From Marinactinospora thermotolerans DSM 45154 (GTDB lineage Bacteria > Actinomycetota > Actinomycetes > Streptosporangiales > Streptosporangiaceae), in the NCBI RefSeq assembly GCF_900167435.1, contig NZ_FUWS01000004.1:248001-312000 (forward strand): DNA of 64,000 nucleotides. The letters run 5' to 3'. Of this stretch, positions 1 to 64,000 are shown piece after piece. Position 1 is the stretch's first letter. Each line of letters begins with the position of its first letter. Below the pieces are notes generated by a model, which saw only the letters and a list, made by a program, of their open reading frames with translations, had not been told where the DNA came from and did not search any database. Position numbers and translations under genes: made by a program.

Positions 1-781
1 CCGCGACGGCCTCCAGCTCGCCCAGCGCCGCGCGAACGACCTTCTTGGTCGCTCCCAACCACCAGACGATGTCGTCCTCGGTTCCCGGTCCGAAGCTGTA
101 GAGCCAGCGGCGGACGAGTTCCCGGTACCCGGCCTGGGCGCTTCGCGGCGCGGGAACGTCGTCGAGCCAGTGCCTCGTCAGGGTCCAGCGCGGCCGTGGG
201 GCCAGGAACCGGCCCGTGCTGAGTCCGCGCACGATGTCCGCGGTGGCGCCGAGATAGGTGAGGACCCGCGGCGCCGACCACGTCTCGCCCGCCGTTCCCG
301 CGACCTTCACGTCGATCCTCGGCACGGCCCGGCGCACGTCGGCCGCCGTCAACCCCTCCGGAACCTCGGCGAGCAGGGCGAGGACCTCGGCCCTGGCCTC
401 CTCGAGCCAGCCCACCCCGTCCCGGGCGATCCCCGCCCTGACCAGGTCCCCGCTCATGCGGGCGCGCTCGGTCCCGGCGACGCGGGCCGACGCGCTCGGC
501 CACACGGCCGGCAGGAGCTCGCGTTCGAACACGAAGAGGGTGCGCCGCATCGCGAGCTGTTTGACCAGGTGACGGTCCTCATAGAGCGCCCGGTCGATGT
601 CGGCGAGGGTCGGTGAGGTCATGCGCGCCCGACAGGACAGGTAGACCGTGGCCGGCTCGGTCGCGTGCAGCGCGGTCATCGCCCGGGTGACCGCCTCGGG
701 GGAGTCGACACGCGATCGCGGTGCCAGGGCGTGCCGAACGGCCAGCCGGGCGCGCCGTTCGTCGTCGGTCACGTGGTGCAT
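1..781 (-). CDS. Winged-helix DNA-binding protein, AlkZ/YcaQ-like (PF06224 type), 3' end off the window
   Basis: Open from the ATG at 781 to the window edge with no stop, so about 260 residues of a protein usually near 350-400 are visible. Near the N-terminus it reads AVTRAMTALHATEPATVY, the family's 'hall-of-first-match' segment, and later WLYSFGPGTEDDIVWWLGAT, the most recognisable block of the HTH_42/winged-helix DNA-binding family related to AlkZ/YcaQ DNA glycosylases. The QxQ catalytic motif of true glycosylases is not evident (the segment reads ALHAT), so a glycosylase activity should not be assumed. It is divergent from the tetR gene at 897 and shares its operator region at 820-861, so it is probably the regulator's target. 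Family assignment is firm; biochemical role is not. Confidence 0.85.
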   Translation of the reverse strand, partial: MHHVTDDERRARLAVRHALAPRSRVDSPEAVTRAMTALHATEPATVYLSCRARMTSPTLADIDRALYEDRHLVKQLAMRRTLFVFERELLPAVWPSASARVAGTERARMSGDLVRAGIARDGVGWLEEARAEVLALLAEVPEGLTAADVRRAVPRIDVKVAGTAGETWSAPRVLTYLGATADIVRGLSTGRFLAPRPRWTLTRHWLDDVPAPRSAQAGYRELVRRWLYSFGPGTEDDIVWWLGATKKVVRAALGELEAVA

Positions 782-819
782 CGGCCCATCGTTCCACACC
801 GCGCCCCCATATCGAAACC

Positions 820-861
820 GGTACGTTCCGGTACCACAGGGTTCCGGTACGTCCTGGTACC
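820..861. promoter_or_regulatory. Tandem TetR-type operators
   Basis: Two 16-bp inverted repeats, GGTACGTTCCGGTACC at 820-835 and GGTACGTCCTGGTACC at 846-861, share GGTAC/GTACC arms and lie 26 bp centre to centre. They sit between the divergent winged-helix gene and tetR. The arrangement suggests autoregulation by the adjacent TetR protein and co-repression of the divergent gene (inference). Confidence 0.75.
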
Positions 862-896
862 GTTTCGTCGAACGGCGAGATCAGGAGGTGGCGGCC

Positions 897-1559
897 GTGC
901 CGAGGGACGGTGACACCCGCGACTGCGCGCCCCCGGGCGGCGAGCCCGCGCGCCCCGGACGCAGGCTGGACCGCTCCCGCGACGCCGACATTCTCGACGC
1001 GACACTCGCGGTCCTCGTCGATGTCGGCTTCGCCCGGCTGACCATGGACATGGTCGCCGCCCGGGCCAAGGCGGGCAAGGCCACGCTGTACCGGCGCTGG
1101 CCCTCCAAATCGGAGCTGGTCATCGACGCGGTGGCGCACATGAAGCGCGGTCAGGTCGACCTGGGGCGACTGCCCGACACCGGCTCCCTCCGCGACGACC
1201 TGCTCGGGCTGTTCACACCACAGTCGGCCGAGGAGGACGAGCGCAGGCTCAAGGTCATGGCGGGACTGGCCTCGCTGCTCGCCCAGGACCGGGCGCTCGC
1301 CGACGCCGGCGTTGCCGCGATCGTCCAGCCGTGGGTCGAGGCCCACCGCGTTCTCATGCGGCGGGCGGCCGATCGGGGGGAGATCCCCGCCACGGCCGAC
1401 ATCGACACGCTCTCGCAGGTCATCCCCTCGTTGGCTGCCTACCGGGCGCTCGTCCAGCGCAAGCCGTTCGACCGGGACTTCCTCGTCTCGATGGTCGACG
1501 GTGTCGTGCTGCCGGCGCTGCGCAACGCGCCGCCCCTCGCGGCCGGCCACGCGCCCTGA
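897..1559 (+). CDS. TetR/AcrR family transcriptional regulator
   Basis: A 220-residue regulator. The N-terminal HTH is clear: ILDATLAVLVDVGFARLTMD followed by AKAGKATLYRRWPSKSELV, the TetR recognition-helix signature. The C-terminal ligand domain is alpha-helical and resembles the TetR_C_16/C_11 type found in actinomycetes. I chose GTG at 897 because AGGAGG lies eight bases upstream at 883-888; the reading frame is open further upstream but that DNA holds the operators. It is divergent from the winged-helix gene ending at 781 and probably represses both genes through the GGTAC-type repeats. Ligand unknown. Confidence 0.9.
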   Translation: MPRDGDTRDCAPPGGEPARPGRRLDRSRDADILDATLAVLVDVGFARLTMDMVAARAKAGKATLYRRWPSKSELVIDAVAHMKRGQVDLGRLPDTGSLRDDLLGLFTPQSAEEDERRLKVMAGLASLLAQDRALADAGVAAIVQPWVEAHRVLMRRAADRGEIPATADIDTLSQVIPSLAAYRALVQRKPFDRDFLVSMVDGVVLPALRNAPPLAAGHAP

Positions 1560-1986
1560 GAGGCCCGCCTCCCGGCCGAGCCGCGCGTGGGCGTGGACAG
1601 CGACGGCCTTCGGCCACGGCCCACGACCTCTCCTCGCGCGCGACGTGGGGCCGGGTCGGGGATCCGTCCCCGCCCCGGCCGCACCGCGTCCGCCGAGGGA
1701 TCTCCATCCGCCGGGGGAGGGGACGGGAAGACCGTCCGGGAGCGGGCGTCCGCCGGCCGGCCTCCTCGCCTCGGGAGGCACGGGAACCGGGTGGCCTGGA
1801 AGGGGTGGATCGTCACCCGGTGACGCGGCTTCCAGGTGGCGGTGAGCGACCGGCCCCCGGATCTGCCGATCCGCCTGTCGTGCCGGGAGGCCATCGGATT
1901 CCGGCGACCCGGCCGTGCGCGCCCCGCCCGAAGCGGCGTCCAGGCCGACGCTCCGCCGTCGTCACGGTGGAAACCATCTGCGGGAA
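1560..1986. other. Intergenic region, no gene seen
   Basis: About 430 bases between two same-strand tetR genes. All frames give Arg/Pro/Gly-rich translations without recognisable motifs. The start is G/C-rich; base composition falls only near the following promoter. Confidence 0.5.
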
Positions 1987-2009
1987 AAACGGAGCGAAGC
2001 ACTCCGTTT
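1987..2009. promoter_or_regulatory. TetR-type operator upstream of the second tetR
   Basis: Inverted repeat with arms AAACGGAG (1987-1994) and CTCCGTTT (2002-2009) around a 7-base spacer, 17 bases before the ATG at 2027. ACGGAG...CTCCGT sites are common autoregulatory operators of actinomycete AcrR-type repressors. Confidence 0.7.
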
Positions 2010-2026
2010 GGCACTAGGATCGCGCC

Positions 2027-2701
2027 ATGACCGAGCGCACCCGGACAGCCCCACGTCAGGCCGAGGCCGAACGCAACGACCGGGCCCTGCTGGAGGCCGC
2101 CAGACGCGCGCTCGCGCTGGACGGCGCCCACGCCTCGGTGGCCGCGATCGCCTCCCGGGCCGGCGTGGGCATCGGCAGCCTCTACCGCAGGTACCGCACC
2201 AAGGAGGAGCTGTTCCAGCGGCTGTGCGTCCTGGCCCTGGACCACTGGATCGACGCGGCCGAGCAGGGACTGGCCCACGAGGATCCCTGGGCGGGGATCG
2301 TCCACCACGTCAGCGCCTGCGTGGACTTCGGTCCGGGAACGATGGCGCCGATCGCGGGCACCATCGAGGTCACCGAGGAGATGGCGGCCAGGGCGGACCG
2401 CTGCGACGAGGTCACGCGGGCGCTGGTCTCCCGCGCCCACGCCGCAGGGGTCCTGCGGCCCGATGTCACCGCCACCGACCTGTATCTACTAGTGGAACAG
2501 CTCGGCAGATCCCCCCTGCCCTGGCAGATCGCCGACCAGGGACGCGACGAGCTGCTCGGCGCCGCCACCGAGGCCAGGGCCCGCGTCGTCGCCATCGCCC
2601 TTGAGGGGCTGCGGGCGGGGACGGTCACCCCGTTGCCCGGGCGTCCGCCCGATGCCGGGTTGCTCCGTGACCGTTGGGAGCCGCTTCCCGCCGCCGGGTG
2701 A
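2027..2701 (+). CDS. TetR/AcrR family transcriptional regulator
   Basis: A 224-residue protein with a TetR HTH near residues 20-65 (LLEAARRALALDGAHASVAA, then GVGIGSLYRRYRTKEELF). The C-terminal domain has the pattern of TetR proteins with a SbtR-like ligand domain (DLYLLVEQLGRSPLP). A strong inverted repeat lies directly upstream, consistent with autorepression. The convergently unrelated gene downstream on the same strand encodes a DinB protein 57 bases away, which may be cotranscribed; the target is otherwise unclear. Confidence 0.9.
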   Translation: MTERTRTAPRQAEAERNDRALLEAARRALALDGAHASVAAIASRAGVGIGSLYRRYRTKEELFQRLCVLALDHWIDAAEQGLAHEDPWAGIVHHVSACVDFGPGTMAPIAGTIEVTEEMAARADRCDEVTRALVSRAHAAGVLRPDVTATDLYLLVEQLGRSPLPWQIADQGRDELLGAATEARARVVAIALEGLRAGTVTPLPGRPPDAGLLRDRWEPLPAAG

Positions 2702-2758
2702 GCGTGGGGACGCGAAAACCGTTTCCCGCGGGGAGGCGGGGCGCGTTAGGGTGCGTCC

Positions 2759-3298
2759 ATGGCGTCCCCTCCCCGCGATCCGCTCGCGCACCTGGACGAC
2801 TCCGAACGACGGGTCTTCCACGTGGCCACCAACTCCGAACGTGAAACCCTCGAAGCCTTCCTCGACTTCTACCGGGGCGCGATCATCCGCAAGGTCGTCG
2901 GGGTGAGCGAGGCCGACGCCCGTCGACGTCCGTTGCCCTCGGCCACGAGCCTGGCGGGCCTGCTCGCCCACCTCTGCCTGGTCGAACGGAACTGGTTCCA
3001 GCGCGTCCTCCCGAACCGGACCGCCGAGGAGGCCGGTATCGACCTGGACGGCGCGGACACGGTCTGGGAGGTGCCCGAGTCCACCACCGTCGCCGAACTG
3101 GTGGCGGAGTACGAACAGACGTGCGCGCAGTCGCGGGCCATCTCCGTCGGTTACGCCCTGGACGACATCGGGACACACGAGCTCCTCGGCCCGGCCTCCC
3201 TGCGCTGGATCCTGATCCACATGATCGGAGAGACCGCGCGTCACGCGGGGCACGCCGACATCCTCCGGGAGAAGATCGACGGCGCGACGGGGATCTGA
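2759..3298 (+). CDS. DinB superfamily / DUF664 protein
   Basis: A 179-residue four-helix-bundle protein of the DinB/DUF664 family, many of whose actinomycete members are thiol (mycothiol)-dependent transferases or detoxifying enzymes. Likely metal ligands are visible: His71 in LLAHLCLVERNWF (with Glu76), then His154, His162 and His165 in HMIGETARHAGHADILRE, the family's characteristic C-terminal motif. Length is normal. ATG at 2759 follows a G-rich stretch without a clear Shine-Dalgarno. Substrate cannot be told from sequence. Confidence 0.85.
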   Translation: MASPPRDPLAHLDDSERRVFHVATNSERETLEAFLDFYRGAIIRKVVGVSEADARRRPLPSATSLAGLLAHLCLVERNWFQRVLPNRTAEEAGIDLDGADTVWEVPESTTVAELVAEYEQTCAQSRAISVGYALDDIGTHELLGPASLRWILIHMIGETARHAGHADILREKIDGATGI

Positions 3299-3766
3299 GA
3301 GGTAGCCGGGACGCCCACGCGCCCGTTCGCCTCCGCCCCCTTCCCGCCCGGTTGGAGGCGGTCCGGGCGCGCCGGGTCTCCTCTCCGAGGGGGCAGACAC
3401 GCACCGGGCCGATCCGCACCACGGCCCGTCCGGAACCGGCCGATGCGGGTCCGCCCCCGAGGTGGACGCTTGAACGGGCGGATCGCCCGCCTCGGACTCC
3501 GCGCGACGTCACCTTCCGACAGGTCCGACGGTGCTCGTCGCGGCCCTCACGGACGAACGGATCCCGCCCGCTTCGCCGAGGGACGAAGACGCCGCCGCGG
3601 ACGTCGCGCCCGCGCTGGGGGTGCCGTCGCCGAGCCCCCGCCGCCGGTCGCGCCGGACGCCTCCCACGATGGGGCCGCTGTCGCCCGGGCCGCGCGACCG
3701 CTCGATGACTGTTCGCGCAGGCAGGCCGAGTTGGTCGCCGAGGTGCGATCCGGATACCGTGCCGCC
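3299..3766. other. Intergenic region, no gene seen
   Basis: About 470 bases between the dinB-like gene and marR. The frame of marR stays open upstream through much of it, but that translation is Arg/Pro-rich and lacks family similarity, so I treat it as non-coding. Confidence 0.45.
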
Positions 3767-4258
3767 ATGGCGACCGAAGGTCTGACGGATCTCGAACAGG
3801 AAGCGTGGCGAGGGTTCCTGGTGACCCACGACCGCCTCTGGCGCGCGCTGGCGGCGGGGCTGGCCCCGCTGAACGTGAGCATGGCCGAGTACAGCGTGTT
3901 GAGCCTGCTCCACGAGGCCGGACCGGACGGCATGCGCATGTCCACCCTCGCTCAGCGCCACCTGATGTCCAGCGGCGGATTCACCCGCCTCGCCGATCGC
4001 CTTGAGAACCGCGGGCTGATCGAACGCCGGCGGTCGGCCGTCGACGGCCGCGGCTTCGACGTGACCCTGACCGAGGACGGACGGGCGCTGATACGCCGGG
4101 CACGGCGTCAGCACCACAGTGACCTGCGCGAGCTCTTCTTCAGCCGGCTCGACGACGACCATCTCCGTGGTCTCGCCGAGGTCTGGGCCCTTCTCGACCC
4201 CGACAGCGACGCCGACACCGAGGCGGCGCGCGGGAACGGAGCGGCGGTCTCCTCCTAG
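3767..4258 (+). CDS. MarR family transcriptional regulator
   Basis: A 163-residue winged-helix regulator. After an N-terminal dimerisation helix comes the DNA-binding domain (MAEYSVLSLLHEAGPDGMRM, then TLAQRHLMSSGGFTRLADRL) and the wing with the family's D-x-R-G signature (RRRSAVDGRGFDVTLTEDG). The start at 3767 gives the usual MarR length; upstream in-frame sequence is not conserved. It converges on the cupin gene (stop at 4320), leaving about 60 bases between stops. No operator was identified directly upstream, and the target is unknown. Confidence 0.9.
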   Translation: MATEGLTDLEQEAWRGFLVTHDRLWRALAAGLAPLNVSMAEYSVLSLLHEAGPDGMRMSTLAQRHLMSSGGFTRLADRLENRGLIERRRSAVDGRGFDVTLTEDGRALIRRARRQHHSDLRELFFSRLDDDHLRGLAEVWALLDPDSDADTEAARGNGAAVSS

Positions 4259-4319
4259 CGCGCCGCTCCGTTCCCTTCGCCGGCCGCCCCGGAGCCGCCC
4301 GGGTCGGGGGAGAGGAGGA

Positions 4320-4823
4320 TCAGGCGCCGTTGACCGGGGCCCGGTCCAGCACGTGCACGCCGATGGCCGCAAGGCGGTCGAGGTGCTCGAAGTCCTCACG
4401 CGCCTCGGCCGCACCGACCTCCAGGAAGTAGCTCTGGCTCTGACCCGGGCTCCACAGGAGGGTGACGTCCCCGACGTCATCGAGGCTCTGGAAGGTGTGG
4501 GCGACGTTGCGCGGCCCGTAGACGACCGCTCCCGGCCCGACGTCGTGGGTGGTCGCGGTCGCCAGGGACTCGCCTCCGATCCAGAAGCGGAACCTTCCGC
4601 CGTTGATGATCCAGATCTCGTCCTCCTGGGTGTGCAGGTGGAAGGGGGGTGCGTCCTCGGGCCGTATCGCCCGCTGGCGGGTCATGAAGTACCTGCCTCC
4701 CGTCATCTCCGCCCGGAGGATCACCTCAAGGTCGGTGGTGTAGTAGGCGTGGTGCTCCACCTTCTCGGGCGGTGACACGACGGGGATTCCGAAAGGGGTC
4801 TCAGCGCCGTCCTTGACGTCCAC
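4320..4823 (-). CDS. Cupin-domain protein
   Basis: A 167-residue single-cupin protein. Motif 1 is PFHLHTQEDEIWIINGG with the His-x-His-x4-Glu metal-binding pattern, and motif 2 is GPGAVVYGPRNVAHTF with the second His; together they give a normal 3-His/1-Glu metal site. Possible dioxygenase or isomerase, or a binding protein. I prefer GTG at 4823 because GAGGAG lies about 8 bases upstream; GTG at 4832 would sit too close to it. A perfect palindrome covers the promoter 27 bases upstream of the chosen start, so expression is probably controlled by a dimeric repressor not encoded next door. Confidence 0.8.
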   Translation of the reverse strand: MDVKDGAETPFGIPVVSPPEKVEHHAYYTTDLEVILRAEMTGGRYFMTRQRAIRPEDAPPFHLHTQEDEIWIINGGRFRFWIGGESLATATTHDVGPGAVVYGPRNVAHTFQSLDDVGDVTLLWSPGQSQSYFLEVGAAEAREDFEHLDRLAAIGVHVLDRAPVNGA

Positions 4824-4849
4824 AGGGCTCACTCCTCGACCGTTCCACA

Positions 4850-4875
4850 AATATTTGTCTGCGCAGACAAATATT
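4850..4875. promoter_or_regulatory. Perfect 26-bp palindromic operator
   Basis: The left half AATATTTGTCTGC (4850-4862) is exactly reverse-complemented in 4863-4875. It is A/T-rich in an otherwise G/C-rich setting and overlaps the 5' region of the cupin gene. Size and symmetry are typical of a TetR- or GntR-family site. Function is inferred from position. Confidence 0.75.
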
Positions 4876-5147
4876 ATTTCCGGGTGGGTCCTCCCGCAAG
4901 GCCCGCCCGGCCTTCGCGATCGTCGGCGCGGCGGGGAGGGAGCATGGGGGAAGACGAATCGGGGTGAGCGAGGTGGCGCCCCGCCCTCGCCTCATGTTGA
5001 GGAGACGCTCGGTCACCGCCACCGCGTCCCGCCTCGTGGAGGGGGAGCCGCGCTCCGGCCCCCCAGGCGGCACGGGGGCCGAGACCTCGGGCCACGGGCC
5101 TCCCCACGGCGCAGGCCCGGGTCTCGACCAGACGCGCCCGATCCGCC

Positions 5148-5747
5148 TTACCCGGCGGCGCGGCGGAACCGGTACCACTTCGGCGAGGTCCGGTTCATCG
5201 GCCACCCCAGGCCGGCGGTGTCCGCGTCCTCGACCTCGAGAAGCTCCCACCCCGGGAACGCGGCCTCGACCTCCGCCCGCGCGACGCCCTCGACGAGCCG
5301 CTGATACCGCGAGGGGCCGAAGGCGAGCAGCAGCAGGGTGGCCCCCGGCGTGGCGAGCGCCGTCACACCCCGTCCCTCCGCGGCCCGCTGCCCCGTGTCG
5401 AGGCCCTGGAAGCAGCCGATGTCGAGGAAGAGGTCGAAGGTGCCCAGCCCGGCCGGATCGAGGTCGGTCACGTCGCCCACGACGTAGGTGATCCCCGCCG
5501 GTCCTTTACGCCGGGCGGCCTCGATCGCCTCCGGCACGATGTCGACGCCCACCGCCTCCCACCCGCGCCGGGCCAGCTCGGGGGTGAACTGCCCGCGTCC
5601 GCACCCCACGTCCAACGCCCGTCCGGGGCCGTTCGGCCGCCCGGCCGCCTCACGGTCGAGCAGGACGCCGAGCTGTGCCCCGCCCGCGGCCCCGTAGCGC
5701 TCCCACGGAGTGAAACCGAGACGGTACATCCACCTGTATTTCGTCAT
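5148..5747 (-). CDS. Class I SAM-dependent methyltransferase
   Basis: A 199-residue methyltransferase. Motif I is ALDVGCGRGQFTPELARRG, followed by the acidic end of strand 2 (VGVDIVPEAIEAARR), motif II (ITYVVGDVTDL) and motif III (DLFLDIGCFQGLD). The closing WYRFRR block resembles small actinomycete Methyltransf_11/25 proteins. ATG at 5747 starts the conserved TKYRWMYRLG segment; GAGG lies just before it. It stands alone, transcribed toward the cupin gene. Substrate unknown. Confidence 0.88.
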   Translation of the reverse strand: MTKYRWMYRLGFTPWERYGAAGGAQLGVLLDREAAGRPNGPGRALDVGCGRGQFTPELARRGWEAVGVDIVPEAIEAARRKGPAGITYVVGDVTDLDPAGLGTFDLFLDIGCFQGLDTGQRAAEGRGVTALATPGATLLLLAFGPSRYQRLVEGVARAEVEAAFPGWELLEVEDADTAGLGWPMNRTSPKWYRFRRAAG

Positions 5748-6009
5748 GGCCTCAACGTAGATCCGCCTCTCGGGACCCTCCTTTCGACCCCTGCCATCCG
5801 GCACCGGAGCGGTCCTCGGCGGGTCCGGGAGGCGGCGATGCGCCGTCGAAGAGGGGACGGCGCCGGACCGAAGGGCGCCGGGGCCGGCCCCGGCGAGATG
5901 ACCGATGGCGCGTGCTCGCTCGATGCTCGGTCCTTCGGGGGGAGCGGCAAGCGCATGATCTCCGGTGGAACAGCGCCGGTGTCACCACCGGTGTCGGTGC
6001 TGGTGGGGT

Positions 6010-6240
6010 CGGGTAGCGGCGCCAGTGACGTGAGCGGGGCGCGGCTCTGTTCGGCGCGGACGCGCTCGCCCAGGCCGACTCCGCCCATGGCCATCGTCGC
6101 GACGTGAGCGCCGGCCGATGTGCCAACGGCGGACCGAGCAGACCGAGAGGGGAAGTCCCGCGTGCTCGCTCAGGCGGCGAGTACACCGTCTCCCAGGCGA
6201 TGTCGGCCCAGCCGCCTCCGCCGAGGAACAGTCCGGTGTT
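6010..6240 (-). pseudogene. Decayed alpha/beta-hydrolase fragment
   Basis: No open gene remains, but pieces of an Abhydrolase_3-type esterase can be read in different frames on this strand: GLFLGGGGWADI (compare the HGGGW oxyanion motif), then RRLSEHAGLPLSVCSV, then VGTSAGAHVATMAMGGVG, which carries a GxSxG nucleophile elbow. The order is correct but the frames differ and the spacing is too short, so the gene has suffered frameshifts and deletions. Boundaries are approximate. The reconstruction is by eye. Confidence 0.45.
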
Positions 6241-6315
6241 CGAGTCCGGCCCCTTGCGCGGGTGGGGTGGTGGTGGTCGAGGGCGGGCGCTCCCCAGGTG
6301 CCGACCGTTGGGGGT

Positions 6316-7242
6316 CTAGGGGGCTGTTTCGGTCCCGGGGTCGAAGGGGACGCCGGTGAGCTGTTCGTTCGCCGTCCACAGCCGCCTGGCCGCATCGATG
6401 TCGTTTGCCCCTGTGGGGAGCTTGGCGGGTTTGGGGGTGTCGGAGGTCTGGTCGCGGCCGGCCGGGCCGATGAACTGTCCGGAGCTGACGTGCCTACTGG
6501 TCGCTGCGTACAGGGAGGGCCAGGCGGCACCGTCGGCCGATCCCATGAACAGGCGCGCGGCGACCGGCGTGACGATGCGGGAGAGCATCCCGGTGCCGTG
6601 CTGCTGGAGTCCGGTCATCGCCGAACCCGGGTGGACGACGAGTGCTGCGAGGCGGCTGAGTGCGGTCCGGCGGGCGAGTTCGAGGGTGTAGACGATGTTG
6701 GCGCGCTTGGACTTCGCGTAGGCGCCCATGGCTCGGTAGCTCTTCTCGCTCATCAGGTCGTCGAGTCTGCCCATCGGCCATCGTGCGGCGATGGCGCTGA
6801 CGGTGACCACGCGTGGTGTGGGGGAGCGGCGTACGGCGGGCCAGACCTGGGCGTCGAAGGCGAAGTGGCCGAGGTGGTTGGTGCCGACCGTCATCTCGAA
6901 ACCGTCGCGTGTCAGCTGCCGCTCGGGCAGGTTCATCACGCCGGCGTTGTTGAACAGCAGGTCGATCGTCTCGGTCTCGGCGATTCGCGTGGCGGCGTCG
7001 CGGATGGAGGAGAGGTCGGCGAGGTCGAGTACCAGTGTGCCGGTCCGGACCCCGGATGCGACGGCGCGCACGGTCTCGGCGGCCTGATCCAGTCTGGTCT
7101 GGCCGCGTCCCGCCAGGATGACGCGGGCGCCGTGCCGGGCCAGGACGCGCGCGGTCTCCAGTCCGATCCCGCTGCTCCCGCCGGTGATCAGCGCGGTGCG
7201 GCCGCTCTGGTCGGGGATGTCGTCAGGCGTCCAGTGGTTCAT
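6316..7242 (-). CDS. SDR family oxidoreductase
   Basis: A 308-residue short-chain dehydrogenase/reductase resembling retinol-dehydrogenase-like/protochlorophyllide-reductase-like bacterial SDRs. Cofactor loop TALITGGSSGIG, NNAGVM in the middle, a Ser in VVTVSAIAARWP and the catalytic YAKSK (Tyr-x3-Lys) are present, so it is probably active. ATG at 7242 is preceded by GGAGAGG. The next gene upstream on the same strand is a broken SnoaL-like gene, and beyond it lies a divergent tetR with paired operators, so the two may once have formed a TetR-controlled operon. Confidence 0.9.
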   Translation of the reverse strand: MNHWTPDDIPDQSGRTALITGGSSGIGLETARVLARHGARVILAGRGQTRLDQAAETVRAVASGVRTGTLVLDLADLSSIRDAATRIAETETIDLLFNNAGVMNLPERQLTRDGFEMTVGTNHLGHFAFDAQVWPAVRRSPTPRVVTVSAIAARWPMGRLDDLMSEKSYRAMGAYAKSKRANIVYTLELARRTALSRLAALVVHPGSAMTGLQQHGTGMLSRIVTPVAARLFMGSADGAAWPSLYAATSRHVSSGQFIGPAGRDQTSDTPKPAKLPTGANDIDAARRLWTANEQLTGVPFDPGTETAP

Positions 7243-7254
7243 CTCTGTGCCTCT

Positions 7255-7625
7255 CCGTCGGTTCGTTGTGTGCTGTGCGCGCGTCATCCAGCGCTCGGAA
7301 GGGTCGTGAGTCGAGCTGGAGAAGCAGTCCGAGGATGCCCTCGGCGAAGGCGCCTTCGCCGATCCCGTGGTTCTTGACGCGGTACACGGCGGTGCCCGGC
7401 TATGGGGCGTGCGGGGGCGGCGCCCACGAAGGCGCCGGCGGCGTGGGCCGCCATGACGTTCTTGTAGGCGTCGACGCCGTGGTGCTCGCCCGGGCTGCCG
7501 CAGCCTCAGATCATGTCGCCGGCCCAGAGCTCGTCGATCGTGTCGAGGTCGCCTCCGTTGACGACTTCGTCGACGAGGCGACTGACGACCGCGATGTCCG
7601 CTTCGGCGCTTGCGGCGGGGCCCAT
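7255..7625 (-). pseudogene. Broken SnoaL-like (ester cyclase/NTF2-fold) gene
   Basis: From ATG at 7625 the frame reads an ordinary SnoaL-like start (IAVVSRLVDEVVNGGDLDTI, DELWAGDMI) and then hits TGA at 7506-7508. The same frame continues with GEHHGVDAYKNVMAAHAAGA. After about 7400 the similarity moves to another frame (AVYRVKNHGIGEGAFAEGIL, GLLLQLDS) with the central strands missing. An internal stop, a frameshift and a deletion make it non-functional. Its orientation and position suggest it was the first gene of the SDR operon. Confidence 0.7.
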
Positions 7626-7762
7626 GGTGTTCTCGCTTTCAGGGGTGCTGTGGCAGCCCCCTTACGTCAGGAGAAAGCTACGTACATCGGCGCGTGAAGC
7701 GGCCCGGACGGTGACCGGCCACCTGGCCCAGGAGGTCTTCTGTGGCGCACCTTCAACATAAG

Positions 7763-7797
7763 AGACCGATGGTCTGATGTCAAAAGACCGGCAGTCT
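7763..7797. promoter_or_regulatory. Paired TetR operators
   Basis: AGACCGATGGTCT (7763-7775) is a perfect AGACC/GGTCT inverted repeat, and AGACCGGCAGTCT (7785-7797) repeats the AGAC...GTCT arms 22 bp further on. They lie 14 bases before the tetR start at 7811 and upstream of the divergent SnoaL/SDR genes. Confidence 0.75.
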
Positions 7798-7810
7798 GTA
7801 ATATGGGGGC

Positions 7811-8485
7811 ATGACGAACTTCCAGCGGGCCCGCAGTGAGGAGCAGCGCGAGATCCGGCGCCAGGCGGTACTGGACACCACCGCGACCATGCTCGAGGAG
7901 ATGCCCGCCGGCGCCGTCAGCCTCAATGAACTGAGCCGCCGGGTCGGGCTGGCGAAGTCCAACGTGCTGCGCTACTTCGAATCCCGCGAAGCGATCCTGC
8001 TGGAGCTGCTGGACCGCGCCTGGCGGCAGTGGATCGCCGACCTGCCCGCCCTCCTCGACGCCGGCATCGATCAGGCGGCGTCCGTGGAGCGGCGCACGGA
8101 GCAGTTCGCCGCCGCCGTCGCCCGCTCCCTCGCCGAGCGCCGGATTCTGTGCGACCTGCTGAGCTCTCAGGCGGGCGTGCTGGAGCACAACGTCTCCGCC
8201 GAGGTAGCCGCCCGCTACAAGCGCGCGGCCGTGGCCAACGTCGCCGCCACCGCCACGCTGGCCGGCCGCTACCTGCCCGAACTGGGCGAGGACGCCCCGC
8301 AGCTCACCGCAGCCATGATCATGGCCATCGGTGCCGTATGGACGCACGCCCACCCCTCCGAGGCGATGCTCGCCGCCTACCAGGCCGACCCGTCACTCAC
8401 CGCGTTCAAGCCGGACTTCGTCACCGCCCTGCACGACATGCTGGCCACCCTCACCGCGGGCACCATCGCCCGCTCCTCCTGTTGA
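7811..8485 (+). CDS. TetR/AcrR family transcriptional regulator
   Basis: A 224-residue regulator with the HTH near residues 17-62 (VLDTTATMLEEMPAGAVSLN, RVGLAKSNVLRYFESREAIL). The SNVLRYF recognition helix is typical of a TetR subgroup found beside SDR reductases. The C-terminal domain follows the TetR_C_17-like layout. It is divergent from the SnoaL remnant and SDR gene, and the AGAC...GTCT repeats in between are its probable binding sites. Confidence 0.92.
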   Translation: MTNFQRARSEEQREIRRQAVLDTTATMLEEMPAGAVSLNELSRRVGLAKSNVLRYFESREAILLELLDRAWRQWIADLPALLDAGIDQAASVERRTEQFAAAVARSLAERRILCDLLSSQAGVLEHNVSAEVAARYKRAAVANVAATATLAGRYLPELGEDAPQLTAAMIMAIGAVWTHAHPSEAMLAAYQADPSLTAFKPDFVTALHDMLATLTAGTIARSSC

Positions 8486-8744
8486 CCCGCTCTTCGGCCT
8501 GCGCGGCGACCCCGAGATGGACCTCTGCGAGCCGCTGCCGAGGGTGTTCCTCATCGGCTCCCGCGCCGGTTACAACGGGACGGGGTTCGCCCACCGGCCC
8601 GGGCGCTACGGCGCCCTACGCGACGTGTCCCCGTCCGAGGAGCACGCCCGCATCACGTGGGACGGCGCCGCCGCCATCGGGGACGATCCCAAGACCACCG
8701 TCGACCATGCGTGGCGTCTGCGCCGGGCGTCGCACGGCCGCGGG

Positions 8745-9410
8745 TCACTCCACGATCCCGTTGCGGTAGGCCCAGGCGGCGATCTCCACCCGGTTGCGGG
8801 CGCGGAGCTTGGTCTGGACGTTGGTCAGGTGCCGTTTGACCGTTCCCAGTGACAGGTACAACCGGTCGGCGATCTCGGCGTTGGTCAGCCCCTGGGCCAC
8901 GGCGCGCACGACGTCGAGCTCCCGCGGGGTCAGACCGCGGGTGTCGGAGGCGACCCGACGGCCGCCGGAACCGGGGCCACGCGACCGGGCGAGCCGTTCG
9001 AGCAACCGGACGGTGATCGCCGGGGACACCAGCGCGTCACCGCGGGCGGCCGCGCGCACCGCCTCGACCAGCAGGGCCGGCCCCGCGGACTTCAGCACGA
9101 ACCCGGACGCCCCGTTCTCCAGGGCGTCGTCGACGTACTCGTCGATGTCGAAGGTGGTGACCATGACCACGCGCAGTGGGTCGGCGACCCCCGGCCCCGA
9201 CAGGCGGCGGACCACCTCCAAGCCGCTGAGCCCGGGCATCCGGATGTCGAGCAGGCTGACGTCGGGGCGTAGCTCCTGGGCGAGTCGCAGGGCCTCGCCG
9301 CCGTCCGCCGCCTCGGCCACCACCTCGATGTCGGGCTGGGCCTGCAGGATGTAGCGGAACCCCGTGCGCACCATCCGCTGGTCGTCGGCCAGCAGAACGG
9401 TGATGCTCAC
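8745..9410 (-). CDS. NarL/FixJ-type response regulator
   Basis: A 221-residue LuxR-type response regulator. The receiver domain starts at SITVLLADDQRMVRTGF (acidic pair), with the phospho-acceptor Asp in VSLLDIRMPGLSG, the conserved Thr in VVMVTTFDIDEY and Lys in GFVLKSAGP. The GerE HTH near residues 155-215 includes LTPRELDVVRAVAQGLTNAE and TVKRHLTNVQTKL. The GTG start at 9410 overlaps the upstream kinase stop by four bases, so the two are translationally coupled. It likely regulates its own operon or the divergent membrane hydrolase. Confidence 0.95.
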   Translation of the reverse strand: MSITVLLADDQRMVRTGFRYILQAQPDIEVVAEAADGGEALRLAQELRPDVSLLDIRMPGLSGLEVVRRLSGPGVADPLRVVMVTTFDIDEYVDDALENGASGFVLKSAGPALLVEAVRAAARGDALVSPAITVRLLERLARSRGPGSGGRRVASDTRGLTPRELDVVRAVAQGLTNAEIADRLYLSLGTVKRHLTNVQTKLRARNRVEIAAWAYRNGIVE

Positions 9411-10624
9411 CCGCCGCTCCTTCCCGCCACCGGGGCGCGGCCGGTCGGCAGGACGGCGACGACACGCCATCCCGTCCCCTCGGGGGCCGGGCCCGCGTCG
9501 AGGGATCCGCCCAGGAGCGCGGCGCGTTCGGCCATGCCGACCAGCCCATACCCGCCGCTGCCCGGACCCACGGGGCCGCCCCGGCCGTCGTCGCGCACCT
9601 CCAGGCGCGCCCTGCCGGCCGTGACGTCGAGCACGACGGTGATGAGGCCGGCCCCGTGGGCGTGACGGTCGGCGTTGGTCAGTGCCTCCTGGGCCATGCG
9701 GACCACCGCCGAGGCGACCTCGCGGGGCAGGAGCCCGGGGTCCCCGGTGATGCGCACCTCGACCCGGGCCCGCGAGCCGCCGCCCGGACGGCACAGCGCA
9801 CGCAGCCCTTCGGCCGCGTCCGGCAGGTCGGCGGAGACCGGGTGGCCACCGCGTAGAGCGGTGACCAGCCGCTGCATCGCCTCCAGGGCGTCCAGTCCCG
9901 CCCGTTCGATGTCGGGCAGCGCCGCCCGGGCCAGGTGCGGGTCGTCGACGTAGCGCAGGGCCTGGGCCTGCACCACGATCCCGGTGACGTGGTGGGCGAC
10001 CACGTCGTGCAGGTCGCGGGCCAACGTGTCGCGTTCCTCCTGGCGTACCCGCTCCACCTGCCATCGGCGCCGCTCGACGCGCCAGCGCAGGTAGAGGCCG
10101 GGAGCCAGTAGGAACAGCAGGACCAGGGCCGCGTCCAGGTCGGCGGGCCGGCCCGCGCGCAGCGTCTCCGACAGCAGCGGCGCGGCCAGCGTCAGCGCCG
10201 CCGCGACGGCCACCACCCACGGACGGCAGCGGTAGGCGATGAGGGAGACCGCTCCCACCATCGCCAGCACCTCGGCCAGGCCGTCGGGGTGGCCCGGCGT
10301 GTCCCCCGGGGCGAGGTGGTAGGCGAGGGAGACCAGTGACGTGGTCAGCAGCGCGCAGATCCCCAGGAGCCCGGTACGCCGGGGAGAGGCGCCCGGGGGG
10401 AGCGCCCCGAGCGTCAGCAGCGCCATCACCGCGCCCGACACCACCGGCGGGTACGCCCACCATCCCCCGACGTGCGGCAGAGCGGACCGGTCCACGGCGT
10501 GGACCAGGTCGATCGCCCAGGCCGCGGCCAGGACCGCCGCGGCCCCGGCGACCGCGACGGTCGCCGGGACCGACGGCCCCCACCGTGGCCCCGTTGCGGC
10601 GCGTGCTCTCGGTTCTCCAGGCAT
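9407..10624 (-). CDS. Two-component sensor histidine kinase (HisKA_3 type)
   Basis: A 405-residue kinase with several N-terminal membrane helices (for example VPATVAVAGAAAVLAAAWAI and LIAYRCRPWVVAVAAALTL) and no large extracellular loop. The dimerisation/phosphorylation segment reads ARDLHDVVAHHVTGIVVQAQ with the phospho-His, and the HATPase domain has the N box AQEALTNADRHAHG and the G box VRDDGRGG, then GYGLVGMAERAALLGG. It precedes and overlaps the response regulator at 8745-9410. The signal is unknown; membrane-embedded sensing is common in this class. Confidence 0.95.
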   Translation of the reverse strand: MPGEPRARAATGPRWGPSVPATVAVAGAAAVLAAAWAIDLVHAVDRSALPHVGGWWAYPPVVSGAVMALLTLGALPPGASPRRTGLLGICALLTTSLVSLAYHLAPGDTPGHPDGLAEVLAMVGAVSLIAYRCRPWVVAVAAALTLAAPLLSETLRAGRPADLDAALVLLFLLAPGLYLRWRVERRRWQVERVRQEERDTLARDLHDVVAHHVTGIVVQAQALRYVDDPHLARAALPDIERAGLDALEAMQRLVTALRGGHPVSADLPDAAEGLRALCRPGGGSRARVEVRITGDPGLLPREVASAVVRMAQEALTNADRHAHGAGLITVVLDVTAGRARLEVRDDGRGGPVGPGSGGYGLVGMAERAALLGGSLDAGPAPEGTGWRVVAVLPTGRAPVAGRSGG

Positions 10625-10791
10625 ACCGGCAGGTTACGGGCGCCCGTGCGCGTTGCGGATCATCCGTTCGGCCCATATGCCGCGCCAGAACGAGCCGAAC
10701 GGGCGACGCGCGCGCCCGAGCCCAGGCTCCACCGTGGGTCGTGCCGGTTCCACCGGCACGACCCGTCCGACCGACCCTTTGGAGAACCCTC

Positions 10792-12336
10792 GTGTCCCCG
10801 GTCCCCGGATCCGCCCGCCCGGCACGTGTGCTCGTGCCCCTGGCCTGTCTCGCCGCGCTCGCGACCGCCCTGGTCGTGTTCGCGGTCCTTCCCCGCACAC
10901 CGCCCGCGACCGCCGCGCACAGCGGTGACGCCGCCCTCGCCGCGGACCTGCGCCGGCTGCTGCCCGACGACACCGCGGTGGGGGTCTCGGTGGCCCTCAC
11001 CGAGGACGGCCGGACCCGCGAGGCGGGTCTGGGAACCCGTGACGGCGCCGCCCCGGTCGGCCCGGACACCGTGTTCGAAAGCGCCTCGATGCAAAAGCTC
11101 CTCACCGCGACCCTGCTGGCCGACATGGTGGAATCCGGTGAGGTCGGCCTCTCCGCCACCCTCGGGGAACTGTGGCCGGCCACCGACTTCGCCGACGAGG
11201 CGGTCGCCGGCATCACCCTGGAGCAGTTGGCGACCCACACCTCCGGTCTGCCCTCCATCCCGTTGGGGAGCGACCCGGGCCTGTACGCGGCCCTGCCCGA
11301 GTACGCGCTCGGCGGTGACGCCTACGCCTGGCTCGACGACCCCGTCGCGACCGCCGCGCGGATCACCGGCGTCTCCCCCGGGGAGGAGTACGGATACTCC
11401 AACCTCGGCTACGCCCTCCTCGGCCGGTCTCTGGCGCGCGTCGCCGGGCAGGACTACGCGGACCTGCTGACCGAGCGCGTGCTGGACCCCTTGGGCATGG
11501 AGCACACCATCGTGTCCCCCTCCGGCGCTCCCGACGGCGCGGCCCTGCCCTATCGGGCCCCGTCCCAGCCCGTCGCCGTCTGGTCCAACCCCGGCTACGC
11601 CCCGGTGGGAACCGGGACGTGGACCACGGCCTCGGATCTGACGGCGTTCCTGGCGGCCTCGATGGGGGAGGCCACGGCGCTGACCGAGCTGACCCACGCC
11701 CCCCGCGTCGAGGTCGACGACTACCGGGCCTACGACGGTCACGTGGGGCTGGGGTGGATGCTCTGGCGGGTCGACGGCGTCGAGATCGCCTGGCACAACG
11801 GGCTGAACAGCGGAACCAGGAGCTTCGTCGCGCACACCGGTGACGGCCGTTCGGTCGTGGTGCTCGCCAACTCCACCCGCGTCCCCGTCGAACAGGTCGG
11901 TTTCGCCCTTCTCGGTCTGGAGGTCCCCGAGTTCGCCGAGGACGGCGCCGTCGCCCCGCTCCCGATCCTGGTGTCCCTGGTCCTCGCGGTGGGGACTCCC
12001 GCCGCCGTGCTCCTGCGGTTGTCCTGGCGTCCCCGCGGCTCCCGGCCGGGACGCGGATTGGACCGTTTGGGGATTGTCTCCTCCCTGCTCGTCGGCACCG
12101 CCCTGTGGTTGGCGGCCCTGCGCATCGGTGAATGGGGGGTGCTGCCCGTCGGAGTGTGCGCCGTCGGCGCAGGACTGCTCGCCGCGGCCATGGTCGTGGC
12201 CGCGGGCCGTTGGGGGCGGGCCCCCTGGGCCCGGGGCGGGCGCGCCTGGGCGCGCGGTCTCCTCTTCGCCGTGGTGGTGGTCCCGGCCGGCGCCCTGCTG
12301 GGGGTGGAGGTCACGGTGTTCGCGCAACTGCCCTGA
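10792..12336 (+). CDS. Membrane-anchored beta-lactamase-family serine hydrolase
   Basis: A 514-residue protein: an N-terminal signal/anchor helix (VLVPLACLAALATALVVFAV), an extracellular class C beta-lactamase/D-Ala-D-Ala carboxypeptidase-like domain, and three or four C-terminal membrane helices. The active-site motifs are intact: SxxK as SASMQKLL, YxN as YGYSNLGYALLG, and HxG as WHNGLNSG. GTG at 10792 has GGAG eight bases upstream. It is divergent from the two-component system, suggesting that the kinase/regulator pair controls it. A role in wall remodelling or beta-lactam response is plausible but inferred. Confidence 0.88.
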   Translation: MSPVPGSARPARVLVPLACLAALATALVVFAVLPRTPPATAAHSGDAALAADLRRLLPDDTAVGVSVALTEDGRTREAGLGTRDGAAPVGPDTVFESASMQKLLTATLLADMVESGEVGLSATLGELWPATDFADEAVAGITLEQLATHTSGLPSIPLGSDPGLYAALPEYALGGDAYAWLDDPVATAARITGVSPGEEYGYSNLGYALLGRSLARVAGQDYADLLTERVLDPLGMEHTIVSPSGAPDGAALPYRAPSQPVAVWSNPGYAPVGTGTWTTASDLTAFLAASMGEATALTELTHAPRVEVDDYRAYDGHVGLGWMLWRVDGVEIAWHNGLNSGTRSFVAHTGDGRSVVVLANSTRVPVEQVGFALLGLEVPEFAEDGAVAPLPILVSLVLAVGTPAAVLLRLSWRPRGSRPGRGLDRLGIVSSLLVGTALWLAALRIGEWGVLPVGVCAVGAGLLAAAMVVAAGRWGRAPWARGGRAWARGLLFAVVVVPAGALLGVEVTVFAQLP

Positions 12337-12381
12337 CCGGTGCCGTCCGCGCCGCCACGCGCGGACGGCGCCCCGGCCGGT

Positions 12382-13035
12382 TCAGGCCGGCAGTCGGCGG
12401 ACCCGCACGGTGTTGTCCGTGCGGGTGAACTGCTGTCCGTCGGGTCCGGTCTGGACGCGCTCGTGCTCCTCGCACACCAGCACCTCCCACTGCCCTTCGG
12501 CCAGTTCCAGGGAGTCGAGCACCTCCCGCGGACCGGGCAGGTGGACCTCCTGGGCGTGGCCGTCCGCCCAGGGGGCGGGGCCCGAGTGGCCCACCACCAG
12601 GAGCGTTCCACCGGGGGCGACGGCGGCGGCGGCCCGGCGCAGGATCAGCTCGCGCGGCATGTCCCAGGGGGAGTGCAGGAAGCAGGAGGAGACCAGGTCG
12701 AAGGTCCCCTCGGGGAAGGTCTGTTCGAGGTCGTGGCGCTGCCAGTCGATCCGGTCGGCGACGCCCGCGGACCCGGCGTGGTCGGCCGCGCGTCCCAGGG
12801 CGACGGCGGAGATGTCGGTGGCGGTGACCCGCCACCCCCGTCCGGCCAGCCATATGGCGTCGGCCCCCTCACCGCACCCCAGGTCCAGGGCGCTGCCCGG
12901 CGCCAGGTCGGCGACCTCACGGACGAGCGCGGCGTTGGGCTTCCCGCTCCACATCCGGGCGTTCTCCCCGTAGCGCCCGTCCCAGTACTCCGCTCCCGAC
13001 GTGCCGTGGTGCTCATGTGACTGGTGGTGGTGCAT
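12382..13035 (-). CDS. SAM-dependent methyltransferase with His-rich N-terminus
   Basis: A 217-residue class I methyltransferase related to TehB/thiopurine-type enzymes. It begins MHHHQSHEHHG, seven His in the first eleven residues, then GAEYWDGRYGENARMWSGKP, motif I (ALDLGCGEGADAIWLAGRGW), VTATDISAVAL and a methyltransferase core ending VGHSGPAPW. Orthologues commonly begin with His-rich or HxxH segments, so a metal-binding extension is possible. ATG at 13035 has GGAAAG upstream. It converges on the serine hydrolase gene. Confidence 0.85.
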   Translation of the reverse strand: MHHHQSHEHHGTSGAEYWDGRYGENARMWSGKPNAALVREVADLAPGSALDLGCGEGADAIWLAGRGWRVTATDISAVALGRAADHAGSAGVADRIDWQRHDLEQTFPEGTFDLVSSCFLHSPWDMPRELILRRAAAAVAPGGTLLVVGHSGPAPWADGHAQEVHLPGPREVLDSLELAEGQWEVLVCEEHERVQTGPDGQQFTRTDNTVRVRRLPA

Positions 13036-13317
13036 CGGCTTTCCGTTTCTTCTGTTCGGTGGGTGGCCGGGCGAGGTGGGACGGCCACCACCACGGGTCG
13101 GGTGGTCGAACGAGACGGGTTCCGGCGCCGTACGCCTCGGTCGGGCGCTACGGAGGCCCGTGTCCCGGCTCGTATCCACATGGTGCGTCTTCCGCGCGAT
13201 CCCGGCCATTTCAATTGCCGAAACGGCAAACCGCGCTGACGTCACGCCTCCCGGCGCACCGTCCCCCTAAGGGGTGAGGCCGCAACGGGCGGCGCCCCAG
13301 AGAGCGAGGAGGACACG

Positions 13318-13542
13318 GTGGATCCATGGTCGGTGCTGGTGGCCGGACTGATCATCGAAGTGGCCGGACTGGTGGCCCTGTGGGCGCGGCTGGAATCGCG
13401 GGAACGGACCCGCCGCCACGACAGCACGGCCAGGGTGGACGTCGCGCAGGTGGTGGCCCGCGGGGGACGGGTCACCGAGTACTACCCGGACGGCGGCCGC
13501 AAGGTCGTGATCGAGGTCCGGACCCTCGACCAGAGAAAGTGA
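13318..13542 (+). CDS. Small membrane-anchored protein of unknown function
   Basis: A 74-residue protein starting at GTG 13318, with GAGGAGGA seven or eight bases upstream. Residues 4-23 form one hydrophobic helix (WSVLVAGLIIEVAGLVALW), followed by a basic juxtamembrane stretch (ARLESRERTRRH) and a small soluble tail with a likely beta hairpin (RVTEYYPDGGRKVVIEV). The good ribosome-binding site and coding-type base bias support a real gene. No family recognised. Confidence 0.65.
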   Translation: MDPWSVLVAGLIIEVAGLVALWARLESRERTRRHDSTARVDVAQVVARGGRVTEYYPDGGRKVVIEVRTLDQRK

Positions 13543-13647
13543 CACGCGTCACAGGAAACGGCGTCACGGATCAGCGAGACAGCGTCCCAATAGGGGTGAA
13601 GGAGCGGATCGTAAAAGAAAGGAATCGTGTGGGGGGTCGGTACAGGA

Positions 13648-13670
13648 ACGGCACGGCGGGGCCGTGCCGT
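13648..13670 (+). repeat. Perfect hairpin in the sigma-factor leader
   Basis: Arms ACGGCACGGC and GCCGTGCCGT enclose GGG, 80 bases before the sigma-factor start. There is no T-tract, so it is more likely a leader structure or binding site than a terminator. Confidence 0.6.
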
Positions 13671-13749
13671 ACGGAGACGCACGGGGAGTCTCCGCAACCT
13701 CTGGGGAGAGCGAAGACCTCGCGCTGCCCGCGACCGGAAGGGAACCCCC

Positions 13750-14325
13750 ATGGCCGACGATCTGCCCAACGGCATCACGACGGACCACCTTGACATGGCG
13801 GCGAGCATGGCCGGCCCACTGCACATCAGCGAGGGAGGCACCCACCAGGACGCCGAGAACGCGGTCTTCTACGCGGTGACCGAACTGTGGAGGCGCGAAC
13901 GCGAGGAGCCCGGTTCGATCCGGCATCACCGGGCCTGGATGTGGCAGGCGGCCCGACGCCATCTGCGCCGCGCCCTGGAGAAGGCCCGCGCCGAGCTGGC
14001 CGTCGAGCGGCTTCCCGAGCCACCCGACCACGAGGAGACCCGCCCCGAGGCCGTGCACGCCCGCGAGGAGTCCACGCGCCGAGCGCGAGAACTGGTGGCC
14101 GCGCTGCCGCCGGGCGAACGGGCCGCGGTGGCCCTGCGGCACTTCGCCGATCTGGAAACCCACGAGATCGCCGAGGCGCTGCGGATCAGCGAGGAGGCGG
14201 TGCGTGCCCGGCTGAGCCGCGGACACCGCGGGCTCAAGAGGATTCTCAAGGAGGGAGGCGTTCGCGATGACCGGCGAGCCGCCGCAGGACGACGAACTGG
14301 AGGCCGTCTTCACCCGGGCCCGTGA
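13750..14325 (+). CDS. ECF-like RNA polymerase sigma factor
   Basis: A 191-residue protein. The first half (QDAENAVFYAVTELWRR, then RAWMWQAARRHLRRALEKAR) matches a divergent sigma region 2, and residues 110-165 are a clear region 4 (LVAALPPGERAAVALRHFAD, ETHEIAEALRISEEAVRARL). The aromatic DNA-melting residues of region 2 are weak, so this may be a minor ECF group or a sigma-like regulator. ATG at 13750 is preceded by GGAAGGGAA. Its 3' end overlaps the next gene by 59 bases in a different frame. No zinc-finger anti-sigma factor is nearby. Confidence 0.85.
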   Translation: MADDLPNGITTDHLDMAASMAGPLHISEGGTHQDAENAVFYAVTELWRREREEPGSIRHHRAWMWQAARRHLRRALEKARAELAVERLPEPPDHEETRPEAVHAREESTRRARELVAALPPGERAAVALRHFADLETHEIAEALRISEEAVRARLSRGHRGLKRILKEGGVRDDRRAAAGRRTGGRLHPGP

Positions 14326-14437
14326 GGAGCTGAAGGCACAGTGGCGGGAGCGGCTGACCCGCCGGCTCGTCTCCGAGGCCGAGCAGGGCGACCCCACGGC
14401 ACGGGAGATCGTGGCGGCCCTTCGACTGGAGCCGTGA
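14267..14437 (+). CDS. 56-residue protein overlapping the sigma gene
   Basis: Short gene within the 3' end of the sigma gene, starting at ATG 14267 after an excellent AAGGAGGGAGG site (around 14248-14258) that lies inside the sigma coding sequence. The product is highly charged and helical (AVFTRAREELKAQWRERLTR, then LVSEAEQGDPTAREIVAALR). No family recognised. Coupled translation with the sigma factor suggests a partner or regulatory role, for example a small anti-sigma-like protein, but this is only inference. Confidence 0.65.
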   Translation: MTGEPPQDDELEAVFTRAREELKAQWRERLTRRLVSEAEQGDPTAREIVAALRLEP

Positions 14438-14519
14438 CGCCATCGGCGTGAGCCGGCCGCCTCCCTTCCCGGTGACAGGGGCGCGGGGGTCGACGGGAAC
14501 GGCAGAAGCGGGGAGACCC

Positions 14520-14553
14520 GCCCTCCGCCCGCGCCCCGGCGCGGTGGGAGGGC
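14520..14553. terminator. Bidirectional hairpin terminator
   Basis: Outer arms GCCCTCC/GGAGGGC and inner arms CCGCGC/GCGCGG form one G/C-rich hairpin in the 116-base gap between the converging sigma operon and the prolyl aminopeptidase gene, ending directly at the latter's stop codon. Confidence 0.6.
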
Positions 14554-15516
14554 TCAGAGGGCGGCGAAGCGGTCGAGCGCGTCGCGGATGTGGGCGTGCA
14601 TCGCGCCGCCCCCCAGGTGTCCCGCCTCGTCCTCGACGATGAGGCGGACCCCCGGCCAGGCCCGCGCCAGCTCCCAGGCGGTGGTGAGCGGGCTGCCCAG
14701 GTCGAGGCGGCCGTGGACGAGGACGCCGGGGATCCCCGCCAGCCGGTGGGCCTCGCGGATCAGCTCCCCCTCCTCCAGCCAGGCGCCGTGGGAGAAGTAG
14801 TGTGCGCAGATCCGGGTCAGGGCGAGCCGCGCCTTGTCCGGCCGGCCGGTGTAGAAACCGGGCGAACCGGCCGGCTCCAGGGACAGCACGGCGTCCTCCC
14901 AGGCGCACCAGTCGGCCGCGGCCTTCTCGTGTACCCGCGGGTCGGGGTCGTTGAGGAGCCGGGAGTAGGCGGCGACCACGTCGCCGTCGCCCGCCTCGCC
15001 GAACGCCCCGGCACGGAACCTGTCCCACTGTTCGGGGAAGAACCGACCGGCCCCGCGGTAGAGCCAGTCGATCTCGGAGCGGCGGGTCGTGGTGACGCCG
15101 GTGATGACGATCTCCGACACCCGCTCGGGGTGGCGTTGGGCGTAGGCCAGGATCAGCGTGGAACCCCAGGAGCCGCCGAAGAGCAGCCACCGCTGGACGC
15201 CCAGGTGTTCGCGGAGCAGTTCCATGTCCGCGACGAGGTGGTGGGTGGTGTTGTCCCTCAGCCCCCGGGAGGCGGATTCTCCGGCGTGGGGGGTGCTCCG
15301 GCCGCAGCCGCGCTGGTCGAACAGGACGACCCGGTAGCGGGCGGGGTCGAACAGGCGGTGGGCCGTCGCCGAGCGGCCCGAGCCCGGACCGCCGTGGACG
15401 ACGAGGGCCGGCTTGCCCGCGAGGTCGCCGTAGGCCTCCCAGTGGACGCGATGGCCGTCACCGACGTCCAGCACGCCCGAGTCGCCGGGGAGGGCGGGAG
15501 GGTGGGGGAGTGGCAT
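14554..15516 (-). CDS. pip: Proline iminopeptidase-like alpha/beta hydrolase
   Basis: A 320-residue peptidase S33 protein that releases N-terminal proline from peptides. The family signatures are all present: VVHGGPGSG (oxyanion region), VLFDQRGCGRSTPHA, nucleophile elbow LLFGGSWGSTLILAYAQRHP, a lid with FFPEQWDRF, the acid in VHGRLDLGSP and the terminal His in DEAGHLGG. ATG at 15516 is preceded by GAGGAGAA. It appears to be a single-gene transcript; cytoplasmic. Confidence 0.92.
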   Translation of the reverse strand: MPLPHPPALPGDSGVLDVGDGHRVHWEAYGDLAGKPALVVHGGPGSGRSATAHRLFDPARYRVVLFDQRGCGRSTPHAGESASRGLRDNTTHHLVADMELLREHLGVQRWLLFGGSWGSTLILAYAQRHPERVSEIVITGVTTTRRSEIDWLYRGAGRFFPEQWDRFRAGAFGEAGDGDVVAAYSRLLNDPDPRVHEKAAADWCAWEDAVLSLEPAGSPGFYTGRPDKARLALTRICAHYFSHGAWLEEGELIREAHRLAGIPGVLVHGRLDLGSPLTTAWELARAWPGVRLIVEDEAGHLGGGAMHAHIRDALDRFAAL

Positions 15517-15693
15517 GCGGAGTTCTCCTCGGGGGGGGGCGGGACCGGCGCGGGAGTCCCCACGCGGCCCTGTTCGCGGCGGAGCGTCTCGAGGGCGTGG
15601 ATCCGGTGACGCCCCCGGAGGGACGCTACCGGCGTCCTGCGTCGTCGGGGAGCGCATGGGCCGAACCCGCCCGTCCACGGGGCTCCGGCGTCG

Positions 15694-16176
15694 TCACCTC
15701 GGACGCAGCGCGACGATCGGCACACCGTGTTCGCGGTCGGCGCCGAGGCGCTCGTAGCCGGCCGCCGTCCCGTCGACCTCGTGGCCGATCGCGCGCATGA
15801 GCGCCGCGGCGGTACGGGGCCGCGCGCGGGCGTACTCGGCGAGCCGGCGTCCGGACTCCTCGGGGGAGAGGGGGACGGCCCGCCCCTCGTGGACCCGGTG
15901 ACCCACCTGGAAGCGGATCCGGGGTTCGCGGGTGATGTTGCGCAGCCACTGGGAGCGCGCGCCATAACCCGAGGCGACCAGGAGCCCGCCGGTTTCGGGT
16001 TCGCGTCCCACCACCTCCAGCACGACCCGGCGAGGGCGCCCGCTCACCCTGCCGATGTGGGTCACCAGGACCAGACGGCGGCCGAGAAGCCGGCCGAGTC
16101 CCACCCGGTAGAGCAGGATCGGGGCGCGAAAGAGCGCGCGTCGCAACGGCGTGCGCGGTGGGCCGGACGGGGTCAC
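15694..16176 (-). CDS. Deazaflavin-type nitroreductase family protein
   Basis: A 160-residue protein of the deazaflavin-dependent (F420H2) oxidoreductase/DUF385 family found in actinomycetes. Recognisable blocks are LVLVTHIGRVSGRPRRVVLE, LLVASGYGARSQWLRNITRE and VGHRVHEGRAVPLSPEESG. GTG at 16176 has GGAGGAG upstream and overlaps the stop of the preceding membrane protein by four bases, making it the third gene of a tetR operon. F420 binding is inferred from family membership. Confidence 0.85.
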   Translation of the reverse strand: MTPSGPPRTPLRRALFRAPILLYRVGLGRLLGRRLVLVTHIGRVSGRPRRVVLEVVGREPETGGLLVASGYGARSQWLRNITREPRIRFQVGHRVHEGRAVPLSPEESGRRLAEYARARPRTAAALMRAIGHEVDGTAAGYERLGADREHGVPIVALRPR

Positions 16177-16727
16177 GTCCCCGCCTCCTCCGCTAGGAGG
16201 TGTCCCGGCAGGAGTTTGACCGCCAGGACCGGGGCGAACCAGGCCAGTTCCGCGGGTGGTGGGGCCAGGGCCGCCACCGCCACCGGTACGAGGACGGCCG
16301 CGGCGAAGGCGACCGGACGGCGCAGCGCGGGCGGCGCGATGAGGACGGCCAGGGCTCCCGCCACGATCATGCCGTAGACCAGCGTGGCCGTGGCCCAGCC
16401 GACACCGGGGACGGCCCAGGCCAGGACGAACGGGTGGAGGTGGGCGGCGACGAAGGCGAGGTGGTGGCGGGCGGTGCGCCCCGGCCGATGCCAGTGGCGC
16501 TTGGCCGCCCGGGTGGCGTTGGCGACGGCGCCGCCGTAGAGATCGACGGCCAGGAGGGCGGTCACCGCGAGCGGGATCGCCGGCAGACCGGCACGGATCC
16601 CGGCGACGAGTGCGAACAGGGTCCCGGCGGCCACCGCGAAGGCGCACAGCAGGTACTCGGCCCCGGTGGCCCCGGGGCCGACGAGACGGTCGCCCCACCA
16701 CCGGCCGGTTTCGGACCGGCTCGTCAT
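16173..16727 (-). CDS. Integral membrane protein, unknown function
   Basis: A 184-residue protein with about five or six hydrophobic helices, such as [40 protein letters not shown] and [21 protein letters not shown] conserved-looking polar segment lies between helices 2 and 3 ([20 protein letters not shown]). ATG at 16727 has GGAGG upstream and overlaps the tetR stop by four bases (ATGA); its own stop overlaps the nitroreductase start. No specific transporter family recognised. Confidence 0.75.
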
Positions 16728-17326
16728 CGTCCCTCCTGGGAACGCAGCCCGTCCAGGCACACCTCGATCACCGGCTCGACGAGTTCTTCCAGGGCCACCT
16801 CGGGGTCCACCAGCCACTGCAACACGCATCCCTCCACCGCGCCGACCACGACGGCCGCGTGCCCGTCCCCGACGTTCGGCCCCACGTCCCCCTGGGCCTG
16901 GGCCTGGCGGAGGAGGTCGGCGATCAGCGCGCGGTACTCGCGGTAGAGCGCGGCCATGTCGAAGGCCGGCCGCGCGGTGTCGCGTCCCGCCGCCCACAGG
17001 TCGAGGAGGACCCGGGCGAGTTCGGGGCGTTCGGCCAGGGTGGCCAGGACCGAACGGAGCAGCCCGACGAGCCGGTCCAGCGCGCGCCCCTCGCCGTCCC
17101 TCGCCTGTCCCAGTAGGCGCGCCGAATCGGCGGCGAACGCCTCGAAGGCGGCCTCCAGCAGCGCGTCCCGGCTGTCGAAGTAGAGGTAGACGGCGCCCTT
17201 GCCGATGCCCGCGGCCCGGGCCACGTCCTCGACGCGCGTGGCGGCGAATCCCTTGGCCGCGAACACGCGGACGGCCGCCGTGAGGATCTCCTCCCGGCGC
17301 GCCTCCCGATCGACTCTTCTGGGCAT
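16724..17326 (-). CDS. TetR/AcrR family transcriptional regulator
   Basis: A 200-residue regulator: HTH near residues 10-55 ([40 protein letters not shown]), followed by a helical ligand domain. ATG at 17326 has GGAGGGG upstream. It is the first gene of a three-gene operon (tetR, membrane protein, nitroreductase) with 4-base overlaps at both junctions. A near-perfect 24-bp palindrome 11 bases upstream marks autoregulation of the whole operon. Confidence 0.93.
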
Positions 17327-17337
17327 GACCCCTCCAT

Positions 17338-17361
17338 TTATGACTGACTGGTCAGTCATAA
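17338..17361. promoter_or_regulatory. 24-bp TetR operator (TGACTGAC type)
   Basis: Arms TTATGACTGAC and GTCAGTCATAA flank a TG centre. The TGACTGAC/GTCAGTCA core is a well-known type of TetR-family operator. It overlaps the probable promoter of the operon reading left. Confidence 0.85.
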
Positions 17362-17391
17362 TACCGGACATCTTCTCGGCCGGCCAAGAAG

Positions 17392-17433
17392 CCTCGTTGT
17401 CCCGCGGCTCCGGCGAGCCGCGGGACAACGAGG
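17392..17433. repeat. Perfect 19-bp inverted repeat with 4-base loop
   Basis: Arm 17392-17410 begins CCTCGTTGTCCCGCGG and is exactly complemented in 17415-17433; the loop is CGGC. It lies upstream of the tetR operator and downstream of the HxlR gene, both reading left, so a G/C-type intrinsic terminator insulating the tetR operon is likely, although no T-tract follows. Confidence 0.7.
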
Positions 17434-17592
17434 TTCCCGGGCTACCGGGCGGCTCGGCGGGTGCCCTGGTGGCCATGCCCGTCGGACCCCGACCGCGCGC
17501 CCGCGGGGTTCTCCCAGGCGCCGGGGTCGGCCGGGGAGACGTCCCCGGCGTGAGGACGTCCGCCCAGGACGACGCTGACGCCGCAGCGGACG

Positions 17593-17625
17593 ACCGTGGA
17601 CGGCCCGCGCCGAACCGTCCACGGT
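17593..17625. terminator. Probable terminator hairpin after the HxlR gene
   Basis: Perfect 11-bp arms ACCGTGGACGG/CCGTCCACGGT around an 11-base loop, about 60 bases beyond the stop of the HxlR gene (which reads left). The rest of 17434-17682 shows no gene. Confidence 0.5.
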
Positions 17626-17682
17626 CCCTGTTGTGCGTCGCCCGCGCTCACCGGCCTCTTCCCGCGATCACGCGCGCGGGGG

Positions 17683-18099
17683 TCACCCCTCGCGACGGCG
17701 GTCGTGCTCGCCCTGAGCGGTCAGGACCGCGGGCATGCTGGCCTCCAGATGGTCGATGAGGTCGATCAGCTTGGCGGCGGTGACGTGCCCGAGCCCGGTC
17801 AGGCTGTACTCGACCCGCGGAGGCATGACCGCGTGGACGTCGCGGCGGACGAAACCATCGCGCTCCAGGGCCTGGAGGGTCTGGGCCAGCATCTTCTCGC
17901 TCACGCCGTCCACCCGACGGCGCAGGGCGTTGAAACGGGCCGGACCCTGGTGGAGCCCGGCCATCACCAGGACCCCCCAGCGGCCGGTGAGGTGCTCCAG
18001 GACGGTGCGCGAAGGGCAGGCCCGGGCGAACACGTCGAACTCCAGGTCGCCGGCGTACCGTTCCTCCCCGGTCTCCGACGACGTGATCGGTGCGTTCAT
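17683..18099 (-). CDS. HxlR family transcriptional regulator
   Basis: A 138-residue winged-helix protein. The block CPSRTVLEHLTGRWGVLVMA is the conserved HxlR start, with Cys in place for possible redox or electrophile sensing, followed by LHQGPARFNALRRRVDGVSE, KMLAQTLQALERDGFVRR and the wing VEYSLTGLG. A TAGTAT -10-like hexamer lies only about 7 bases before the ATG, suggesting a leaderless or near-leaderless transcript. HxlR genes are often divergent from a reductase they control; here the divergent side holds no gene, so the target may have been lost. Confidence 0.92.
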   Translation of the reverse strand: MNAPITSSETGEERYAGDLEFDVFARACPSRTVLEHLTGRWGVLVMAGLHQGPARFNALRRRVDGVSEKMLAQTLQALERDGFVRRDVHAVMPPRVEYSLTGLGHVTAAKLIDLIDHLEASMPAVLTAQGEHDRRREG

Positions 18100-18639
18100 G
18101 CCATCGATACTAGTGAATCAGCCAGTGCTGCATAAAAGACCGCGTTTTCTTTTCGAAAGTTCAAACCCCCTCACGACGTGCGTGTTCCCGTCGTCTCCCG
18201 CATCGGGAAGGGGTCGATGAGCGTCGTCACCGGAGCCGCCGGACGCGCCGCCCGCCCGGGGAACACCTGCGCGAAACCCCCGTTTCGAGCATTCCCCCAC
18301 TCCTACCGTCCGGGGCGGATCGATCGAGCTCCCCGCCGAGGAGCGGGACACCCGTCGCGGCCGAGCCCCCTCGCGCGCTCACCTGGACCGTTGCGACGCC
18401 GACCGACTCGGCTTGGCCGCGCAGCCGCCCACGGCCCGCGCGTTGGGCGTTCTCCGCGCCGACTGGGCGTGCCCCTCGGCAACGCCGTCGTCCATCTCGC
18501 CAGGCGGTTCGTGAGCGGCGGTCCCGAGCCGCCCTGCCGACGGCGCTTCGCCCTTCCCATCAAGGGACGCCCGACGCGAGACCGCCGCCGTTCGTGTTGC
18601 ACCCCGTCAACGGCTACCACCCGTTCCCGCCTCGCCCTG
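18100..18639. other. Gene-free region upstream of the HxlR gene
   Basis: About 540 bases. The first 80 bases are relatively A/T-rich and contain the HxlR promoter. The remainder is G/C-rich with only Arg/Pro-rich translations in all frames; nothing recognisable. Confidence 0.5.
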
Positions 18640-18689
18640 GATGTCAGTTTGATTTGACATTTCCATGGATGTCAATTCAAACTGACATC
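18640..18689. promoter_or_regulatory. Nested 50-bp palindrome before the HTH/Clp-N operon
   Basis: Outer perfect arms GATGTCAGTTTGA (18640-18652) and TCAAACTGACATC (18677-18689) enclose inner arms TTGACAT/ATGTCAA, so TGTCA appears four times in alternating orientation. It ends immediately before the first possible ATG of the HTH gene at 18690. The TTGACA units could also serve as -35 elements in both directions. Likely operator for the small HTH protein. Confidence 0.75.
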
Positions 18690-18893
18690 ATGTCCGCGAA
18701 TCGTCCGTCTTCCATATCGATGTCAGAAGATCCCGCGAAGGGCCTGTGGGCGGTGCTGGCCCTGCGGCGGCTCGCCGAACGCATGGAGGCCAATCACGTG
18801 GCCGCCGCTCGACGGGCGGGCTGGTCCTGGCAGCAGATCGGTGACGCCCTGGGCGTCACCCGCCAGTCCATTCACAACAAGTACGGGAAGTGA
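18690..18893 (+). CDS. Small helix-turn-helix protein
   Basis: A protein of 67 residues from ATG 18690, or 57 from ATG 18720; neither start has a Shine-Dalgarno, so a leaderless message is possible. The C-terminal half is an HTH: RRAGWSWQQIGDALGVTRQS followed by IHNKYGK. Small HTH proteins of this kind occur directly upstream of stand-alone Clp-N proteins in actinomycetes and probably regulate the pair. The nested palindrome touching its 5' end is the obvious binding site. Seven bases separate it from the Clp-N gene. Confidence 0.8.
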   Translation: MSANRPSSISMSEDPAKGLWAVLALRRLAERMEANHVAAARRAGWSWQQIGDALGVTRQSIHNKYGK

Positions 18894-18900
18894 GGCGGCC

Positions 18901-19359
18901 ATGGTGAGAACAAAACCGCAGTCCGGCATGGGCCAGGTGTATTTGGACGCCAACACCGAGGCCCTGCGCAGAGGCGACCGCAAGGTGAGCACCGAGCACG
19001 TGCTCCTGGCGCTGCTGACCGACCCCGGTTCGGCCACCGCCCGGGCTCTAGGAGTGAGCCTGGACGCCGCGCGCGAGGCGCTGGAGAACCTGGACCGGGA
19101 TGCGCTGGCGTCGGCAGGGGTCCACGCGGCATCCGCCGGCCCGGTCTTTCCCGGCCGGGAACGCGACCGTCTCCCGCTGACCCCGGCGGCCAAGGCGGTC
19201 TTCACCGGCCTGGGCGAACAGGCGGGCCGGGAGCGGATCGGTCTCCAGCATGTGCTGCTCGGTCTGCTGTCGCGTCGGCGCCCTGACCCCGCGGCGGTCC
19301 TGCTGGACGCGCTCGGAGTGGACCGCACCGCCGTCCGCGCGCGATTGGGCCGGGGCTGA
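18901..19359 (+). CDS. Stand-alone Clp-N (ClpA/C repeat) domain protein
   Basis: A 152-residue protein made of two Clp-N repeats: YLDANTEALRRGDRKVSTEH with VLLALLTDPGSATARALGVS, and FTGLGEQAGRERIGLQHVLL with GLLSRRRPDPAAVLLDALGV. There is no AAA+ module, so it may act as an adaptor, an inhibitor, or a decoy for Clp substrates/adaptors. ATG at 18901 follows GAGGCGG. It lies between the HTH gene and an alpha/beta hydrolase gene 6 bases downstream in one operon. Confidence 0.88.
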   Translation: MVRTKPQSGMGQVYLDANTEALRRGDRKVSTEHVLLALLTDPGSATARALGVSLDAAREALENLDRDALASAGVHAASAGPVFPGRERDRLPLTPAAKAVFTGLGEQAGRERIGLQHVLLGLLSRRRPDPAAVLLDALGVDRTAVRARLGRG

Positions 19360-19365
19360 GACGCG

Positions 19366-20229
19366 ATGGGCGCCGCGGCGGAATCCTCCTGCCAGACCGG
19401 GACGGTGACCTCCCACGACGGCACCGTCATCGGCTATCGCCGATTCGGGACGGGGCCCGGGGTCGTGCTGATGCACGGGTCGATGATGTCCTCCCACAAC
19501 TTCATGCGGCTGGGCGCGGCGCTCAGCGGCGATTTCACCGTCTATCTGCCTGACCGCCGGGGCCGGGGAATGAGCGACCCGTACGGACCGGACTTCACGC
19601 TGCGGCATGCCGCCGAGGACGTGCGGGCCCTGATGGAGCAGACCGGGGCGCGCAACGTCTTCGGCCTCAGCGCCGGCGCGATCCCGATCCTGCGGTGGGC
19701 GCTGACCTGCCCCGAAGAACACAGAATCGCCCTCTACGAGCCGCCACTGCCGGTCGGCGACCACTCTCCGGTGGCGTGGCTCGCCCGCTACGAGCGGGAG
19801 ATGGCCCAAGGGCGGCCGGGGGCCGCGCTGGTGACCGTCGCCAAGGGCACCAACGACGACGCGTGGATGATCCGGATGCTGCCCCGGGCCGTCCTGGTAC
19901 CGCTCATGAGCCTGGGAATGCGCGCTCAAGCCCGGCGACCCGACGGCGAGGTGCCCCTTATCGACCTCATCCCCACCATGCGTCAGGAAGCCCGTCTCGT
20001 TCTCGACGCCACCGACCTGATCTCCGCGGCCACCACCGTACGGGCCGAGGTCCTTCTGCTCGGCGGTGGCAGGAGCGCGCGGCCCTTCAAGGACGCGCTG
20101 GGCGCCCTGCACGCCGCCATCCCGTCCGCCCAGCGGGTGGAACTGCCCCGCCTGGGCCACCTGGCCGCCGACAATGGCGGCCGGCCGGAGCTCGTCGCGC
20201 AACGGTTGCGGTGCTTCTTCCATGGCTGA
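19366..20229 (+). CDS. Alpha/beta hydrolase
   Basis: A 287-residue hydrolase. VVLMHGSMMSSHNF gives the oxyanion segment, YLPDRRGRGMSDPYG the strand-4 motif, VFGLSAGAIPIL the nucleophile elbow (Ser in GLSAG) and LGHLAADN the terminal His. Cap residues are unlike common haloalkane dehalogenases or lactonases, so substrate is open. It starts 6 bases after the Clp-N gene and overlaps the glycosidase-like gene by 8 bases, so all four genes are probably one transcript. Confidence 0.87.
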   Translation: MGAAAESSCQTGTVTSHDGTVIGYRRFGTGPGVVLMHGSMMSSHNFMRLGAALSGDFTVYLPDRRGRGMSDPYGPDFTLRHAAEDVRALMEQTGARNVFGLSAGAIPILRWALTCPEEHRIALYEPPLPVGDHSPVAWLARYEREMAQGRPGAALVTVAKGTNDDAWMIRMLPRAVLVPLMSLGMRAQARRPDGEVPLIDLIPTMRQEARLVLDATDLISAATTVRAEVLLLGGGRSARPFKDALGALHAAIPSAQRVELPRLGHLAADNGGRPELVAQRLRCFFHG

Positions 20230-21592
20230 GGCCGGACCGGGCCGAACGGCCGAACCGGTACGGCCCCGCCGTGGTTTCCCGGAGGGCTACCTCTGGGGTG
20301 CCGGGACGTCGGCGCTGCAACACGAAGGCTCCCCCCTCGCGGACGGGGCGGGGCAGTCGATCATGTACCGCTGGGCGCACACCCCGGGGCGGGTGCCCGC
20401 CGGCCAGGACTTCGACGTCTCGGCCGACTTCTACCGCCGCTTCCGCGACGACGTCCGGCTCATGCGCCAGATCGGGCTGCGCGCCTACAACTTCTCGACG
20501 GCCTGGTCACGAATAGTCCCTGACGGCAGGGGGCGGATCAACCCGCGCGGACTCGACTTCTATGACGCGCTGGTCGACACGCTGCTGGAAGCCGAAATCG
20601 CGCCCTTGTGCAACCTGTACGTCTTCGATCATCCGGCCGAGCTGGAGGATCGGGGCGGTTGGCTCAATCGGGACATGGCCCGATGGTTCAGCGACTACGC
20701 CTCCGTCGTCTACGAGCGGCTGGGCGATCGGGTCCAGTACTGGACGACCATGTGCGAGCCGCGTTTTCTCAGCCATGTCGGCCATGTCGTCGGCTCGCAC
20801 CCGCCGGAGAAGACCGATATCACCGGTGGTCTGCGCGTCCTGCACCATCTCCTGCTCGGTCAGGGCCACGCGGTCCAGGCGTTTCGGGCCGGCGGGGCCA
20901 AGGGCCGGATCGGCGGCCAGCATCTCCTCATCCCGGTCGCCGCCGCCTCGGACGACGAGCGTGACATCGCCGCGGCCGAGCGGGTCGACGCCTATCTCAA
21001 CCTCAGCGCGCTCGATCCGCAATGGCGGGGCGCCTATCCTCAGGTGCTCATCGATTGGTATGGCGCCGCCTGGCCGGCTGACGGGGTAGGCGATCACGAC
21101 CTGGAGACCATCGCCGCGCCAGTGGACTTCCTGGGCGTGGACTATTACCTGAGCCTGACCGTCCGACACTCCGTGTCCGATCCGACGGGGCTCTTCAACG
21201 CCGGCCTCCAGATGGCCCCGGTCGCCGGCCGAACCGACGCGGACGGGTTGCGCACCGCTCTCAACTGGGCCCGCGATCACTACCGCAATCCCCCCATCCT
21301 GCTCTTGGAGGTCGGCCAAGCAGGCCACGACACCGTGAACGGCGACGAGGTCGATGACGTCGCCCGACAGCTTCACCTTCACGACATGCTGGCCGGAACC
21401 CACCAGGCGATACAGGACGGCGTCGATGTCCGCGGAAGCTTCGTCTGGTCCCTGCTCGACGGATGGGAGTTCGGCAAGGGGCTGTCAGAGCGGTACGGAC
21501 TCGTCCACGTCGACTACCGAACCCAGCGCCGGACCGTGAAGAGATCCGGGCGCTGGTATCGCCGAACGATCGCCCGCAACGGATGGGGATGA
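20222..21592 (+). CDS. Atypical glycoside hydrolase family 1 protein
   Basis: A 456-residue (beta/alpha)8 protein of normal GH1 length: FPEGYLWGAGTSALQHEG at the N-terminus, YNFSTAWSRIVPDG, GGWLNRDMARWFSDYA, and SLLDGWEFGKGLSERYGLVH near the end. Both catalytic Glu are present (Glu179 in TMCEPRF and Glu363 in LLEVGQAG). However, TxNEP reads TMCEP (Asn to Cys), TENG reads LEVG, and the sugar-binding YHWDLP loop reads YVFDHP. Substrate is therefore likely not an ordinary beta-glucoside, or turnover may be impaired. ATG 20222 overlaps the hydrolase gene by 8 bases. Confidence 0.88.
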   Translation: MAEAGPGRTAEPVRPRRGFPEGYLWGAGTSALQHEGSPLADGAGQSIMYRWAHTPGRVPAGQDFDVSADFYRRFRDDVRLMRQIGLRAYNFSTAWSRIVPDGRGRINPRGLDFYDALVDTLLEAEIAPLCNLYVFDHPAELEDRGGWLNRDMARWFSDYASVVYERLGDRVQYWTTMCEPRFLSHVGHVVGSHPPEKTDITGGLRVLHHLLLGQGHAVQAFRAGGAKGRIGGQHLLIPVAAASDDERDIAAAERVDAYLNLSALDPQWRGAYPQVLIDWYGAAWPADGVGDHDLETIAAPVDFLGVDYYLSLTVRHSVSDPTGLFNAGLQMAPVAGRTDADGLRTALNWARDHYRNPPILLLEVGQAGHDTVNGDEVDDVARQLHLHDMLAGTHQAIQDGVDVRGSFVWSLLDGWEFGKGLSERYGLVHVDYRTQRRTVKRSGRWYRRTIARNGWG

Positions 21593-21604
21593 CCCCGCCG
21601 CCCC

Positions 21605-22456
21605 TCACCCTCCCGGTCCGGCGGGGCCACGGGGCCGCCAGCGTCCGAACCCGCCCTCGCTGTCGATGACCTGGCCGGTGATCCAGCCCGCCTCGTCGGT
21701 GACCAGCCAGGCGATGAGCCGCGCCGCGTCGTCCGGCCGCCCGTAGCGTCCGAACGGGAACATCGGCGCGACCAGCTCCCACATCTCCTCCGTGAGGTAG
21801 CCGGTGTCGACCGGTCCGGGATTGACCGTGTTGAGGCGGATCCCCTGATCGGCGAGCTGGTCGGCGAGGGTGACCGTGACACCGGCGAGGGCGGCCTTGG
21901 CCGCCGCGTAGGCCACCTCGCCGGGCAGCGGTCCCAGGTGCTGACCAGAGGTCATGAAGACGATCGCGCCTCCGGGACGGCCGTCGTGCCGGGAGGCGAA
22001 CGCCTGTGCCAGCAGGATGCACGAGCGGGCGTCCACGGCCCAGTGCCGGTCCAGCACGGCCGCCTCCAGGCCCCCCAACGCGGCGTCGTCGCCGCTGAGC
22101 GCGTGGTTGCAGACGAGGACGTCCAGCCGGCCGAACTCCGCCACCGCCATGTCGACGATCCGCTGCGGCGCGTCCGGATCGCTCAGGTCGGCGTGGGCGT
22201 CGGCCACGCCGACCCCATTCGCGTCCGCGTGCGCCCGCACGCCCGCTACCACCGCGTCGAGGTCGTCGGCGCCCCATTCCTGGTCCAGGTCGTGGGGCCG
22301 GTAGTGGTGGAGGAGCACGTTCGCCCCGTAGGCCGCCAGGCGGCAGGCGATGGCGTAGCCGATGCCGGCCCGCCTGCTCACACCGGTGACCAGCGCGGTC
22401 CTGCCACGCAGCGGGTGGGGTTCGCGCCCCTTCGGAGTGCGTGGTCGTTCGCTCAT
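21605..22456 (-). CDS. SDR family oxidoreductase
   Basis: A 283-residue short-chain dehydrogenase. The cofactor loop is TALVTGVSRRAGIGYAIA, unusual in having an insertion (GVSRRAGIG), the NNAG motif reads VCNHALSG, and the active site is MTSGQHLGPLPGEVAYAAAK with Tyr and Lys spaced normally (YAAAK). VNPGPVDTGYLTEEM is typical of this actinomycete subgroup, which often resembles bacterial 3-oxoacyl-ACP reductases. Start at ATG 22456 gives the conventional N-terminus; the ribosome site is weak. A clear paralogue lies at 39694-40488. Confidence 0.88.
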   Translation of the reverse strand: MSERPRTPKGREPHPLRGRTALVTGVSRRAGIGYAIACRLAAYGANVLLHHYRPHDLDQEWGADDLDAVVAGVRAHADANGVGVADAHADLSDPDAPQRIVDMAVAEFGRLDVLVCNHALSGDDAALGGLEAAVLDRHWAVDARSCILLAQAFASRHDGRPGGAIVFMTSGQHLGPLPGEVAYAAAKAALAGVTVTLADQLADQGIRLNTVNPGPVDTGYLTEEMWELVAPMFPFGRYGRPDDAARLIAWLVTDEAGWITGQVIDSEGGFGRWRPRGPAGPGG

Positions 22457-22642
22457 CCGGCCACCCTCACAGGGGCGCCCGCCACTGGGCAACACCTTAT
22501 TCTCCGTGACCGTCCCTCCCTCTCCGGGGCACCACCGCTCCGTCCCCGCGCCCCGCCGGACACCGGCCCCATGACGGCCCCGGCGCGGCCAGGAGCGCCC
22601 GGGCCATGGCGGTCCGTCCCGTGGCCGCGCCGGGCGTCCTCC

Positions 22643-24772
22643 TCAGGGACGTTCGGGGGGAACCAGACCGGTGTGGGCGGCGCAGAAGGCGAGCACGTCC
22701 TCCTGCAGGCCGAGCCAGCGGTCCAGCGAACGCGCCCCGTGACCGACATCGGGCTCGCAGCGCAGGAGCACGGGCCGCCCGGAGCCGGTGGCGTGCTGAA
22801 GGGCGGCGGTCATCTTGCGGGTGTGCAGGGAGTCCACCCGAGGGTCGTGCCGGGGGCAGGTGAGCAGTACCGCCGGATAGGGCGTCCCGGGGCGGACCCG
22901 GTGGTAGGGCGAATAGGACAGCAGGGCGGCGCACTGCTCGGGATCCTCGACGGTGCCGAACTCGGCCGTCCACAGGTGACCGAGCCCGAAGTGCTGGTAG
23001 CGGGCCATGTCGGTGACCGCGTCGGAGCACACCGCAGCCGCGAACAGGTCGGGGGCCTGGGTGATGGCCGCGGCGACCATGAACCCGCTGTGGGAGGCGC
23101 CCCTGATCGCGAGACGCCCGGGGGTGGTCCGACCGTGGTCGATCAGCCAGCGCGCGGCGGAGAGGAAGTCGGCGATGGCGTTGGGCTTGTTGACGCCGCT
23201 GCCCGCGGCGTGCCAGTCGGTTCCCTCCTCACCGCCGCCTCGCACGGCCGCGGTCGCATACGCCCCGCCGGCCCTCACCCAGGCGGTGACGGCGGGGGAG
23301 TAGGCGGGAGGGGTGGAGGCGCCGAATCCACCGTAGGCGGTGAGCAGGGTCGGCCGCGGTCCACCCCCTCCTGGGGGACGGAGCAGGTGCATGCGGACCG
23401 GGGTCCCGTCGTGGGAGGCGTAGACGATCTGCTCGACCACGGGCCGGTGACCGGTCGCGCCCCGGCGGACCGTTGCCGTGTCCCCGGCCACGTCGGGGGG
23501 GACGGGGAAGCCCTCCGGGGGTTCGGGGACGCAGCGTCGCTCGGGCAGGTCGAAACGGTGGACGGCGGGCGGGGTGGTGAAGTCGGTGTAGCTGAACCAG
23601 GCGCTGGCGCCCCCTTCGGGCGGCGCGGTCAACCGGGAGACGTGCCCCGCCCCGGGCGGGGCGATGTCGGCGAGGAGGGTTCCCTCGGCCGTGTACAGCC
23701 GGAGTTCGCTCAAGCCGTGACGGTGGTGGGAGACGAGGAGGCGCGTCTGGGCCGTCGCGGGGTCGGTGAGCGTCACGCAGGCCGCCAGGACGCTGCCCGC
23801 CCTCTCCTCGACAACGGTCCGCCACGCCCGGTGGTGGGGGTCCGTGGCGGCGACGGCGCACATCCGCCCGAAAGGCGCCTCGGCGTCGGTGATGGCGTAC
23901 ATCCCGCCGTCGGGGGCGAACTTCAGCGCCGCGCGAGTGCCCTCGGACATGCCGTCGAAGACCGGGACCGGTTCCAACCCCTCTTCGGGGTGGTCGGGCA
24001 GGCGGACCAGCCACAGGAGGTTTCCCGAGGTGGCGCCCGGGGCTGCCGACAGCATCAGGTGACGTCCGTCGGGGCTGGTGGTGACGGAGAACTGGGGGAG
24101 GTCGGTGGCGAACAGGATCGGATCGTGGCGGGGGTCGGCGCCGATGCGGTGCAGGCGCAACCGCCGCCCGGCCCCGTCCTCGGGGGTCGACACGTAGAAG
24201 AAGCCGGTGCCGTCCGCCAGCCAGGCCACGGGGGTCGAGCGCCCCGGGGACAGGGAGGCGCCCACGGGTGTCCCCGTGGCGACGTCGAGCACCCGCAGAC
24301 GTGGCCGTTCGTCGCCTTTGCGGGTCGTCTGGTAGGCCACCAGGTCGCCCCCCGGGGAGGGGCGCCAGGCGTCAAGGGTCGTCGTTCCGTCGGCGTCGAA
24401 GTCGAGGGGGTCCAGCAGGACCCGGGACGGCCGGCCGGGATCGGCGACCATCAGGGCGGGCAGCCGGCGCCCCGGCTCGTGCCTGAGGAGGAAGCGGCGC
24501 CCGCGGCGCCACAGGGGCGGCGAGCTCACCGGCGAGAGGCTGCTCCCCACCCCCGCCGCGTCGCGAAGGAGCCTTCGCCAGGCCGCGCGATGCGGCCACG
24601 TGGGAGCGGCCTCGGCGAACAGCCGCTCCTGGTTCTCCAGCCAGGCCGCGCACTCGGGGCTGTGACCGTCCTCCAGCCATCGGTAGGGGTCGGCCACGGT
24701 GTGGCCGTGCAGGAGCTCGGTGACGGTGTCGCGGCGTGCGACGGCGGACGGCCGCGATGGGGCGTGGGTCAT
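22643..24772 (-). CDS. Prolyl oligopeptidase family serine peptidase (S9)
   Basis: A 709-residue S9A-type peptidase that cuts short peptides after proline. The N-terminal VADPYRWLEDGHSPECAAWL is the family start, residues 70-400 form the beta-propeller, and the catalytic domain includes LLTAYGGFGASTPPAYSPAV, AVRGGGEEGTDWHAAG, the nucleophile region AIRGASHSGFMVAAAITQAP, an Asp in HDPRVDSLHTRKM and the His in DVGHG. No signal peptide, so cytoplasmic. It is the last gene of a leftward unit preceded by two tiny ORFs. S9 peptidases can process ribosomal-peptide leaders, which makes the context notable. Confidence 0.92.
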   Translation of the reverse strand: MTHAPSRPSAVARRDTVTELLHGHTVADPYRWLEDGHSPECAAWLENQERLFAEAAPTWPHRAAWRRLLRDAAGVGSSLSPVSSPPLWRRGRRFLLRHEPGRRLPALMVADPGRPSRVLLDPLDFDADGTTTLDAWRPSPGGDLVAYQTTRKGDERPRLRVLDVATGTPVGASLSPGRSTPVAWLADGTGFFYVSTPEDGAGRRLRLHRIGADPRHDPILFATDLPQFSVTTSPDGRHLMLSAAPGATSGNLLWLVRLPDHPEEGLEPVPVFDGMSEGTRAALKFAPDGGMYAITDAEAPFGRMCAVAATDPHHRAWRTVVEERAGSVLAACVTLTDPATAQTRLLVSHHRHGLSELRLYTAEGTLLADIAPPGAGHVSRLTAPPEGGASAWFSYTDFTTPPAVHRFDLPERRCVPEPPEGFPVPPDVAGDTATVRRGATGHRPVVEQIVYASHDGTPVRMHLLRPPGGGGPRPTLLTAYGGFGASTPPAYSPAVTAWVRAGGAYATAAVRGGGEEGTDWHAAGSGVNKPNAIADFLSAARWLIDHGRTTPGRLAIRGASHSGFMVAAAITQAPDLFAAAVCSDAVTDMARYQHFGLGHLWTAEFGTVEDPEQCAALLSYSPYHRVRPGTPYPAVLLTCPRHDPRVDSLHTRKMTAALQHATGSGRPVLLRCEPDVGHGARSLDRWLGLQEDVLAFCAAHTGLVPPERP

Positions 24773-24795
24773 GGGGGGGAGCTCCCTGTCGTGGA

Positions 24796-24826
24796 GGAGG
24801 GCTCCCGAAGGGTCCGGAAGCCCTCC
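24796..24826 (-). terminator. Hairpin between tiny ORF and peptidase gene
   Basis: Arms GGAGGGCT and AGCCCTCC enclose a 15-base loop with a further CCG/CGG pairing possibility, in the 70-base spacer between the stop at 24843 and the peptidase start at 24772. With no T-tract it may act as a partial terminator or mRNA stabiliser that would favour the upstream small ORFs. Confidence 0.5.
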
Positions 24827-24842
24827 CGCTCGTGCCGCGGGG

Positions 24843-24941
24843 TCAGTCCTGGTCGCCTTCGGACAGCTCCAGGCGCCAGGCCTCCAGCTCGATGACCTCG
24901 TCGGAGAGAAGGCCCGCGATAAGACCGGGAAGTTCGCTCAT
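24843..24941 (-). CDS. 32-residue acidic peptide upstream of the oligopeptidase
   Basis: Starts at ATG 24941 with TGGAG seven bases upstream, ends at TGA 24843. The product starts MSELPGLIAGLLSDEV and continues as an acidic amphipathic helix with one Trp (IELEAWRLELSEGDQD); net charge is strongly negative, as in many RiPP leader peptides. The ribosome-binding site overlaps the stop region of the preceding tiny ORF. It lies 70 bases before the prolyl oligopeptidase start. No known precursor family recognised and no lanthipeptide, lasso or radical-SAM enzyme is nearby, so the RiPP idea is speculative; a regulatory leader peptide is an alternative. Confidence 0.5.
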   Translation of the reverse strand: MSELPGLIAGLLSDEVIELEAWRLELSEGDQD

Positions 24942-24953
24942 GACAAACTCCAT

Positions 24954-25049
24954 TCATTGGGACGGAAAATTCCGGAGCTGCAAGTATGCAGAACTCAAGG
25001 AGGTCGGAGCAAGCCCGTCTGACATATTCGGCCCCTTTGAATAGGGCAT
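24954..25049 (-). CDS. 31-residue Ser-rich peptide, first of two tiny ORFs
   Basis: ATG at 25049 has GGGAGG about eight bases upstream, one of the better ribosome sites in this region. The product is MPYSKGPNMSDG followed by LAPTSLSSAYLQLRNFPSQ: four prolines, six serines, no cysteine. It ends 12 bases before the next tiny ORF. Third-position G+C is only about 60%, well below the neighbours, so it could be non-coding. The frame could also open earlier at a weak ATG (around 25115). An out-of-frame ATG at 25053 is less well spaced from the ribosome site. Confidence 0.4.
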   Translation of the reverse strand: MPYSKGPNMSDGLAPTSLSSAYLQLRNFPSQ

Positions 25050-25797
25050 ACATCCCACCTCCCGAAAAGCTTCGCCAAATGCAGTATGCGACACAAGTAG
25101 TTGCGTCATCGACATTCCGTCGCGACGAACGCCGTGAAACCGCAGAGCAATTCGTGAATTATGACAGACATCGACACCGCGAGTCCTTCTTGCCCCCTTC
25201 ACCAGGGGCACGTCGAGGTCGCCCCTCACTTCCACCCACGGGCGCCCGCGCTTCTCGGCCCGCACGGCCGAAAAGGGGTCCAGAAGACGGCCCTTTTCCC
25301 GTTGACTCCTGTTCCCCGCCTCTCGGCCGACAGGGCACGCGAGAAGACCGCCGGCGCGGCCTCCGACGCGGAAACAGCATGGAACTCCGAGAAAGCGCCC
25401 GACCCGGTCGCGATTCCCTTCAAAGGGATAACCTTCCCTTTTCCCTGTCGACGACCCCGGAAGCATCGAAACGGTTCAGGACGGCGTCTTCTCGCATCAC
25501 CGCGACGGCGGTGATGTGGGGCCGCGGTGTCGGCGTCGACGGGGTGGCGGCCCCGGGGAACCCTGTCCCGGCCGGCCGCCCCGCTCATCGGCGTGTGACC
25601 GGATCCGGCAGAGACCACGGGGAGGCTCCTACCTCTTTCCCGGTCCCGGCAGGCGGCACGTCCACCGCGGGGAGACCGTCTCCCGACAACGGACTTCCCC
25701 ATGGCCGTCGTGTCGTCCCCTCCTTATCCCGTGGACCACGGCGCCCGTGTTCTGGGAACCTTGGGCCGGCCACGGACGAGAATCGAGGAAGCACGTG
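25050..25797. other. Gene-free region with a low-GC promoter-like stretch
   Basis: Bases 25050-25190 are about 50% G+C and probably hold the promoter of the leftward tiny ORFs and peptidase (a CATAAT hexamer reads leftward near 25156-25161). From 25200 to 25780 the DNA returns to high G+C with no recognisable product in any frame. The last part precedes the DUF1772 gene. Confidence 0.5.
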
Positions 25798-26304
25798 ATG
25801 CCTGGAGCGTTGATGACCGCCTCGCTACTGATCGCCACACTGACCACGGGCCTCTTGGCGGGTCTGTTCCAATCCTTCGTGATGTCGGTGATGCCGGGGC
25901 TCGCCCGTTCCTCGGACCGGACCTTCGTCGAGGCGATGCGCCGGATCAACGAGGCGATCATCAACCCCTGGCTCTTCCTCGTCCTGTTCGGCTCGCCGGT
26001 GTCGTCGCTGGTCGCCGCCGTCCTGCTGTTCCGGGACGGTTCGCCGGCGGCGGTGTGGACGCTGGCCGCCCTCCTCCTGTCCGTCGCGACGTTCCTGATC
26101 ACCGCAGCCGCCAACGTTCCCCTCAACAACGCGCTCGCCGCGTCGGAGTCGATGGGCGGGGACGACGCCCCGGCGCGGGCCCGCAGGTCCTTCGAGAGGG
26201 CGTGGGTGCGGTGGAATGTCGCCCGTACGATGACCTCGGTCGCCGCGTTCGCCTGCCTGGCCTGGGCGTTGATCCTCCATGGGGCGGCGTCCACGGGCGC
26301 GTGA
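25798..26304 (+). CDS. DUF1772/anthrone-oxygenase-like membrane protein
   Basis: A 168-residue protein with four hydrophobic helices (LLIATLTTGLLAGLFQSFVM, NPWLFLVLFGSPVSSLVAAV, WTLAALLLSVATFLITAAAN, MTSVAAFACLAWALILHG) and the family motif VPLNNALA after helix 3. DUF1772 proteins include fungal anthrone oxygenases but most bacterial members are uncharacterised. ATG 25798 is preceded by GAGGA at a suitable distance; GTG 25795 is an alternative. Probably monocistronic. Confidence 0.85.
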   Translation: MPGALMTASLLIATLTTGLLAGLFQSFVMSVMPGLARSSDRTFVEAMRRINEAIINPWLFLVLFGSPVSSLVAAVLLFRDGSPAAVWTLAALLLSVATFLITAAANVPLNNALAASESMGGDDAPARARRSFERAWVRWNVARTMTSVAAFACLAWALILHGAASTGA

Positions 26305-26481
26305 CGGGGTCTGCCGCTCCAGCGCGCCATCGTGGGGCGACGCGGGTCGCCGGGGTCCGCGGCCGGTCGTCGCGGTAGACCGTTCCCACGTGTCGCGCTC
26401 ACGGGGAGCGGCGCGCACCACCGTGGACGCCCGTCCTCTCCCGCGATGGCGCGTGGCTGCGCGCGGGCCTACGGTGGGGGC

Positions 26482-27309
26482 ATGTCGAGCAGTCCCCTCC
26501 CGGCCCGGCCCACGCGTGGCCACCTCACCCTCCCCGACGGCCGGCGCCTCTCCCATCTCGACTTCGGACCGCACGGGGGCCGCCCCCTGCTCGCGCTCCA
26601 CGGTCACCTCGGCGAAGGCGCCGATTTCGCGGAGCTGGCCGCGGCCCTGGGGGCCGACGGGTGGCGGGTGATCGCACCCGATCAGCGGGGACACGGCGAC
26701 TCCGACCGGGCGGAGCGCTACGACCGGGACGGGTATCTCGACGACCTCCGTGTCCTGCTCGCCCACCTGGGCCTCGACGATCGCCCTCTGCCCGTCCTGG
26801 GACACTCCCTCGGCGCGGTCAACGGCTATCACCTGGCCGCGGACCGGCCCGACATCGTGAGCGCCCTGATCAATATCGACGGGCCCGCGTATCTGCCCGT
26901 GGTGGACCCCGCTCCACTGTCCTTCCTGCTCGGTCTGCCCTACACCGCCCGCACACGCGGGGATCTCCTCGCCGCCTGCGGCCCCCTGGCCCCCCTGCTG
27001 GAGGGGGGACTGCGGCCGCATCGCGACGGTTGGCGGCTCGGCTGCCACCCCGAGGACATGGTCGACTCGGACACCCGCCTGCTCGGCGACCACTGGCACC
27101 GATGGCTGGCCTCCGACTGCCCTGCGCTGCTCCTGCACGGCACCGCGAGCACCGTCCTGCCCACCGCCCAGGCACGCGAGATGGCCGCCCGACGCCGCGG
27201 CACCGTCCTGGTCGAACTGGAGGCCGATCACTGGGTCCACCTGCGGAGGCCGAAGGAGTCGGCGGAGGCGATCCGTCGGTTCCTGCGCGAGGGCGGGGTG
27301 GTCCGGTGA
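26482..27309 (+). CDS. Alpha/beta hydrolase
   Basis: A 275-residue hydrolase. LLALHGHLGEGADF is the oxyanion segment, VIAPDQRGHGDSDRAERYDR the strand-4 turn, LPVLGHSLGAVNGYHLAADR the nucleophile elbow and ADHWVHLRRP the His loop. The sequence RYDRDGYLDDLRVLLAHLGL resembles the fluoroacetate/haloacetate dehalogenase-like and epoxide-hydrolase-like group, but substrate is not predictable. A G-rich stretch before ATG 26482 may serve as ribosome site. Confidence 0.87.
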   Translation: MSSSPLPARPTRGHLTLPDGRRLSHLDFGPHGGRPLLALHGHLGEGADFAELAAALGADGWRVIAPDQRGHGDSDRAERYDRDGYLDDLRVLLAHLGLDDRPLPVLGHSLGAVNGYHLAADRPDIVSALINIDGPAYLPVVDPAPLSFLLGLPYTARTRGDLLAACGPLAPLLEGGLRPHRDGWRLGCHPEDMVDSDTRLLGDHWHRWLASDCPALLLHGTASTVLPTAQAREMAARRRGTVLVELEADHWVHLRRPKESAEAIRRFLREGGVVR

Positions 27310-27497
27310 GCCGGCCCGCGCGCCGTCCGGGGGAGCGCCGGTGGCGGTTGGACGAGTAGCGGTGTCCGACGGCTTCGGAATCGTGTCGGGGGCGGGCGCG
27401 TGCCGTGTTCCTCCGCTCCCGCCCGGATGACGGGCTGGGGCGCGGCCCCGGATCCATCGGCGCGGGCCGTTTCATGCGCTTTTGCCGGGCGCATACA

Positions 27498-27535
27498 CCG
27501 GGCCCGTCCATCCCGGCAGAGATGGACGGGCCCGG
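27498..27535. terminator. Strong 15-bp stem terminator
   Basis: Perfect arms CCGGGCCCGTCCATC and GATGGACGGGCCCGG around an 8-base loop, 40 bases beyond the stop of the leftward secreted-peptide gene. Probably bidirectional. Confidence 0.75.
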
Positions 27536-27574
27536 CCGTTTCCGTTGGTGTGGAAGTTCGTGTCAGCGGTCTGT

Positions 27575-27760
27575 CTACCAGTACCAGCCGCCCCAGCCCC
27601 AAGTGGAGGAGTACACACTGCTGTATCCGGCTCCGTAGGGACCGGCGTAGGACCAGGAGGACCCGTAGAAGGTGTCCGCCATTGCCACGGCGGGAGCGCC
27701 GAGCGCCAGCGTAGGGGCGACGACACCGGCAAACAGGATCCTGCTCAGGGTCTTCTTCAT
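27575..27760 (-). CDS. Small secreted Tyr/Trp/Gly/Ser-rich peptide
   Basis: A 61-residue precursor. ATG 27760 follows AGGAAG. Residues 1-29 form a signal peptide (MKKTLSRILFAGVVAPTLAL, then GAPAVAMA with AMA-D as the likely cleavage site). The mature part of about 33 residues is almost only Gly, Ser, Tyr, Trp (TFYGSSWSYAGPYGAGYSS, ending STWGWGGWYW) with no Cys or Lys and one acidic residue. Followed by a strong terminator. Similar short secreted peptides occur in actinomycetes without known roles; the very aromatic tail suggests self-assembly or wall binding (inference). Confidence 0.75.
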   Translation of the reverse strand: MKKTLSRILFAGVVAPTLALGAPAVAMADTFYGSSWSYAGPYGAGYSSVYSSTWGWGGWYW

Positions 27761-28544
27761 AAGCAACCGCTTCCTCTCAGCTATCCGGGCCGGCTGTGGG
27801 CCGGACCGGGCTCCAACGGATCCGGAGCTACCCCCCATGTTTCTCGCGGGGCACCCCAATACCCAACAGGGGAAAGGTGAGCGCTACACAAAAACACGCG
27901 GGAAGAAGGAGGTTGACATCCAGAAGCGCCTGGAGTACGAAAGTCCGCCGGTGGGAACGTCCTCACCAGGCCGAACGCGGCCACGACGGCCTACGGTCGC
28001 CGTCCCCTCGAGGACAGCGATCCCTCCCCAGGGCCGAGCATGTTCGGTGGCCATGAAAGCGAGAGGCTTTCACATCGCCGCAGCTGGCGCGATATAGCAC
28101 AATATGGCCGGTTTTCGGCAATATTTACCTTGGTAGTTCCGTGGCCCATGGCCGAGGCCCCCACGGATCGATCCGCAACGCCGTTCACCATGAGGGCTCT
28201 TCACGGCCGGCTCGCAGTCGGGCTCCGCGGTACGGCGAGAGCGCGGATGACCTGACGTCCGCCCGGGACCGTGGCGGCCGGAATCACACGGGGCGGACCC
28301 CGGCCGTTCTCGACACGGGACACCGGCCGGGCGGCGGGTCGGGCGCAGCCGGGTCGCGCCGGAACGCAGGTCACCCCGGCCGTCTTCGCCTCGGGACCCG
28401 GGCGTTCACGGACGCGCTCGCGGTCGCCGACGCTCTCGCCGCGTCCGCGAGAGCGAGGACCGGGACTTCACGCGGGCCGCCGCGGCTCGCCATTTCCCCG
28501 AGGGGGGCGGCGGCTCACCGCATCCGCACATCCGCGACCCCCGC
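27761..28544. other. Long gene-free region
   Basis: About 780 bases. The part nearest the secreted-peptide gene (27761-27930) is its 5' leader and promoter. Around 28060-28140 there is an A/T-richer island (for example CGATATAGCACAATATGG) that could be a promoter without an associated gene. No convincing ORF on either strand. Confidence 0.5.
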
Positions 28545-28572
28545 TTGCGCGGCAAGTATTCAGTGTTACTAT
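28545..28572 (+). promoter_or_regulatory. Probable padR promoter
   Basis: TTGCGC (28545-28550), 16 bases, TACTAT (28567-28572), 42 bases before the padR start. A TACT...AGTA inverted repeat (28567-28581) overlaps the -10 hexamer and may be the PadR site. Confidence 0.45.
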
Positions 28573-28614
28573 GTACCAGTAGTCAGCGTCACCAAGTAGC
28601 TGAGGAGGTGTTCC

Positions 28615-28944
28615 GTGGGCAAGCAGATGACGGAGATGCTCAAGGGCACGCTGGAGGGCATCGTCCTCGCGATCCTGTCCGGCCGGTCCGCGTACGGCTA
28701 CGAGATCACGGCGTGGCTACGCGATCAGGGCTTCTCCGACATCGCCGAGGGCACCGTCTACGCGTTGCTGGTCAGGATCGAAAAGCGCGGCCTCGTCGAC
28801 GTGGAGAAGGTCCCGTCCGAGAAGGGGCCGCCGCGCAAGGTGTACTCCCTCAACGCTCAGGGACGGGAGTACCTCGAAGAGTTCTGGAGGACCTGGAGCT
28901 TCCTCGCGGAACGGATCGAACAGCTCCGCACAGGAGGCAGGTGA
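28615..28944 (+). CDS. PadR family transcriptional regulator
   Basis: A 109-residue PadR protein. MLKGTLEGIVLAILSGRSAY with GYEITAWLRDQGF is the canonical N-terminus, AEGTVYALLVRIEKRGLVDV the recognition helix, and KGPPRKVYSLNAQGREYL the wing. GTG at 28615 has GAGGAGG upstream. It is cotranscribed with a DUF1048 gene two bases downstream, a frequent pairing. PadR proteins of this short type usually repress a membrane transporter or their own operon in response to a small molecule. Confidence 0.95.
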   Translation: MGKQMTEMLKGTLEGIVLAILSGRSAYGYEITAWLRDQGFSDIAEGTVYALLVRIEKRGLVDVEKVPSEKGPPRKVYSLNAQGREYLEEFWRTWSFLAERIEQLRTGGR

Positions 28945-28946
28945 CC

Positions 28947-29318
28947 ATGTCCGACGTCGAAAAGAGCGGCTTCCTCTCCAAGGTGATCGGCCCCAAGCGG
29001 CGATGGCGGGAGTACAAGGCGCGCGTGAGGCGGCTTCCGTCGAACTACCGCACGGCGGTCGACGCGATCGAGCGGTACCTGATGCATTTCGTGCCGACCG
29101 ACGGCGACAGCAGCGCCTCGATGTTCGAGGACCTCGCCGGCCTGTTCGAACAGGCCGTGGCGGACGGGACCCCGATCCGCAAGATCGTCGGGGAGGACCC
29201 GGTGGAGTTCGCCGAGGCGTTCGTCCAGAACTACTCGGAGGGCGGCTACGCCCCCGCCCGCGAACGCAAGCGGCTGACCGACGCCATCGCGCGCGCCGAG
29301 GAGGAACGTCCCCACTGA
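28947..29318 (+). CDS. DUF1048 protein
   Basis: A 123-residue helical protein whose layout (WREYKARVRRLPSNYRTAVD, AIERYLMHF, then SMFEDLAGLFEQAVADGTPI, RKIVGEDPVEFAEAFVQNYS) matches DUF1048, a small family typically encoded directly after padR. ATG 28947 follows the padR stop by two bases with GGAGG just upstream. Function unknown; genetic linkage suggests it modulates PadR or acts in the same stress response. Confidence 0.85.
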   Translation: MSDVEKSGFLSKVIGPKRRWREYKARVRRLPSNYRTAVDAIERYLMHFVPTDGDSSASMFEDLAGLFEQAVADGTPIRKIVGEDPVEFAEAFVQNYSEGGYAPARERKRLTDAIARAEEERPH

Positions 29319-29667
29319 TCGCGCGCACCCGCTCGCCACGTATCCCACGGACCTGACCCCGACACGCGGGTCCGCCGCCGAACTCGTCGGCTTCACCCCA
29401 CCGGCCCGCCCCGGCCGAGGCCGACGACTTCGGCGGTCGTCATCGTCGCCGTCGAAGTGCCCCCTTCCCGCCGGCACGCGCCCGACCCTCTGACGGCACG
29501 AGATCACCGCCGCCCCGACGCCGCCTGCCGGCCCCGGTTCGCGCGGCCACCGCCGGGGCCAAGGCCGGCCGGACCAGCCTCCCCTCCTGCCCCCCTACGG
29601 CACTCGCCAAGCCACGCGTGCCACGCCGGGTCAGGGCCACAGACCGAACATCCACGCAAGGAGATCC
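29319..29667. other. Intergenic region, no gene seen
   Basis: About 350 G/C-rich bases between the DUF1048 gene and the serine hydrolase gene; only the AAGGAG at its right end is recognisable. Could still be one transcript. Confidence 0.45.
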
Positions 29668-30903
29668 ATGATGGGCCACAACACCGGCGGTTTCTCCAGA
29701 AAAGGGCTTCGCGGACTGCGCGACGTGCTGGAACGGCACGTGGAGTCCGGGAAGATCCCCGGACTCGTCGCCCTGGTCAGCCGGGATGGTGAGACGCACG
29801 TCGAAGCGGTCGGGACGATGCGCCACGACGGTGGCGCGCCGATGCGTCGCGACACCATCTTCCGGATGGCCTCGACGTCCAAGCCGCTCGCGGTCGCGGC
29901 GACGATGATCCTGCTCGACGAGTGCAGATTGCGGCTGGACGAGCCGGTCGACGAGTGGCTGCCCGAACTCGCCGACCGGCAGGTGCTCACGCGGGCCGAC
30001 GGCCCGCTGGACGACACCGTGCCGGCGCGGCGGCCGATCACCGTGCGCGACCTGCTGACCTCCACGTTCGGGCTCGGACTGGATACCACGTCGATGGGCT
30101 CCCCGATCCAGGCCGCGCTCTTCGAACGGGGGATCTACGGCCAGGAATGGCTGTTGCCCGCGGTGGAGCCGGATGAGTGGATGCGCCGCCTGGGAACGCT
30201 CCCGTTGAGCTACCAGCCCGGGGAACGGTGGCAGTACAACGTCGCCGACGACGTGCTCGGCGTGCTGGTCGCCAGGGTCACCGGCCAGTCGTTCGAGTCG
30301 TTCCTACGCGAGCGCGTCCTCGACCCGCTGGGCATGAGGGACACCGGTTTCCACGTGCCCGCCGCCAAGATCGACCGATTGCCGCCCCTCTACGCCCCCG
30401 ATCCGCGGACCGGGGAGTTCATCGTGGCGGACGAGGCCACGGGGGGACACCACAGCAGACCTCCGGCGTTCCAGTCGGGCGGCGGCGGACTGGACTCGAC
30501 CGTCGACGACTACCACGCCTACTTCCGGATGCTGCTGAACCGCGGGATGCACGGGACCCAGCGGATCCTGTCCCGGCCCGCCGTCGAGCTGATGACCACC
30601 AACCGCCTCACGCGCGAGCAGCTGGCCGCCCGGGACGTCTGGGCCCGCGCCGTCGTCCATCTGGCGCACGGGCAGGGTCAGCACGGCGGCTGGGGTTTCG
30701 GGATGGCGGTGCGCACCTACCGTGGCGACTTCGCGCCCATCGGCCAGTTCGGCTGGGACGGTGGAGCCGGCACCTCCACCTACGCCGATCCGGAGAACCG
30801 GCTCGTCGGGATCCTGCTCACCCAGGTCGGGATGTCCACCCCGGATTCGATGCGGGCCATCCACGACTTCTGGACCACCCTCTACCAGGCGATCGACGAC
30901 TGA
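29668..30903 (+). CDS. Beta-lactamase family serine hydrolase (class C-like)
   Basis: A 411-residue protein (409 if the second ATG at 29671 is used; AAGGAG lies 8 bases before that one). Motifs: SxxK as FRMASTSKPLA, YxN as WQYNVADDVLG, and WDGGAGTSTY in place of the KTG/HxG box. No signal peptide, so probably cytoplasmic. This architecture fits the EstB/LovD-like esterases or 1,4-butanediol-diacrylate-esterase group more than true beta-lactamases. It may lie in the padR regulon. Confidence 0.88.
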   Translation: MMGHNTGGFSRKGLRGLRDVLERHVESGKIPGLVALVSRDGETHVEAVGTMRHDGGAPMRRDTIFRMASTSKPLAVAATMILLDECRLRLDEPVDEWLPELADRQVLTRADGPLDDTVPARRPITVRDLLTSTFGLGLDTTSMGSPIQAALFERGIYGQEWLLPAVEPDEWMRRLGTLPLSYQPGERWQYNVADDVLGVLVARVTGQSFESFLRERVLDPLGMRDTGFHVPAAKIDRLPPLYAPDPRTGEFIVADEATGGHHSRPPAFQSGGGGLDSTVDDYHAYFRMLLNRGMHGTQRILSRPAVELMTTNRLTREQLAARDVWARAVVHLAHGQGQHGGWGFGMAVRTYRGDFAPIGQFGWDGGAGTSTYADPENRLVGILLTQVGMSTPDSMRAIHDFWTTLYQAIDD

Positions 30904-31050
30904 CGACGAACCGCACCGTCTCGGTCCTGTTCACCCGGGCGACCGGGATCCCTGGCCCCGGGCATCGACGGGACCGCACCTCACCATCGTGTCGGCACCA
31001 GACCTCGGGACAGGTTCGATCGGGCAGCCGACCGGGCGGCGGCCCGGGGC

Positions 31051-31586
31051 TCAGGAGGTGAGTCCGGCGAAGGGGGCCGTGCGGATGCGCCACTGGCCGT
31101 CGTCCATCAGCCACAGGAGCAGGTCCTCGGCCAGCTCTTCCTCGGTCCTTCGGGGTAGGCGAGGTTGACGGTGGCGATCGGGGTCTCGCCGCTGGTGTCG
31201 GTGCCCATCTCGACCGACTCGATCTCCGCGACGTCGGCGCCGGTGAAGCCCTCGGCGTAGGTGGGGAACGCCGGCACGCACTCGGTCTCCGAGGGTTCCC
31301 GAGGACATGGTGGTGGGCGTGACCGAGGCGTGCGCCGCCTCCTCGATGATCGCGCAGCCGACCTCGCCGTCACCGTCGCGTACCGCGGCGAGGAAGTCCT
31401 CCGCCACGGCACGCGCCTCCGCCGAGCCCTCCCCCTCGGCGGCCGTCAGGGGCGAGGAGGGCGCGGCCTCCTCGGGCGCGGGCTCGGAGGGCTCCTCCCC
31501 TGCGGTCGTGCCGTCACCGCACACGGAGAGCATCACGACGATGGGAGGCGCGCAGAGCAGGGTTCTCTTCCTCTGGGGGCCTTCAT
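31051..31586 (-). pseudogene. Frameshifted lipoprotein gene
   Basis: Starting from ATG 31586 and allowing one missing base in the C-run (plus-strand GGGGG at 31575-31579), the product has a lipoprotein signal: KRTLLCAPPIVVMLSVCGDG with lipobox LSVC. A Pro/Glu linker follows, then a DUF4878-like domain (ARAVAEDFLAAVRDGDGEVG, CAIIEEAAHASVTP). The middle (ECVPAFPTYAEGFTGADVAE) is in another frame, and the end (LAEDLLLWLMDDGQWRIRT) returns to the first. Three small indels explain everything, so sequencing errors are as likely as real decay. Confidence 0.6.
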
Positions 31587-31864
31587 TCCGGGGGAGGGGA
31601 CGTGCCGCCACCACATCTGCACCCTGCCGGCGACACCGCGCGGCGCGGCCTTCCCCGGTCCGCGCCCAGAACTCCTGGGGGTCGGGGGAAGCGGGGCCAC
31701 CCCTTCCAGACGACGTGTGCCGCGGTGTGCCCGTCAACCCCGTCGAGGGGTTCCCCGGCGGCCACGCCGGACGATCCCGGTGGCACCTCGCCCACGAACA
31801 CCACGAAACTCGGCGATGACACTCTGTTGACATGCCTGTTACATTCCCGTACTTTTTGAAGTCC
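31587..31864. other. Region between the lipoprotein gene and pectate lyase promoter
   Basis: G/C-rich with no gene visible; the right end (31810-31860) becomes A/T-richer and includes TTGACATGCCTGTTACATTC, with TTGACA and a TACATT-like hexamer that could form the pectate lyase promoter. Confidence 0.45.
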
Positions 31865-31878
31865 GGAAAGCGCTTCCC
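31865..31878. promoter_or_regulatory. LacI-type operator upstream of pectate lyase
   Basis: GGAAAGCGCTTCCC, a near-palindrome centred on AGCGCT, lies just downstream of the probable promoter and about 115 bases before the gene. Such sites are typical for LacI-family repressors of actinomycete polysaccharide-degradation genes. Confidence 0.65.
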
Positions 31879-31994
31879 GAGTTCGTGGGGCATGGCGCCG
31901 CCCTGCGGACGCCCTGGCGGGGACACCCGTGTCCCGCCCCTGTTTCCCGCCCGCACACAGCCGGGCACTCCCTTCCCTCCAAGGAGATCCCACC

Positions 31995-32984
31995 ATGCGG
32001 GAGAACCGGAAGACGCACAGCTCACCCCATCGGTTCCGCACCGCCGCCGGTGCAGGAGCGGCCGCCGTCCTGAGCGGCGTCGCCCTCATCGCAGCCCTCC
32101 CCGGCACGGCCGGAGCCGCGCCCACCGCCCTCGCCGACACCCCCACCGGCTGGGCGAGCCAGAACGGTGGTACCACCGGCGGTGCCGGTGGTACCACCGT
32201 CCGGGTGTCCGACGCCGACGAGCTCACGGAGGCCATGTCCAGTGACGGCCCCCTGGTCATCGAGGTGGAAGGCACCATCGACCTGTCCGGGATGAACGAC
32301 GTCACCTCGGACAAGACGATCATCGGAGTCGGTTCCAACGCCACCATCACCGGCGGCGGACTCGACGTCGACTCCGCGCACAACGTCATCATCCGCAACC
32401 TGCACTTCGAGGACTGGGACGACGACGCGATCAACGTCCAGGACGGCTCCACCAACGTGTGGATCGATCACAACAGCTTCACCGGCGGCGACGACGGAGC
32501 GACCGACGTCAAGCGCGAGTCGGACTACGTGACCATCTCCTGGAACCACTACTACGACCACAGCAAGACGGCCCTTCTCGGCCACTCCGACGGTCACACC
32601 GAGGACATCGGCCACCTGCGGGTGACCTACCACCACAACTACTTCGACGGCACCGACTCCCGGCACCCCCGGGTGCGCTTCGGCGACCAGGTGCACGTCT
32701 ACAACAACTACTTCCGTGACAACTCCGAGTACGGCGTCGCATCGACGATGGACGCCGGGGTGATCGTCGAGGCCAACTACTTCGAGAACGTGGACAACCC
32801 GACCCACGTGGGCTACGCCGACTCCGACCCCGGACGTCTGGTCGAGCGGAACAACATCTACGACAACTCCGGTGCGCCCGAGGCCGCAGGCAGTGTGAGC
32901 CCGGTCCCCTACGGCTACACGGCCGACCCGGCCCAGAACATCCCGTCCCTGGTCAGCCAGGGCGCCGGTCCCGGCAACATCTGA
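31995..32984 (+). CDS. Secreted pectate lyase (polysaccharide lyase family 1)
   Basis: A 329-residue enzyme that cleaves polygalacturonate by beta-elimination. ATG 31995 has AAGGAG upstream. Residues 1-42 form a signal peptide (basic start, AGAAAVLSGVALIAALPGTA, GAAPTA). The parallel beta-helix shows the PL1 hallmarks: NVWIDHNSFTGG, DGATDVKRESDYVTISWNHY with the Ca2+-binding Asp, and DSRHPRVRFGDQVHVYNNYF with the catalytic Arg. A terminator follows directly. LacI-type operators flank the gene. The lifestyle implied is decay of plant material. Confidence 0.93.
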   Translation: MRENRKTHSSPHRFRTAAGAGAAAVLSGVALIAALPGTAGAAPTALADTPTGWASQNGGTTGGAGGTTVRVSDADELTEAMSSDGPLVIEVEGTIDLSGMNDVTSDKTIIGVGSNATITGGGLDVDSAHNVIIRNLHFEDWDDDAINVQDGSTNVWIDHNSFTGGDDGATDVKRESDYVTISWNHYYDHSKTALLGHSDGHTEDIGHLRVTYHHNYFDGTDSRHPRVRFGDQVHVYNNYFRDNSEYGVASTMDAGVIVEANYFENVDNPTHVGYADSDPGRLVERNNIYDNSGAPEAAGSVSPVPYGYTADPAQNIPSLVSQGAGPGNI

Positions 32985-32991
32985 TGAGCGG

Positions 32992-33023
32992 CCCGTGGGG
33001 CGTGGTCCATCACGCCCCACGGG
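32992..33023 (+). terminator. Pectate lyase terminator
   Basis: Perfect 13-bp arms CCCGTGGGGCGTG/CACGCCCCACGGG with a GTCCAT loop, starting eight bases after the pectate lyase stop. Confidence 0.8.
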
Positions 33024-33035
33024 TAAGCGCTTACC
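33022..33035. promoter_or_regulatory. Second LacI-type operator, downstream of pectate lyase
   Basis: GGTAAGCGCTTACC is a perfect 14-bp palindrome sharing the AAGCGCTT core with the upstream site. It touches the terminator. No gene follows for 180 bases, so it is either the promoter of a lost neighbour or an auxiliary operator. Confidence 0.6.
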
Positions 33036-33223
33036 TTCTGTCGCCCTCCCCGCCGGCCGCCCGATGGGCCCGAGCGGGGAGGGTCGCGTGCGGACCGACC
33101 AGACGGGCGCCTCCTCGGACAGTCCCCTGCCACGGACCAGAAGCGGCGGCGAGAACCGGGAAGCCGCCGGGGAGAGGGGCGAGGAGCATCGGAGTGAAAC
33201 CCTGCTCATAGCCGTCTGGAGGC

Positions 33224-33391
33224 ATGCCGGTTGAGTTCCTCACCGATGAGCAGGCGACCCACTACGGCTGCTATGCCGAGCCGCCCTCGCACGCTCGGCC
33301 GCGGCGCGGTCCCGCTAAGGATCCACCTCGGAAATATCGATCGCGGCCCGTGGCCATGGCCGGGCTGCGGCACCGGGTAGGCATCCGGTGA
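33224..33391 (+). pseudogene. Tn3-family transposase N-terminal remnant (DUF4158)
   Basis: MPVEFLTDEQATHYGCYAEP matches the first twenty residues of Tn3-type TnpA proteins, preceded by TGGAGG. After about 25 residues the similarity is lost and the frame stops at 33391, so only the extreme 5' end survives. It marks the left side of a disturbed, lower-GC island. Confidence 0.65.
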
Positions 33392-33874
33392 GAGCAGAAC
33401 AAGATTGTGCTCTTCACAGCCAGACCATCTGAGCATCGTCGTAGGAGCCGATCTTGTACGGCGCGGCGCCTTCTAGCGGTCGCTCGACCGCCTCGCCAGC
33501 CGATGCTTGTTCGGGCCCCTCGCCATCCCGCCGCGTATCATCCTGTGCGAACGCTTCCCTCGGGGCTTGCTTGGTGGCCGTCGACTCTTTTCGGTCTTTC
33601 TCCCTTCAAGAACAGACAGCCGAGCTGTTTTCGCGTCCCACGCAGTGTTCTGGGCGGTCCGGTGGGCCTTCTTGGTCACCTCCTTGATCTTGGCGTGCCC
33701 AGGCGGCTCCTCACCGACCAGCCGCAGATCGGTCGCGGCGGACCGGCCGTCCCGCAGCATGTTGCCGGAGCGCTCCTCATTCCTCGGCCTTCGACCAGCG
33801 CCAGTTCAGCCCCCTGTCGGATGGGGATAGGTTGACTGTCGCCAGGCCGCCAGCCAACGCAAAAGGAGCCGCCC
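33392..33874. other. Decayed region right of the transposase relic
   Basis: About 480 bases at lower G+C than average. The leftward frame 33473-33760 could encode a basic 95-residue product (including KIKEVTKKAHRTAQNTAWDA) without any family or ribosome site. I regard it as probable debris. Confidence 0.4.
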
Positions 33875-34186
33875 ATGGCGACGTCGAGCAGCGCACGCAT
33901 CACCCTCCTGGTCATCTACAGCGACCGCGTGGAGGAGTGCCGCACCTTCTACACCGCCTTGGGGCTGCACTTCGAGCGTGAACAGCATGGCCGGGGACCG
34001 CAGCACTACGCCGCTGTACTCGACGATGGTTCCGTGTTCGAGATCTATCCGGCCGCCGACCGGCGCACCGGTGCGGTCCGGCTCGGCTTGAGTATTGACG
34101 GAACTCTGGCTCACCCGCCCTTGGGAGCGGGACGCCACGTGCTCACAGACCCTGATGGCCGCAAGGTCGACGTCCAAGTGGCCTAA
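33875..34186 (+). CDS. VOC (glyoxalase/bleomycin-resistance) family protein
   Basis: A 103-residue single VOC domain. ITLLVIYSDRVEECRTFYTA is the typical first strand-helix, HYAAVLDDGSVFEIYPAADR the Glu-containing metal strand, and VLTDPDGRKVDVQV the end. Short for the family (usually 115-130), lacking part of the second beta-alpha unit. ATG 33875 follows AAAGGAG. First of three same-strand genes with moderate G+C, probably acquired together. Confidence 0.8.
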   Translation: MATSSSARITLLVIYSDRVEECRTFYTALGLHFEREQHGRGPQHYAAVLDDGSVFEIYPAADRRTGAVRLGLSIDGTLAHPPLGAGRHVLTDPDGRKVDVQVA

Positions 34187-34221
34187 GCTACCCGTCCTGT
34201 CCCACCGCACTGGAGGACCTT

Positions 34222-34494
34222 ATGACTACACCAGCACCCCAGGACATCAACCTCTCCATCAACACTGCCTTCGGTTCGGCCGCCGAACGGGAAGTGCACA
34301 CCTTCAGCTCCGGGGCTGTGTCCATCTCCATACGCACTCATGGCCATGCCGTCATTATCGACGGCACCTCCGATGGCCAATGGGGCGTGTCCATCGATCC
34401 TGATGATGCCGCCGCCATGGCTGGACACGACACGGTCACCGACTCCTTCTCCAAGGCACTCGACATCGCCCGCAGCGCACTGCCCGCCTCTTGA
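34222..34494 (+). CDS. 90-residue protein of unknown function
   Basis: ATG 34222 has GGAGG upstream. The product contains alternating beta strands (AVSISIRTHGHAVIIDG, GQWGVSIDPDDAA) and a helix at the C-terminus (FSKALDIARSAL); I recognise no family. G+C is visibly lower than in the flanks. It overlaps or abuts the next gene (a TTG-initiated reading would overlap its stop). Confidence 0.65.
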   Translation: MTTPAPQDINLSINTAFGSAAEREVHTFSSGAVSISIRTHGHAVIIDGTSDGQWGVSIDPDDAAAMAGHDTVTDSFSKALDIARSALPAS

Positions 34495-34526
34495 GTAACC
34501 CTGAATCGACGACTGGAGAGGTCCCC

Positions 34527-35072
34527 GTGCCCGAGCAGGGAACCCCTGGCCCCCTCAAGCTCAGTGAACGCCTCACACTCGTCTACGAGCGCCTAGATCA
34601 GATGCCACCGCCCACCTCGGCACAAGAGTCGTTTGACCGCCTCAACGCTGTTCTGGACCAGGTTGAGGACGAACACAGTGGGGTCCCAAAGAACCCCAAT
34701 CCTGGGCTGAAGTTCGACGGCCGCATGTACCCACCAAGGGAGGACTTCACCGAGCGCACCGCCGACGGTCGCATTCTGGCCGTAACAAAGGGCAACACCA
34801 TCGAGGCCCATCCCGATGGGACATTGACCGTCAGCAGTCGTAAGACCGGAAAGCCGGTCTACCATCGCCAGGGCGCAGGACAGCCTCTCACCCGCGGTAG
34901 TGGACCTGAACTCAAAGTGGAGAACCCGGCGATCGCTGAGGCGTTCGAAGCTGTGCGCCGCGCCCAACAAGGGATGGTCCCGCCCGGCAAACGCCCCCGC
35001 AACCAAAGCGAAGCTCGAACGCAACGCCGTGATACACCGCAGCGCGGCAATGACCGCGGACCTGAACGCTGA
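34527..35072 (+). CDS. 181-residue protein of unknown function
   Basis: GTG 34527 is favoured by GGAGAGG five bases upstream; the frame is open to a TTG at 34491 overlapping the previous stop. The N-terminal half is helical (LKLSERLTLVYERLDQMPPP), the centre has a beta-rich segment that looks like degenerate repeats (TADGRILAVTKGNTIEAHPD, GTLTVSSRKTGKPVYHR), and the C-terminus is long, basic and probably disordered. No family recognised. Third gene of the lower-GC cassette. Confidence 0.6.
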   Translation: MPEQGTPGPLKLSERLTLVYERLDQMPPPTSAQESFDRLNAVLDQVEDEHSGVPKNPNPGLKFDGRMYPPREDFTERTADGRILAVTKGNTIEAHPDGTLTVSSRKTGKPVYHRQGAGQPLTRGSGPELKVENPAIAEAFEAVRRAQQGMVPPGKRPRNQSEARTQRRDTPQRGNDRGPER

Positions 35073-35136
35073 ACCCAGCTCACCGTTCCAGTGATGCCTC
35101 ACCCTTCTGGTCAATGGCAGACCGGGAGGGTCCCGC

Positions 35137-35590
35137 TCATTGGGCTCCAGATGCCGACCCCCTATCCTCGCCGGAGGCGCACATCGCCTGCCGCCCTCCC
35201 GGGTCCTGTGCCCACCCGAGAGGGAGTTCGGCGTCCTCTCGCGAGATCCCCAACTTGGCCGCGGTCCACGGCCCGCCGTCCCGGCTCACCCCGGTCCGCG
35301 AGACGAACGTGACCGGGAGGTTCACCACGTCAGTGGTGTCGGGTTCGCCGTCGTAGACGTGGGCCGGTCGTTCACGCTGTCCGGCCGCGATGTCGCCATG
35401 GGCTCGTTCTCGGTGGCCTGTTCTTCTCCTCGCTTGTCGTGGACGAGGTGTTCGCCGTCGCGGAGGTGACGGTGGGCTCGGAGGCCGGGGTGCCCGTGCT
35501 GGCGCATCCGCTGAGCGTGTGGGCCGCCAGCGGCGGCACCGCCTCAGCCCACACCACTCTTACGTGCTTCGGCCGGCGCCGGCCATGCAC
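35137..35590 (-). pseudogene. Frameshifted lipoprotein-like gene
   Basis: From GTG 35590 a signal-like start leads to the lipobox LSGC followed by a Thr/Ser-rich linker (ASTGTPASEPTVTSATANTS). The linker runs out of frame near 35400, and the sensible continuation is in another frame (RPAHVYDGEPDTTDVVNLPV, TFVSRTGVSRDGGPWTAAKL). One or two indels separate them. The domain is unknown. Real decay or sequencing error cannot be distinguished. Confidence 0.4.
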
Positions 35591-35785
35591 GGTCTCTTGA
35601 CCGGTGGTGTCCTTACTTGAAGACCAAAGCGGGGCGCGGCCTTGGGGTTCGTCGTGGGCCGGGCGGGAGCCGAGGTGGACCGCCTTTCCCCATGGCGGAC
35701 GGCTCGGCAGCGCGGAGCGGCTTTCTGTCAGCCGGGACGGATAGAAACAGACGACCTGCCCGCCCCCCCGCTGCGAGGTCCCCTC

Positions 35786-36807
35786 ATGCGTCCCGCCCTG
35801 CCCCTGCCCCCGGTCGATGAGGGCACCCGAGTGCCCGGCATGTTACTGATCCGCACCGACCACGACGATGACGCTTGGCGCGACGTGCTCCACCGCATGG
35901 GCGAGCTGCCCGGCCTGGTCACCCCGCGCCCGGGCGACGACGCCCACGTTCCCGCCCAGGAGGAGGGAGGCATCCCCCGGCGGCTGGTGGTGGTGGACGA
36001 TCCGGCCTGGCGGGGCGCCACCCCCGAGGAGGTGAACGAGGCCCTGGGCAGGGACGGAACGTGGGTCCCCGACCTGGTCCTGATGGCCACCGAGCGAACC
36101 GCGGCCACCCCGCACCTGCGCCCGTTGCGGGCGTTCCGGAGTGACGGAGACGTCTACCTGTTCCGGATCACGCCCCGGCAGGCCGCCCTGGCCTACCTGG
36201 TAATGCACCACAACCTGGACACCACCTTCGAATACTTCGAGGAGTGGTCGCCCCTCCCACCCGAATGGGAGCCCGAGGAGGGCGAGGACCTCGACGAATG
36301 GGAGGCCGGCCTGCCCGACCCCGTGGGCGCCTACCTGGAGAGGCTGGACCCCCTCCCTCGTTACACGCCGTCGACCCCGGCGCTGCCCCTGCTCACCCAG
36401 GATGATCACACCGACCTGATCGTTCGCACCGACTTCAGCGACGACGCCGCCTGGCACACACTCCTCGACACGGTGTACCGGCCAGGAGACCGCGGCCCCA
36501 TCCACGATTTCGGGGACTACATCGACGTCGTGGACGACCCGGTGTTCGATGGCGCTACCCCGGAGCAGGTGATGGCGGTGCTGCGCGAATGGGGGGAGGC
36601 CGTGGTGATCGCGGACGGGGCTGCCATGCGCGACTCCGGGCATCACGTCCTGGTCGTCCCCTGGAGGCCCGCATCGGGTGCGCCTTCCGGCTGGCCCCCG
36701 ACCTGGTCGGGACCATGCTGGTCAACCTGTCGATCGGCAACCAGGATGTCGAGGACTACATGGACGGCGCGACCCAGAGAGCCATCGATCCGAAGCGGAC
36801 GTGGTGA
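35786..36807 (+). pseudogene. Frameshifted gene for a tandem DUF6924 protein
   Basis: Two related domains follow one another. The first begins LLIRTDHDDDAWRDVLHRMG and ends VYLFRITPRQAALAYLVMHH; the second begins DLIVRTDFSDDAAWHTLLDT and contains YIDVVDDPVFDGATPEQVMA. At 36658-36661 (CCCC) one C appears to be missing: after HHVLVV the correct continuation PLEARIGCAFRLAPDLVGTM, LVNLSIGNQDVEDYMDGA is in the next frame and stops at 36807. Reads as a normal two-domain gene if one C is restored, so an assembly error is plausible. Function of DUF6924 unknown. Confidence 0.65.
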
Positions 36808-36811
36808 TCGG

Positions 36812-36997
36812 TCAGCCCCTGAAGGCCACCACCCCGCAGGCGAACCCGCCCTCTGGGGACGGCACTGTGCCGCCGGTGAAGTGGGCGTCGGACAGGTCGC
36901 CTCCCTCGAAGACGTCTCCGGTGAAGCCGAAATCCCCGTCACCGGGGAAGCGGCCGTAGCGGGCGCTCTCCTCGCCGGAGAGGTACTCGTGCGGCAT
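36812..36997 (-). pseudogene. Tn3-transposase N-terminal fragment fused to other sequence
   Basis: ATG 36997 starts MPHEYLSGEESARYGRFPGD, the typical beginning of one actinomycete Tn3 TnpA group, then departs into a Gly/Phe-rich tail (FTGDVFEGGDLSDAHFTGG) that does not match the transposase, ending at 36812. This looks like a rearrangement junction. It could conceivably be expressed as a 61-residue product. Confidence 0.45.
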
Positions 36998-37104
36998 GGT
37001 CCCGAACCGGTTGGTCAAATCCTGTCGCGGTTCTCCCCGCCCCCGCTGCCGACTGTACGGGCTCGGCACGCCGACAGTCGGAGGCGGCTGGCAGTATCGC
37101 CGCC

Positions 37105-38012
37105 ATGAACGCCACCCGTACCACTCCACCGCGGCGGCTCGACGTGGCCGCGGTCCTCCCACAACTGGGTCCGTTGGCACGCCCGGCGATCCGGTTGCAT
37201 CCCCGCCCCGGTTCTCCGTCGCCGTACGAGAGTTCGGTCGGCGGGCCCCTGCTGTGGCCCGCCGACCAGCCCTGGCCATACTGCGACAAGTGGCATGAGG
37301 GGCCGGCCGCCCCCTTGCTGCCCGTGGCCCAGTTGTACGCGCGCGACGTTGCCCTGCTGCGGTCGCTCGGCCGGGCCGACCTGCTCCAGGTGCTGTGGTG
37401 CCCCTTCGAACACCCGCCGGAGTACAAGCCTGCGACGGCGCTGTTCTGGCGAAACGCCGCCGACGTCACCGACGTTCTCGTCGCGCCGCCCGAGCCGACC
37501 GAGGTGGAGTACGACGGGTACGTGCCGAAGCCGTGTGTGCTCGCGCCGGAGCACATCACCGAGTACCCCCACTTTCTCGAGTTGGGTGAGGAGCTGCAAC
37601 AGCGGTTGGCGGACTGGGGCACGTGGCAGGCGGCCGACGTCGTGGTGGACGACTCCTATGAGATCGCCCCGCAGGAGTTCTACAAGGACGAGCTGTCCGT
37701 GGCCCCCGGTTGGAAGGTCGGCGGCTGGCCCCGTGGGGCCGCACCGATCCCATCGCCCGGTTCTGCATCGCCTGCGGCGCCGCGACGAGCCCGCTGCTGA
37801 CCATCGCTTCGGACGAGTGGAACGCCGGCAACAAGAGTTGGGTCCCCTACGGGGATCGCGCCGCCGCGCTCGACAGCAGCGGCGAATCGAACCCGCCCGG
37901 GGTCCAGGTCTCCAGGGGCGACCGCCTACAGCTCTACGTCTGCCCGAATTTCCCGGGCGCGGACCATCCTTTCCCTGGCGAGGGGCATCCGCACACCGAC
38001 CTGATCCAGTGA
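37105..38012 (+). pseudogene. Frameshifted DUF1963/YwqG-like gene
   Basis: ATG 37105 begins a protein with an internal GGPLLWPADQPWPYC block and LLPVAQLYARDV, as in DUF1963-like proteins. Near 37729-37732 (CCCC) one C seems missing: after WKVGGWP the continuation PWGRTDPIARFCIACGAATS, PLLTIASDEWNAGNKSWVPY is in the next frame and ends at 38012. Restoring the base gives about 300 residues with a CxxC pair. As with the DUF6924 gene just upstream, the lesion is a single C in a C-run. Confidence 0.65.
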
Positions 38013-38645
38013 GCCGTTGTCGAGTGGTCCCCGAACCCCGGGTGGGCCATGGCCCGGGTCTACCGCGCGCCGTGGTGGCCGGGTTCCATGGCGCGACCAC
38101 CGTCTGATGGTTCGACGCGGCCTCCGGTAGGCACGGCCACGTGTCCGCACTGGTGGTCGTAGAGGGTCGGTACGGCCCTGGCCGCCGCGTTCCAGGTCGC
38201 CGGGCCCGGCTCGACCGGGTTCGACGAGCACCGCGATCTCCACACCCGCGCCGACCGGCCCCTCTTGAGAAGTCCGGGCATCGTCACCTTGGCGAGGGAG
38301 GGACGGCGTGGCCCGGACAGTTCGGGGACGCGCTCGTCCAGGGGGAGCGGTTCACGCCGAGCGGGTGGGCGAGGAAGGCGCGGGCGTGGCGGATCCGCTC
38401 AGGTGTCGGGGCCGGGGAGCGGCCCCGACGCGCGTCCGTGGCGCGGGAGCCATCCCCTGCACGCCGAGGTGGACGGGTTCGAGGCGGTCTCGCGCGCCTC
38501 GACTCCCCGAACAGGGAAGCATGCCCCCTCTGGGAAACCCCGGTTCCCCACCTCCCGCCGCGGTTCCACAGGGCACAGGCCTGCGCCGGGCAGGACACGC
38601 CGGCTCGCGGAACCCGTCGGCGTCCACGCCCCGGCCGCACGGCAG
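38013..38645. other. Gene-free region
   Basis: About 630 G/C-rich bases. Translations are Arg/Pro-rich in every frame. A leftward fragment near 38100-38200 (AVPTLYDHQCGHVAVPTGGR) has protein-like composition and may be a relic, but I cannot assign it. Confidence 0.45.
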
Positions 38646-38684
38646 AGGAGCGCGGCCCCGGATCCCCTCCGAGGCCGCGCTCCT
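38646..38684 (-). terminator. Terminator of the small secreted-peptide gene
   Basis: Perfect 12-bp arms AGGAGCGCGGCC/GGCCGCGCTCCT around a 15-base loop, six bases beyond the stop at 38690. Confidence 0.7.
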
Positions 38685-38689
38685 GACGC

Positions 38690-38803
38690 CTAACGGCTGT
38701 CGAACTGGGAGAGGCCGCTGATCCGGTCACCGGCCCCGGCGGTACCGGTGACCGTCACCGTGGCCGCGACGGCCAGCAGCACTCCCGCGATGGTCCTGCG
38801 CAT
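38690..38803 (-). CDS. 37-residue secreted peptide
   Basis: ATG 38803 follows GGAAGGAC. The product is a signal peptide (MRRTIAGVLLAVAATVTVTG, TAGA) and a mature tail of only about 13 residues (GDRISGLSQFDSR). A good ribosome site, codon bias and an immediately following hairpin terminator support a genuine transcript. Function unknown: candidate signalling peptide or wall-associated peptide. Confidence 0.6.
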   Translation of the reverse strand: MRRTIAGVLLAVAATVTVTGTAGAGDRISGLSQFDSR

Positions 38804-38945
38804 GTCCTTCCCCCGTTCTGTCGTCCGGCCCCAAGAGCCACCTTCAGGATCTCGCCTCCCTGCCTCTGGTACATCCCTCCTGAGCTGGAGAAACGCCTGG
38901 CACTTTCGATGGAGGCGAGACCGGGGACGGCCGTGGCGGGGTCCC

Positions 38946-39626
38946 TCACCCCTCGACGGTGATCCCCATGGCCGACGCCAGTGCGTGCAGTAACGCCGGC
39001 GCGCTCGTGTCGTCCACGACGACGCCCTTGAGGCTCACGGCGCCGGAGAGCCCCCATAGGTCACAACGGGAGAAGCGGCTTCCGGCCGCCTCGACCGCGT
39101 CGAAGCGGGCGCCCTTCAGGTCGCAGTCCTCGAAGCGGACACGGGAGAGGCGGGCCCCCTGGAAATCCACCTCGCGGAGATCGCAGTCACGGAACAGCAC
39201 GCCGGTGAGGCGGGCGAACCGGAACGAGGCCAGGTCACCCCGGCACCCGTCGAACACCACCTCGCGGAACCCGCCTCCCGCCCACGACGCGCCGGTCAGA
39301 CGACAGTTGCGGACCGCGGCACGGGTGAGCGCGCCGTCGTGCAGATCCGCCCCCGCCAGGTCGACGCCGCGCATCTCGACGTCGACCAGCCGCGCGCCGC
39401 GCAGAACACTTCCGGACAGATCGGTCCTGTCGAAGCGGCACGCCTCGAACTCGGCCGCCCACGCCTGTCGTCCCGAGAGGTCCACCGGTCCGTACTCCAA
39501 GGACGACGCGCTGCTCTCGTTTCCCAGGCCGTCACGGGGAAGGAGGGCCTGGGCGAGCCGAGAGGGGATCCTGGGGCGCGCGGGGTGGCGGAGCGGTGCG
39601 GAACTCCGCGTCGATGGGGCCTGCAT
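38946..39626 (-). CDS. Pentapeptide-repeat protein
   Basis: A 226-residue protein. From about residue 45 it shows A(D/N)Lxx-type repeats forming a right-handed beta-helix: EFEACRFDRTDLSGSVLRGA, VDLAGADLHDGALTRAAVRN, REVDFQGARLSRVRFEDCDL, KGARFDAVEAAGSRFSRCDL. Such proteins can mimic DNA (for example MfpA/Qnr, which bind gyrase), but the family is broad and no quinolone link is shown here. ATG 39626 has only a weak AGGGTGA ribosome site. Confidence 0.85.
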   Translation of the reverse strand: MQAPSTRSSAPLRHPARPRIPSRLAQALLPRDGLGNESSASSLEYGPVDLSGRQAWAAEFEACRFDRTDLSGSVLRGARLVDVEMRGVDLAGADLHDGALTRAAVRNCRLTGASWAGGGFREVVFDGCRGDLASFRFARLTGVLFRDCDLREVDFQGARLSRVRFEDCDLKGARFDAVEAAGSRFSRCDLWGLSGAVSLKGVVVDDTSAPALLHALASAMGITVEG

Positions 39627-39693
39627 GGCGTCACCCTAACGGCGCGTCCCACCGGGAACCGGCAGGGCGCAGAAAACGGCCCCGGTGGGGGGC

Positions 39694-40488
39694 CTAGTCC
39701 AACCCGCCGTTGCTCTTCAGAAGCTGGCCGTTGACCCACGCTCCCTCGGGGGAACAGAGGAAGTCCACGAGGTGGGCGGTGTCCTCCGGCGTGCCCAGGC
39801 GGCCCAGCGGCGTTCCCTCGAGACAGGCGGCACGCACCTCCTCCGTCATCCACCCGGTGTCGACGGGGCCCGGGTTGACGACGTTGGCGGTGACACCGAG
39901 GTGGGCGAGCTCGTGGGCGGCGGCCAGGGTGATGCGGTCCAGGGCCGCCTTGCTCGCCCCGTAGGGGAGGTTGCCCACCGTGTGGTCGCTGGTCAAGGCG
40001 ACGATCCGGCCGCTGCCGAAGGGACCGCGGAAGCGCCGTCCATACTCGCGTACCAGCAGCCAGGTGGCGCGCGCGTTGACGGCGAAGTGACGGTCGAAGC
40101 TCTCGACGGTGGTGTCGAGCAGGCCGGAGTCGACCGACTCGCAGTGGCACATCACCAGGGCGCTGACCGTGCCCAGGCGCTGCTCGGCCTCGTCGAAGAT
40201 CCGTTCGGGGGTGTCCGGGTCGGACAGGTCGCCTTCGATCGTGGAGAAGGCCGCGCCGTGCGCGGCGAGCCCCGCCCCGATCGCCTCGGTCGCGCCGGCC
40301 TCGGCGCCCCAGGCCATGCGCGCGTCGTAGGGCGCCCAGTGGCTGAAGGCGATGTTCCAGCCCGAGGCGGCGAGGCGGCGGGCGATGGCCGCCCCGATGC
40401 CGACGGTGCGTCCCACGCCGGTGACCAACGCGAGAGGACGGGCGGTGGTGGACGGTGCGGCCACCGTCGATTCGTGATCAGCGGTCAT
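39694..40488 (-). CDS. SDR family oxidoreductase
   Basis: A 264-residue short-chain dehydrogenase with cofactor loop ALVTGVGRTVGIGAAIA, active-site Ser/Tyr/Lys in ALTSDHTVGNLPYGASKAAL, and VNPGPVDTGWMTEEV. NNAG is replaced by MCHCES. It is a paralogue of the SDR at 21605-22456, sharing the inserted cofactor loop and the PVDTG(Y/W)(L/M)TEE block. ATG 40488 chosen because upstream residues are not conserved. Substrate unknown. Confidence 0.87.
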   Translation of the reverse strand: MTADHESTVAAPSTTARPLALVTGVGRTVGIGAAIARRLAASGWNIAFSHWAPYDARMAWGAEAGATEAIGAGLAAHGAAFSTIEGDLSDPDTPERIFDEAEQRLGTVSALVMCHCESVDSGLLDTTVESFDRHFAVNARATWLLVREYGRRFRGPFGSGRIVALTSDHTVGNLPYGASKAALDRITLAAAHELAHLGVTANVVNPGPVDTGWMTEEVRAACLEGTPLGRLGTPEDTAHLVDFLCSPEGAWVNGQLLKSNGGLD

Positions 40489-41156
40489 GCCCGTGATCGT
40501 GCAGCGCCCGGTTGCGCGAGGCAACCGATTTTGCCGGCGCGGGGCGGGACTCCCCGCCGTGTTCCCAGAGCCGCCGCGCCGTCACCGATCCCACGGCCGT
40601 GACGGCGATCTGTCCAGGCCGATGAGACCTCGGTGGTCAAGGAGCCTTCGGCGGGATCGTTCCCGCGCGGGCGTCGACCGCCTGCGCACGGCCTGTCGGA
40701 GGGCGTGGCGAACGGCCATCGTTCCCGCGCGGGCGTCGACCGCCTCGCGGCCGGTTCCACCTGGTGAGTCCGCCGTCCCCGGACGCCGGCGAAGCGGACT
40801 CGTCGCGGCCCTAGACGCCTCCGGGCTCCTTTCCCCTTCGACGACAGGCGTCTCGCGCCGACACACCCCACCCGCTGTACGGACGGGCCGCCCGGAGGGC
40901 AGGAACGCGGCGGGGCCGGTCAAGGGCACCGCGCTGTTCGCGTCCCGCGCCGTGCTCGTCCTTATTCCCCCTGGCGCCGACGACGCCGGACCTGTTCATC
41001 GGCGGGACATTCCTTCTCCGCAACGGCAATGCTCCCAAGGCCGGTTCGGCTCTGTATTCCTGGGGGCCGGACGGCTTGGATGGTACTGCTGTGGCCCACT
41101 ACGTGACCCCGGAACGGCGACGGCGATGGGAACCACAGACCAGCGAGGACGAGACG
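40489..41156. other. Gene-free region holding a spaced direct repeat
   Basis: About 670 bases with no recognisable protein. It contains the direct repeat listed separately and, at 40960-41100, sequence at slightly lower G+C before the GPP34 gene. Confidence 0.5.
40656..40745. repeat. Two-copy 28-bp direct repeat with 34-bp spacer
   Basis: Identical copies at 40656-40683 and 40718-40745, each beginning ATCGTTCCCGCGCGGG and ending CGTCGACCGCCT, separated by 34 unique bases. Each copy contains the self-complementary CCCGCGCGGG. The size and spacing resemble a minimal CRISPR unit, but there are only two copies and no cas genes in the window. Confidence 0.7.
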
Positions 41157-41924
41157 ATGCCGAACAGTCCGATGCCCATGCCCGCCCCACCTCAGCTCTC
41201 CCTGCCCGAGGAGTTCCTCCTTCTCTCCCATCACCGCCACGGGGACGTCCACGACCCCCACCAGACCGCGATCGGCTGCGCGGCCGCCGAACTCGGCGAA
41301 CTCGCGTTGCGCCGCAGACTGCGGGTGGCTCCCCAGAGGAAGGGCCGGCTGTTCGGCTTCGAGGTCTACTTCACGACCGGCAGGACGTTAGGCCGGATCC
41401 ATCTGCTGGACCTCGCCCCCACCGGCCTTGCCTGGGCCGATGGCCTCCTGGCCGAACTGGAGCGCCTTGCGGCCTCCTCCCGGAACGGGCCGATACGCCT
41501 GCGCACATGGCTTCGGCAGCGCGGCGGCGAAGCGCTCCGCCTGCATCGGAGGGTGCTGGTCGAACGCAACCTGCTGTTCCACCATCCCGGCTTCGTCCCC
41601 GGGGAAGACGGACACCACTATCCGGACGTCGCCGTGCGCGCCATGTTGGTCAGCCGGCTCAGGGCCGCCACCGGCGAACGGATCCCCTTGGACGAGCGCA
41701 CGCTGCTCCTGTTGGACCTCGTGGACGAGGCCGAGCTGAACGAGGACCTGGGCTTGTCCCTGAGCACGCGCCAACGACTCGACCGCGCCCGGGGGGTCGG
41801 GGCGGTGACGGCCCTGCCGGAGGATGTGAGGGACACCAGCACCGTGCTCTCCATGAGCATCCCCTCCAGGAAGCGGAGTGGTGCCGGTGGCGGGGACGGC
41901 GGCGATGGCGGCGGCGGTGAGTAG
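41157..41924 (+). CDS. GPP34 (GOLPH3-like) family phosphoprotein
   Basis: A 255-residue protein. LSLPEEFLLLSHHRHGDVHD is the typical start, then AAAELGELALRRRLRVAPQR and a long helical core ending DLVDEAELNEDLGLSLSTRQ. The eukaryotic relatives bind phosphatidylinositol-4-phosphate; the bacterial proteins are uncharacterised and likely peripheral membrane proteins. The C-terminus is a Gly/Asp run (GGGDGGDGGGGE). ATG 41157 follows CGAGGACGAG. Its end abuts a Tn3-transposase fragment on the opposite strand. Confidence 0.85.
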   Translation: MPNSPMPMPAPPQLSLPEEFLLLSHHRHGDVHDPHQTAIGCAAAELGELALRRRLRVAPQRKGRLFGFEVYFTTGRTLGRIHLLDLAPTGLAWADGLLAELERLAASSRNGPIRLRTWLRQRGGEALRLHRRVLVERNLLFHHPGFVPGEDGHHYPDVAVRAMLVSRLRAATGERIPLDERTLLLLDLVDEAELNEDLGLSLSTRQRLDRARGVGAVTALPEDVRDTSTVLSMSIPSRKRSGAGGGDGGDGGGGE

Positions 41925-41954
41925 CCCCGGCCCGCGCGTCGCGCGGCCGGCTCC

Positions 41955-42223
41955 GCGCCCGCGCCGCCCGCCACGTGGGGGTCCAGGTGCTCCAGCACCC
42001 CACGGTAGGTGCCGACCAGCCGCTCGGAGACCTCGCGCCGGCGGACGCGGATGTCCTCCGGCTCGGCCTTGGCGCGCTTGAGGTTGGCCGCGACCCGCTT
42101 GCACATCTCGGCGAGGTCGTCGCGGGCGCGCATCCGCGCGGTGTGCAGCAGGCACGCCACCAGCGCCAGCCGCTTGGCATCGCCGTAGCGCGAGAGCGTG
42201 TCGACGTCCTGGGCGGCGGCCTC
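41955..42223 (-). pseudogene. tnpA: Internal fragment of a Tn3-family transposase
   Basis: Reads QDVDTLSRYGDAKRLALVAC, LLHTARMRARDDLAEMCKRV, RVRRREVSERLVGTYRGVLE: an internal segment of the Tn3 TnpA N-terminal half (about residues 250-340). It has no start or catalytic DDE region. The other side of this gene, with its 5' end, is at 44874-45474 in the same orientation, so a 2.6-kb segment now separates the two parts. Its right junction abuts a truncated reductase gene at 42237. Confidence 0.7.
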
Positions 42224-42236
42224 CCCGGCCCTGCGC

Positions 42237-42515
42237 TGGGACGCGCGGCTGGTCCGGGGCGACCTGCTGGGCGAGGTCGCCCGGCTCAAGGCCGAGCCGG
42301 GGGGCGACATGGACCTCGGCGGGCCGAGGCTGGCGGCGTCGTTCCTCCGGCTCGGCCTGGTCGGCGAGTTCCGGCTGTTCGTGCACCCCGTGGTGCTGGG
42401 CGGCGGCACCCCGCTCTTCCCGCCGCTGGAGCGCGGGTACGGGCTGGACCTCCGGGAGACCCGGGTGTTCGGGTCCGGTGTGGTGTACCTGGCCTACCGG
42501 CGCGCCGCCGGCTGA
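42237..42515 (+). pseudogene. 5'-truncated RibD C-terminal/dihydrofolate-reductase-like gene
   Basis: The residual 92 codons (DMDLGGPRLAASFLRLGLVG, FRLFVHPVVLGGGTPLFPPL) are the C-terminal half of a RibD_C/DHFR-like reductase ending at the stop 42515. There is no start: the coding sequence begins abruptly at the junction with the transposase fragment. It overlaps the convergent DUF418 gene by 22 bases. Confidence 0.75.
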
Positions 42516-43690
42516 CCGGCCGCCGCCCCGCGGGCGCTGTGCCGCGGGCCGTAGGTGAGGCGGCGCAGCGCCGACTCCGCGGGACCGCGGATCCCGGCCC
42601 GGCGCAGCACGTCGGCGAGGACGACCGTCGCCGCCCAGACGCCGACGCCCATCGCGACCGCCGCCGTCCCGTTGACGCGCACCGCGAGGTCGAGCATGTA
42701 GGGGGCGAAGAGCACGATCCAGGCGACCGACTGGAGCAGGTAGGAGGTCATCGACCGCTCCCCGCACGCGGCGAGCGCGGTCGCCACCGGGCCGCGCCGC
42801 GCGCCCATCCGGGCCGCGACGAGGGCGATGAGGGCGGCGTAGCCGAACCCGCCCGCGTAGCCGGTGAGCATGAACACCCACCCGGTGGCCGTCGCCGTCC
42901 CGGGTCCGGCGGCCCACACACCGGCCGAGACGAGCGCGTAGGGCAGGCCGCCGACGACGCCGACGGGGATGCCGACGGCGGCCGTCCGCGCGAGCAGCGC
43001 GCGGTTCCGTTCCGGCGCGGTGAGGACGTCACGGCGTGCCGCCCAGACGCCCACGAGGAACGGGAACACCGACGTGATGAGCAGCAGCGGGGCCATGGCC
43101 GGCCAGGTCATCGCCCGGGTGGCGATGTCGGTCAGGGGGTGCGCCAGGACCTGGGTGGCGCCCTCGACGTCGGCCACCAGCAGGTTGTTGACCAGCGCGT
43201 AGACGCCCGTTCCGGCGACCGCCCATACGGCGCCCCAGACGAGGAGGCGGCGGTCGCTGCGGACCAGCATCCCGGCGAACAACAGCGCGATGAGGCCGTA
43301 GACGGCGAGGATGTCGCCGAAGAACAGCAGCAGGGTGTGCAGGATGCCGAACACGAAGAGCCAGCGCCCGCGGCGGCGGATCAGCGAGCGGGTGGCCGGC
43401 CAGGTGTCGCCCCGGGCCGTCCGGCGCGCGTACACGCTGGCGAGTCCGTAGCCGAAGAGGGCGGCGAACATCGGGTAGCCGCGGCCCTCGCCGAACGCGA
43501 GGACGACGACGGTGGTCACGGTGTCGGCCACGCCCGACGGGGCGGCGCCGCCGTGGGCGAGGGTGTGCAGGATGTGGGCGTGGACGACTGCGATGACCAA
43601 CAGCATGACGCCGCGGGCGAGGTCGGGGGCGAGGGATCGCTCGGCGGCGGTCACGGCGCCGGGCGGGGCCGCGACGGATGTGGGAGGCAT
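42494..43690 (-). CDS. DUF418 domain membrane protein
   Basis: A 398-residue polytopic protein with about 9-10 membrane helices. RSLAPDLARGVMLLVIAVVH at the N-terminus, FALFGYGLASVYARR-like segment (FGYGLASVYARRTARG), RRRGRWLFVFGILHTLLLFF, and the C-terminal DUF418 region with ACGERSMTSYLLQSVAWIVL. The family is uncharacterised, often linked with efflux or surface modification. ATG 43690 follows GGAAAGG. It is divergent from a tetR gene with three operator copies between them, so it is the probable target. Confidence 0.88.
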   Translation of the reverse strand: MPPTSVAAPPGAVTAAERSLAPDLARGVMLLVIAVVHAHILHTLAHGGAAPSGVADTVTTVVVLAFGEGRGYPMFAALFGYGLASVYARRTARGDTWPATRSLIRRRGRWLFVFGILHTLLLFFGDILAVYGLIALLFAGMLVRSDRRLLVWGAVWAVAGTGVYALVNNLLVADVEGATQVLAHPLTDIATRAMTWPAMAPLLLITSVFPFLVGVWAARRDVLTAPERNRALLARTAAVGIPVGVVGGLPYALVSAGVWAAGPGTATATGWVFMLTGYAGGFGYAALIALVAARMGARRGPVATALAACGERSMTSYLLQSVAWIVLFAPYMLDLAVRVNGTAAVAMGVGVWAATVVLADVLRRAGIRGPAESALRRLTYGPRHSARGAAAGQPAARR

Positions 43691-43734
43691 GCGGGGGTAC
43701 CTTTCCGGGGTCCGCGGGACGGCGGACGGGAATA

Positions 43735-43817
43735 AGAAACGCTTGCGTAGCTAAGATAGCACCATAAGAAACGGGCGCGTATCTCAAGATGGCATCATAA
43801 GAAACGGAAACGTATCC
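43735..43817. promoter_or_regulatory. Three tandem TetR operators
   Basis: AGAAACGCTTGCGTAGCT (43735-43752), AGAAACGGGCGCGTATCT (43767-43784) and AGAAACGGAAACGTATCC (43800-43817): an AGAAACG-N4-CGTATCT inverted repeat occurring three times at 32-33 bp, about three helical turns, between the divergent DUF418 and tetR genes. Confidence 0.85.
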
Positions 43818-43833
43818 TAAGGGTGGCGGACGA

Positions 43834-44451
43834 GTGAGTGACGACGGCAGGGAACGGCGGCCCGGTGCGACGCGGCGGCGCGGCGAGGAGCTGGTGCGCG
43901 CCATCCACGAGGCGGCGATCGAGGAGCTGCTGGCGGTCGGCGTCGACCGGATGACGATGGAGGGCATCGCCCGCCGGGCGGCCACGGCCAAGACCTCCCT
44001 CTACCGGCGCTGGTCCTCGACGGAGGAGATCCTCATCGACGCCTTCCTCCGGGTGTTCCCGCAGGAGGAGCCCTCGCCGTCGTCCGACGACCTGCGTGGC
44101 GACTTGGTGCGGGCGCTGCGGATGATGCGCGACTGGATGACCACCGTCGGGGCGCGCGCGGTCGCCGAGGTCGTCACCGCGCGCGACCGCAACCCCGGAC
44201 TCGTCGAGGCCGTGTACGCCCGGGTCTTCGGCAAGCGCGGCGGCGGGTTCACCCAGACCGTCCTGCGCCACTACGTGGCGCACGGGGCCATCGCCCCCGC
44301 GCGGCTCACCCCGGTCGTCCTCGACATCGGGGAAGCGCTGGTCGTCAAGTACCGCATGGACCACTCCGAGCTGCCCGACGACGCCTACATCGACGCCGTC
44401 GTGGACCATGCGATCCTGCCCGCGCTGGGCCCGCCGCCCGGGGGCGACTGA
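43834..44451 (+). CDS. TetR/AcrR family transcriptional regulator
   Basis: A 205-residue regulator, HTH near residues 20-65 (AIHEAAIEELLAVGVDRMTM, RRAATAKTSLYRRWSSTEEI), with a TetR_C_16-like ligand domain (EVVTARDRNPGLVEAVYARV). GTG at 43834 follows GGCGGACGA. The three tandem operators immediately upstream give it control of itself and of the divergent DUF418 membrane protein. The module sits inside a split Tn3 transposase gene, so it may have been inserted as a unit. Confidence 0.92.
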   Translation: MSDDGRERRPGATRRRGEELVRAIHEAAIEELLAVGVDRMTMEGIARRAATAKTSLYRRWSSTEEILIDAFLRVFPQEEPSPSSDDLRGDLVRALRMMRDWMTTVGARAVAEVVTARDRNPGLVEAVYARVFGKRGGGFTQTVLRHYVAHGAIAPARLTPVVLDIGEALVVKYRMDHSELPDDAYIDAVVDHAILPALGPPPGGD

Positions 44452-44452
44452 C

Positions 44453-44819
44453 CCGCCGCGCCGGGCGCGCCGGCGGCAGGCCGCGCAGCAGTAGCGGCGC
44501 ACCCGGCCGGGCTCGGGCGGGGGGCAGCGGGGCACCACAACCGGGGGGCTGGCAGCGCGGCGGCTCCGGCTCGGCCCCGGCGTCGTGGTCGGGGGTGGTG
44601 ATGGCGTCGGCCGGGGGCCGCAGGTGGCGGGCGCGCGCAGCGCCTCGGCGATGTGCTGGAGGGTCTGAGGGGCGGACGGCAACCGTTCGGCCACGCGGTG
44701 GCGGGCGGCCTCGGTGTGGGCGTCGGTCCACACCTGCTGTTCTCCAGGTGCGCGGCCAGGTCGGGCAGGCGCGCCACGAGCTGGTCGAGGTGGGCGCGCT
44801 GCCGACCACCCGTGGCCAC
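44453..44819 (-). pseudogene. Frameshifted small zinc-ribbon protein gene
   Basis: From GTG 44819: QRAHLDQLVARLPDLAAHLE, then in another frame VWTDAHTEAARHRVAERLPS, APQTLQHIAEALRAPA, then CGAPLPP, and finally in a further frame RVRRYCCAACRRRARR. Together these give a helical N-terminus and a four-Cys CxxCG...CxxxC zinc ribbon often found near mobile elements in actinomycetes. Two or more frameshifts make it inactive as it stands. Confidence 0.5.
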
Positions 44820-44873
44820 ACCGGGACGTCCCGCGTGGGCGGGTTCACCGAGGTACTCGCACGCGGTGCTCGC

Positions 44874-45474
44874 CGGCCGGGCGGCGCGTTCGCGGAGGGT
44901 CAGGGTGGGGCCGGCCTCCAGGGCCGCCACCAGGCGGGCGTTCTCCGCCTTGCGCACCTGGCTGACCAGGCGGGAGAGCACGGTCAGGCCGGACAGCAGG
45001 ATTCGGTGTTCGAGCAGGTAGAGCACGGCCCGGCCGAACAGGGCCCGGGGGCCTTCCTCGCCGGCCCAGACCCGGGCCGCGAGGTAGGCGCGCAGGTCCT
45101 CCTCCCCGGCGGAGAACTCGCGGTAGCCGAAGGTGTCGCGGATCTGCCAGGCGTGCTCGTAGGCGGTCTGGACCCGGGTGCGGTACTCCTCCAGGCGGCC
45201 CGGGTCGACGTCGAGCTGGTCGACGACGAAGGCCACGGCGCGTTCGGGCACGCGGGTGGGATGGTCGGCCTGGAAGGCGCCGAGCATGCGCACGGTGCCC
45301 CCGCTGCACGGCCCACCCCAGCCGGGTGGCGGGGGGTGGGCTTGCGGGAGGCCAGGGCCAGCGCATCGAGGTCAGGCGGAAGCACTGTTCCAGGTCGGCC
45401 GCCGACAGCTCGTCGGGGAAGCGGCCGTAGCGGGCGATCTGGTCTTCGGAGAGGTGTTCATGCGGCATGGCCAC
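44874..45474 (-). pseudogene. tnpA: 5' part of a Tn3-family transposase gene, frameshifted
   Basis: GTG 45474 (or ATG 45468) begins MPHEHLSEDQIARYGRFPDE and LSAADLEQCFRL (DUF4158). Small frameshifts follow (ALALASRKP and RLGWAVQ lie in different frames), then a long in-frame stretch: VRMLGAFQADHPTRVPERAV, AFVVDQLDVDPGRLEEYRTR, EEGPRALFGRAVLYLLEHRI. It stops matching at ALEAGPTLTLRERA near 44874. The next internal part lies at 41955-42223. Confidence 0.75.
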
Positions 45475-45680
45475 GAACGTAGGGGCCGCGAACAGGACAA
45501 ACCGGCCTCGTCACCGAACCGTCGCCCAGGTCACGGCTCTACCGCTAAATCCTGTGGCAATCCTCCTCGACCCCCATCGCGGGGGCGCGGGCCGGTCGAT
45601 GGAGGCCAGGGCGGAACGGGGCCGCAGACCGCTGTGCCGGCAGACGACCGCTGCCCCTGACGCCCGCTCCGGCCGTAAGC

Positions 45681-46367
45681 TCACTCCCGGTCCTCCAGCA
45701 GTCCCGCGTCGTGGACCAGCAGCGCGATCTGGACGCGGTTGTTGAGCCCCAGCCTGGTCAGGACGGCGGAGACGTGCGTCTTGACCGTGGAGACGCTGAA
45801 GTGCAGTTCCGCCGCGATCTCGGCGTTGGAGCGCCCCCGGCCCACCTCGACCGCGACCGCCCGTTCACGCTCCCCGAGCAGGGACAGGCGGTCCAGGGCG
45901 CGGGAGCGGCGCCGGTCCGTGTCCGATTCGGCGACGCGGGCGATGAGGCGACGGGTCACGGCCGGGGACAGCACGGGGTTGTTGCGGGCCACTTGGCGCA
46001 CGGCGGCCACGATCTCGGCCGGAGGGGTGTCCTTGAGCAGGAACCCGGCCGCGCCGGCCCGCAGCGCGCGCAGGACGTGGGCGTCGGCGTCGAAGGTGGT
46101 CAACACGATGACCTCGGGAGCGTGGGGACGGCCGCGCAGCGCCTCGGTCGCGGCCAGCCCGTCCATCCGGGGCATGCGGATGTCCATCAGCACGACAGCG
46201 GGGGAGTGCCGGTCGACCAGCGGTACCACGTCGGTGCCGTCGCCGGCCTCGGCGACGACGCGGATGTCGGGCGCGCCGCCCAGCATCATGGTCAGTCCCG
46301 CGCGCACCAGCGGGTCGTCGTCGACGATGAGCACGTCGATGGGCGTCGGAGGCGGTTCGCCGGTCAT
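45681..46367 (-). CDS. NarL/FixJ-type response regulator
   Basis: A 228-residue response regulator: IDVLIVDDDPLVRAGLTMML (acidic pocket), AVVLMDIRMPRMDGLAATEA (phospho-Asp), VIVLTTFDADAHVLRALRAG (Thr) and GFLLKDTPPAEIVAAVRQVA (Lys), then a GerE HTH (LLGERERAVAVEVGRGRSNA, STVKTHVSAVLTRLGLNNRV). ATG 46367 overlaps the kinase stop by four bases (ATGA). Targets unknown; a small membrane protein and an MFS transporter lie just beyond the kinase. Confidence 0.95.
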   Translation of the reverse strand: MTGEPPPTPIDVLIVDDDPLVRAGLTMMLGGAPDIRVVAEAGDGTDVVPLVDRHSPAVVLMDIRMPRMDGLAATEALRGRPHAPEVIVLTTFDADAHVLRALRAGAAGFLLKDTPPAEIVAAVRQVARNNPVLSPAVTRRLIARVAESDTDRRRSRALDRLSLLGERERAVAVEVGRGRSNAEIAAELHFSVSTVKTHVSAVLTRLGLNNRVQIALLVHDAGLLEDRE

Positions 46368-47530
46368 GACGGCCAGGGTAGCCGGGCGGTGATCTTCCAT
46401 CCCCCCTGCGCGGTGGGGCCGTGGGACAGGTCGCCTCCGGCCAGGCGGACCCGTTCGGCCAGTCCGATCAGCCCTTGTCCCCGCCCGTCGCCGGGGTCCG
46501 GGACGGTGGCGGGCGCGGTGTTGACCACCTCGACGGTGAGACCGGTCCGCGGCGTGCCCGCCACGCCCACCTCCACCCGGCTCCCGGGGGCGTGCTTGCG
46601 GGCGTTGGTCAGCGCCTCCTGCACGATCCGGTAGGCGGTGCGGCCCAGCCGTTCGGGGACCTCCCTCGGCGGTCGCCCGCGCAGCCCGACCTCCATGCCG
46701 GCGCGCCGTGACTCCTCCACCAGCTCCTCGATGCTCTCGGCGGTGGGTTGGGGCAGGCCCCCGACCGGCGCGCGTAGCACCCCGATCACCTCGCGCAGGT
46801 CCTGCAACGCCTGGTGGGCGTTCTCCCGGATGACCCCGGCGGCGCGGGAGATGTCCTCGGCCGGGGCGTCGGGCCGGTATTCCAGGGCTCCGGCGTGCAC
46901 GCTGAGCAGGGACAGGCGGTGGCCGAGCACGTCGTGGATCTCGCGGGCGATCTCGTCGCGGGCCCGGCGCTGGGCGCGTTCCGCGCGCAGCCACGCCTCG
47001 GCCTCGGCGCGTTCGGCGCGTTCGCGCAGTGACAGCACCAGCCGGCGTCGATGGTGGACGGCCAGCCCCCAGGCGAAGGCCGCGCCCTGCAGCGCGGCTC
47101 CGAAGCACAGCAGGAGGAACGGGGGTTGGCCGGGTTCGGGGCGCACCACGACGTAGACGACCGCGGCCAGCAGGCTCAACCCGAAGACGAGAAGGCTGGT
47201 GCGCGGCGGACGGTGGACGGCCACGGCGAACAGGCCGACCAGCATCACGCCGGCCACCGTCTCGGAGTAGGACGACAGCACCACCAGGATCACGGGGACC
47301 CCGACCGGGTGGCGACGTCGCAGCCACACCAGCGCGCAGCCCACCACCCCGGTGAGCTGGTCGAGGTTGAACAGCCACCCCGGCACGACCGTGGGCACGT
47401 CCTCCTGGTCCAGCCGTATCGCGGACATGACCAGCCCCCACAGCAGGGCGAAGAGGAACAGGCAGGTGTCCACCCACCACTCTCGCGGGCCGCGGCGCCT
47501 CAGCGCGGCCCCAGGCGCGGAACCGTCCAT
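46364..47530 (-). CDS. Two-component sensor histidine kinase (HisKA_3 type)
   Basis: A 388-residue kinase with four to six N-terminal membrane helices (CLFLFALLWGLVMSAIRL, SLLVFGLSLLAAVVYVVV, FLLLCFGAALQGAAFAWGLA). The phosphorylation segment is DEIAREIHDVLGHRLSLLSV with the conserved His, and the ATPase domain contains IVQEALTNARKHAPGSRVEV and GDGRGQGLIGLAERVRLAGG. It forms a coupled pair with the downstream response regulator. ATG 47530. Confidence 0.95.
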   Translation of the reverse strand: MDGSAPGAALRRRGPREWWVDTCLFLFALLWGLVMSAIRLDQEDVPTVVPGWLFNLDQLTGVVGCALVWLRRRHPVGVPVILVVLSSYSETVAGVMLVGLFAVAVHRPPRTSLLVFGLSLLAAVVYVVVRPEPGQPPFLLLCFGAALQGAAFAWGLAVHHRRRLVLSLRERAERAEAEAWLRAERAQRRARDEIAREIHDVLGHRLSLLSVHAGALEYRPDAPAEDISRAAGVIRENAHQALQDLREVIGVLRAPVGGLPQPTAESIEELVEESRRAGMEVGLRGRPPREVPERLGRTAYRIVQEALTNARKHAPGSRVEVGVAGTPRTGLTVEVVNTAPATVPDPGDGRGQGLIGLAERVRLAGGDLSHGPTAQGGWKITARLPWPS

Positions 47531-47707
47531 GTCCCGAAGCTATCCGCGTCCCCCGCCGGTGGAGGGCCGATGGGCGCGGGTCCGGTACCGAAGTCGGCGC
47601 GCCCGGTACTTCCGTCACGATGCGGGCGGCGGGACGGACACCATCCTCCTGTCGGGGGAGCCTGACGACCGATCCGTTCCCCCGAGGGCGTCGCCTACCG
47701 TCGCAGC

Positions 47708-47932
47708 ATGCGCAAAGTCATCGAGGCCGCGGGGTTCGTCCTTGTTCTCATGGGGATCAGCGGGACGATCGACCACCTCGCCGTCCAGCCGTTCCTCGGC
47801 TTCCTCAACGTGTTCAACCGTCTCGTCGTCCCTCGCGTGGAGGTGCTCGCCGACCACGCGCTCTACGCCAACCTGGGCCTGGCCCTGCTGGGGGCGGTGG
47901 TGATGGTGCTGGGCGGACGGGCGGGGCGTTGA
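47708..47932 (+). CDS. Small membrane protein of unknown function
   Basis: A 74-residue protein with two hydrophobic helices (AAGFVLVLMGISGTIDHLAV and YANLGLALLGAVVMVLGGRA) separated by a loop (LNVFNRLVVPRVEVLADHAL). It is divergent from the two-component operon, 177 bases away. No clear ribosome site before ATG 47708. Small membrane proteins beside two-component systems may be targets or accessory sensors. Confidence 0.7.
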   Translation: MRKVIEAAGFVLVLMGISGTIDHLAVQPFLGFLNVFNRLVVPRVEVLADHALYANLGLALLGAVVMVLGGRAGR

Positions 47933-48080
47933 GGGGTCGCGGGCGGACGTGTCGGGCTCTGGCCGCCGGCGGCCGGCCGCCCTTTCCGGGGGCGGCCGGG
48001 ACGCGGGAGGCGACGGCCGTGTCGGCGAGCCCGCGCGTCCCCGTCGCCCCGATCGCCGGCCACGGCCGGAATCCGGCTGT

Positions 48081-49298
48081 TCAGCCCGCGCGGCGTGGGC
48101 GCCGTCCGGCCAGGGCCACCACCGCGATTCCGCACACGCCGGCCACGGCGACCACCATGTGCGAGGGCAGCAGTTCCGCCAGGGCGCCCGCCGCCGCGTA
48201 GCCCAGTCCCTGGGCCACCATGGTGGTGGCCGAGAACAGGGTCAGCACGGCGCCCCGCGCCTCATCGGGGGTGGCGTCCAGGACGAGCCGGTCCAGACCG
48301 AGGGTGTAGGCGAAGCCCAGCCCGCACGGTAGAAGCAGCAGCACCGTGGCCGTGGTGCCCGGCGCGAACAGGAAGAGCGGCATCGTCGCGAACACGCCGA
48401 AGGCCATCGGCACGGCAAGACGCGCCCGGGTCCGGGCCGACAGCAGGGAGCCCGCCGTGAGCTCGCCGACGATCATCCCCACCGGTAGGGCCGCCAGCAG
48501 CATCCCCGCCTGGGCCGGACCGCCGCCGGAGGCGTCGGTGAGGGGCACCGCCAAGGCCTCCGGTGTGACCGCCAGGGCGGGCGGCAGGCATGACAGCGCG
48601 AGCAGGCGGCGCAACTCGGGGGAGCGCAGCACCCGGGCGCCGCCCGCCAGCGATTCGCGTGTGAGCGAGCGTCCCGCTCCGCTCCCGCGGGCGGGCCGGT
48701 GCCGGACGCCGGTCCACATCAGCAGCGCCGACACCGCGAGCGCCCCGCCCCCGATGAGCAGGGCCGTGGCCGGGCCGACGAGGGCCAGGAGGGCGCCCCC
48801 GAAGGCGAAGCCCGCGATCTGGGCGGTCTGGCCGGCCATGCGCAACAGGGAGCGGCCCAGGGGATAACCGTCACCGGGCAGCACGTCGGGCAGCATCGCG
48901 GCGCGGGTTCCCTGGTACAGGGGCGCGATGGTCCCGCTGAGCAGCAGCAACAGCAGCAAGATCGGGATGGGCAGACCGGGGATCGCCATGGCCGCCAACG
49001 TGGCCGATTGGACCAGCGCGGTGACGGCGAGGAGGGGTCGGGCCGGAAGGCGGTCGGTGATCGACGAGAACAGCGCCGCGCCGAACAGGTGGGGCAGGAA
49101 CCCCAGGGCGAAGACGAGCGCGGACAGCAGGGGCGAGCCGGTCCGCCCGTAGACCAGCACCGACAGGGTGAGCTGTGCTGCGACCTGGCCGAGCACGGCG
49201 AGGATCTCGGCGGCGAAGACGGCCCGGAACTCGCCGACGGCGAGCACGCTCCGGTAGGAGGCGGGTGGTGGGGTGGGGGTGGACGGGGGAGCGTTCAT
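48081..49298 (-). CDS. MFS transporter
   Basis: A 405-residue major facilitator with about twelve membrane helices. The loop 2-3 region reads FLPHLFGAALFSSITDRLPA with the D-R-x-P motif, and typical 'drug-efflux' helices follow (LLLLLLLSGTIAPLYQGTRA, AAMLPDVLPGDGYPLGRSLL). ATG 49298 (start chosen at the conventional MFS N-terminus). It is divergent from an ArsR-type regulator with a GATTCG inverted repeat between them, so that regulator probably controls it. Substrate unknown; drug or metabolite export likely. Confidence 0.92.
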   Translation of the reverse strand: MNAPPSTPTPPPASYRSVLAVGEFRAVFAAEILAVLGQVAAQLTLSVLVYGRTGSPLLSALVFALGFLPHLFGAALFSSITDRLPARPLLAVTALVQSATLAAMAIPGLPIPILLLLLLLSGTIAPLYQGTRAAMLPDVLPGDGYPLGRSLLRMAGQTAQIAGFAFGGALLALVGPATALLIGGGALAVSALLMWTGVRHRPARGSGAGRSLTRESLAGGARVLRSPELRRLLALSCLPPALAVTPEALAVPLTDASGGGPAQAGMLLAALPVGMIVGELTAGSLLSARTRARLAVPMAFGVFATMPLFLFAPGTTATVLLLLPCGLGFAYTLGLDRLVLDATPDEARGAVLTLFSATTMVAQGLGYAAAGALAELLPSHMVVAVAGVCGIAVVALAGRRPRRAG

Positions 49299-49337
49299 GC
49301 CGCCGAGCGTGACTGGAACATCCCGAATCCCACCATT

Positions 49338-49357
49338 GATTCGCTTATGCTCGAATC
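49338..49357. promoter_or_regulatory. Operator between MFS and ArsR-type genes
   Basis: GATTCG (49338-49343) and CGAATC (49352-49357) around an 8-base spacer, 37 bases before the regulator start and 40 before the MFS start on the other strand. Confidence 0.6.
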
Positions 49358-49393
49358 GTCCGACACGCCGGACCGTCCAGAGATGGGAGAGCA

Positions 49394-50401
49394 GTGGCCG
49401 GCCGCTTCCTTCCCGGCACCGAGGACCTGATGCGGATCCGTTTCGCGGTCTCCCCGTTGTGGGAGACGCTGGCCGCCGTCCACACGCTCGGCACGCCACA
49501 GCGGCGCTCCTACCATCTTCCCTGGGCCCGGGCCGTCGAGGCCCACGCCGGATCCGACCTCGCCCCGTTGCGACTGCTGCTGCCCCGGCCCGGTTTCGTC
49601 CCCGACTTCCTGACCCCCGTGCCCGAAGAGCCCGTCGCCGACATCGCCGACGAGATCGCCCGAGTGCGCGCCACCCCGCCGGAGCAGGTCGACAAGGAGC
49701 TGCGCGCCTGCCTGCTGGATCCGCGGCGCGGACTGGCCGCGCGGGTCAGCGGTCCACTGCTGGCCGATCCCGCGGCGACCCGCGACCGGCTCGCCGACCT
49801 GTTGGCCGCCTGCTGGCAGCGGCTGGTCCGGCCCTGGTGGGGGCGGGTCCGGTCGCTGCTGGAAGACGACATCGTGGTGCGATCCCGGGCGCTGGCCGAA
49901 GGGGGGCTGGACCGGCTCTTCGCCGACCTGCATCCAGACGTCCGGCGCGAGGGGGAGGCGCTGCTGGTGGAGGGGCCCGAGCACACCGAGCGGATCCTCG
50001 CCGGAGAGGGGCTGGTGCTGATGCCCAGCGCCTTCCTATGGCCCGAGCTCACCCCCATCATGGCGCCGCCCTGGCAGCCGGCATTGGCCTATCCCGCGCG
50101 CGGGGTGGGACGGCTGTGGGGGGAGGAGGCCGACCCGCCGCCGGGGACGTTGGCCCGGCTCATCGGCCGCTCCCGGGCCCGGCTGCTGACGGCGCTGGAT
50201 GAGCCCGCCACGACGACGGCGCTGGCCCACGCCCACGGGCTCAGCCCCGCGGCGGTGTCGGGACATCTGACCGCGTTGCGCGACGCCGGACTGCTGGAGA
50301 CCCGGCGCGTGGGGCGCCGCGTGTTCTACGCGCGCACCCCCTTGGGCCAGGCCCTGCTGAACGGCGGCTCCGCCGGTGGCGATACCGGCGTTCGCCCCTG
50401 A
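49394..50401 (+). CDS. ArsR-type regulator with N-terminal DUF5937-like domain
   Basis: A 335-residue protein. Residues 1-230 match the actinomycete DUF5937 extension (RFAVSPLWETLAAVHTL at the start, VRPWWGRVRSLLEDDIVVRS in the middle, GLVLMPSAFLWPELTPIMAP near its end); residues 250-320 are an ArsR winged helix (TTTALAHAHGLSPAAVSGHL, RDAGLLETRRVGRRVFYART). No Cys metal site is obvious, so it is not a classical metal sensor. GTG 49394 follows GGGAGAG. Probable repressor of the divergent MFS gene. Confidence 0.85.
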   Translation: MAGRFLPGTEDLMRIRFAVSPLWETLAAVHTLGTPQRRSYHLPWARAVEAHAGSDLAPLRLLLPRPGFVPDFLTPVPEEPVADIADEIARVRATPPEQVDKELRACLLDPRRGLAARVSGPLLADPAATRDRLADLLAACWQRLVRPWWGRVRSLLEDDIVVRSRALAEGGLDRLFADLHPDVRREGEALLVEGPEHTERILAGEGLVLMPSAFLWPELTPIMAPPWQPALAYPARGVGRLWGEEADPPPGTLARLIGRSRARLLTALDEPATTTALAHAHGLSPAAVSGHLTALRDAGLLETRRVGRRVFYARTPLGQALLNGGSAGGDTGVRP

Positions 50402-50454
50402 AGGCGCCTGTCGCGGCGCCGAGGCCCCCTGGCGGCCGGGTCGGACCGCGCTCC

Positions 50455-50483
50455 TTGACCTCGACCTAAGTTGAGGTCTTATC
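50455..50483 (+). promoter_or_regulatory. MerR/SoxR-type promoter of the ABC exporter gene
   Basis: TTGACC (50455-50460) begins an imperfect palindrome GACCTC...GAGGTC (50457-50478), directly followed by a TCTTAT/CTTATC -10 region. The overlap of a dyad with a -35/-10 spacer is typical of MerR-family activated promoters; the sequence resembles SoxR boxes (CCTCAA...TTGAGG). No merR gene is adjacent. Confidence 0.6.
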
Positions 50484-50563
50484 GTCCTCGCGTACCGCCG
50501 GCCACCGGGGCCGGCGGTGGCGCCGCCACGGCGCCGCCGACACGGGGAAGTCCGGTGAGACCG

Positions 50564-52519
50564 ATGAGCATGGAAGTGACCGCCTGGAACGCCATGTACG
50601 GCGCGATGCACGCCCAACAGGACCGGCGCCCCTTCTCGCGGGCCACCCTGCGGCGCATCGCCGGGTTCGCCCGGCCGCACCGCCGACTGCTGTCCTGGTT
50701 CCTCCTGCTCAGCGTCGTGACCGCGGTGCTGACCGTCGCGACCCCGTTGCTCGCGGGGCGGGTGGTCGACGTGATCGTCAGCGGCGGGCCGGCACGCCTG
50801 GTCCTGGCCCTGGCGGCCCTCATCGCGCTGATCGCGCTCGCCGAGGCCGGCCTCACGCTGCTCACCCGCCGCCTGTCGGCCGGTCTGGGCGAAGGGCTCA
50901 TCCTGGACCTGCGCATCGCGGTCTTCGACCATGTGCAGCGCATGCCCGTCGCCTTCTTCACCCGGACCCGCACCGGCGCGCTGGTCAGCCGGTTGAACAA
51001 CGACGTCATCGGCGCGCAACGGGCGTTCAGCGACCTGCTGTCCGGCGTGGTCGCCAACATCGTCACCCTGGCCCTCACCCTGGTCGTCATGCTCGGGCTG
51101 TCCTGGCGGATCACCCTGCTCGCGCTGTTGCTGCTCCCCCTGTTCGTCCTGCCCGCGCGGCGGATGGGCAGGCGGCTGGCCGCCCTGGAACGCGAGGCCG
51201 CCGAGCACAACGCGCGGATGGGCACGCGGATGACCGAGCGCTTCTCGGCCCCCGGAGCCACCCTGGTCAAGCTGTTCGGCCGTCCCGAGGAGGAGTCCGC
51301 CGCCTTCGCGGAGCGCGCCCGACGGGTCCGCGACATCGGGGTGCGCACGGCGATGGCGCAGACGAAGTTCGTCACCGCGTTGACGCTGGTGTCGTCGTTG
51401 GCCCTGGCCTGCGTCTATGGGCTGGGCGGCTTCTACGCCCTGGGCGGGGGCCTGGACGCCGGGGCGGTGGTCTCCCTGGCCCTGCTGCTCACCCGGTTGT
51501 ACGCGCCGCTGACCGAGCTGGCCGGGGCCCGGATGGAGGTGATGAGCGCGGTGGTGAGCTTCGAGCGGGTCTTCGAGGTCCTCGACCTCGAACCACTGGT
51601 CCGGGAGCGGCCCGACGCGCGCCCGGTCCCCGACGGTGCGGTGTCGGTGGAGTTCGACGCGGTCCGGTTCGGCTACCCCTCGGCCGACAAGGTCTCCCTC
51701 GCCTCGCTCGAGGAGGTCGCCACACTGGACGCGCGCGGCGGTGAGGAAATCCTGCACGACGTGTCGTTCCGCGTCGAACCGGGCCGGATGGTGGCGCTGG
51801 TGGGCTCCTCGGGGGCGGGGAAGTCGACGATCGCGCAACTACTGGCCCGGCTGTACGACGTCGACGCCGGCGCCGTGCGCCTCGGCGGTGTGGACGTGCG
51901 CGACGTGACGGCCGAGTCCATGCGCGCCACCGTCGGGATGGTCACCCAGGACGGCCACCTCTTCCACGACACGATCCGGGAGAACCTGCTGCTGGCCCGC
52001 CCCGGGGCGCGGGAGGAGGAGGTGTGGGAGGTGCTGCGCCGCGCCCGCCTCGACGACCTCGTCGCCTCGCTGCCCGACGGGCTGGACACCGTCGTGGGCG
52101 AACGCGGCTACCGGCTGTCCGGAGGGGAGCGCCAGCGCCTGACGATCGCCCGGCTGCTGCTGGCCCGGCCGCGCGTGGTCGTCCTCGACGAGGCCACCGC
52201 GCACCTGGACTCCACGTCGGAGGCGGCCGTCCAGGAGGCGCTGGGGGAGGCGCTGGCGGGGCGTACCGCGCTGGTGATCGCCCACCGGCTCTCGACCGTC
52301 CGATCCGCCGACCTGATCCTCGTGGTCGAGGGGGGCCGGATCGTGGAGCGCGGCACCCACGAGACCCTGCTCGCCGCGGACGGCAGGTACGCCCAGCTGC
52401 ACCGGACCCAGTTCGCCCAGGAGGGGAGGGCCTCCGGTGAGGCGTCCGGCCCCGCGATTCTGCCGACAGCAGGAAACCCTTCTGCTGACGGAAGGGCCCG
52501 GGCACAATCGCCGGCATGA
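50564..52519 (+). CDS. ABC transporter, fused membrane and ATPase domains (exporter type)
   Basis: A 651-residue half-exporter that should homodimerise. Residues 45-330 carry six membrane helices (RLLSWFLLLSVVTAVLTVAT, LVLALAALIALIALAEAGLT) with the TRTGALVSRLNND coupling segment. The ATPase domain starts near residue 350 and includes Walker A GSSGAGKST, Q-loop VTQDGHLFHDTIRENLLL, signature RLSGGERQRLTIARLL, Walker B RVVVLDEATAHLD and H-loop IAHRLSTV. Similar to multidrug/lipid exporters. ATG 50564 or GTG 50555 could start; the downstream reductase overlaps by four bases. Expression probably redox- or drug-responsive, given the SoxR-like promoter. Confidence 0.93.
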   Translation: MSMEVTAWNAMYGAMHAQQDRRPFSRATLRRIAGFARPHRRLLSWFLLLSVVTAVLTVATPLLAGRVVDVIVSGGPARLVLALAALIALIALAEAGLTLLTRRLSAGLGEGLILDLRIAVFDHVQRMPVAFFTRTRTGALVSRLNNDVIGAQRAFSDLLSGVVANIVTLALTLVVMLGLSWRITLLALLLLPLFVLPARRMGRRLAALEREAAEHNARMGTRMTERFSAPGATLVKLFGRPEEESAAFAERARRVRDIGVRTAMAQTKFVTALTLVSSLALACVYGLGGFYALGGGLDAGAVVSLALLLTRLYAPLTELAGARMEVMSAVVSFERVFEVLDLEPLVRERPDARPVPDGAVSVEFDAVRFGYPSADKVSLASLEEVATLDARGGEEILHDVSFRVEPGRMVALVGSSGAGKSTIAQLLARLYDVDAGAVRLGGVDVRDVTAESMRATVGMVTQDGHLFHDTIRENLLLARPGAREEEVWEVLRRARLDDLVASLPDGLDTVVGERGYRLSGGERQRLTIARLLLARPRVVVLDEATAHLDSTSEAAVQEALGEALAGRTALVIAHRLSTVRSADLILVVEGGRIVERGTHETLLAADGRYAQLHRTQFAQEGRASGEASGPAILPTAGNPSADGRARAQSPA

Positions 52520-53520
52520 GAGTTCTGATCCTGGGCGGAACGGATTTCCTCGGCCCGGCCGTCGTGGAGGAGGCGCTGGCCCGCGGACACGAGGTGACGG
52601 TGTTCCACCGCGGACGCCAGGCCCCGCCGCCGGGTGTCGAGGTGCTGCGCGGCGACCGGACCGTCGAGGGCGGTCTCACCGCCCTGTCGACCGGTGGCTG
52701 GGACGTGGCCGTGGACACCTGGTCGGGGGCGCCGTCGGCGGTGCGTGACACGGCCCGCCTGCTGAGCGACCGGGTGGGGCATTACGTCTACGTCTCCAGC
52801 CGCTCGGTGCACCCCTTCCCGCCTCCGGCCGGCGCCGCCGAGGACGCCCCGGTCGTGGACTCCTCCCCCGACGCCGGCGAGGTGGACTACGCGCACGCCA
52901 AGCGGGGCGGGGAACTGGCCGTCGAGCGCTTCTTCGGGGAGCGGGCGCTATCGGCGCGCGCGGGGCTGATCCTCGGCCCACGCGAGAACGTGGGCCGGCT
53001 TCCGTGGTGGTTGTCGCGGATCGCGCGGGGCGGCCGGGTGCCCACCCCCGGCCCGCGCGACCTGGGGGTGCAGTACGTCGACGTCCGCGACCTGGCCGCC
53101 TGGCTGCTGGAGGCGGCCGGGCGCGGGCTGGGCGGCGCCTACAACCTGGTGGGACCACCCGACCACACGACGATCGGGGAACTCCTGGAGACGTGCGTCC
53201 AGGTCACCGGGGCACAGGCGCGGCTGTGCTGGCTGGAACCGCAGGACGTCCTCGACTCCGGCGTCGAGCCGTGGACCCAGCTGCCCATCTGGATGCCGCC
53301 GGGGAAGTTCCACGACGGGATGCACCGCGGCGACGTGTCCCGGGCGCTGGCCGAAGGGCTGCGCTGTCGTCCCGTCGCCGAGACCGTGGCCGACACCTGG
53401 GCGTGGCTGCGCGACCTTGACGGCCCCGTTCCGCAGCGGTCCGACCGGCCGCGGGTCGGATTGGACGCGCGGGCCGAGGAGCGGCTGCTCCGTCGCTGGG
53501 AGGAGCGCCAGAGCAGCTGA
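52516..53520 (+). CDS. NAD-dependent epimerase/dehydratase-type reductase
   Basis: A 334-residue extended SDR. The Rossmann motif VLILGGTDFLGPAVVEEALA and the HYVYVSSRSVHPFPPP segment are clear, and the Tyr/Lys pair appears as DYAHAKRGGELAVE (Y-x3-K). It resembles actinomycete 'reductase/isoflavone-reductase-like' proteins rather than nucleotide-sugar epimerases. ATG 52516 overlaps the ABC gene's stop by four bases, so the two are one operon. Substrate unknown. Confidence 0.88.
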   Translation: MRVLILGGTDFLGPAVVEEALARGHEVTVFHRGRQAPPPGVEVLRGDRTVEGGLTALSTGGWDVAVDTWSGAPSAVRDTARLLSDRVGHYVYVSSRSVHPFPPPAGAAEDAPVVDSSPDAGEVDYAHAKRGGELAVERFFGERALSARAGLILGPRENVGRLPWWLSRIARGGRVPTPGPRDLGVQYVDVRDLAAWLLEAAGRGLGGAYNLVGPPDHTTIGELLETCVQVTGAQARLCWLEPQDVLDSGVEPWTQLPIWMPPGKFHDGMHRGDVSRALAEGLRCRPVAETVADTWAWLRDLDGPVPQRSDRPRVGLDARAEERLLRRWEERQSS

Positions 53521-54004
53521 GGGACGGTGCCCGGTCGCGGGTGGGAGGCGGGGAGGGGCCGGACGCGGGTCCGGCCCCCACGCGCGGTCGACAGCGAAGC
53601 CCACCGGCCGGAAGACAGCGGGCCGAGGGCCACCACGGGACGGGGACGGTCGCCCGCACCGTTGGGGAGGCCGGATCGTTCGGCGGTGGCGGGAGAGCCC
53701 GGGGAGATCGCCCCGCTCAGCCCGACGGGGAGCGGCCACGCCGCCCGCGCGGGCCCGCTGGGACCGCCGGGTGAGCACAGGGCGCGGCGCAGGGCCGTCG
53801 TGAAACGGTCCACCGCGCCACCGGCGTGCCCGAGCGGCACCGCCTCACCGTCCGCGCCCACCGCGGCCGGTTCAAGGGCCGGCGCCCGTTTCACGTGCCG
53901 TTCTGGGGGCAACCGTGTCATGGTCCGCTCGCGTCCATCCCGGTCCCAGGCGCGTCGGACGTCACATCGGTCGGGACCGGACCGTTCCGGCAGGAGGACG
54001 GAGG
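53521..54004. other. Gene-free region
   Basis: About 480 G/C-rich bases between the reductase and GXWXG genes. No convincing protein in any frame; the AGGAGGACGGAGG at 53991-54003 is the ribosome site of the next gene. Confidence 0.5.
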
Positions 54005-54583
54005 ATGTCCCAGCGGTTCGGCGGTGGCACGGCCGCCGCCCGGCTACCCGAACTCCGCGACGCGGGACCGGGGCTGGAGGCGGTGCTCGGGTTCTACGAC
54101 GGTCTCGCCCCGGCGAGGATCGAGGACGTCATCGGGGAATGGCGCGGCGGCGACCTGCCGACGGGACATCCCCTCGACGGGGTGTTGGAGCCGCTCGGCT
54201 GGTACGGGAAGATCTTCCGTAGCCCAGACGAGGTCCATCCCCTGGTGTTTCGGGACCGTCGTGGGCGCTTCAGCGTCGACCCGTCGTGCCTTCCGTTGTC
54301 GCCGCTGCTCAGGTACGGCGACCTCCTACGGCGCCCGGAGGTGGCCCGCCTGGCGCGTCCGGTGCTGCGGCTGCGCCGGACCTCCCGTCCGCGCGCGCGT
54401 CTTCGGATGGTCGAGTACCGTGGCGTGCCCACCGCGACCATGTCCTACGACACGCAGCCGATCAACGACCACTTCCGCCTCGTCGACGAGAACACCCTGA
54501 TCGGCCTCATGGACGCCCGCGGCTCCTCCGACCACCCCTTCGCGTTCTTCCTTGAGCGCGTCGCCGCCGAAGGCGCGCGCTGA
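54005..54583 (+). CDS. GXWXG/DUF4334 family protein
   Basis: A 192-residue protein with the N-terminal GXWXG motif (RIEDVIGEWRGGDLPTGHPL), then DGVLEPLGWYGKIFRSPDEV, HPLVF, and the DUF4334 C-terminal domain (VEYRGVPTATMSYDTQPIND, HFRLVDENTLIGLMDARGSS). ATG 54005 has a strong GGAGG ribosome site. Function of the family is unknown; a ligand-binding or enzymatic lipocalin-like role is plausible. Confidence 0.85.
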   Translation: MSQRFGGGTAAARLPELRDAGPGLEAVLGFYDGLAPARIEDVIGEWRGGDLPTGHPLDGVLEPLGWYGKIFRSPDEVHPLVFRDRRGRFSVDPSCLPLSPLLRYGDLLRRPEVARLARPVLRLRRTSRPRARLRMVEYRGVPTATMSYDTQPINDHFRLVDENTLIGLMDARGSSDHPFAFFLERVAAEGAR

Positions 54584-54643
54584 CGACCCGGCTTTTCCCG
54601 CTTCGTGGGGTGGACGGGACCCCCGAGTGGATAGGGCACTCCC

Positions 54644-55033
54644 ATGACCGATCCGGATGCGTTTCCGTCCTTGGGGGACCCCGGCCTGGCCGGCAGGGTC
54701 GTCACCTGCCTGGAGGCCGCGGGCCTGCCCCGTCGGAAGGGGGAGGACCGCGCGGGGTTCTCCGCGGACGCGGCCCCCGACGGGGTCCGGTTGGAGTGGT
54801 GGCCGCGCCCCGAGCTGCTGGCGGTGGCCTCCACCGAGGAGCGGCACCGCCTTGAGTCGGAGGCCCCCTCGCCGGGGCGCCGCGTCCGTTCGGTGATGCG
54901 CGTCGCGCTCGCCCAGATCCTCTCCGGAGCCGGATTCGTCGTGGTCGAGCTCGACGACGCCGACATCGGGACACTCGGCCACGCGCTGCGTGTCCTGAGT
55001 GGTCCCGCCCGAGGGTGGCCGCCGGTGCGCTGA
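54644..55033 (+). CDS. 129-residue protein of unknown function
   Basis: ATG 54644, 60 bases after the GXWXG gene. The product has a helix-strand pattern (LAGRVVTCLEAAGLPRRKGE, VRLEWWPRPELLAVA) and a hydrophobic helix-strand end (VMRVALAQILSGAGFVVVEL). Codon bias is normal. It may be cotranscribed with the previous gene. No family recognised. Confidence 0.7.
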   Translation: MTDPDAFPSLGDPGLAGRVVTCLEAAGLPRRKGEDRAGFSADAAPDGVRLEWWPRPELLAVASTEERHRLESEAPSPGRRVRSVMRVALAQILSGAGFVVVELDDADIGTLGHALRVLSGPARGWPPVR

Positions 55034-55041
55034 GGGCGGGC

Positions 55042-55518
55042 TCAGCGGGCGTGCAGGCGCCGGTGCAAGCGGTGGATCTCCTCGGCGAACTCGGCGACCG
55101 GTCCCTCCACGGGAATCCCGGGAGCGACCTCGGTGATGGGCAGGGGGCGGACCGGCGGGCCGGAGATCCCCATGTCGGCGAGCCAGGCCGTCAACTGCGC
55201 GGAGGAGGTGGCGTAGACGATGCGTCCCAGGCCCACCCAGGCGTGTGCGGCGGCGCACATCGGGCAGTGCTCTCCCGAGGTGTAGACGGTCGCCGCGGCG
55301 CGCTCCTCGGGGGTCATGTTCGCGGCGGCCCAGCGCGCCAGCTCGAACTCGGGGTGTCGGGTGCGGTCGCCGAGGGCGACCCGGTTGCGGTCCTCGGCCA
55401 CGACGGCGCCGTCCGCCCCGACCAGCACGGACCCGAACGGCTCGTCTCCGGCCTCCAGCGCCTCGGTGGCCAGCTCCACGCAGCGGCGCAGGTGCTTCCT
55501 GTCGTTCTCGTCGACCAT
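55042..55518 (-). CDS. Nucleoside deaminase (cytidine/guanine deaminase-like)
   Basis: A 158-residue zinc deaminase. The active site is HPEFELARWA (His ligand and catalytic Glu, with Pro replacing the usual Ala of HAE) and YTSGEHCPMCAAAHAW (PCxxC-type Cys ligands, here CPMC). The substrate loop CELATEALEAGDEPFGSVLV is typical. ATG 55518 follows GAGGAGGT. Likely acts on a base or nucleoside for salvage; GuaD-type guanine deaminase or tRNA-unrelated cytosine deaminase cannot be decided. Divergent from the Gfo/Idh gene. Confidence 0.9.
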   Translation of the reverse strand: MVDENDRKHLRRCVELATEALEAGDEPFGSVLVGADGAVVAEDRNRVALGDRTRHPEFELARWAAANMTPEERAAATVYTSGEHCPMCAAAHAWVGLGRIVYATSSAQLTAWLADMGISGPPVRPLPITEVAPGIPVEGPVAEFAEEIHRLHRRLHAR

Positions 55519-55713
55519 GTGGACCTCCTCGAATGTCCACCGAGGTATACCAGGACGCGCCGGTGACTTCTTGCCGGGTGACCGGTTCAGTTCTCCTGGG
55601 CGGGGAATCGGAAGGGAGCGACGGTCGGTCCCGGCCGGCGCTCCGCCCCCTTGGGCGCCGGCCGGGACCCGTCGCGGGTCGGACGGCACCGCCTCCACCA
55701 GGGGACATTCTTA

Positions 55714-55727
55714 TGGGAGCGTTCCCA
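55714..55727. promoter_or_regulatory. CebR-like LacI operator
   Basis: TGGGAGCGTTCCCA differs at one position from TGGGAGCGCTCCCA, the known CebR-type site of cellulolytic actinomycetes. It lies 30 bases upstream of the Gfo/Idh gene start. Confidence 0.7.
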
Positions 55728-55756
55728 AAAAGTGGCGTGGGCACTACCATGACGGC

Positions 55757-56728
55757 GTGACATCCGGCTCCTCCAAGGTCCGCTGGGGCATCCTCGGTAC
55801 CGGCGCGATCGCCGAACGCTTCCTCCATGGATTGCGGGCGGTCCCCGACGCCGAGGCCGTCGCCGTGGGATCCCGCGACCAGTCCACCGCCGACCGTTTC
55901 GCCGACCGCTGGGACATCCCCCGCAGACACGGCTCCTACCAGGCCCTGGCCGAGGACGACGACGTCGACGTCGTCTACGTCGCCACCCCGCACTCGGCCC
56001 ACCACGACGCCACGGTGATGTGCCTGGAGGCGGGGCGCGGCGTACTGTGCGAGAAGCCGCTCGCCCTCGACGCGGCCCAGGCCGGCGCGATGGTCGAGAC
56101 CGCCCGGCGCAACGGCCGGTTCCTCATGGAGGGGATGTGGACCCGGTTCGCCCCCGCCATGATCGAGGCCGTCCGGCTGGTCGGCTCCGGTGCGATCGGC
56201 CGGGTGCGCACCCTCACCGCCGACATCGGCTGGCGGGCCGACTACGATCCCGCCTCGCGCCTGTTCTCGCCGGCCCTGGGCGGCGGCGCGCTACTGGACC
56301 TCGGCGTCTATCCGGTCGCCCTCGCCTCCGCGTTCCTGGGGGAGCCGGCCGGGATCGACGCGCGCGCCGAGTTCGCGCCCACCGGCGTGGACTCCCAGGT
56401 CGCGATCACCCTGACCGGGAACGGGGGAGAGGTCGCGTTGCTGTTGGCCTCCATCGAGACCGACCTGCCCGCGCGGGCGGTGATCTCCGGCACCGAGGGA
56501 CGCATCGAGATCGAGGAGTGGTTCAACCCCACCTCCCTCACCCTGGTCCCGCGCGGCGGCGAGCCCCGCGTGCTGTCCTTTCCTCGACGGGCCAACGGGT
56601 TCGAGTACGAGGCGGCGGCCGTCACCGAACTGGTGCGTGCCGGGGCCCAGGAGAGCCCGAGGATGCCCTGGGCCGAGAGCCTGCGCGTCGCGGACGTCTT
56701 GGACCGGATCCGCTCCCTCACCGGCTGA
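55757..56728 (+). CDS. Gfo/Idh/MocA family oxidoreductase
   Basis: A 323-residue NAD(P)-dependent oxidoreductase. Rossmann start VRWGILGTGAIAERFLHGLR, VDVVYVATPHSAHHDA and the catalytic GRGVLCEKPLALD (EKP motif), then GRFLMEGMWTRFAPAM, as in trans-1,2-dihydrobenzene-diol dehydrogenase-like sugar oxidoreductases. GTG 55757 chosen; a nearby ATG is out of frame. The CebR-like operator upstream suggests induction by cello-oligosaccharides or another sugar. Confidence 0.92.
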   Translation: MTSGSSKVRWGILGTGAIAERFLHGLRAVPDAEAVAVGSRDQSTADRFADRWDIPRRHGSYQALAEDDDVDVVYVATPHSAHHDATVMCLEAGRGVLCEKPLALDAAQAGAMVETARRNGRFLMEGMWTRFAPAMIEAVRLVGSGAIGRVRTLTADIGWRADYDPASRLFSPALGGGALLDLGVYPVALASAFLGEPAGIDARAEFAPTGVDSQVAITLTGNGGEVALLLASIETDLPARAVISGTEGRIEIEEWFNPTSLTLVPRGGEPRVLSFPRRANGFEYEAAAVTELVRAGAQESPRMPWAESLRVADVLDRIRSLTG

Positions 56729-57024
56729 GCGGGTCGCCGGGCGCGTGAGTGGTCCGCGCGGGAGACGGAACCGGCGACCACGGGTTCCCCGCGCGCGGTC
56801 GAGCGCGAGGCCGGGGGCGGCCCGGGCGACGAGCGCGTCCGCCACGGCCCGGCGTCGATGACGTAGGTGAGAGGTGTCGCGGCGACCGCCCGCACCCGGT
56901 CGGGAAGCTCGTCGACGGGGGCGGACACGTCGGTGGACTGCACCATGTCCGGGTCTCGCCCGAGGGCCTGGCCCGGTGGCAAGCCGGCGTGACCCGGTGC
57001 CCCTACGCGGCGGGAGGGGGCGAG
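56729..57024. other. Probably decayed region
   Basis: About 300 bases. A leftward fragment starting near 56945 (MVQSTDVSAPVDELPDRVRA, AVAATPLTYVIDAG) has coding-like composition and may be the tail or head of a lost gene, but it runs into frame changes and I cannot assign it. Confidence 0.4.
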
Positions 57025-57044
57025 CAGCCATCACGTGATGGCTG
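57025..57044. repeat. Perfect 20-bp palindrome containing CACGTG
   Basis: CAGCCATCAC / GTGATGGCTG, centred on CACGTG. It lies about 30 bases beyond the stop of the leftward zinc-ribbon gene, where a terminator or protein-binding site is possible. Confidence 0.65.
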
Positions 57045-57075
57045 GTAGGGACGCCGTGTCCTTGTACGGTCGAGT

Positions 57076-57258
57076 TCAGGCAGGGGCGACGACCTCCGCC
57101 TCGCAGGCGAAGCACATCAGCGTGTGCTCCACCACGTGGCCCTGCTCGAACCGCTGGCCCGACTCGACGGCGCACTCGTCGCACTCAGGGCACGCCCAAG
57201 GGCCGGACTCGCCCTGCTTCGCCGAACGGATGATGTGATTCCACTCATCGTCACTCAT
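57076..57258 (-). CDS. Small zinc-ribbon protein
   Basis: A 60-residue protein with two CxxC pairs: WACPECDECAVESGQRF and EHTLMCFACEAEVVAPA. This pattern forms a zinc ribbon, typical of small actinomycete proteins of unknown role. N-terminal helix MSDDEWNHIIRSAKQG. ATG 57258; ribosome site weak. Monocistronic. Confidence 0.75.
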   Translation of the reverse strand: MSDDEWNHIIRSAKQGESGPWACPECDECAVESGQRFEQGHVVEHTLMCFACEAEVVAPA

Positions 57259-57457
57259 GCCGGGATCCTACTGCTCTCCGGGGCGCCGGCTGAGGCTGAG
57301 AGACCGGTTCCCATGAGCGGCGATCCTCAACCGTCGGGTCGCCCCGGGGCTACCGCTGAGAGCGGTTCTCCGTTCCGATGTCCCTCAGCCCCGAACGGGA
57401 GGGCCGACGGTCCGCGGGAACCGACCGCCGGGGAGGACTCGGGTGCGCGGACGCCGG

Positions 57458-58414
57458 TCACCCGATCCGCACGACGTGCTTTCCACGCACGCCACCGACC
57501 TCCAGCGCCCGGTGCGCGGCGGCGATGTCGGAGAGGGAATGGACGGTGTCCACGACGTGGCGGATGTCCCCGTTCTCCACGCGAGCGGCCAGGTCGGCGA
57601 ACAGCCCCTGGTCGGGATCGCCACTGAAGAAGCGGATCCTGCGCGTGCCGTGGACCGCGGAGGCCAGCACGGCGAAGGCGCCGGAGGGGATGTTCCGGGT
57701 GTCGAAGGCGATGGCGACCATGCGTCCGCCCCGGGTCAGCAGCCCTCGGTAGTGGGACTGCTCGGTGCCGGCGGTGTCCATGACCACGTCGAAGGGGGCC
57801 AGATCGGCCGGCCGCGTCGTGCGGTAGTCAAAGGCCTCGTCGGCGCCCAGTCCGCGGACGAAGTCGAGGTTGGCGGCCCCGGCGAGCGCGGTGACGTGGG
57901 CCCCGAGCGCCCTGCCGAACTGGACGGCGACGCTGCCCACCCCGCCCGCGGCACCGCGTACCAGCAGGCGTTCCCCCGGCTTCAGCCGCGCCTTGTCGCG
58001 CAGGGCGGTGATCGCGGTCGTGCCCGCGGGCAGGGACGCGGCCTCCACGAGGGCGAGGTTGCGAGGGGCGAGAGAGAACTGTCGCGGACGGACGGCCACG
58101 TACTCGGCCGCGCTGCCGAACCGGCCGCGCGGCAGGATGCCCCAGATCCGGTCGCCCTCCCCGAACCCGCGCACCCCGGCGCCGGTCCGGACGATCTCGC
58201 CGGCGAAGTCAATTCCCACCCGCTTGGGGAAGCGGCGGCCGGCCGGCAGACGCAGCCGTCCGGAGCGGACGTGCAGCTCGACTCCGTTGACGCTGGTCGC
58301 GTGGACCCGGACCAGCACTTCGTCACGCTCGGGCGAGGGCACGGGGAGCCTGCCCTCGTAGAGAACCTCGGGCGGGCCATAGCGGTCGTACAACGCCGCG
58401 CGCATCTCGTCCAT
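57458..58414 (-). CDS. Zinc-independent MDR/quinone oxidoreductase
   Basis: A 318-residue medium-chain dehydrogenase/reductase. The N-terminal GroES-like domain (YGPPEVLYEGRLPVPSPERD) has VGIDFAGEIVRTGAGVRGFG, with no structural zinc Cys. The nucleotide site is LLVRGAAGGVGSVAVQFGRA. The end KHVVRIG is typical. Probably reduces quinones or enones with NADPH. ATG 58414 follows AGGAAAGG. Divergent from a tetR gene and probably repressed by it. Confidence 0.92.
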   Translation of the reverse strand: MDEMRAALYDRYGPPEVLYEGRLPVPSPERDEVLVRVHATSVNGVELHVRSGRLRLPAGRRFPKRVGIDFAGEIVRTGAGVRGFGEGDRIWGILPRGRFGSAAEYVAVRPRQFSLAPRNLALVEAASLPAGTTAITALRDKARLKPGERLLVRGAAGGVGSVAVQFGRALGAHVTALAGAANLDFVRGLGADEAFDYRTTRPADLAPFDVVMDTAGTEQSHYRGLLTRGGRMVAIAFDTRNIPSGAFAVLASAVHGTRRIRFFSGDPDQGLFADLAARVENGDIRHVVDTVHSLSDIAAAHRALEVGGVRGKHVVRIG

Positions 58415-58459
58415 GTACCGGTCCCACCTTTCCTCCGCGCCACGTCAGGGCGACGGTCC

Positions 58460-58482
58460 AAGTGATAGTGGGGTCTCCACTT
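58460..58482. promoter_or_regulatory. Probable TetR operator between the MDR and tetR genes
   Basis: Outer arms AAGTG (58460-58464) and CACTT (58478-58482), with inner AGTGG/CCACT, form an imperfect dyad in the divergent region. GTCTCC follows twice nearby. Confidence 0.5.
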
Positions 58483-58540
58483 GTCTCCAACCTAACGGGC
58501 CAACCGGAGAGCTTCTTCCATTTCTCCTAAAGTGAGAGAC

Positions 58541-59221
58541 ATGAGCGTCCGTTCCCCTCAGAACCCACCCGACGGTCCCGCCCGCCTCGACCCGGGGGGC
58601 ACGGCGAACGGACTGCGTTCCGACGCCCGGGAGAACCGCGAACGTATCCTCCGGGCCGCCCGCGAGGCCTACGCCGCACAGGGGATCGACGTGCCCCTCA
58701 CGACGATCGCCCGACGGGCCGGCGTCGGGATCGCCACCCTGTACCGACGCTTCCCGACCCGTGCCGCCCTGATGGCCGAGGTGTTCGGCGAACAGCTCGC
58801 CCAGTGCACCGCGGAGCTCCACAAGGCGTTGCAGGACCCCGACCCCTGGAACGGATTCCGGTCCTTCGTCGAGAAGGTCGGCGCGATGCAGACCACCGAT
58901 CGCGGCCTCACCAGCGCTCTCCTCTCCCACTTCCCCGACGCCGCAGGCCACGACCACGGGCACATCGAGGAGCTCCTCGCCCGGCTGGTGCAGCGCGCCA
59001 AGGACGCGGGGAAGCTGCGCGCGGATTTCCACCTCGGCGACATCGCCCTGGTGCTCCTGGCCAACTGCGGTGTCATCGGGGGAGCGGGAGACGACGCCCC
59101 GGCCGCCTCCCGGCGCCTGGTCGCCTACCTTCTCCAGTCCTTCCAGGCCGACCACGGCACCCCACTGCCCCGGCCCGCCCCGCTGGAGCTACGCCGGGTC
59201 TACGCTCCCTCCGCCTCCTGA
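58541..59221 (+). CDS. TetR/AcrR family transcriptional regulator
   Basis: A 226-residue regulator: HTH near residues 30-75 (ILRAAREAYAAQGIDVPLTT, RRAGVGIATLYRRFPTRAAL) and a SbtR-like C-terminal domain (ALVLLANCGVIGGAGDDAPA). ATG 58541 preferred; GTG 58532 is an in-frame alternative. It is divergent from the quinone-oxidoreductase gene, a common repressor-target arrangement. Confidence 0.92.
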   Translation: MSVRSPQNPPDGPARLDPGGTANGLRSDARENRERILRAAREAYAAQGIDVPLTTIARRAGVGIATLYRRFPTRAALMAEVFGEQLAQCTAELHKALQDPDPWNGFRSFVEKVGAMQTTDRGLTSALLSHFPDAAGHDHGHIEELLARLVQRAKDAGKLRADFHLGDIALVLLANCGVIGGAGDDAPAASRRLVAYLLQSFQADHGTPLPRPAPLELRRVYAPSAS

Positions 59222-59646
59222 GCACGCGCAACGGTCCGGCGCGGCGGTCGCGCCGCGATGCCGGAACAGACCGCGACGCGGACGGCGGGGTGACCCGTCG
59301 TGGGCAGCGGGCGGTTCCCGGACGGGGCCGCCAAAGATCGCGGGGGAGGCGCTGGGAGGCGCCTCCCGTCCCGGCCCATGGGGGAACGGGAGGCGAGACC
59401 CCGCCAGCGGCTCCGGCTCTTGCGCGGTTGTGGCATGCGCTCCACGAGCGAGTGGCTCAGGTGCGATGGTTCCGGGACCGCGTGAATCGGCCTCTCACAC
59501 CTCGTGCTCAGCAGCGCTCAGCCGCGTCACCAGGGGTGCGCCGATGCGCCCGGCCCCGGCTCTCCGGCCCTCATGTTCACTCCGTACGGTTCGAACGCCC
59601 CGCCGGCAGGCCACGCCGGCGAAGGCGCCGACCTGGAACCCCGGCC
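59222..59646. other. Gene-free region
   Basis: About 425 bases after tetR and beyond the leftward nitroreductase stop. Contains GGGAGGCG-type inverted repeats near 59345-59400 that may terminate transcription. No protein recognised. Confidence 0.45.
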
Positions 59647-60378
59647 TCAGCCGAGCGTGGTGTCGTGCAGCACCACGCTCTCTTCGAGGGGGATCCGGCC
59701 GAGGGCGAGGTTGAACACCGGCGAGTCGGGCTTACCGGTGCCGAAAGCGATACCGAAGAGCAGTTTGAACTCGTCTGAGACACCCAGCTTCTTGCGTACC
59801 GTGTCGGCGAACAATCCGTGCACGGCCTGCGGAACCCCGTGAAAACCCCGCGCGTGCAGGGAGAGCAGGAAGTTCTGCCCGTACATGCCCACGTCACTGG
59901 CGGCGCGCACCCCGTCGCCGAGCTGTGGCACGAACAGCATCGCCACGTGCGGCGCACCGTAGAACCGCAGGTTGTCGCGTATCACCTCGTTGCGGCCCTC
60001 CTGGTCATCGCGTGCGATGCCGAGCTTGCCGTAGATCTTCGCGCCCTGGGACCGCGCGCGTTCCTGGTACACCCCATCGCCGTAGGTGTCGGTGAAGTCG
60101 GAGGAGAACCGCTGCTCGTCGTAGGCGGCGAGCAATTCGGCGCTGAGCTCGTCACGCGCGGCCCCGGAGACGACGTGGACCAGCCAGGGCTGGGTGTTGC
60201 TGTGCGAGGGCGCGCTCTGCGCGTCTTCGAGCACGCCGCGAATGACCTCGGGCGGCACGGGATCGGGCAGGAACTCCCGCACCGAGTGCCGGGACCTCAT
60301 CACGTCACTGAAAGACAATGCCGTGGTCGGCGATGTGACCTCGCTTGCCCCTGTGGAATGGGCGATCCGCTGGTTCAT
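59647..60378 (-). CDS. Nitroreductase family protein
   Basis: A 243-residue FMN-dependent nitroreductase. SDVMRSRHSVREFLPDPVPP is the FMN-phosphate site (RxSxR), AQSAPSHSNTQPWLVHVVSG the classical SxxNxQPW segment, ASDVGMYGQNFLLSLHARGF and FGTGKPDSPVFNLAL the remaining FMN loops. Likely reduces nitro-aromatics or quinones with NAD(P)H. ATG 60378 follows GGTGAGGGG. A merR gene lies directly upstream, reading the same way, and the promoter/operator for this gene overlaps its 3' end. Confidence 0.93.
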   Translation of the reverse strand: MNQRIAHSTGASEVTSPTTALSFSDVMRSRHSVREFLPDPVPPEVIRGVLEDAQSAPSHSNTQPWLVHVVSGAARDELSAELLAAYDEQRFSSDFTDTYGDGVYQERARSQGAKIYGKLGIARDDQEGRNEVIRDNLRFYGAPHVAMLFVPQLGDGVRAASDVGMYGQNFLLSLHARGFHGVPQAVHGLFADTVRKKLGVSDEFKLLFGIAFGTGKPDSPVFNLALGRIPLEESVVLHDTTLG

Positions 60379-60397
60379 GCCCCTCACCGTGCAACCT

Positions 60398-60418
60398 TCA
60401 CATATATGTGAGGGTCAA
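60398..60418 (-). promoter_or_regulatory. MerR-type promoter of the nitroreductase gene
   Basis: Reading leftward: TTGACC (60418-60413) followed by the perfect palindrome TCACATATATGTGA (60411-60398). The dyad lies in the -35/-10 spacer as expected for MerR activation and overlaps the stop codon of the adjacent merR gene. Confidence 0.75.
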
Positions 60419-60825
60419 TGTGATGTGACCGGACTCTCCTTGGGAGCCGGATCCGACGCGCGGTCCTCCGCGCGGCCCAGCGCCTCGATGTAGCGCGAGA
60501 TCGCGTCGCGGTTCCGGGTGAGGCACTCGATCCTCTCCGTCATCCGGTCGCGCTCGCGCTCCAGTAGGGCGCGCAGCTCCGAATCGGGATCCGCGACCAC
60601 GATGTCCTCCGTGTGGTCGATGCAGGGCAACAAATCGCGGATGATCCGCGTCGGAAGCCCGGCATCGAGCAATCCGCGAATCTGACGTACCCGGTCCACC
60701 AGGTACTCGTCGTAGTCCCGGTAACCGTTGTCCAGCCGCCGCGGCGCGATCAGCCCCTGCTCCTCGTAGTACCGCAGCATCCGAGGCGGAACCTGAGCCC
60801 GCTTCGCCAGCTCACCGATGCGCAT
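60415..60825 (-). CDS. MerR family transcriptional regulator
   Basis: A 136-residue MerR protein: MRIGELAKRAQVPPRMLRYY with EEQGLIAPRRLDNGYRDYDE, then RVRQIRGLLDAGLPTRIIRD and a coiled-coil (ALLERERDRMTERIECLTRN). A single Cys near residue 67 (LLPCIDHT) replaces the multi-Cys metal site. ATG 60825 has GGGAG upstream. It likely activates the downstream nitroreductase in response to an electrophile or redox compound. Confidence 0.93.
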   Translation of the reverse strand: MRIGELAKRAQVPPRMLRYYEEQGLIAPRRLDNGYRDYDEYLVDRVRQIRGLLDAGLPTRIIRDLLPCIDHTEDIVVADPDSELRALLERERDRMTERIECLTRNRDAISRYIEALGRAEDRASDPAPKESPVTSH

Positions 60826-60959
60826 ACCGCTCCCTATTCGCCGCCTTGGACTTCGCGGCAAGCGCCGGGACCCCGGGCCGACCGCGACGTGACCGAAGAT
60901 CGTCTCAACTGTAGAGGCCGATTCACTGGTCGGTTTGCGGTGGCATGTGAGGGGTGCGG

Positions 60960-61265
60960 TAAAGGCGAGAACTGTTCCGGCTTGCGCTCGTAGAGGTGGT
61001 GAAGGCGTCGGCAGCCGGACGGCCAGAACACGGTCCGGCGATGTCGGCCCGGGTATCGGGGCGACTCGAGGCCCTTGCCAGCGAGGCGGCACCGGATGCC
61101 GTGGAAAGCGAGCCGGCGCCGCAGGCGAGAATGGTCGTGGCCTTTGTCGCCGTGGGGCTTACCGGGCCGTCGGCGTCGCGGACCGCCGCGGGAACGGATG
61201 GGTGGAATGCCGCGGACCAGGGGAACGAGAGCCTGGCTGTCGTGGAGACGGCGGAGATGCCGCCA
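60960..61265 (-). pseudogene. IS5-type transposase C-terminal relic
   Basis: The leftward translation GKPHGDKGHDHSRLRRRLAF, HGIRCRLAGKGLESPRYPGR, HRRTVFWPSGCRRLHHLYER, KPEQFSPL matches the C-terminal third of IS5-group transposases (compare HGDKGYD, GIRHRIARKGIESS, GRHRWVVERT, GCRRLHRRYERKAEHF). The catalytic Glu region (RHRWVVERT) is degraded to RHRRTVFWP. The preceding THDSQALVPLV segment is in a similar frame. No inverted terminal repeats were found. Confidence 0.65.
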
Positions 61266-61346
61266 AGGGCCGGCCCTGGGCGTCGTGCGCCCCGGCGGGG
61301 TGATCAGCCGCGTGGGGTCCCGCGGTGCGAACAGGCCCCGATCGGT

Positions 61347-61547
61347 ATGGGCAGCCTGTTCCGCCACAACATCCGGCTGGCGGGCGGACCCGCCCCGGTA
61401 CGCGCCCACATCGACGGCCTGTCGCCCGACATCCTGGACGACGCCATCGAGCCGGGCAAGGTCTTCGACGCCACCACCGACCTGTCCGCTGTCCCCGCCG
61501 GGTACCGGGACATGGACGGACGCAGGAGCCCGAGGGTCCAGCCCTGA
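61347..61547 (+). pseudogene. C-terminal fragment of a zinc-type alcohol dehydrogenase
   Basis: The frame reads GSLFRHNIRLAGGPAPVRAH, IDGLSPDILDDAIEPGKVFD, ATTDLSAVPAGYRDMDGR, which is the last 65 residues of a threonine/alcohol dehydrogenase-type MDR enzyme (RTVxLDEVPxGYRAMDxR motif). The rest has been lost, probably through the IS5-type insertion to its left. Confidence 0.65.
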
Positions 61548-61750
61548 CCGACCGCCGATGGGTGGCCGTGGCGATGGCGCGGTGGCCCTACGACGGTCAC
61601 CCGCGCCATCGCGGGGCTGAGCGGGAAACCCCGACCGCGTAGCCGATCAGGAGACACGTGGCGGATCGCCATGGCTTGGGGAGAACCGGGTCGTGTGACC
61701 GTCCGCCGCGCACCGGCCCACGTCCGCGCCGCGCGTCCGCGGTGCCCCGC

Positions 61751-62629
61751 CTAGGGGCGGGAACGGCGCGCCAGCGCCGCCAGGATCTCCTCGGCGTGGG
61801 TCCACGGCAGCGCCGCCCCCGCCTGGGGAAGCAGGTGGCGGCGCGCTGTGGGGATGATCTCCGCCAGTCCCGCGCCGTGGTCGGGGGAGTGGACGGCGCT
61901 GGTGTCACGGCCGCCGTACCACAGGTCGACCGGGACGGTGATCTCTCCCGGGTCGAAGGTCCAGCGGCGGAAGGCCAGTACCAGGTCGCGCGCGTAGCCG
62001 GCCCCTCCCTGGGTGAAACCCTCGGCCAGCGCCCTGCGGTAGGGACGCTCGAACAGCGGGTCGGCGTAGAGCGCGCGGTCGATCTCGGAGGCCGTCTCCA
62101 TGACGACCCGCCACATCGTGTCCGCGTCCGTCCCGGTGAACGCATCCTCGAAACCGTCGGGGTCGGTCGCCGCGTGACGCACCAGCGCGAGCACGTCGGG
62201 GTCGAGGAGGCCGGTGAAGCGCGGGTGGGCGAGCTCGTCCGTTCCCGACACCACCGCCACCGCGTCGGCACCGCCGAGCGCCGCGCACGCCAAGGCGAAC
62301 GGCCCTCCGTTGGAGAAGCCGACCACGCCGAACCCGGACAGTCCCAGTTGCGCGGCGAGCGCGTCGACGTCGGCCGCCCAGTCGTTCAGGGTGCGCCCCG
62401 GAGCCGGGTCCGAAGCGCCCACCCCCGGGCGGTCCACGCAGATAAGGCGCGTGTCCAGCCGGTCGAGCACGTCGGCGCCGAACCCCAGGTCGCGTCCCAT
62501 GCCCGCGCCGGAGCAGAACACGACCGGTCGTCCCTGGACGGGACCCCACTGCGCCCAGCCGAGTGCCCGCCCATCCGGTGTCCGCACCACGCCGGAGTCC
62601 CGTGGCCGGGTGATCGCCTGTCGTCGCAC
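61751..62629 (-). CDS. Alpha/beta hydrolase
   Basis: A 292-residue hydrolase. VVFCSGAGMGRDLGFGADVL is the oxyanion region, LICVDRPGVGASDPAPGRTL the strand-4 motif, GFGVVGFSNGGPFALACAAL the nucleophile elbow with the unusual sequence GFSNGG, and LPQAGAALPWTHAEEI the His region. GTG 62629 start. Stand-alone gene with no visible ribosome site. Substrate unknown. Confidence 0.87.
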   Translation of the reverse strand: MRRQAITRPRDSGVVRTPDGRALGWAQWGPVQGRPVVFCSGAGMGRDLGFGADVLDRLDTRLICVDRPGVGASDPAPGRTLNDWAADVDALAAQLGLSGFGVVGFSNGGPFALACAALGGADAVAVVSGTDELAHPRFTGLLDPDVLALVRHAATDPDGFEDAFTGTDADTMWRVVMETASEIDRALYADPLFERPYRRALAEGFTQGGAGYARDLVLAFRRWTFDPGEITVPVDLWYGGRDTSAVHSPDHGAGLAEIIPTARRHLLPQAGAALPWTHAEEILAALARRSRP

Positions 62630-62703
62630 AACCGGTCACCCTAGGACGAGTCGCGCGGCCCGGCCAGTGGTTTTCCGGTGGAGTCGCCCCGTCCTGGCCG
62701 TCG

Positions 62704-64000
62704 TCAGGTGCTCGTGAGGACGACGAGGCGCTGGGTCGCCCGGGTCATCGCGACATAGCGGTCGACCGCTCCCTCGATTCCCGTACCGAACCTCTCGGGG
62801 TCGACGAGGACGACCAGGTCGAACTCGAGTCCCTTGGCCAGTTGCGGGGTCAGCGACCGGACGCGGGGCGTCGCCGGCAGCGCGGGACCGCCGATGACGC
62901 AGGCGACGCCGTCCGCGTGCTCGGCGAGCCAGGCGTCGAGGATCGCGTCCAGCTCCGAGACGGACCCGTGGACCACGGGAACACCGCTGGCGCGGATGGA
63001 GGTCGGCACGTTGGCGTCTGGCAGCGCGGCCCGGATGACGGGCTCGGCCTCCGCCATGACCTCCTCCGGTGTCCGGTAGTTGATGCTCAATGAGGCCAGG
63101 GCGACCTGGTCGAACCCGACCCGTTCGAGCCGGTCCCGCCACGACTCGGTGAACCCGTGCCTGGCCTGGGCGCGGTCCCCGACGATGGTGAAGCTCCGGG
63201 AGGGGCAGCGCAGCAGCAGCATCTGCCACTCCGCGTCGGTCAGTTCCTGGGCCTCGTCCACGACGATGTGCGCGAACGGGCCGGCGAGCGGGTCCGCCTC
63301 GGTTCCGGGCAGCGCGGCGTCGTCGATCAGGCTGTCCTGCAGGTCGCGCCCGCGCAGCATCGTCACCGCGCCCTCGCCGTCGTCGTCGGCCTCCAGGATG
63401 TCGTGGATGACGTGGGACATGCGCTCGCGTTCCACGGCGACGGCGGCCCTGCGCCGGCGCCTGCGCCGTGCCGCCTCGGGGTCACCCAGCCGCCGCCGCG
63501 CCGCGTCCAGGAGCGGCAGGTCGCAGACCGTCCAGGCGTGGGCGTCCTCGCGCTGGAGCTTGCGGATGTCGTCGATGGCGAGCCAGGGGGCGCACTTGCG
63601 CAGGTAGGCGGGGACCGTCCACAGGTCGGCGACGATGTCGGTCGCCTCAAGCAGCGGCCACGCCCGGCCCAGGGCCCTGACCAGTTCCGCGTTGCGCAGC
63701 AGCGACCTGCGGAGCAGGGCGGGGGGAACGTCGTCATCGTCGTTGCGCTCCACCAGGATCGTGACCAGTTCCTCCAGAAGCTGCTCGCGTGCCTCGTTGT
63801 GCGGGGTCCCGGGTTCCAGCGCGTCGAACGCCTCGGCCCAGTCGTCGGCGCTCACCCGGATGTCGGCCCAGTCGGTCGTGACCGTCATCCCCCGGGTGGG
63901 GGGCTGTTCGTAGAACTTGACGGCCTCGTCGACCGCCTTCACCAGGTCCGCGGACGACTTCAGGCGGGCCACCTCCGGATCGGTCTCGGTCCTCGCCGTG
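62704..64000 (-). CDS. helR: HelR/HelD-like RNA polymerase recycling ATPase (N-terminus off the window)
   Basis: The last 432 residues of a superfamily-1 helicase-like ATPase. Motif II is IVVDEAQELTDAEWQMLLLR, motif III FTIVGDRAQARHGFTESWRD, motif IV region ALASLSINYRTPEEVMAEAE and motif V/VI QLAKGLEFDLVVLVDPERFG, VDRYVAMTRATQRLVVL. The SFTIVGDRAQARHGFTESW block is characteristic of actinomycete HelR, which removes stalled or rifamycin-bound RNA polymerase. The Walker A lies outside the window. Expression elements are not visible. Confidence 0.88.
   Translation of the reverse strand, partial: TARTETDPEVARLKSSADLVKAVDEAVKFYEQPPTRGMTVTTDWADIRVSADDWAEAFDALEPGTPHNEAREQLLEELVTILVERNDDDDVPPALLRRSLLRNAELVRALGRAWPLLEATDIVADLWTVPAYLRKCAPWLAIDDIRKLQREDAHAWTVCDLPLLDAARRRLGDPEAARRRRRRRAAVAVERERMSHVIHDILEADDDGEGAVTMLRGRDLQDSLIDDAALPGTEADPLAGPFAHIVVDEAQELTDAEWQMLLLRCPSRSFTIVGDRAQARHGFTESWRDRLERVGFDQVALASLSINYRTPEEVMAEAEPVIRAALPDANVPTSIRASGVPVVHGSVSELDAILDAWLAEHADGVACVIGGPALPATPRVRSLTPQLAKGLEFDLVVLVDPERFGTGIEGAVDRYVAMTRATQRLVVLTST

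Follow-up and report, generated by a model that had tools for sequence, protein, structure and literature searches.

Gene organisation of the locus

The window (the whole stretch of DNA analysed, 64,000 nucleotides from Marinactinospora thermotolerans DSM 45154) contains a run of four genes directly preceded by two palindromes. Their positions in the window are as follows.

18642–18659, no strand assigned: predicted operator site 1, the 18-bp palindrome TGTCAGTTTGATTTGACA, found at the same place in relatives
18670–18687, no strand assigned: predicted operator site 2, the 18-bp palindrome TGTCAATTCAAACTGACA, found at the same place in relatives
18690–18893, plus strand: HTH gene, 67 aa, with its start codon two bases past operator site 2
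18901–19359, plus strand: Clp-N gene, 152 aa, a double Clp-N without an AAA+ module (Pfam Clp_N, 2.8e-14)
19366–20229, plus strand: alpha/beta hydrolase gene, 287 aa, with a GLSAG nucleophile motif (Pfam Abhydrolase_6, 4.2e-14)
20222–21592, plus strand: GH1 gene, 456 aa (Pfam Glyco_hydro_1, 5.8e-119)

Reading of the sequence bore out the four genes and the spacings of 7, 6 and −8 bases given in an earlier note on this DNA. A simple scan of positions 18000–21900 revealed no sigma-70-type promoter, and the single terminator-like site in this range (20198–20210; 1.2 expected in shuffled sequences) was located inside the hydrolase gene. The case for co-transcription therefore rests on gene spacing and overlap, which support the single transcript that had been considered likely; the HTH, Clp-N, hydrolase and GH1 genes probably form one operon. 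Regarding an anti-phage role, PADLOC returned no match for the four window proteins, nor for L138 or L118.

Conservation of the gene pair and its probable operator

The comparison set comprised 80 named loci from the nearest relatives; as these loci are related, the counts below are not independent. An HTH gene followed by a Clp-N gene was found in 78 of the 80, supporting the earlier description of the pair as a recurrent control unit, and the other two loci (L082 and L090) end at contig edges. The same order was observed in all 30 of the best loci from a class-wide search for the HTH family. A surface-level literature search found nothing on a split HTH/Clp-N pair or its links to enzymes.

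The palindrome previously noticed at 18640–18689 is real and consists of two 18-bp palindromes. Its general form, a tandem palindrome YGTCA-N8-TGACR directly before the HTH start, was present in 70 of the 80 named loci; eight loci carried one site and two carried none, compared with two sites in 0 and one site in 1 of 3769 random 160-nt windows. In 74 of the 80 loci, a start codon (the one nearest the operator being counted) lies 3–4 nt beyond the final base of site 2. TGTCA-N8-TGACA has four occurrences in the 5.66-Mb genome, two of them at this operon. A looser tandem pair was counted twice; judging by the locus sequences, these pairs lie at this operon and upstream of a lone Clp_N gene. At the class level, 155 of 394 genomes contained the tandem pattern and the reversed control gave zero among the rows listed, indicating that the pattern exceeds chance. 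Site 1 is missing in the nearest relative, Nonomuraea deserti. Comparison of relatives thus supports the suggestion that the palindromes are the probable operator of the HTH protein.

The operator also appears to overlap the promoter. TTGACA (18654–18659), the last six bases of site 1, lies at the expected −35 position, and CAAACT (18678–18683) in site 2 occupies the place of a TANNNT hexamer found in many relatives. By analogy only, this poor, weak hexamer may serve as the −10 box of the window.

Relationship of the two proteins to ClpC2

According to the report on mycobacterial ClpC2, this single protein joins a helical N-domain to a Clp-N part and keeps its own promoter repressed unless the antibiotic cyclomarin is bound; its operators are tandem CGTCAAC-n5-GTTGACG sites over the −35/−10 region, and its message is leaderless (PMC10030653). 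Both the architecture and the operator layout of the window pair match this autorepressor and antibiotic sensor, to which the earlier note made no reference, and the purpose of the pair, which that note had called unknown, can be sharpened to that extent. In addition to the split pair, this genome encodes a 247-aa fused ClpC2 that has two sites of the ClpC2 operator form.

The HTH protein scored below the curated cut-off of Pfam HTH_23 (6.9e-5; 23.0 vs. 24.6 bits), and its profile (A1) matched the ClpC2 N-domain 8ADA with an E-value of 0.0087. Alignment with this genome's own ClpC2 by hhalign gave 96.2% (E 2.2e-9). The salt bridge of the ClpC2 dimer, D46–R57, maps to E30–R41 of the HTH protein, where position 30 is Glu in 79 and Asp in 2 of 81 sequences and position 41 is Arg in all 81. 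The reading frames end at 59–82 aa in all 80 named loci. When the structure model was compared with the PDB, Z reached 4.9 (Fis), and 8ADA was not among the 50 matches listed. Taken together, the sequence features suggest that the 67-aa protein probably forms homodimers and supplies the DNA-binding half of a split repressor resembling ClpC2. Separately, the HTH profile also matched designed repeat proteins, which we ascribed to composition.

At E 1e-6, matches to the HTH family turned up in 213 of the 394 genomes sampled from the class, some of these matches lacking Clp-N. Among more distant HTHs with tandem sites, 14 of 26 loci had no Clp-N, and the idea that the HTH is always accompanied by Clp-N was therefore dropped. 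Since these 14 loci keep the operator, it is probably the HTH that reads the DNA. Together with another HTH gene in this genome (L183), which lacks both Clp-N and a tandem site, they indicate that Clp-N is not needed everywhere.

The published model assigns DNA binding in ClpC2 to the Clp-N part (sections 11 and 13), and the N-domain crystal spans residues 4–72 (section 7; PMC10030653). In our alignment, this crystal ends at HTH profile position 56, short of the final HTH helix, which spans residues 58–65 in the model; this calls the proposed location of DNA binding into question. The two arginines to which binding was assigned are both basic in 7 of the 80 split Clp-N proteins, and at least one is basic in 43.

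The model of the Clp-N protein (pLDDT 89.9) matched the ClpC1 N-domain 8b9u with a Z of 16.3 over 129 residues and ClpC2 8ad9 with a Z of 12.0, and hhalign gave 98.2% against the C-terminal part of this genome's ClpC2. It is possible that this protein is the ligand-sensing half of the repressor. The cyclomarin contacts F2, F80 and E89 (ClpC1 numbering) are V, L and T in the window protein; among the 80 split Clp-N proteins, window included, F2 is retained in 39, F80 in 18 and E89 in 19. Cyclomarin is thus an unlikely ligand of the window Clp-N, and the ligand should differ.

Enzymes and neighbouring genes

The hydrolase gene was found behind the HTH/Clp-N pair in five genomes (this one and four more), all in one clade. 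Among the loci examined, a GH1 gene behind the pair recurred solely in N. deserti, where it is truncated. The linkage of both enzymes to the pair elsewhere, which the earlier note had proposed to check, thus recurs for the hydrolase within one clade and hardly for GH1; eight of the loci of hydrolase homologues that were examined, one of them (G443) at 66%, were without the pair. As judged from these sequences, the hydrolase is an old partner of HTH/Clp-N and GH1 is a recent addition.

Both catalytic glutamates of the GH1 protein (E179 and E363) are present. In comparison with 22 of 22 homologues, however, His is changed to V134, Trp to F135, Asn to C178, Asn to D307, Asn to V364 and Trp to F417; we take the altered His, Trp and Asn positions to be conserved glycone-pocket residues. 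The protein also fell below the NCBIfam beta-glucosidase cut-off (430.1 vs. 478.5 bits). Given the changed pocket residues, its identification as a typical beta-glucosidase was rejected.

HTH and Clp-N might instead form a self-contained autoregulated pair, with the hydrolase and GH1 as downstream passengers that are merely read through. Most of the 80 loci have no called same-strand gene within 150 bp behind Clp-N, and the confinement of GH1 to two close genomes, decayed in one, also fits this explanation. Against it, the hydrolase is retained in five of the six rows of a clade with starred support of 99, down to 45% identity, the genes are joined by short gaps and an 8-base overlap, and dN/dS relative to N. 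deserti is below 0.4 in all four genes (0.16–0.37; the GH1 value covers 136 codons). We regard mere read-through as improbable.

Other loci pair the unit with different genes. An FAD monooxygenase gene lies divergently across the operator in 10 of the 80 loci and was found three times elsewhere in 1.25 Mb of flanks, although the queries were taken from adjacent copies, which favours detection of adjacent ones. On the tree, the FAD label needs eight changes, at least four of which are forced by starred branches. In other loci, the unit faces ABC ATPases. The enzymes are optional, because 57 of the 80 tree rows carry no FAD, hydrolase or ABC label. A reverse promoter or third site was present in 12 of 21 loci with divergent FAD, ABC or DUF genes vs. 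6 of 65 others, in classes defined after the data had been seen; locus L071, where no HTH was found, counts against this result.

Proposed mechanism and its implications

Comparison of sequences supplies the pairing in near relatives, the operator and its position, the homology with ClpC2 and the repeated enzyme or transporter neighbourhood. On balance, we lean towards HTH and Clp-N being a split ClpC2-like autorepressor that acts as a ligand-sensing switch for detoxifying enzymes. By analogy with ClpC2, we infer repression, ligand sensing and derepression of the operon. The 67-aa HTH protein, as a dimer, would occupy the two palindromes overlapping the promoter and keep the operon off. Clp-N, translated from the same, almost leaderless transcript, would sense a peptide-like or other natural product; binding of this ligand would loosen the HTH from DNA and turn the operon on. 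Extra Clp-N could then mop up the compound, and the hydrolase, with the modified GH1 in this lineage, might degrade or alter it; any substrates named for these two enzymes would be guesses. Of what was suggested earlier, a link to detoxification is possible, whereas nothing in this analysis points to a link to proteolysis, nor to Clp-N serving as a substrate or adaptor for the two enzymes.

A proteostasis switch seems unlikely. In that scenario, Clp-N would respond to ClpC load or adaptor proteins, or deliver the HTH for degradation by ClpC, with the enzymes being stress genes controlled by the switch. In its favour, Clp-N shares its fold with ClpC N-domains, and the acidic residue of the first repeat is kept (Glu in 42 and Asp in 37 of 80). 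This residue is presumably the phospho-arginine site, with E106 as its second-repeat counterpart. E106, however, is Glu in only 5 of 80 and Gln in the window, and a neighbourhood that includes FAD monooxygenases and ABC genes is not a typical proteostasis set. According to section 13 of the ClpC2 report (PMC10030653), heat induces ClpC2 mildly, and its authors consider competition for ClpC substrates; both points favour such a switch.

The split-repressor reading proposes a testable job for the gene pair, with the probable operator given to the base, and marks the adjoining enzymes as candidates for acting on sensed compounds. More tentatively, and with the balance somewhat against it, Clp-N domains might be ligand sensors lifted from the proteolysis machinery that, in trans with a small HTH, act as widespread natural-product-responsive repressors in Actinomycetota, wired several times to inactivating enzymes or exporters. 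The window's hydrolase and remodelled GH1 would then destroy the sensed compound, and HTH plus operator would be the older core, also found alone beside ABC exporters. It would follow from this reading that fused ClpC2, too, recognises DNA mainly via its HTH, contrary to the published Clp-N proposal.

Comparison with known systems

Among the enzymes, the GH1 protein shares the whole-length fold and catalytic glutamates of GH1 beta-glucosidases and differs in the glycone pocket. NCBIfam rif_monoox was the best match for three of six divergent enzymes tested and the second or third for the other three; these neighbouring-locus enzymes score 45–360 against an 800-bit cut-off, and, being far below it, are not called rifampin monooxygenases. 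The window Clp-N has the same fold as the N-terminal domain of ClpC1/ClpC and is free-standing, without ATPase modules; ClpC1 is reported to be under study as an antibiotic target. The closest counterpart is ClpC2 (Rv2667 and orthologues), which shares with the window pair a related N-domain, a C-terminal double Clp-N without an AAA+ module and tandem GTCA...TGAC palindromes adjoining the start codon. Unlike ClpC2, which is one polypeptide, the pair is encoded by two genes 7 bases apart, its palindromes separate GTCA from TGAC by N8 instead of N9, its Clp-N lacks the cyclomarin-contact residues, and enzyme genes lie inside the same operon.

The operon and its predicted operator

Four closely spaced genes, separated by 7, 6 and -8 bases, occupy positions 18690-21592 on the plus strand of the window and are preceded by a predicted operator of two palindromes:

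18642-18659 and 18670-18687, no strand assigned: operator sites 1 and 2, predicted 18-bp palindromes TGTCA-N8-TGACA
18690-18893, plus strand: first gene, HTH protein of 67 aa
18901-19359, plus strand: second gene, double Clp-N protein of 152 aa
19366-20229, plus strand: third gene, alpha/beta hydrolase by domain search
20222-21592, plus strand: fourth gene, GH1-fold protein by domain search

The upstream neighbour is a divergent HxlR-type regulator 590 bp away, and a convergent SDR gene lies 12 bases downstream. Two genes downstream of the operon, a prolyl-oligopeptidase-like gene was found on the minus strand (22643-24772).

Site 2 is followed by the HTH start codon after two bases. The motif TGTCA-N8-TGACA occurs at four places in the whole genome, two of them being this operator. 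A looser tandem pattern was counted twice in the genome, and the sequences assign it to the window operon and to the region upstream of a lone Clp_N gene (contig C26); across the class it was present in 155 of 394 genomes, with 0 reversed controls among the matches listed. Scanning named genomes confirmed 261 loci, and the best 80 of these served as a sample of near relatives. Two sites lay upstream of the HTH in 70 of these 80, one in eight and none in L078 and L095, whereas random windows from the same loci contained two sites in 0/3769 and one in 1/3769. In 74 of the 80, the start codon, chosen as that nearest to the operator, lay 3-4 nt beyond the final base of site 2. The predicted operator is a firm comparative fact. 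Within the operator stretch, TTGACR followed after 16-19 bases by TANNNT was found in 46/86 loci (sum over classes); the second hexamer in the window is CAAACT, and a simple scan of the window operator region called no promoter there.

The lone Clp_N gene (C26, ca. 20.7 kb; L194 1456-1902) has tandem GTCA-N8-TGAC sites upstream and no adjoining HTH, and it retains the cyclomarin-pocket residues F2 and F80. It is possibly controlled by the same repressor as the window operon.

Pairing of HTH and Clp-N

Clp-N was the next gene after the HTH in 78 of the best 80 of 261 loci, the other two (L082, L090) ending at contig edges; the sequence comparison makes this pairing firm among near relatives. 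The pair was also seen on contigs labelled as Acidobacteria MAG (L099, L108) that fall among actinobacterial relatives, reflecting either mis-binning or transfer.

Among 30 loci fetched for the tandem pattern, 26 carried an HTH of the window family within ca. 120 bases, and none was present nearby in L203, L217, L221 and L227. A separate Clp-N gene accompanied the HTH in 12 of the 26, and two profiles detected none in the other 14, whose HTHs were more distant (39-70 bits). At least eight of these 14 adjoin Pfam-confirmed ABC transporter genes (L204, L205, L206, L209, L210, L211, L212 and L215); many of the distant HTH relatives having a tandem operator without Clp-N (L201, L204-L216) lie beside such genes. 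Because the operator is kept where Clp-N is missing, it goes with the HTH and not with Clp-N, which supports the HTH as the DNA reader and counts against Clp-N being needed everywhere. The HTH is likely to be a DNA-binding repressor, and a role of Clp-N as its sensor is slightly favoured, though less so in view of the loci that lack Clp-N. A second HTH in the window genome (L183) has neither Clp-N nor a tandem site. At L071 (genome G050), a Clp-N gene lies directly behind the operator with an FAD monooxygenase near, and a search for an HTH found none.

Genes linked to the pair

The hydrolase follows the pair in five genomes: the window genome, Nonomuraea deserti (84% identity to the window protein), Nocardiopsis eucommiae (split in two, perhaps by a frameshift, the pieces being 69 and 63% identical), G338 (59% in one comparison and 62% in another) and Nocardiopsis sp. 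MG754419 (45%). These loci fall within a clade of six (support 99*), whose sixth member, Nocardiopsis salina, has no hydrolase within 1.7 kb behind its Clp-N. Matches at E 1e-35 or better occurred in 10/394 genomes, four of them beside the pair; no pair was found within 1.5 kb of eight further hydrolase loci, including G443 (66%), two weaker matches being left out.

Among the loci examined, GH1 follows the pair only in the window genome and N. deserti, which belong to the same family group. The N. deserti copy is a remnant matching residues 1-144, and operator site 1 is lost there too. dN/dS between the two was 0.37 for the HTH, 0.25 for Clp-N, 0.30 for the hydrolase and 0.16 for the GH1 remnant. 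In 120 relatives, the best GH1 outside these loci showed 53% identity in a partial alignment and 46-47% at full length. The window GH1 retains both catalytic glutamates. Of 142 alignment columns that are conserved in 22 homologues it deviates at 41, among them three positions that in GH1 enzymes belong to the pocket: Val134 replaces His, Phe135 replaces Trp and Cys178 replaces Asn. Whether the operon's enzymes serve detoxification appears evenly balanced. Our literature search found no paper on the split HTH/Clp-N pair or its enzyme links.

An FAD monooxygenase gene lay on the opposite strand across the operator, starting ca. 55-115 bp away, in 10 of the best 80 of 261 loci, compared with three such genes elsewhere in 1.25 Mb of flanks, a comparison biased toward adjacent genes by queries taken from adjacent copies. 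Four further cases occurred in other relatives (L067, L069, L070 and L071). In an 80-row tree, eight changes were needed to account for the FAD label, at least four of them forced by starred branches; 57 rows lacked FAD, hydrolase and ABC labels. The best solved relatives of the L143 and L113 enzymes were a Baeyer-Villiger monooxygenase, polyketide oxygenases and rifampin monooxygenases. Identification as rifampin monooxygenase was rejected, six FAD enzymes scoring well under the NCBIfam rif_monoox cut-off. A divergent ABC ATPase was present in four loci (L120, L122, L124 and L127), three with a third operator site. A reverse promoter or third site accompanied divergent FAD, ABC or DUF genes in 12/21 loci vs 6/65 others, in classes defined after seeing the data and among related loci.

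In Streptomycetaceae, a DUF5990-type gene diverges from the pair (L102, L118, L123; Pfam match checked for L118 only). A 361-376-aa protein lies downstream of the pair in two genomes (L065 403-1488, L138 2784-3914); neither matched Pfam, and that of L138 also matched nothing in NCBIfam or PADLOC.

Comparison with ClpC2

Mycobacterial ClpC2, as described in PMC10030653, is a single protein that dimerises through a helical N-domain and binds cyclomarin A with a C-terminal Clp-N part. It is an autorepressor acting at CGTCAAC-n5-GTTGACG sites, two in many species, over -35 and -10, and a leaderless message was suggested; cyclomarin relieves repression, after which the protein sequesters the drug (PMC10030653).

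Its authors assign DNA binding to the Clp-N part, since R185A/R189A binds less well; the matching mutant in complemented M. smegmatis raised clpC2 mRNA 2.0-fold (PMC10030653). In the split Clp-N of the best 80 of 261 loci, both corresponding positions are basic in seven and one in 43. The split family keeps HTH and operator, the latter even where Clp-N is missing. The N-domain crystal covers residues 4-72 (PMC10030653) and, as aligned to the window HTH profile and model, ends before the last HTH helix; the term helix-turn-helix is absent from the main text of that paper. The dimer mutant R57A increased expression 4.6-fold, and the authors point to this mutant and to the isolated C-terminal part as support for the dimer contributing to tight binding (PMC10030653). 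The R57A data fit a palindrome read by HTH dimers, and both halves of ClpC2 may contact DNA.

The window genome also encodes a fused ClpC2 (L184 1405-2148) with two CGTCAAC-n5-GTTGACG-type sites. The HTH profile matched the ClpC2 N-domain crystal 8ADA (E 0.0087) and the N-part of this protein (96.2% probability), and the Clp-N profile matched its C-part (98.2%). The ClpC2 salt bridge D46-R57 aligns with E30-R41, acidic in 81/81 and Arg in 81/81 proteins, and the Clp-N model (pLDDT 89.9) aligned to ClpC1 (Z 16.3) and ClpC2 (Z 12.0). On these profile matches, the salt bridge and the model alignment, the pair is regarded as a split system whose working principle is probably ClpC2-like. It is not classed as ClpC2 because it comprises two genes and hence two polypeptides, whereas ClpC2 is one, and because the window Clp-N, unlike ClpC2, lacks the cyclomarin contacts.
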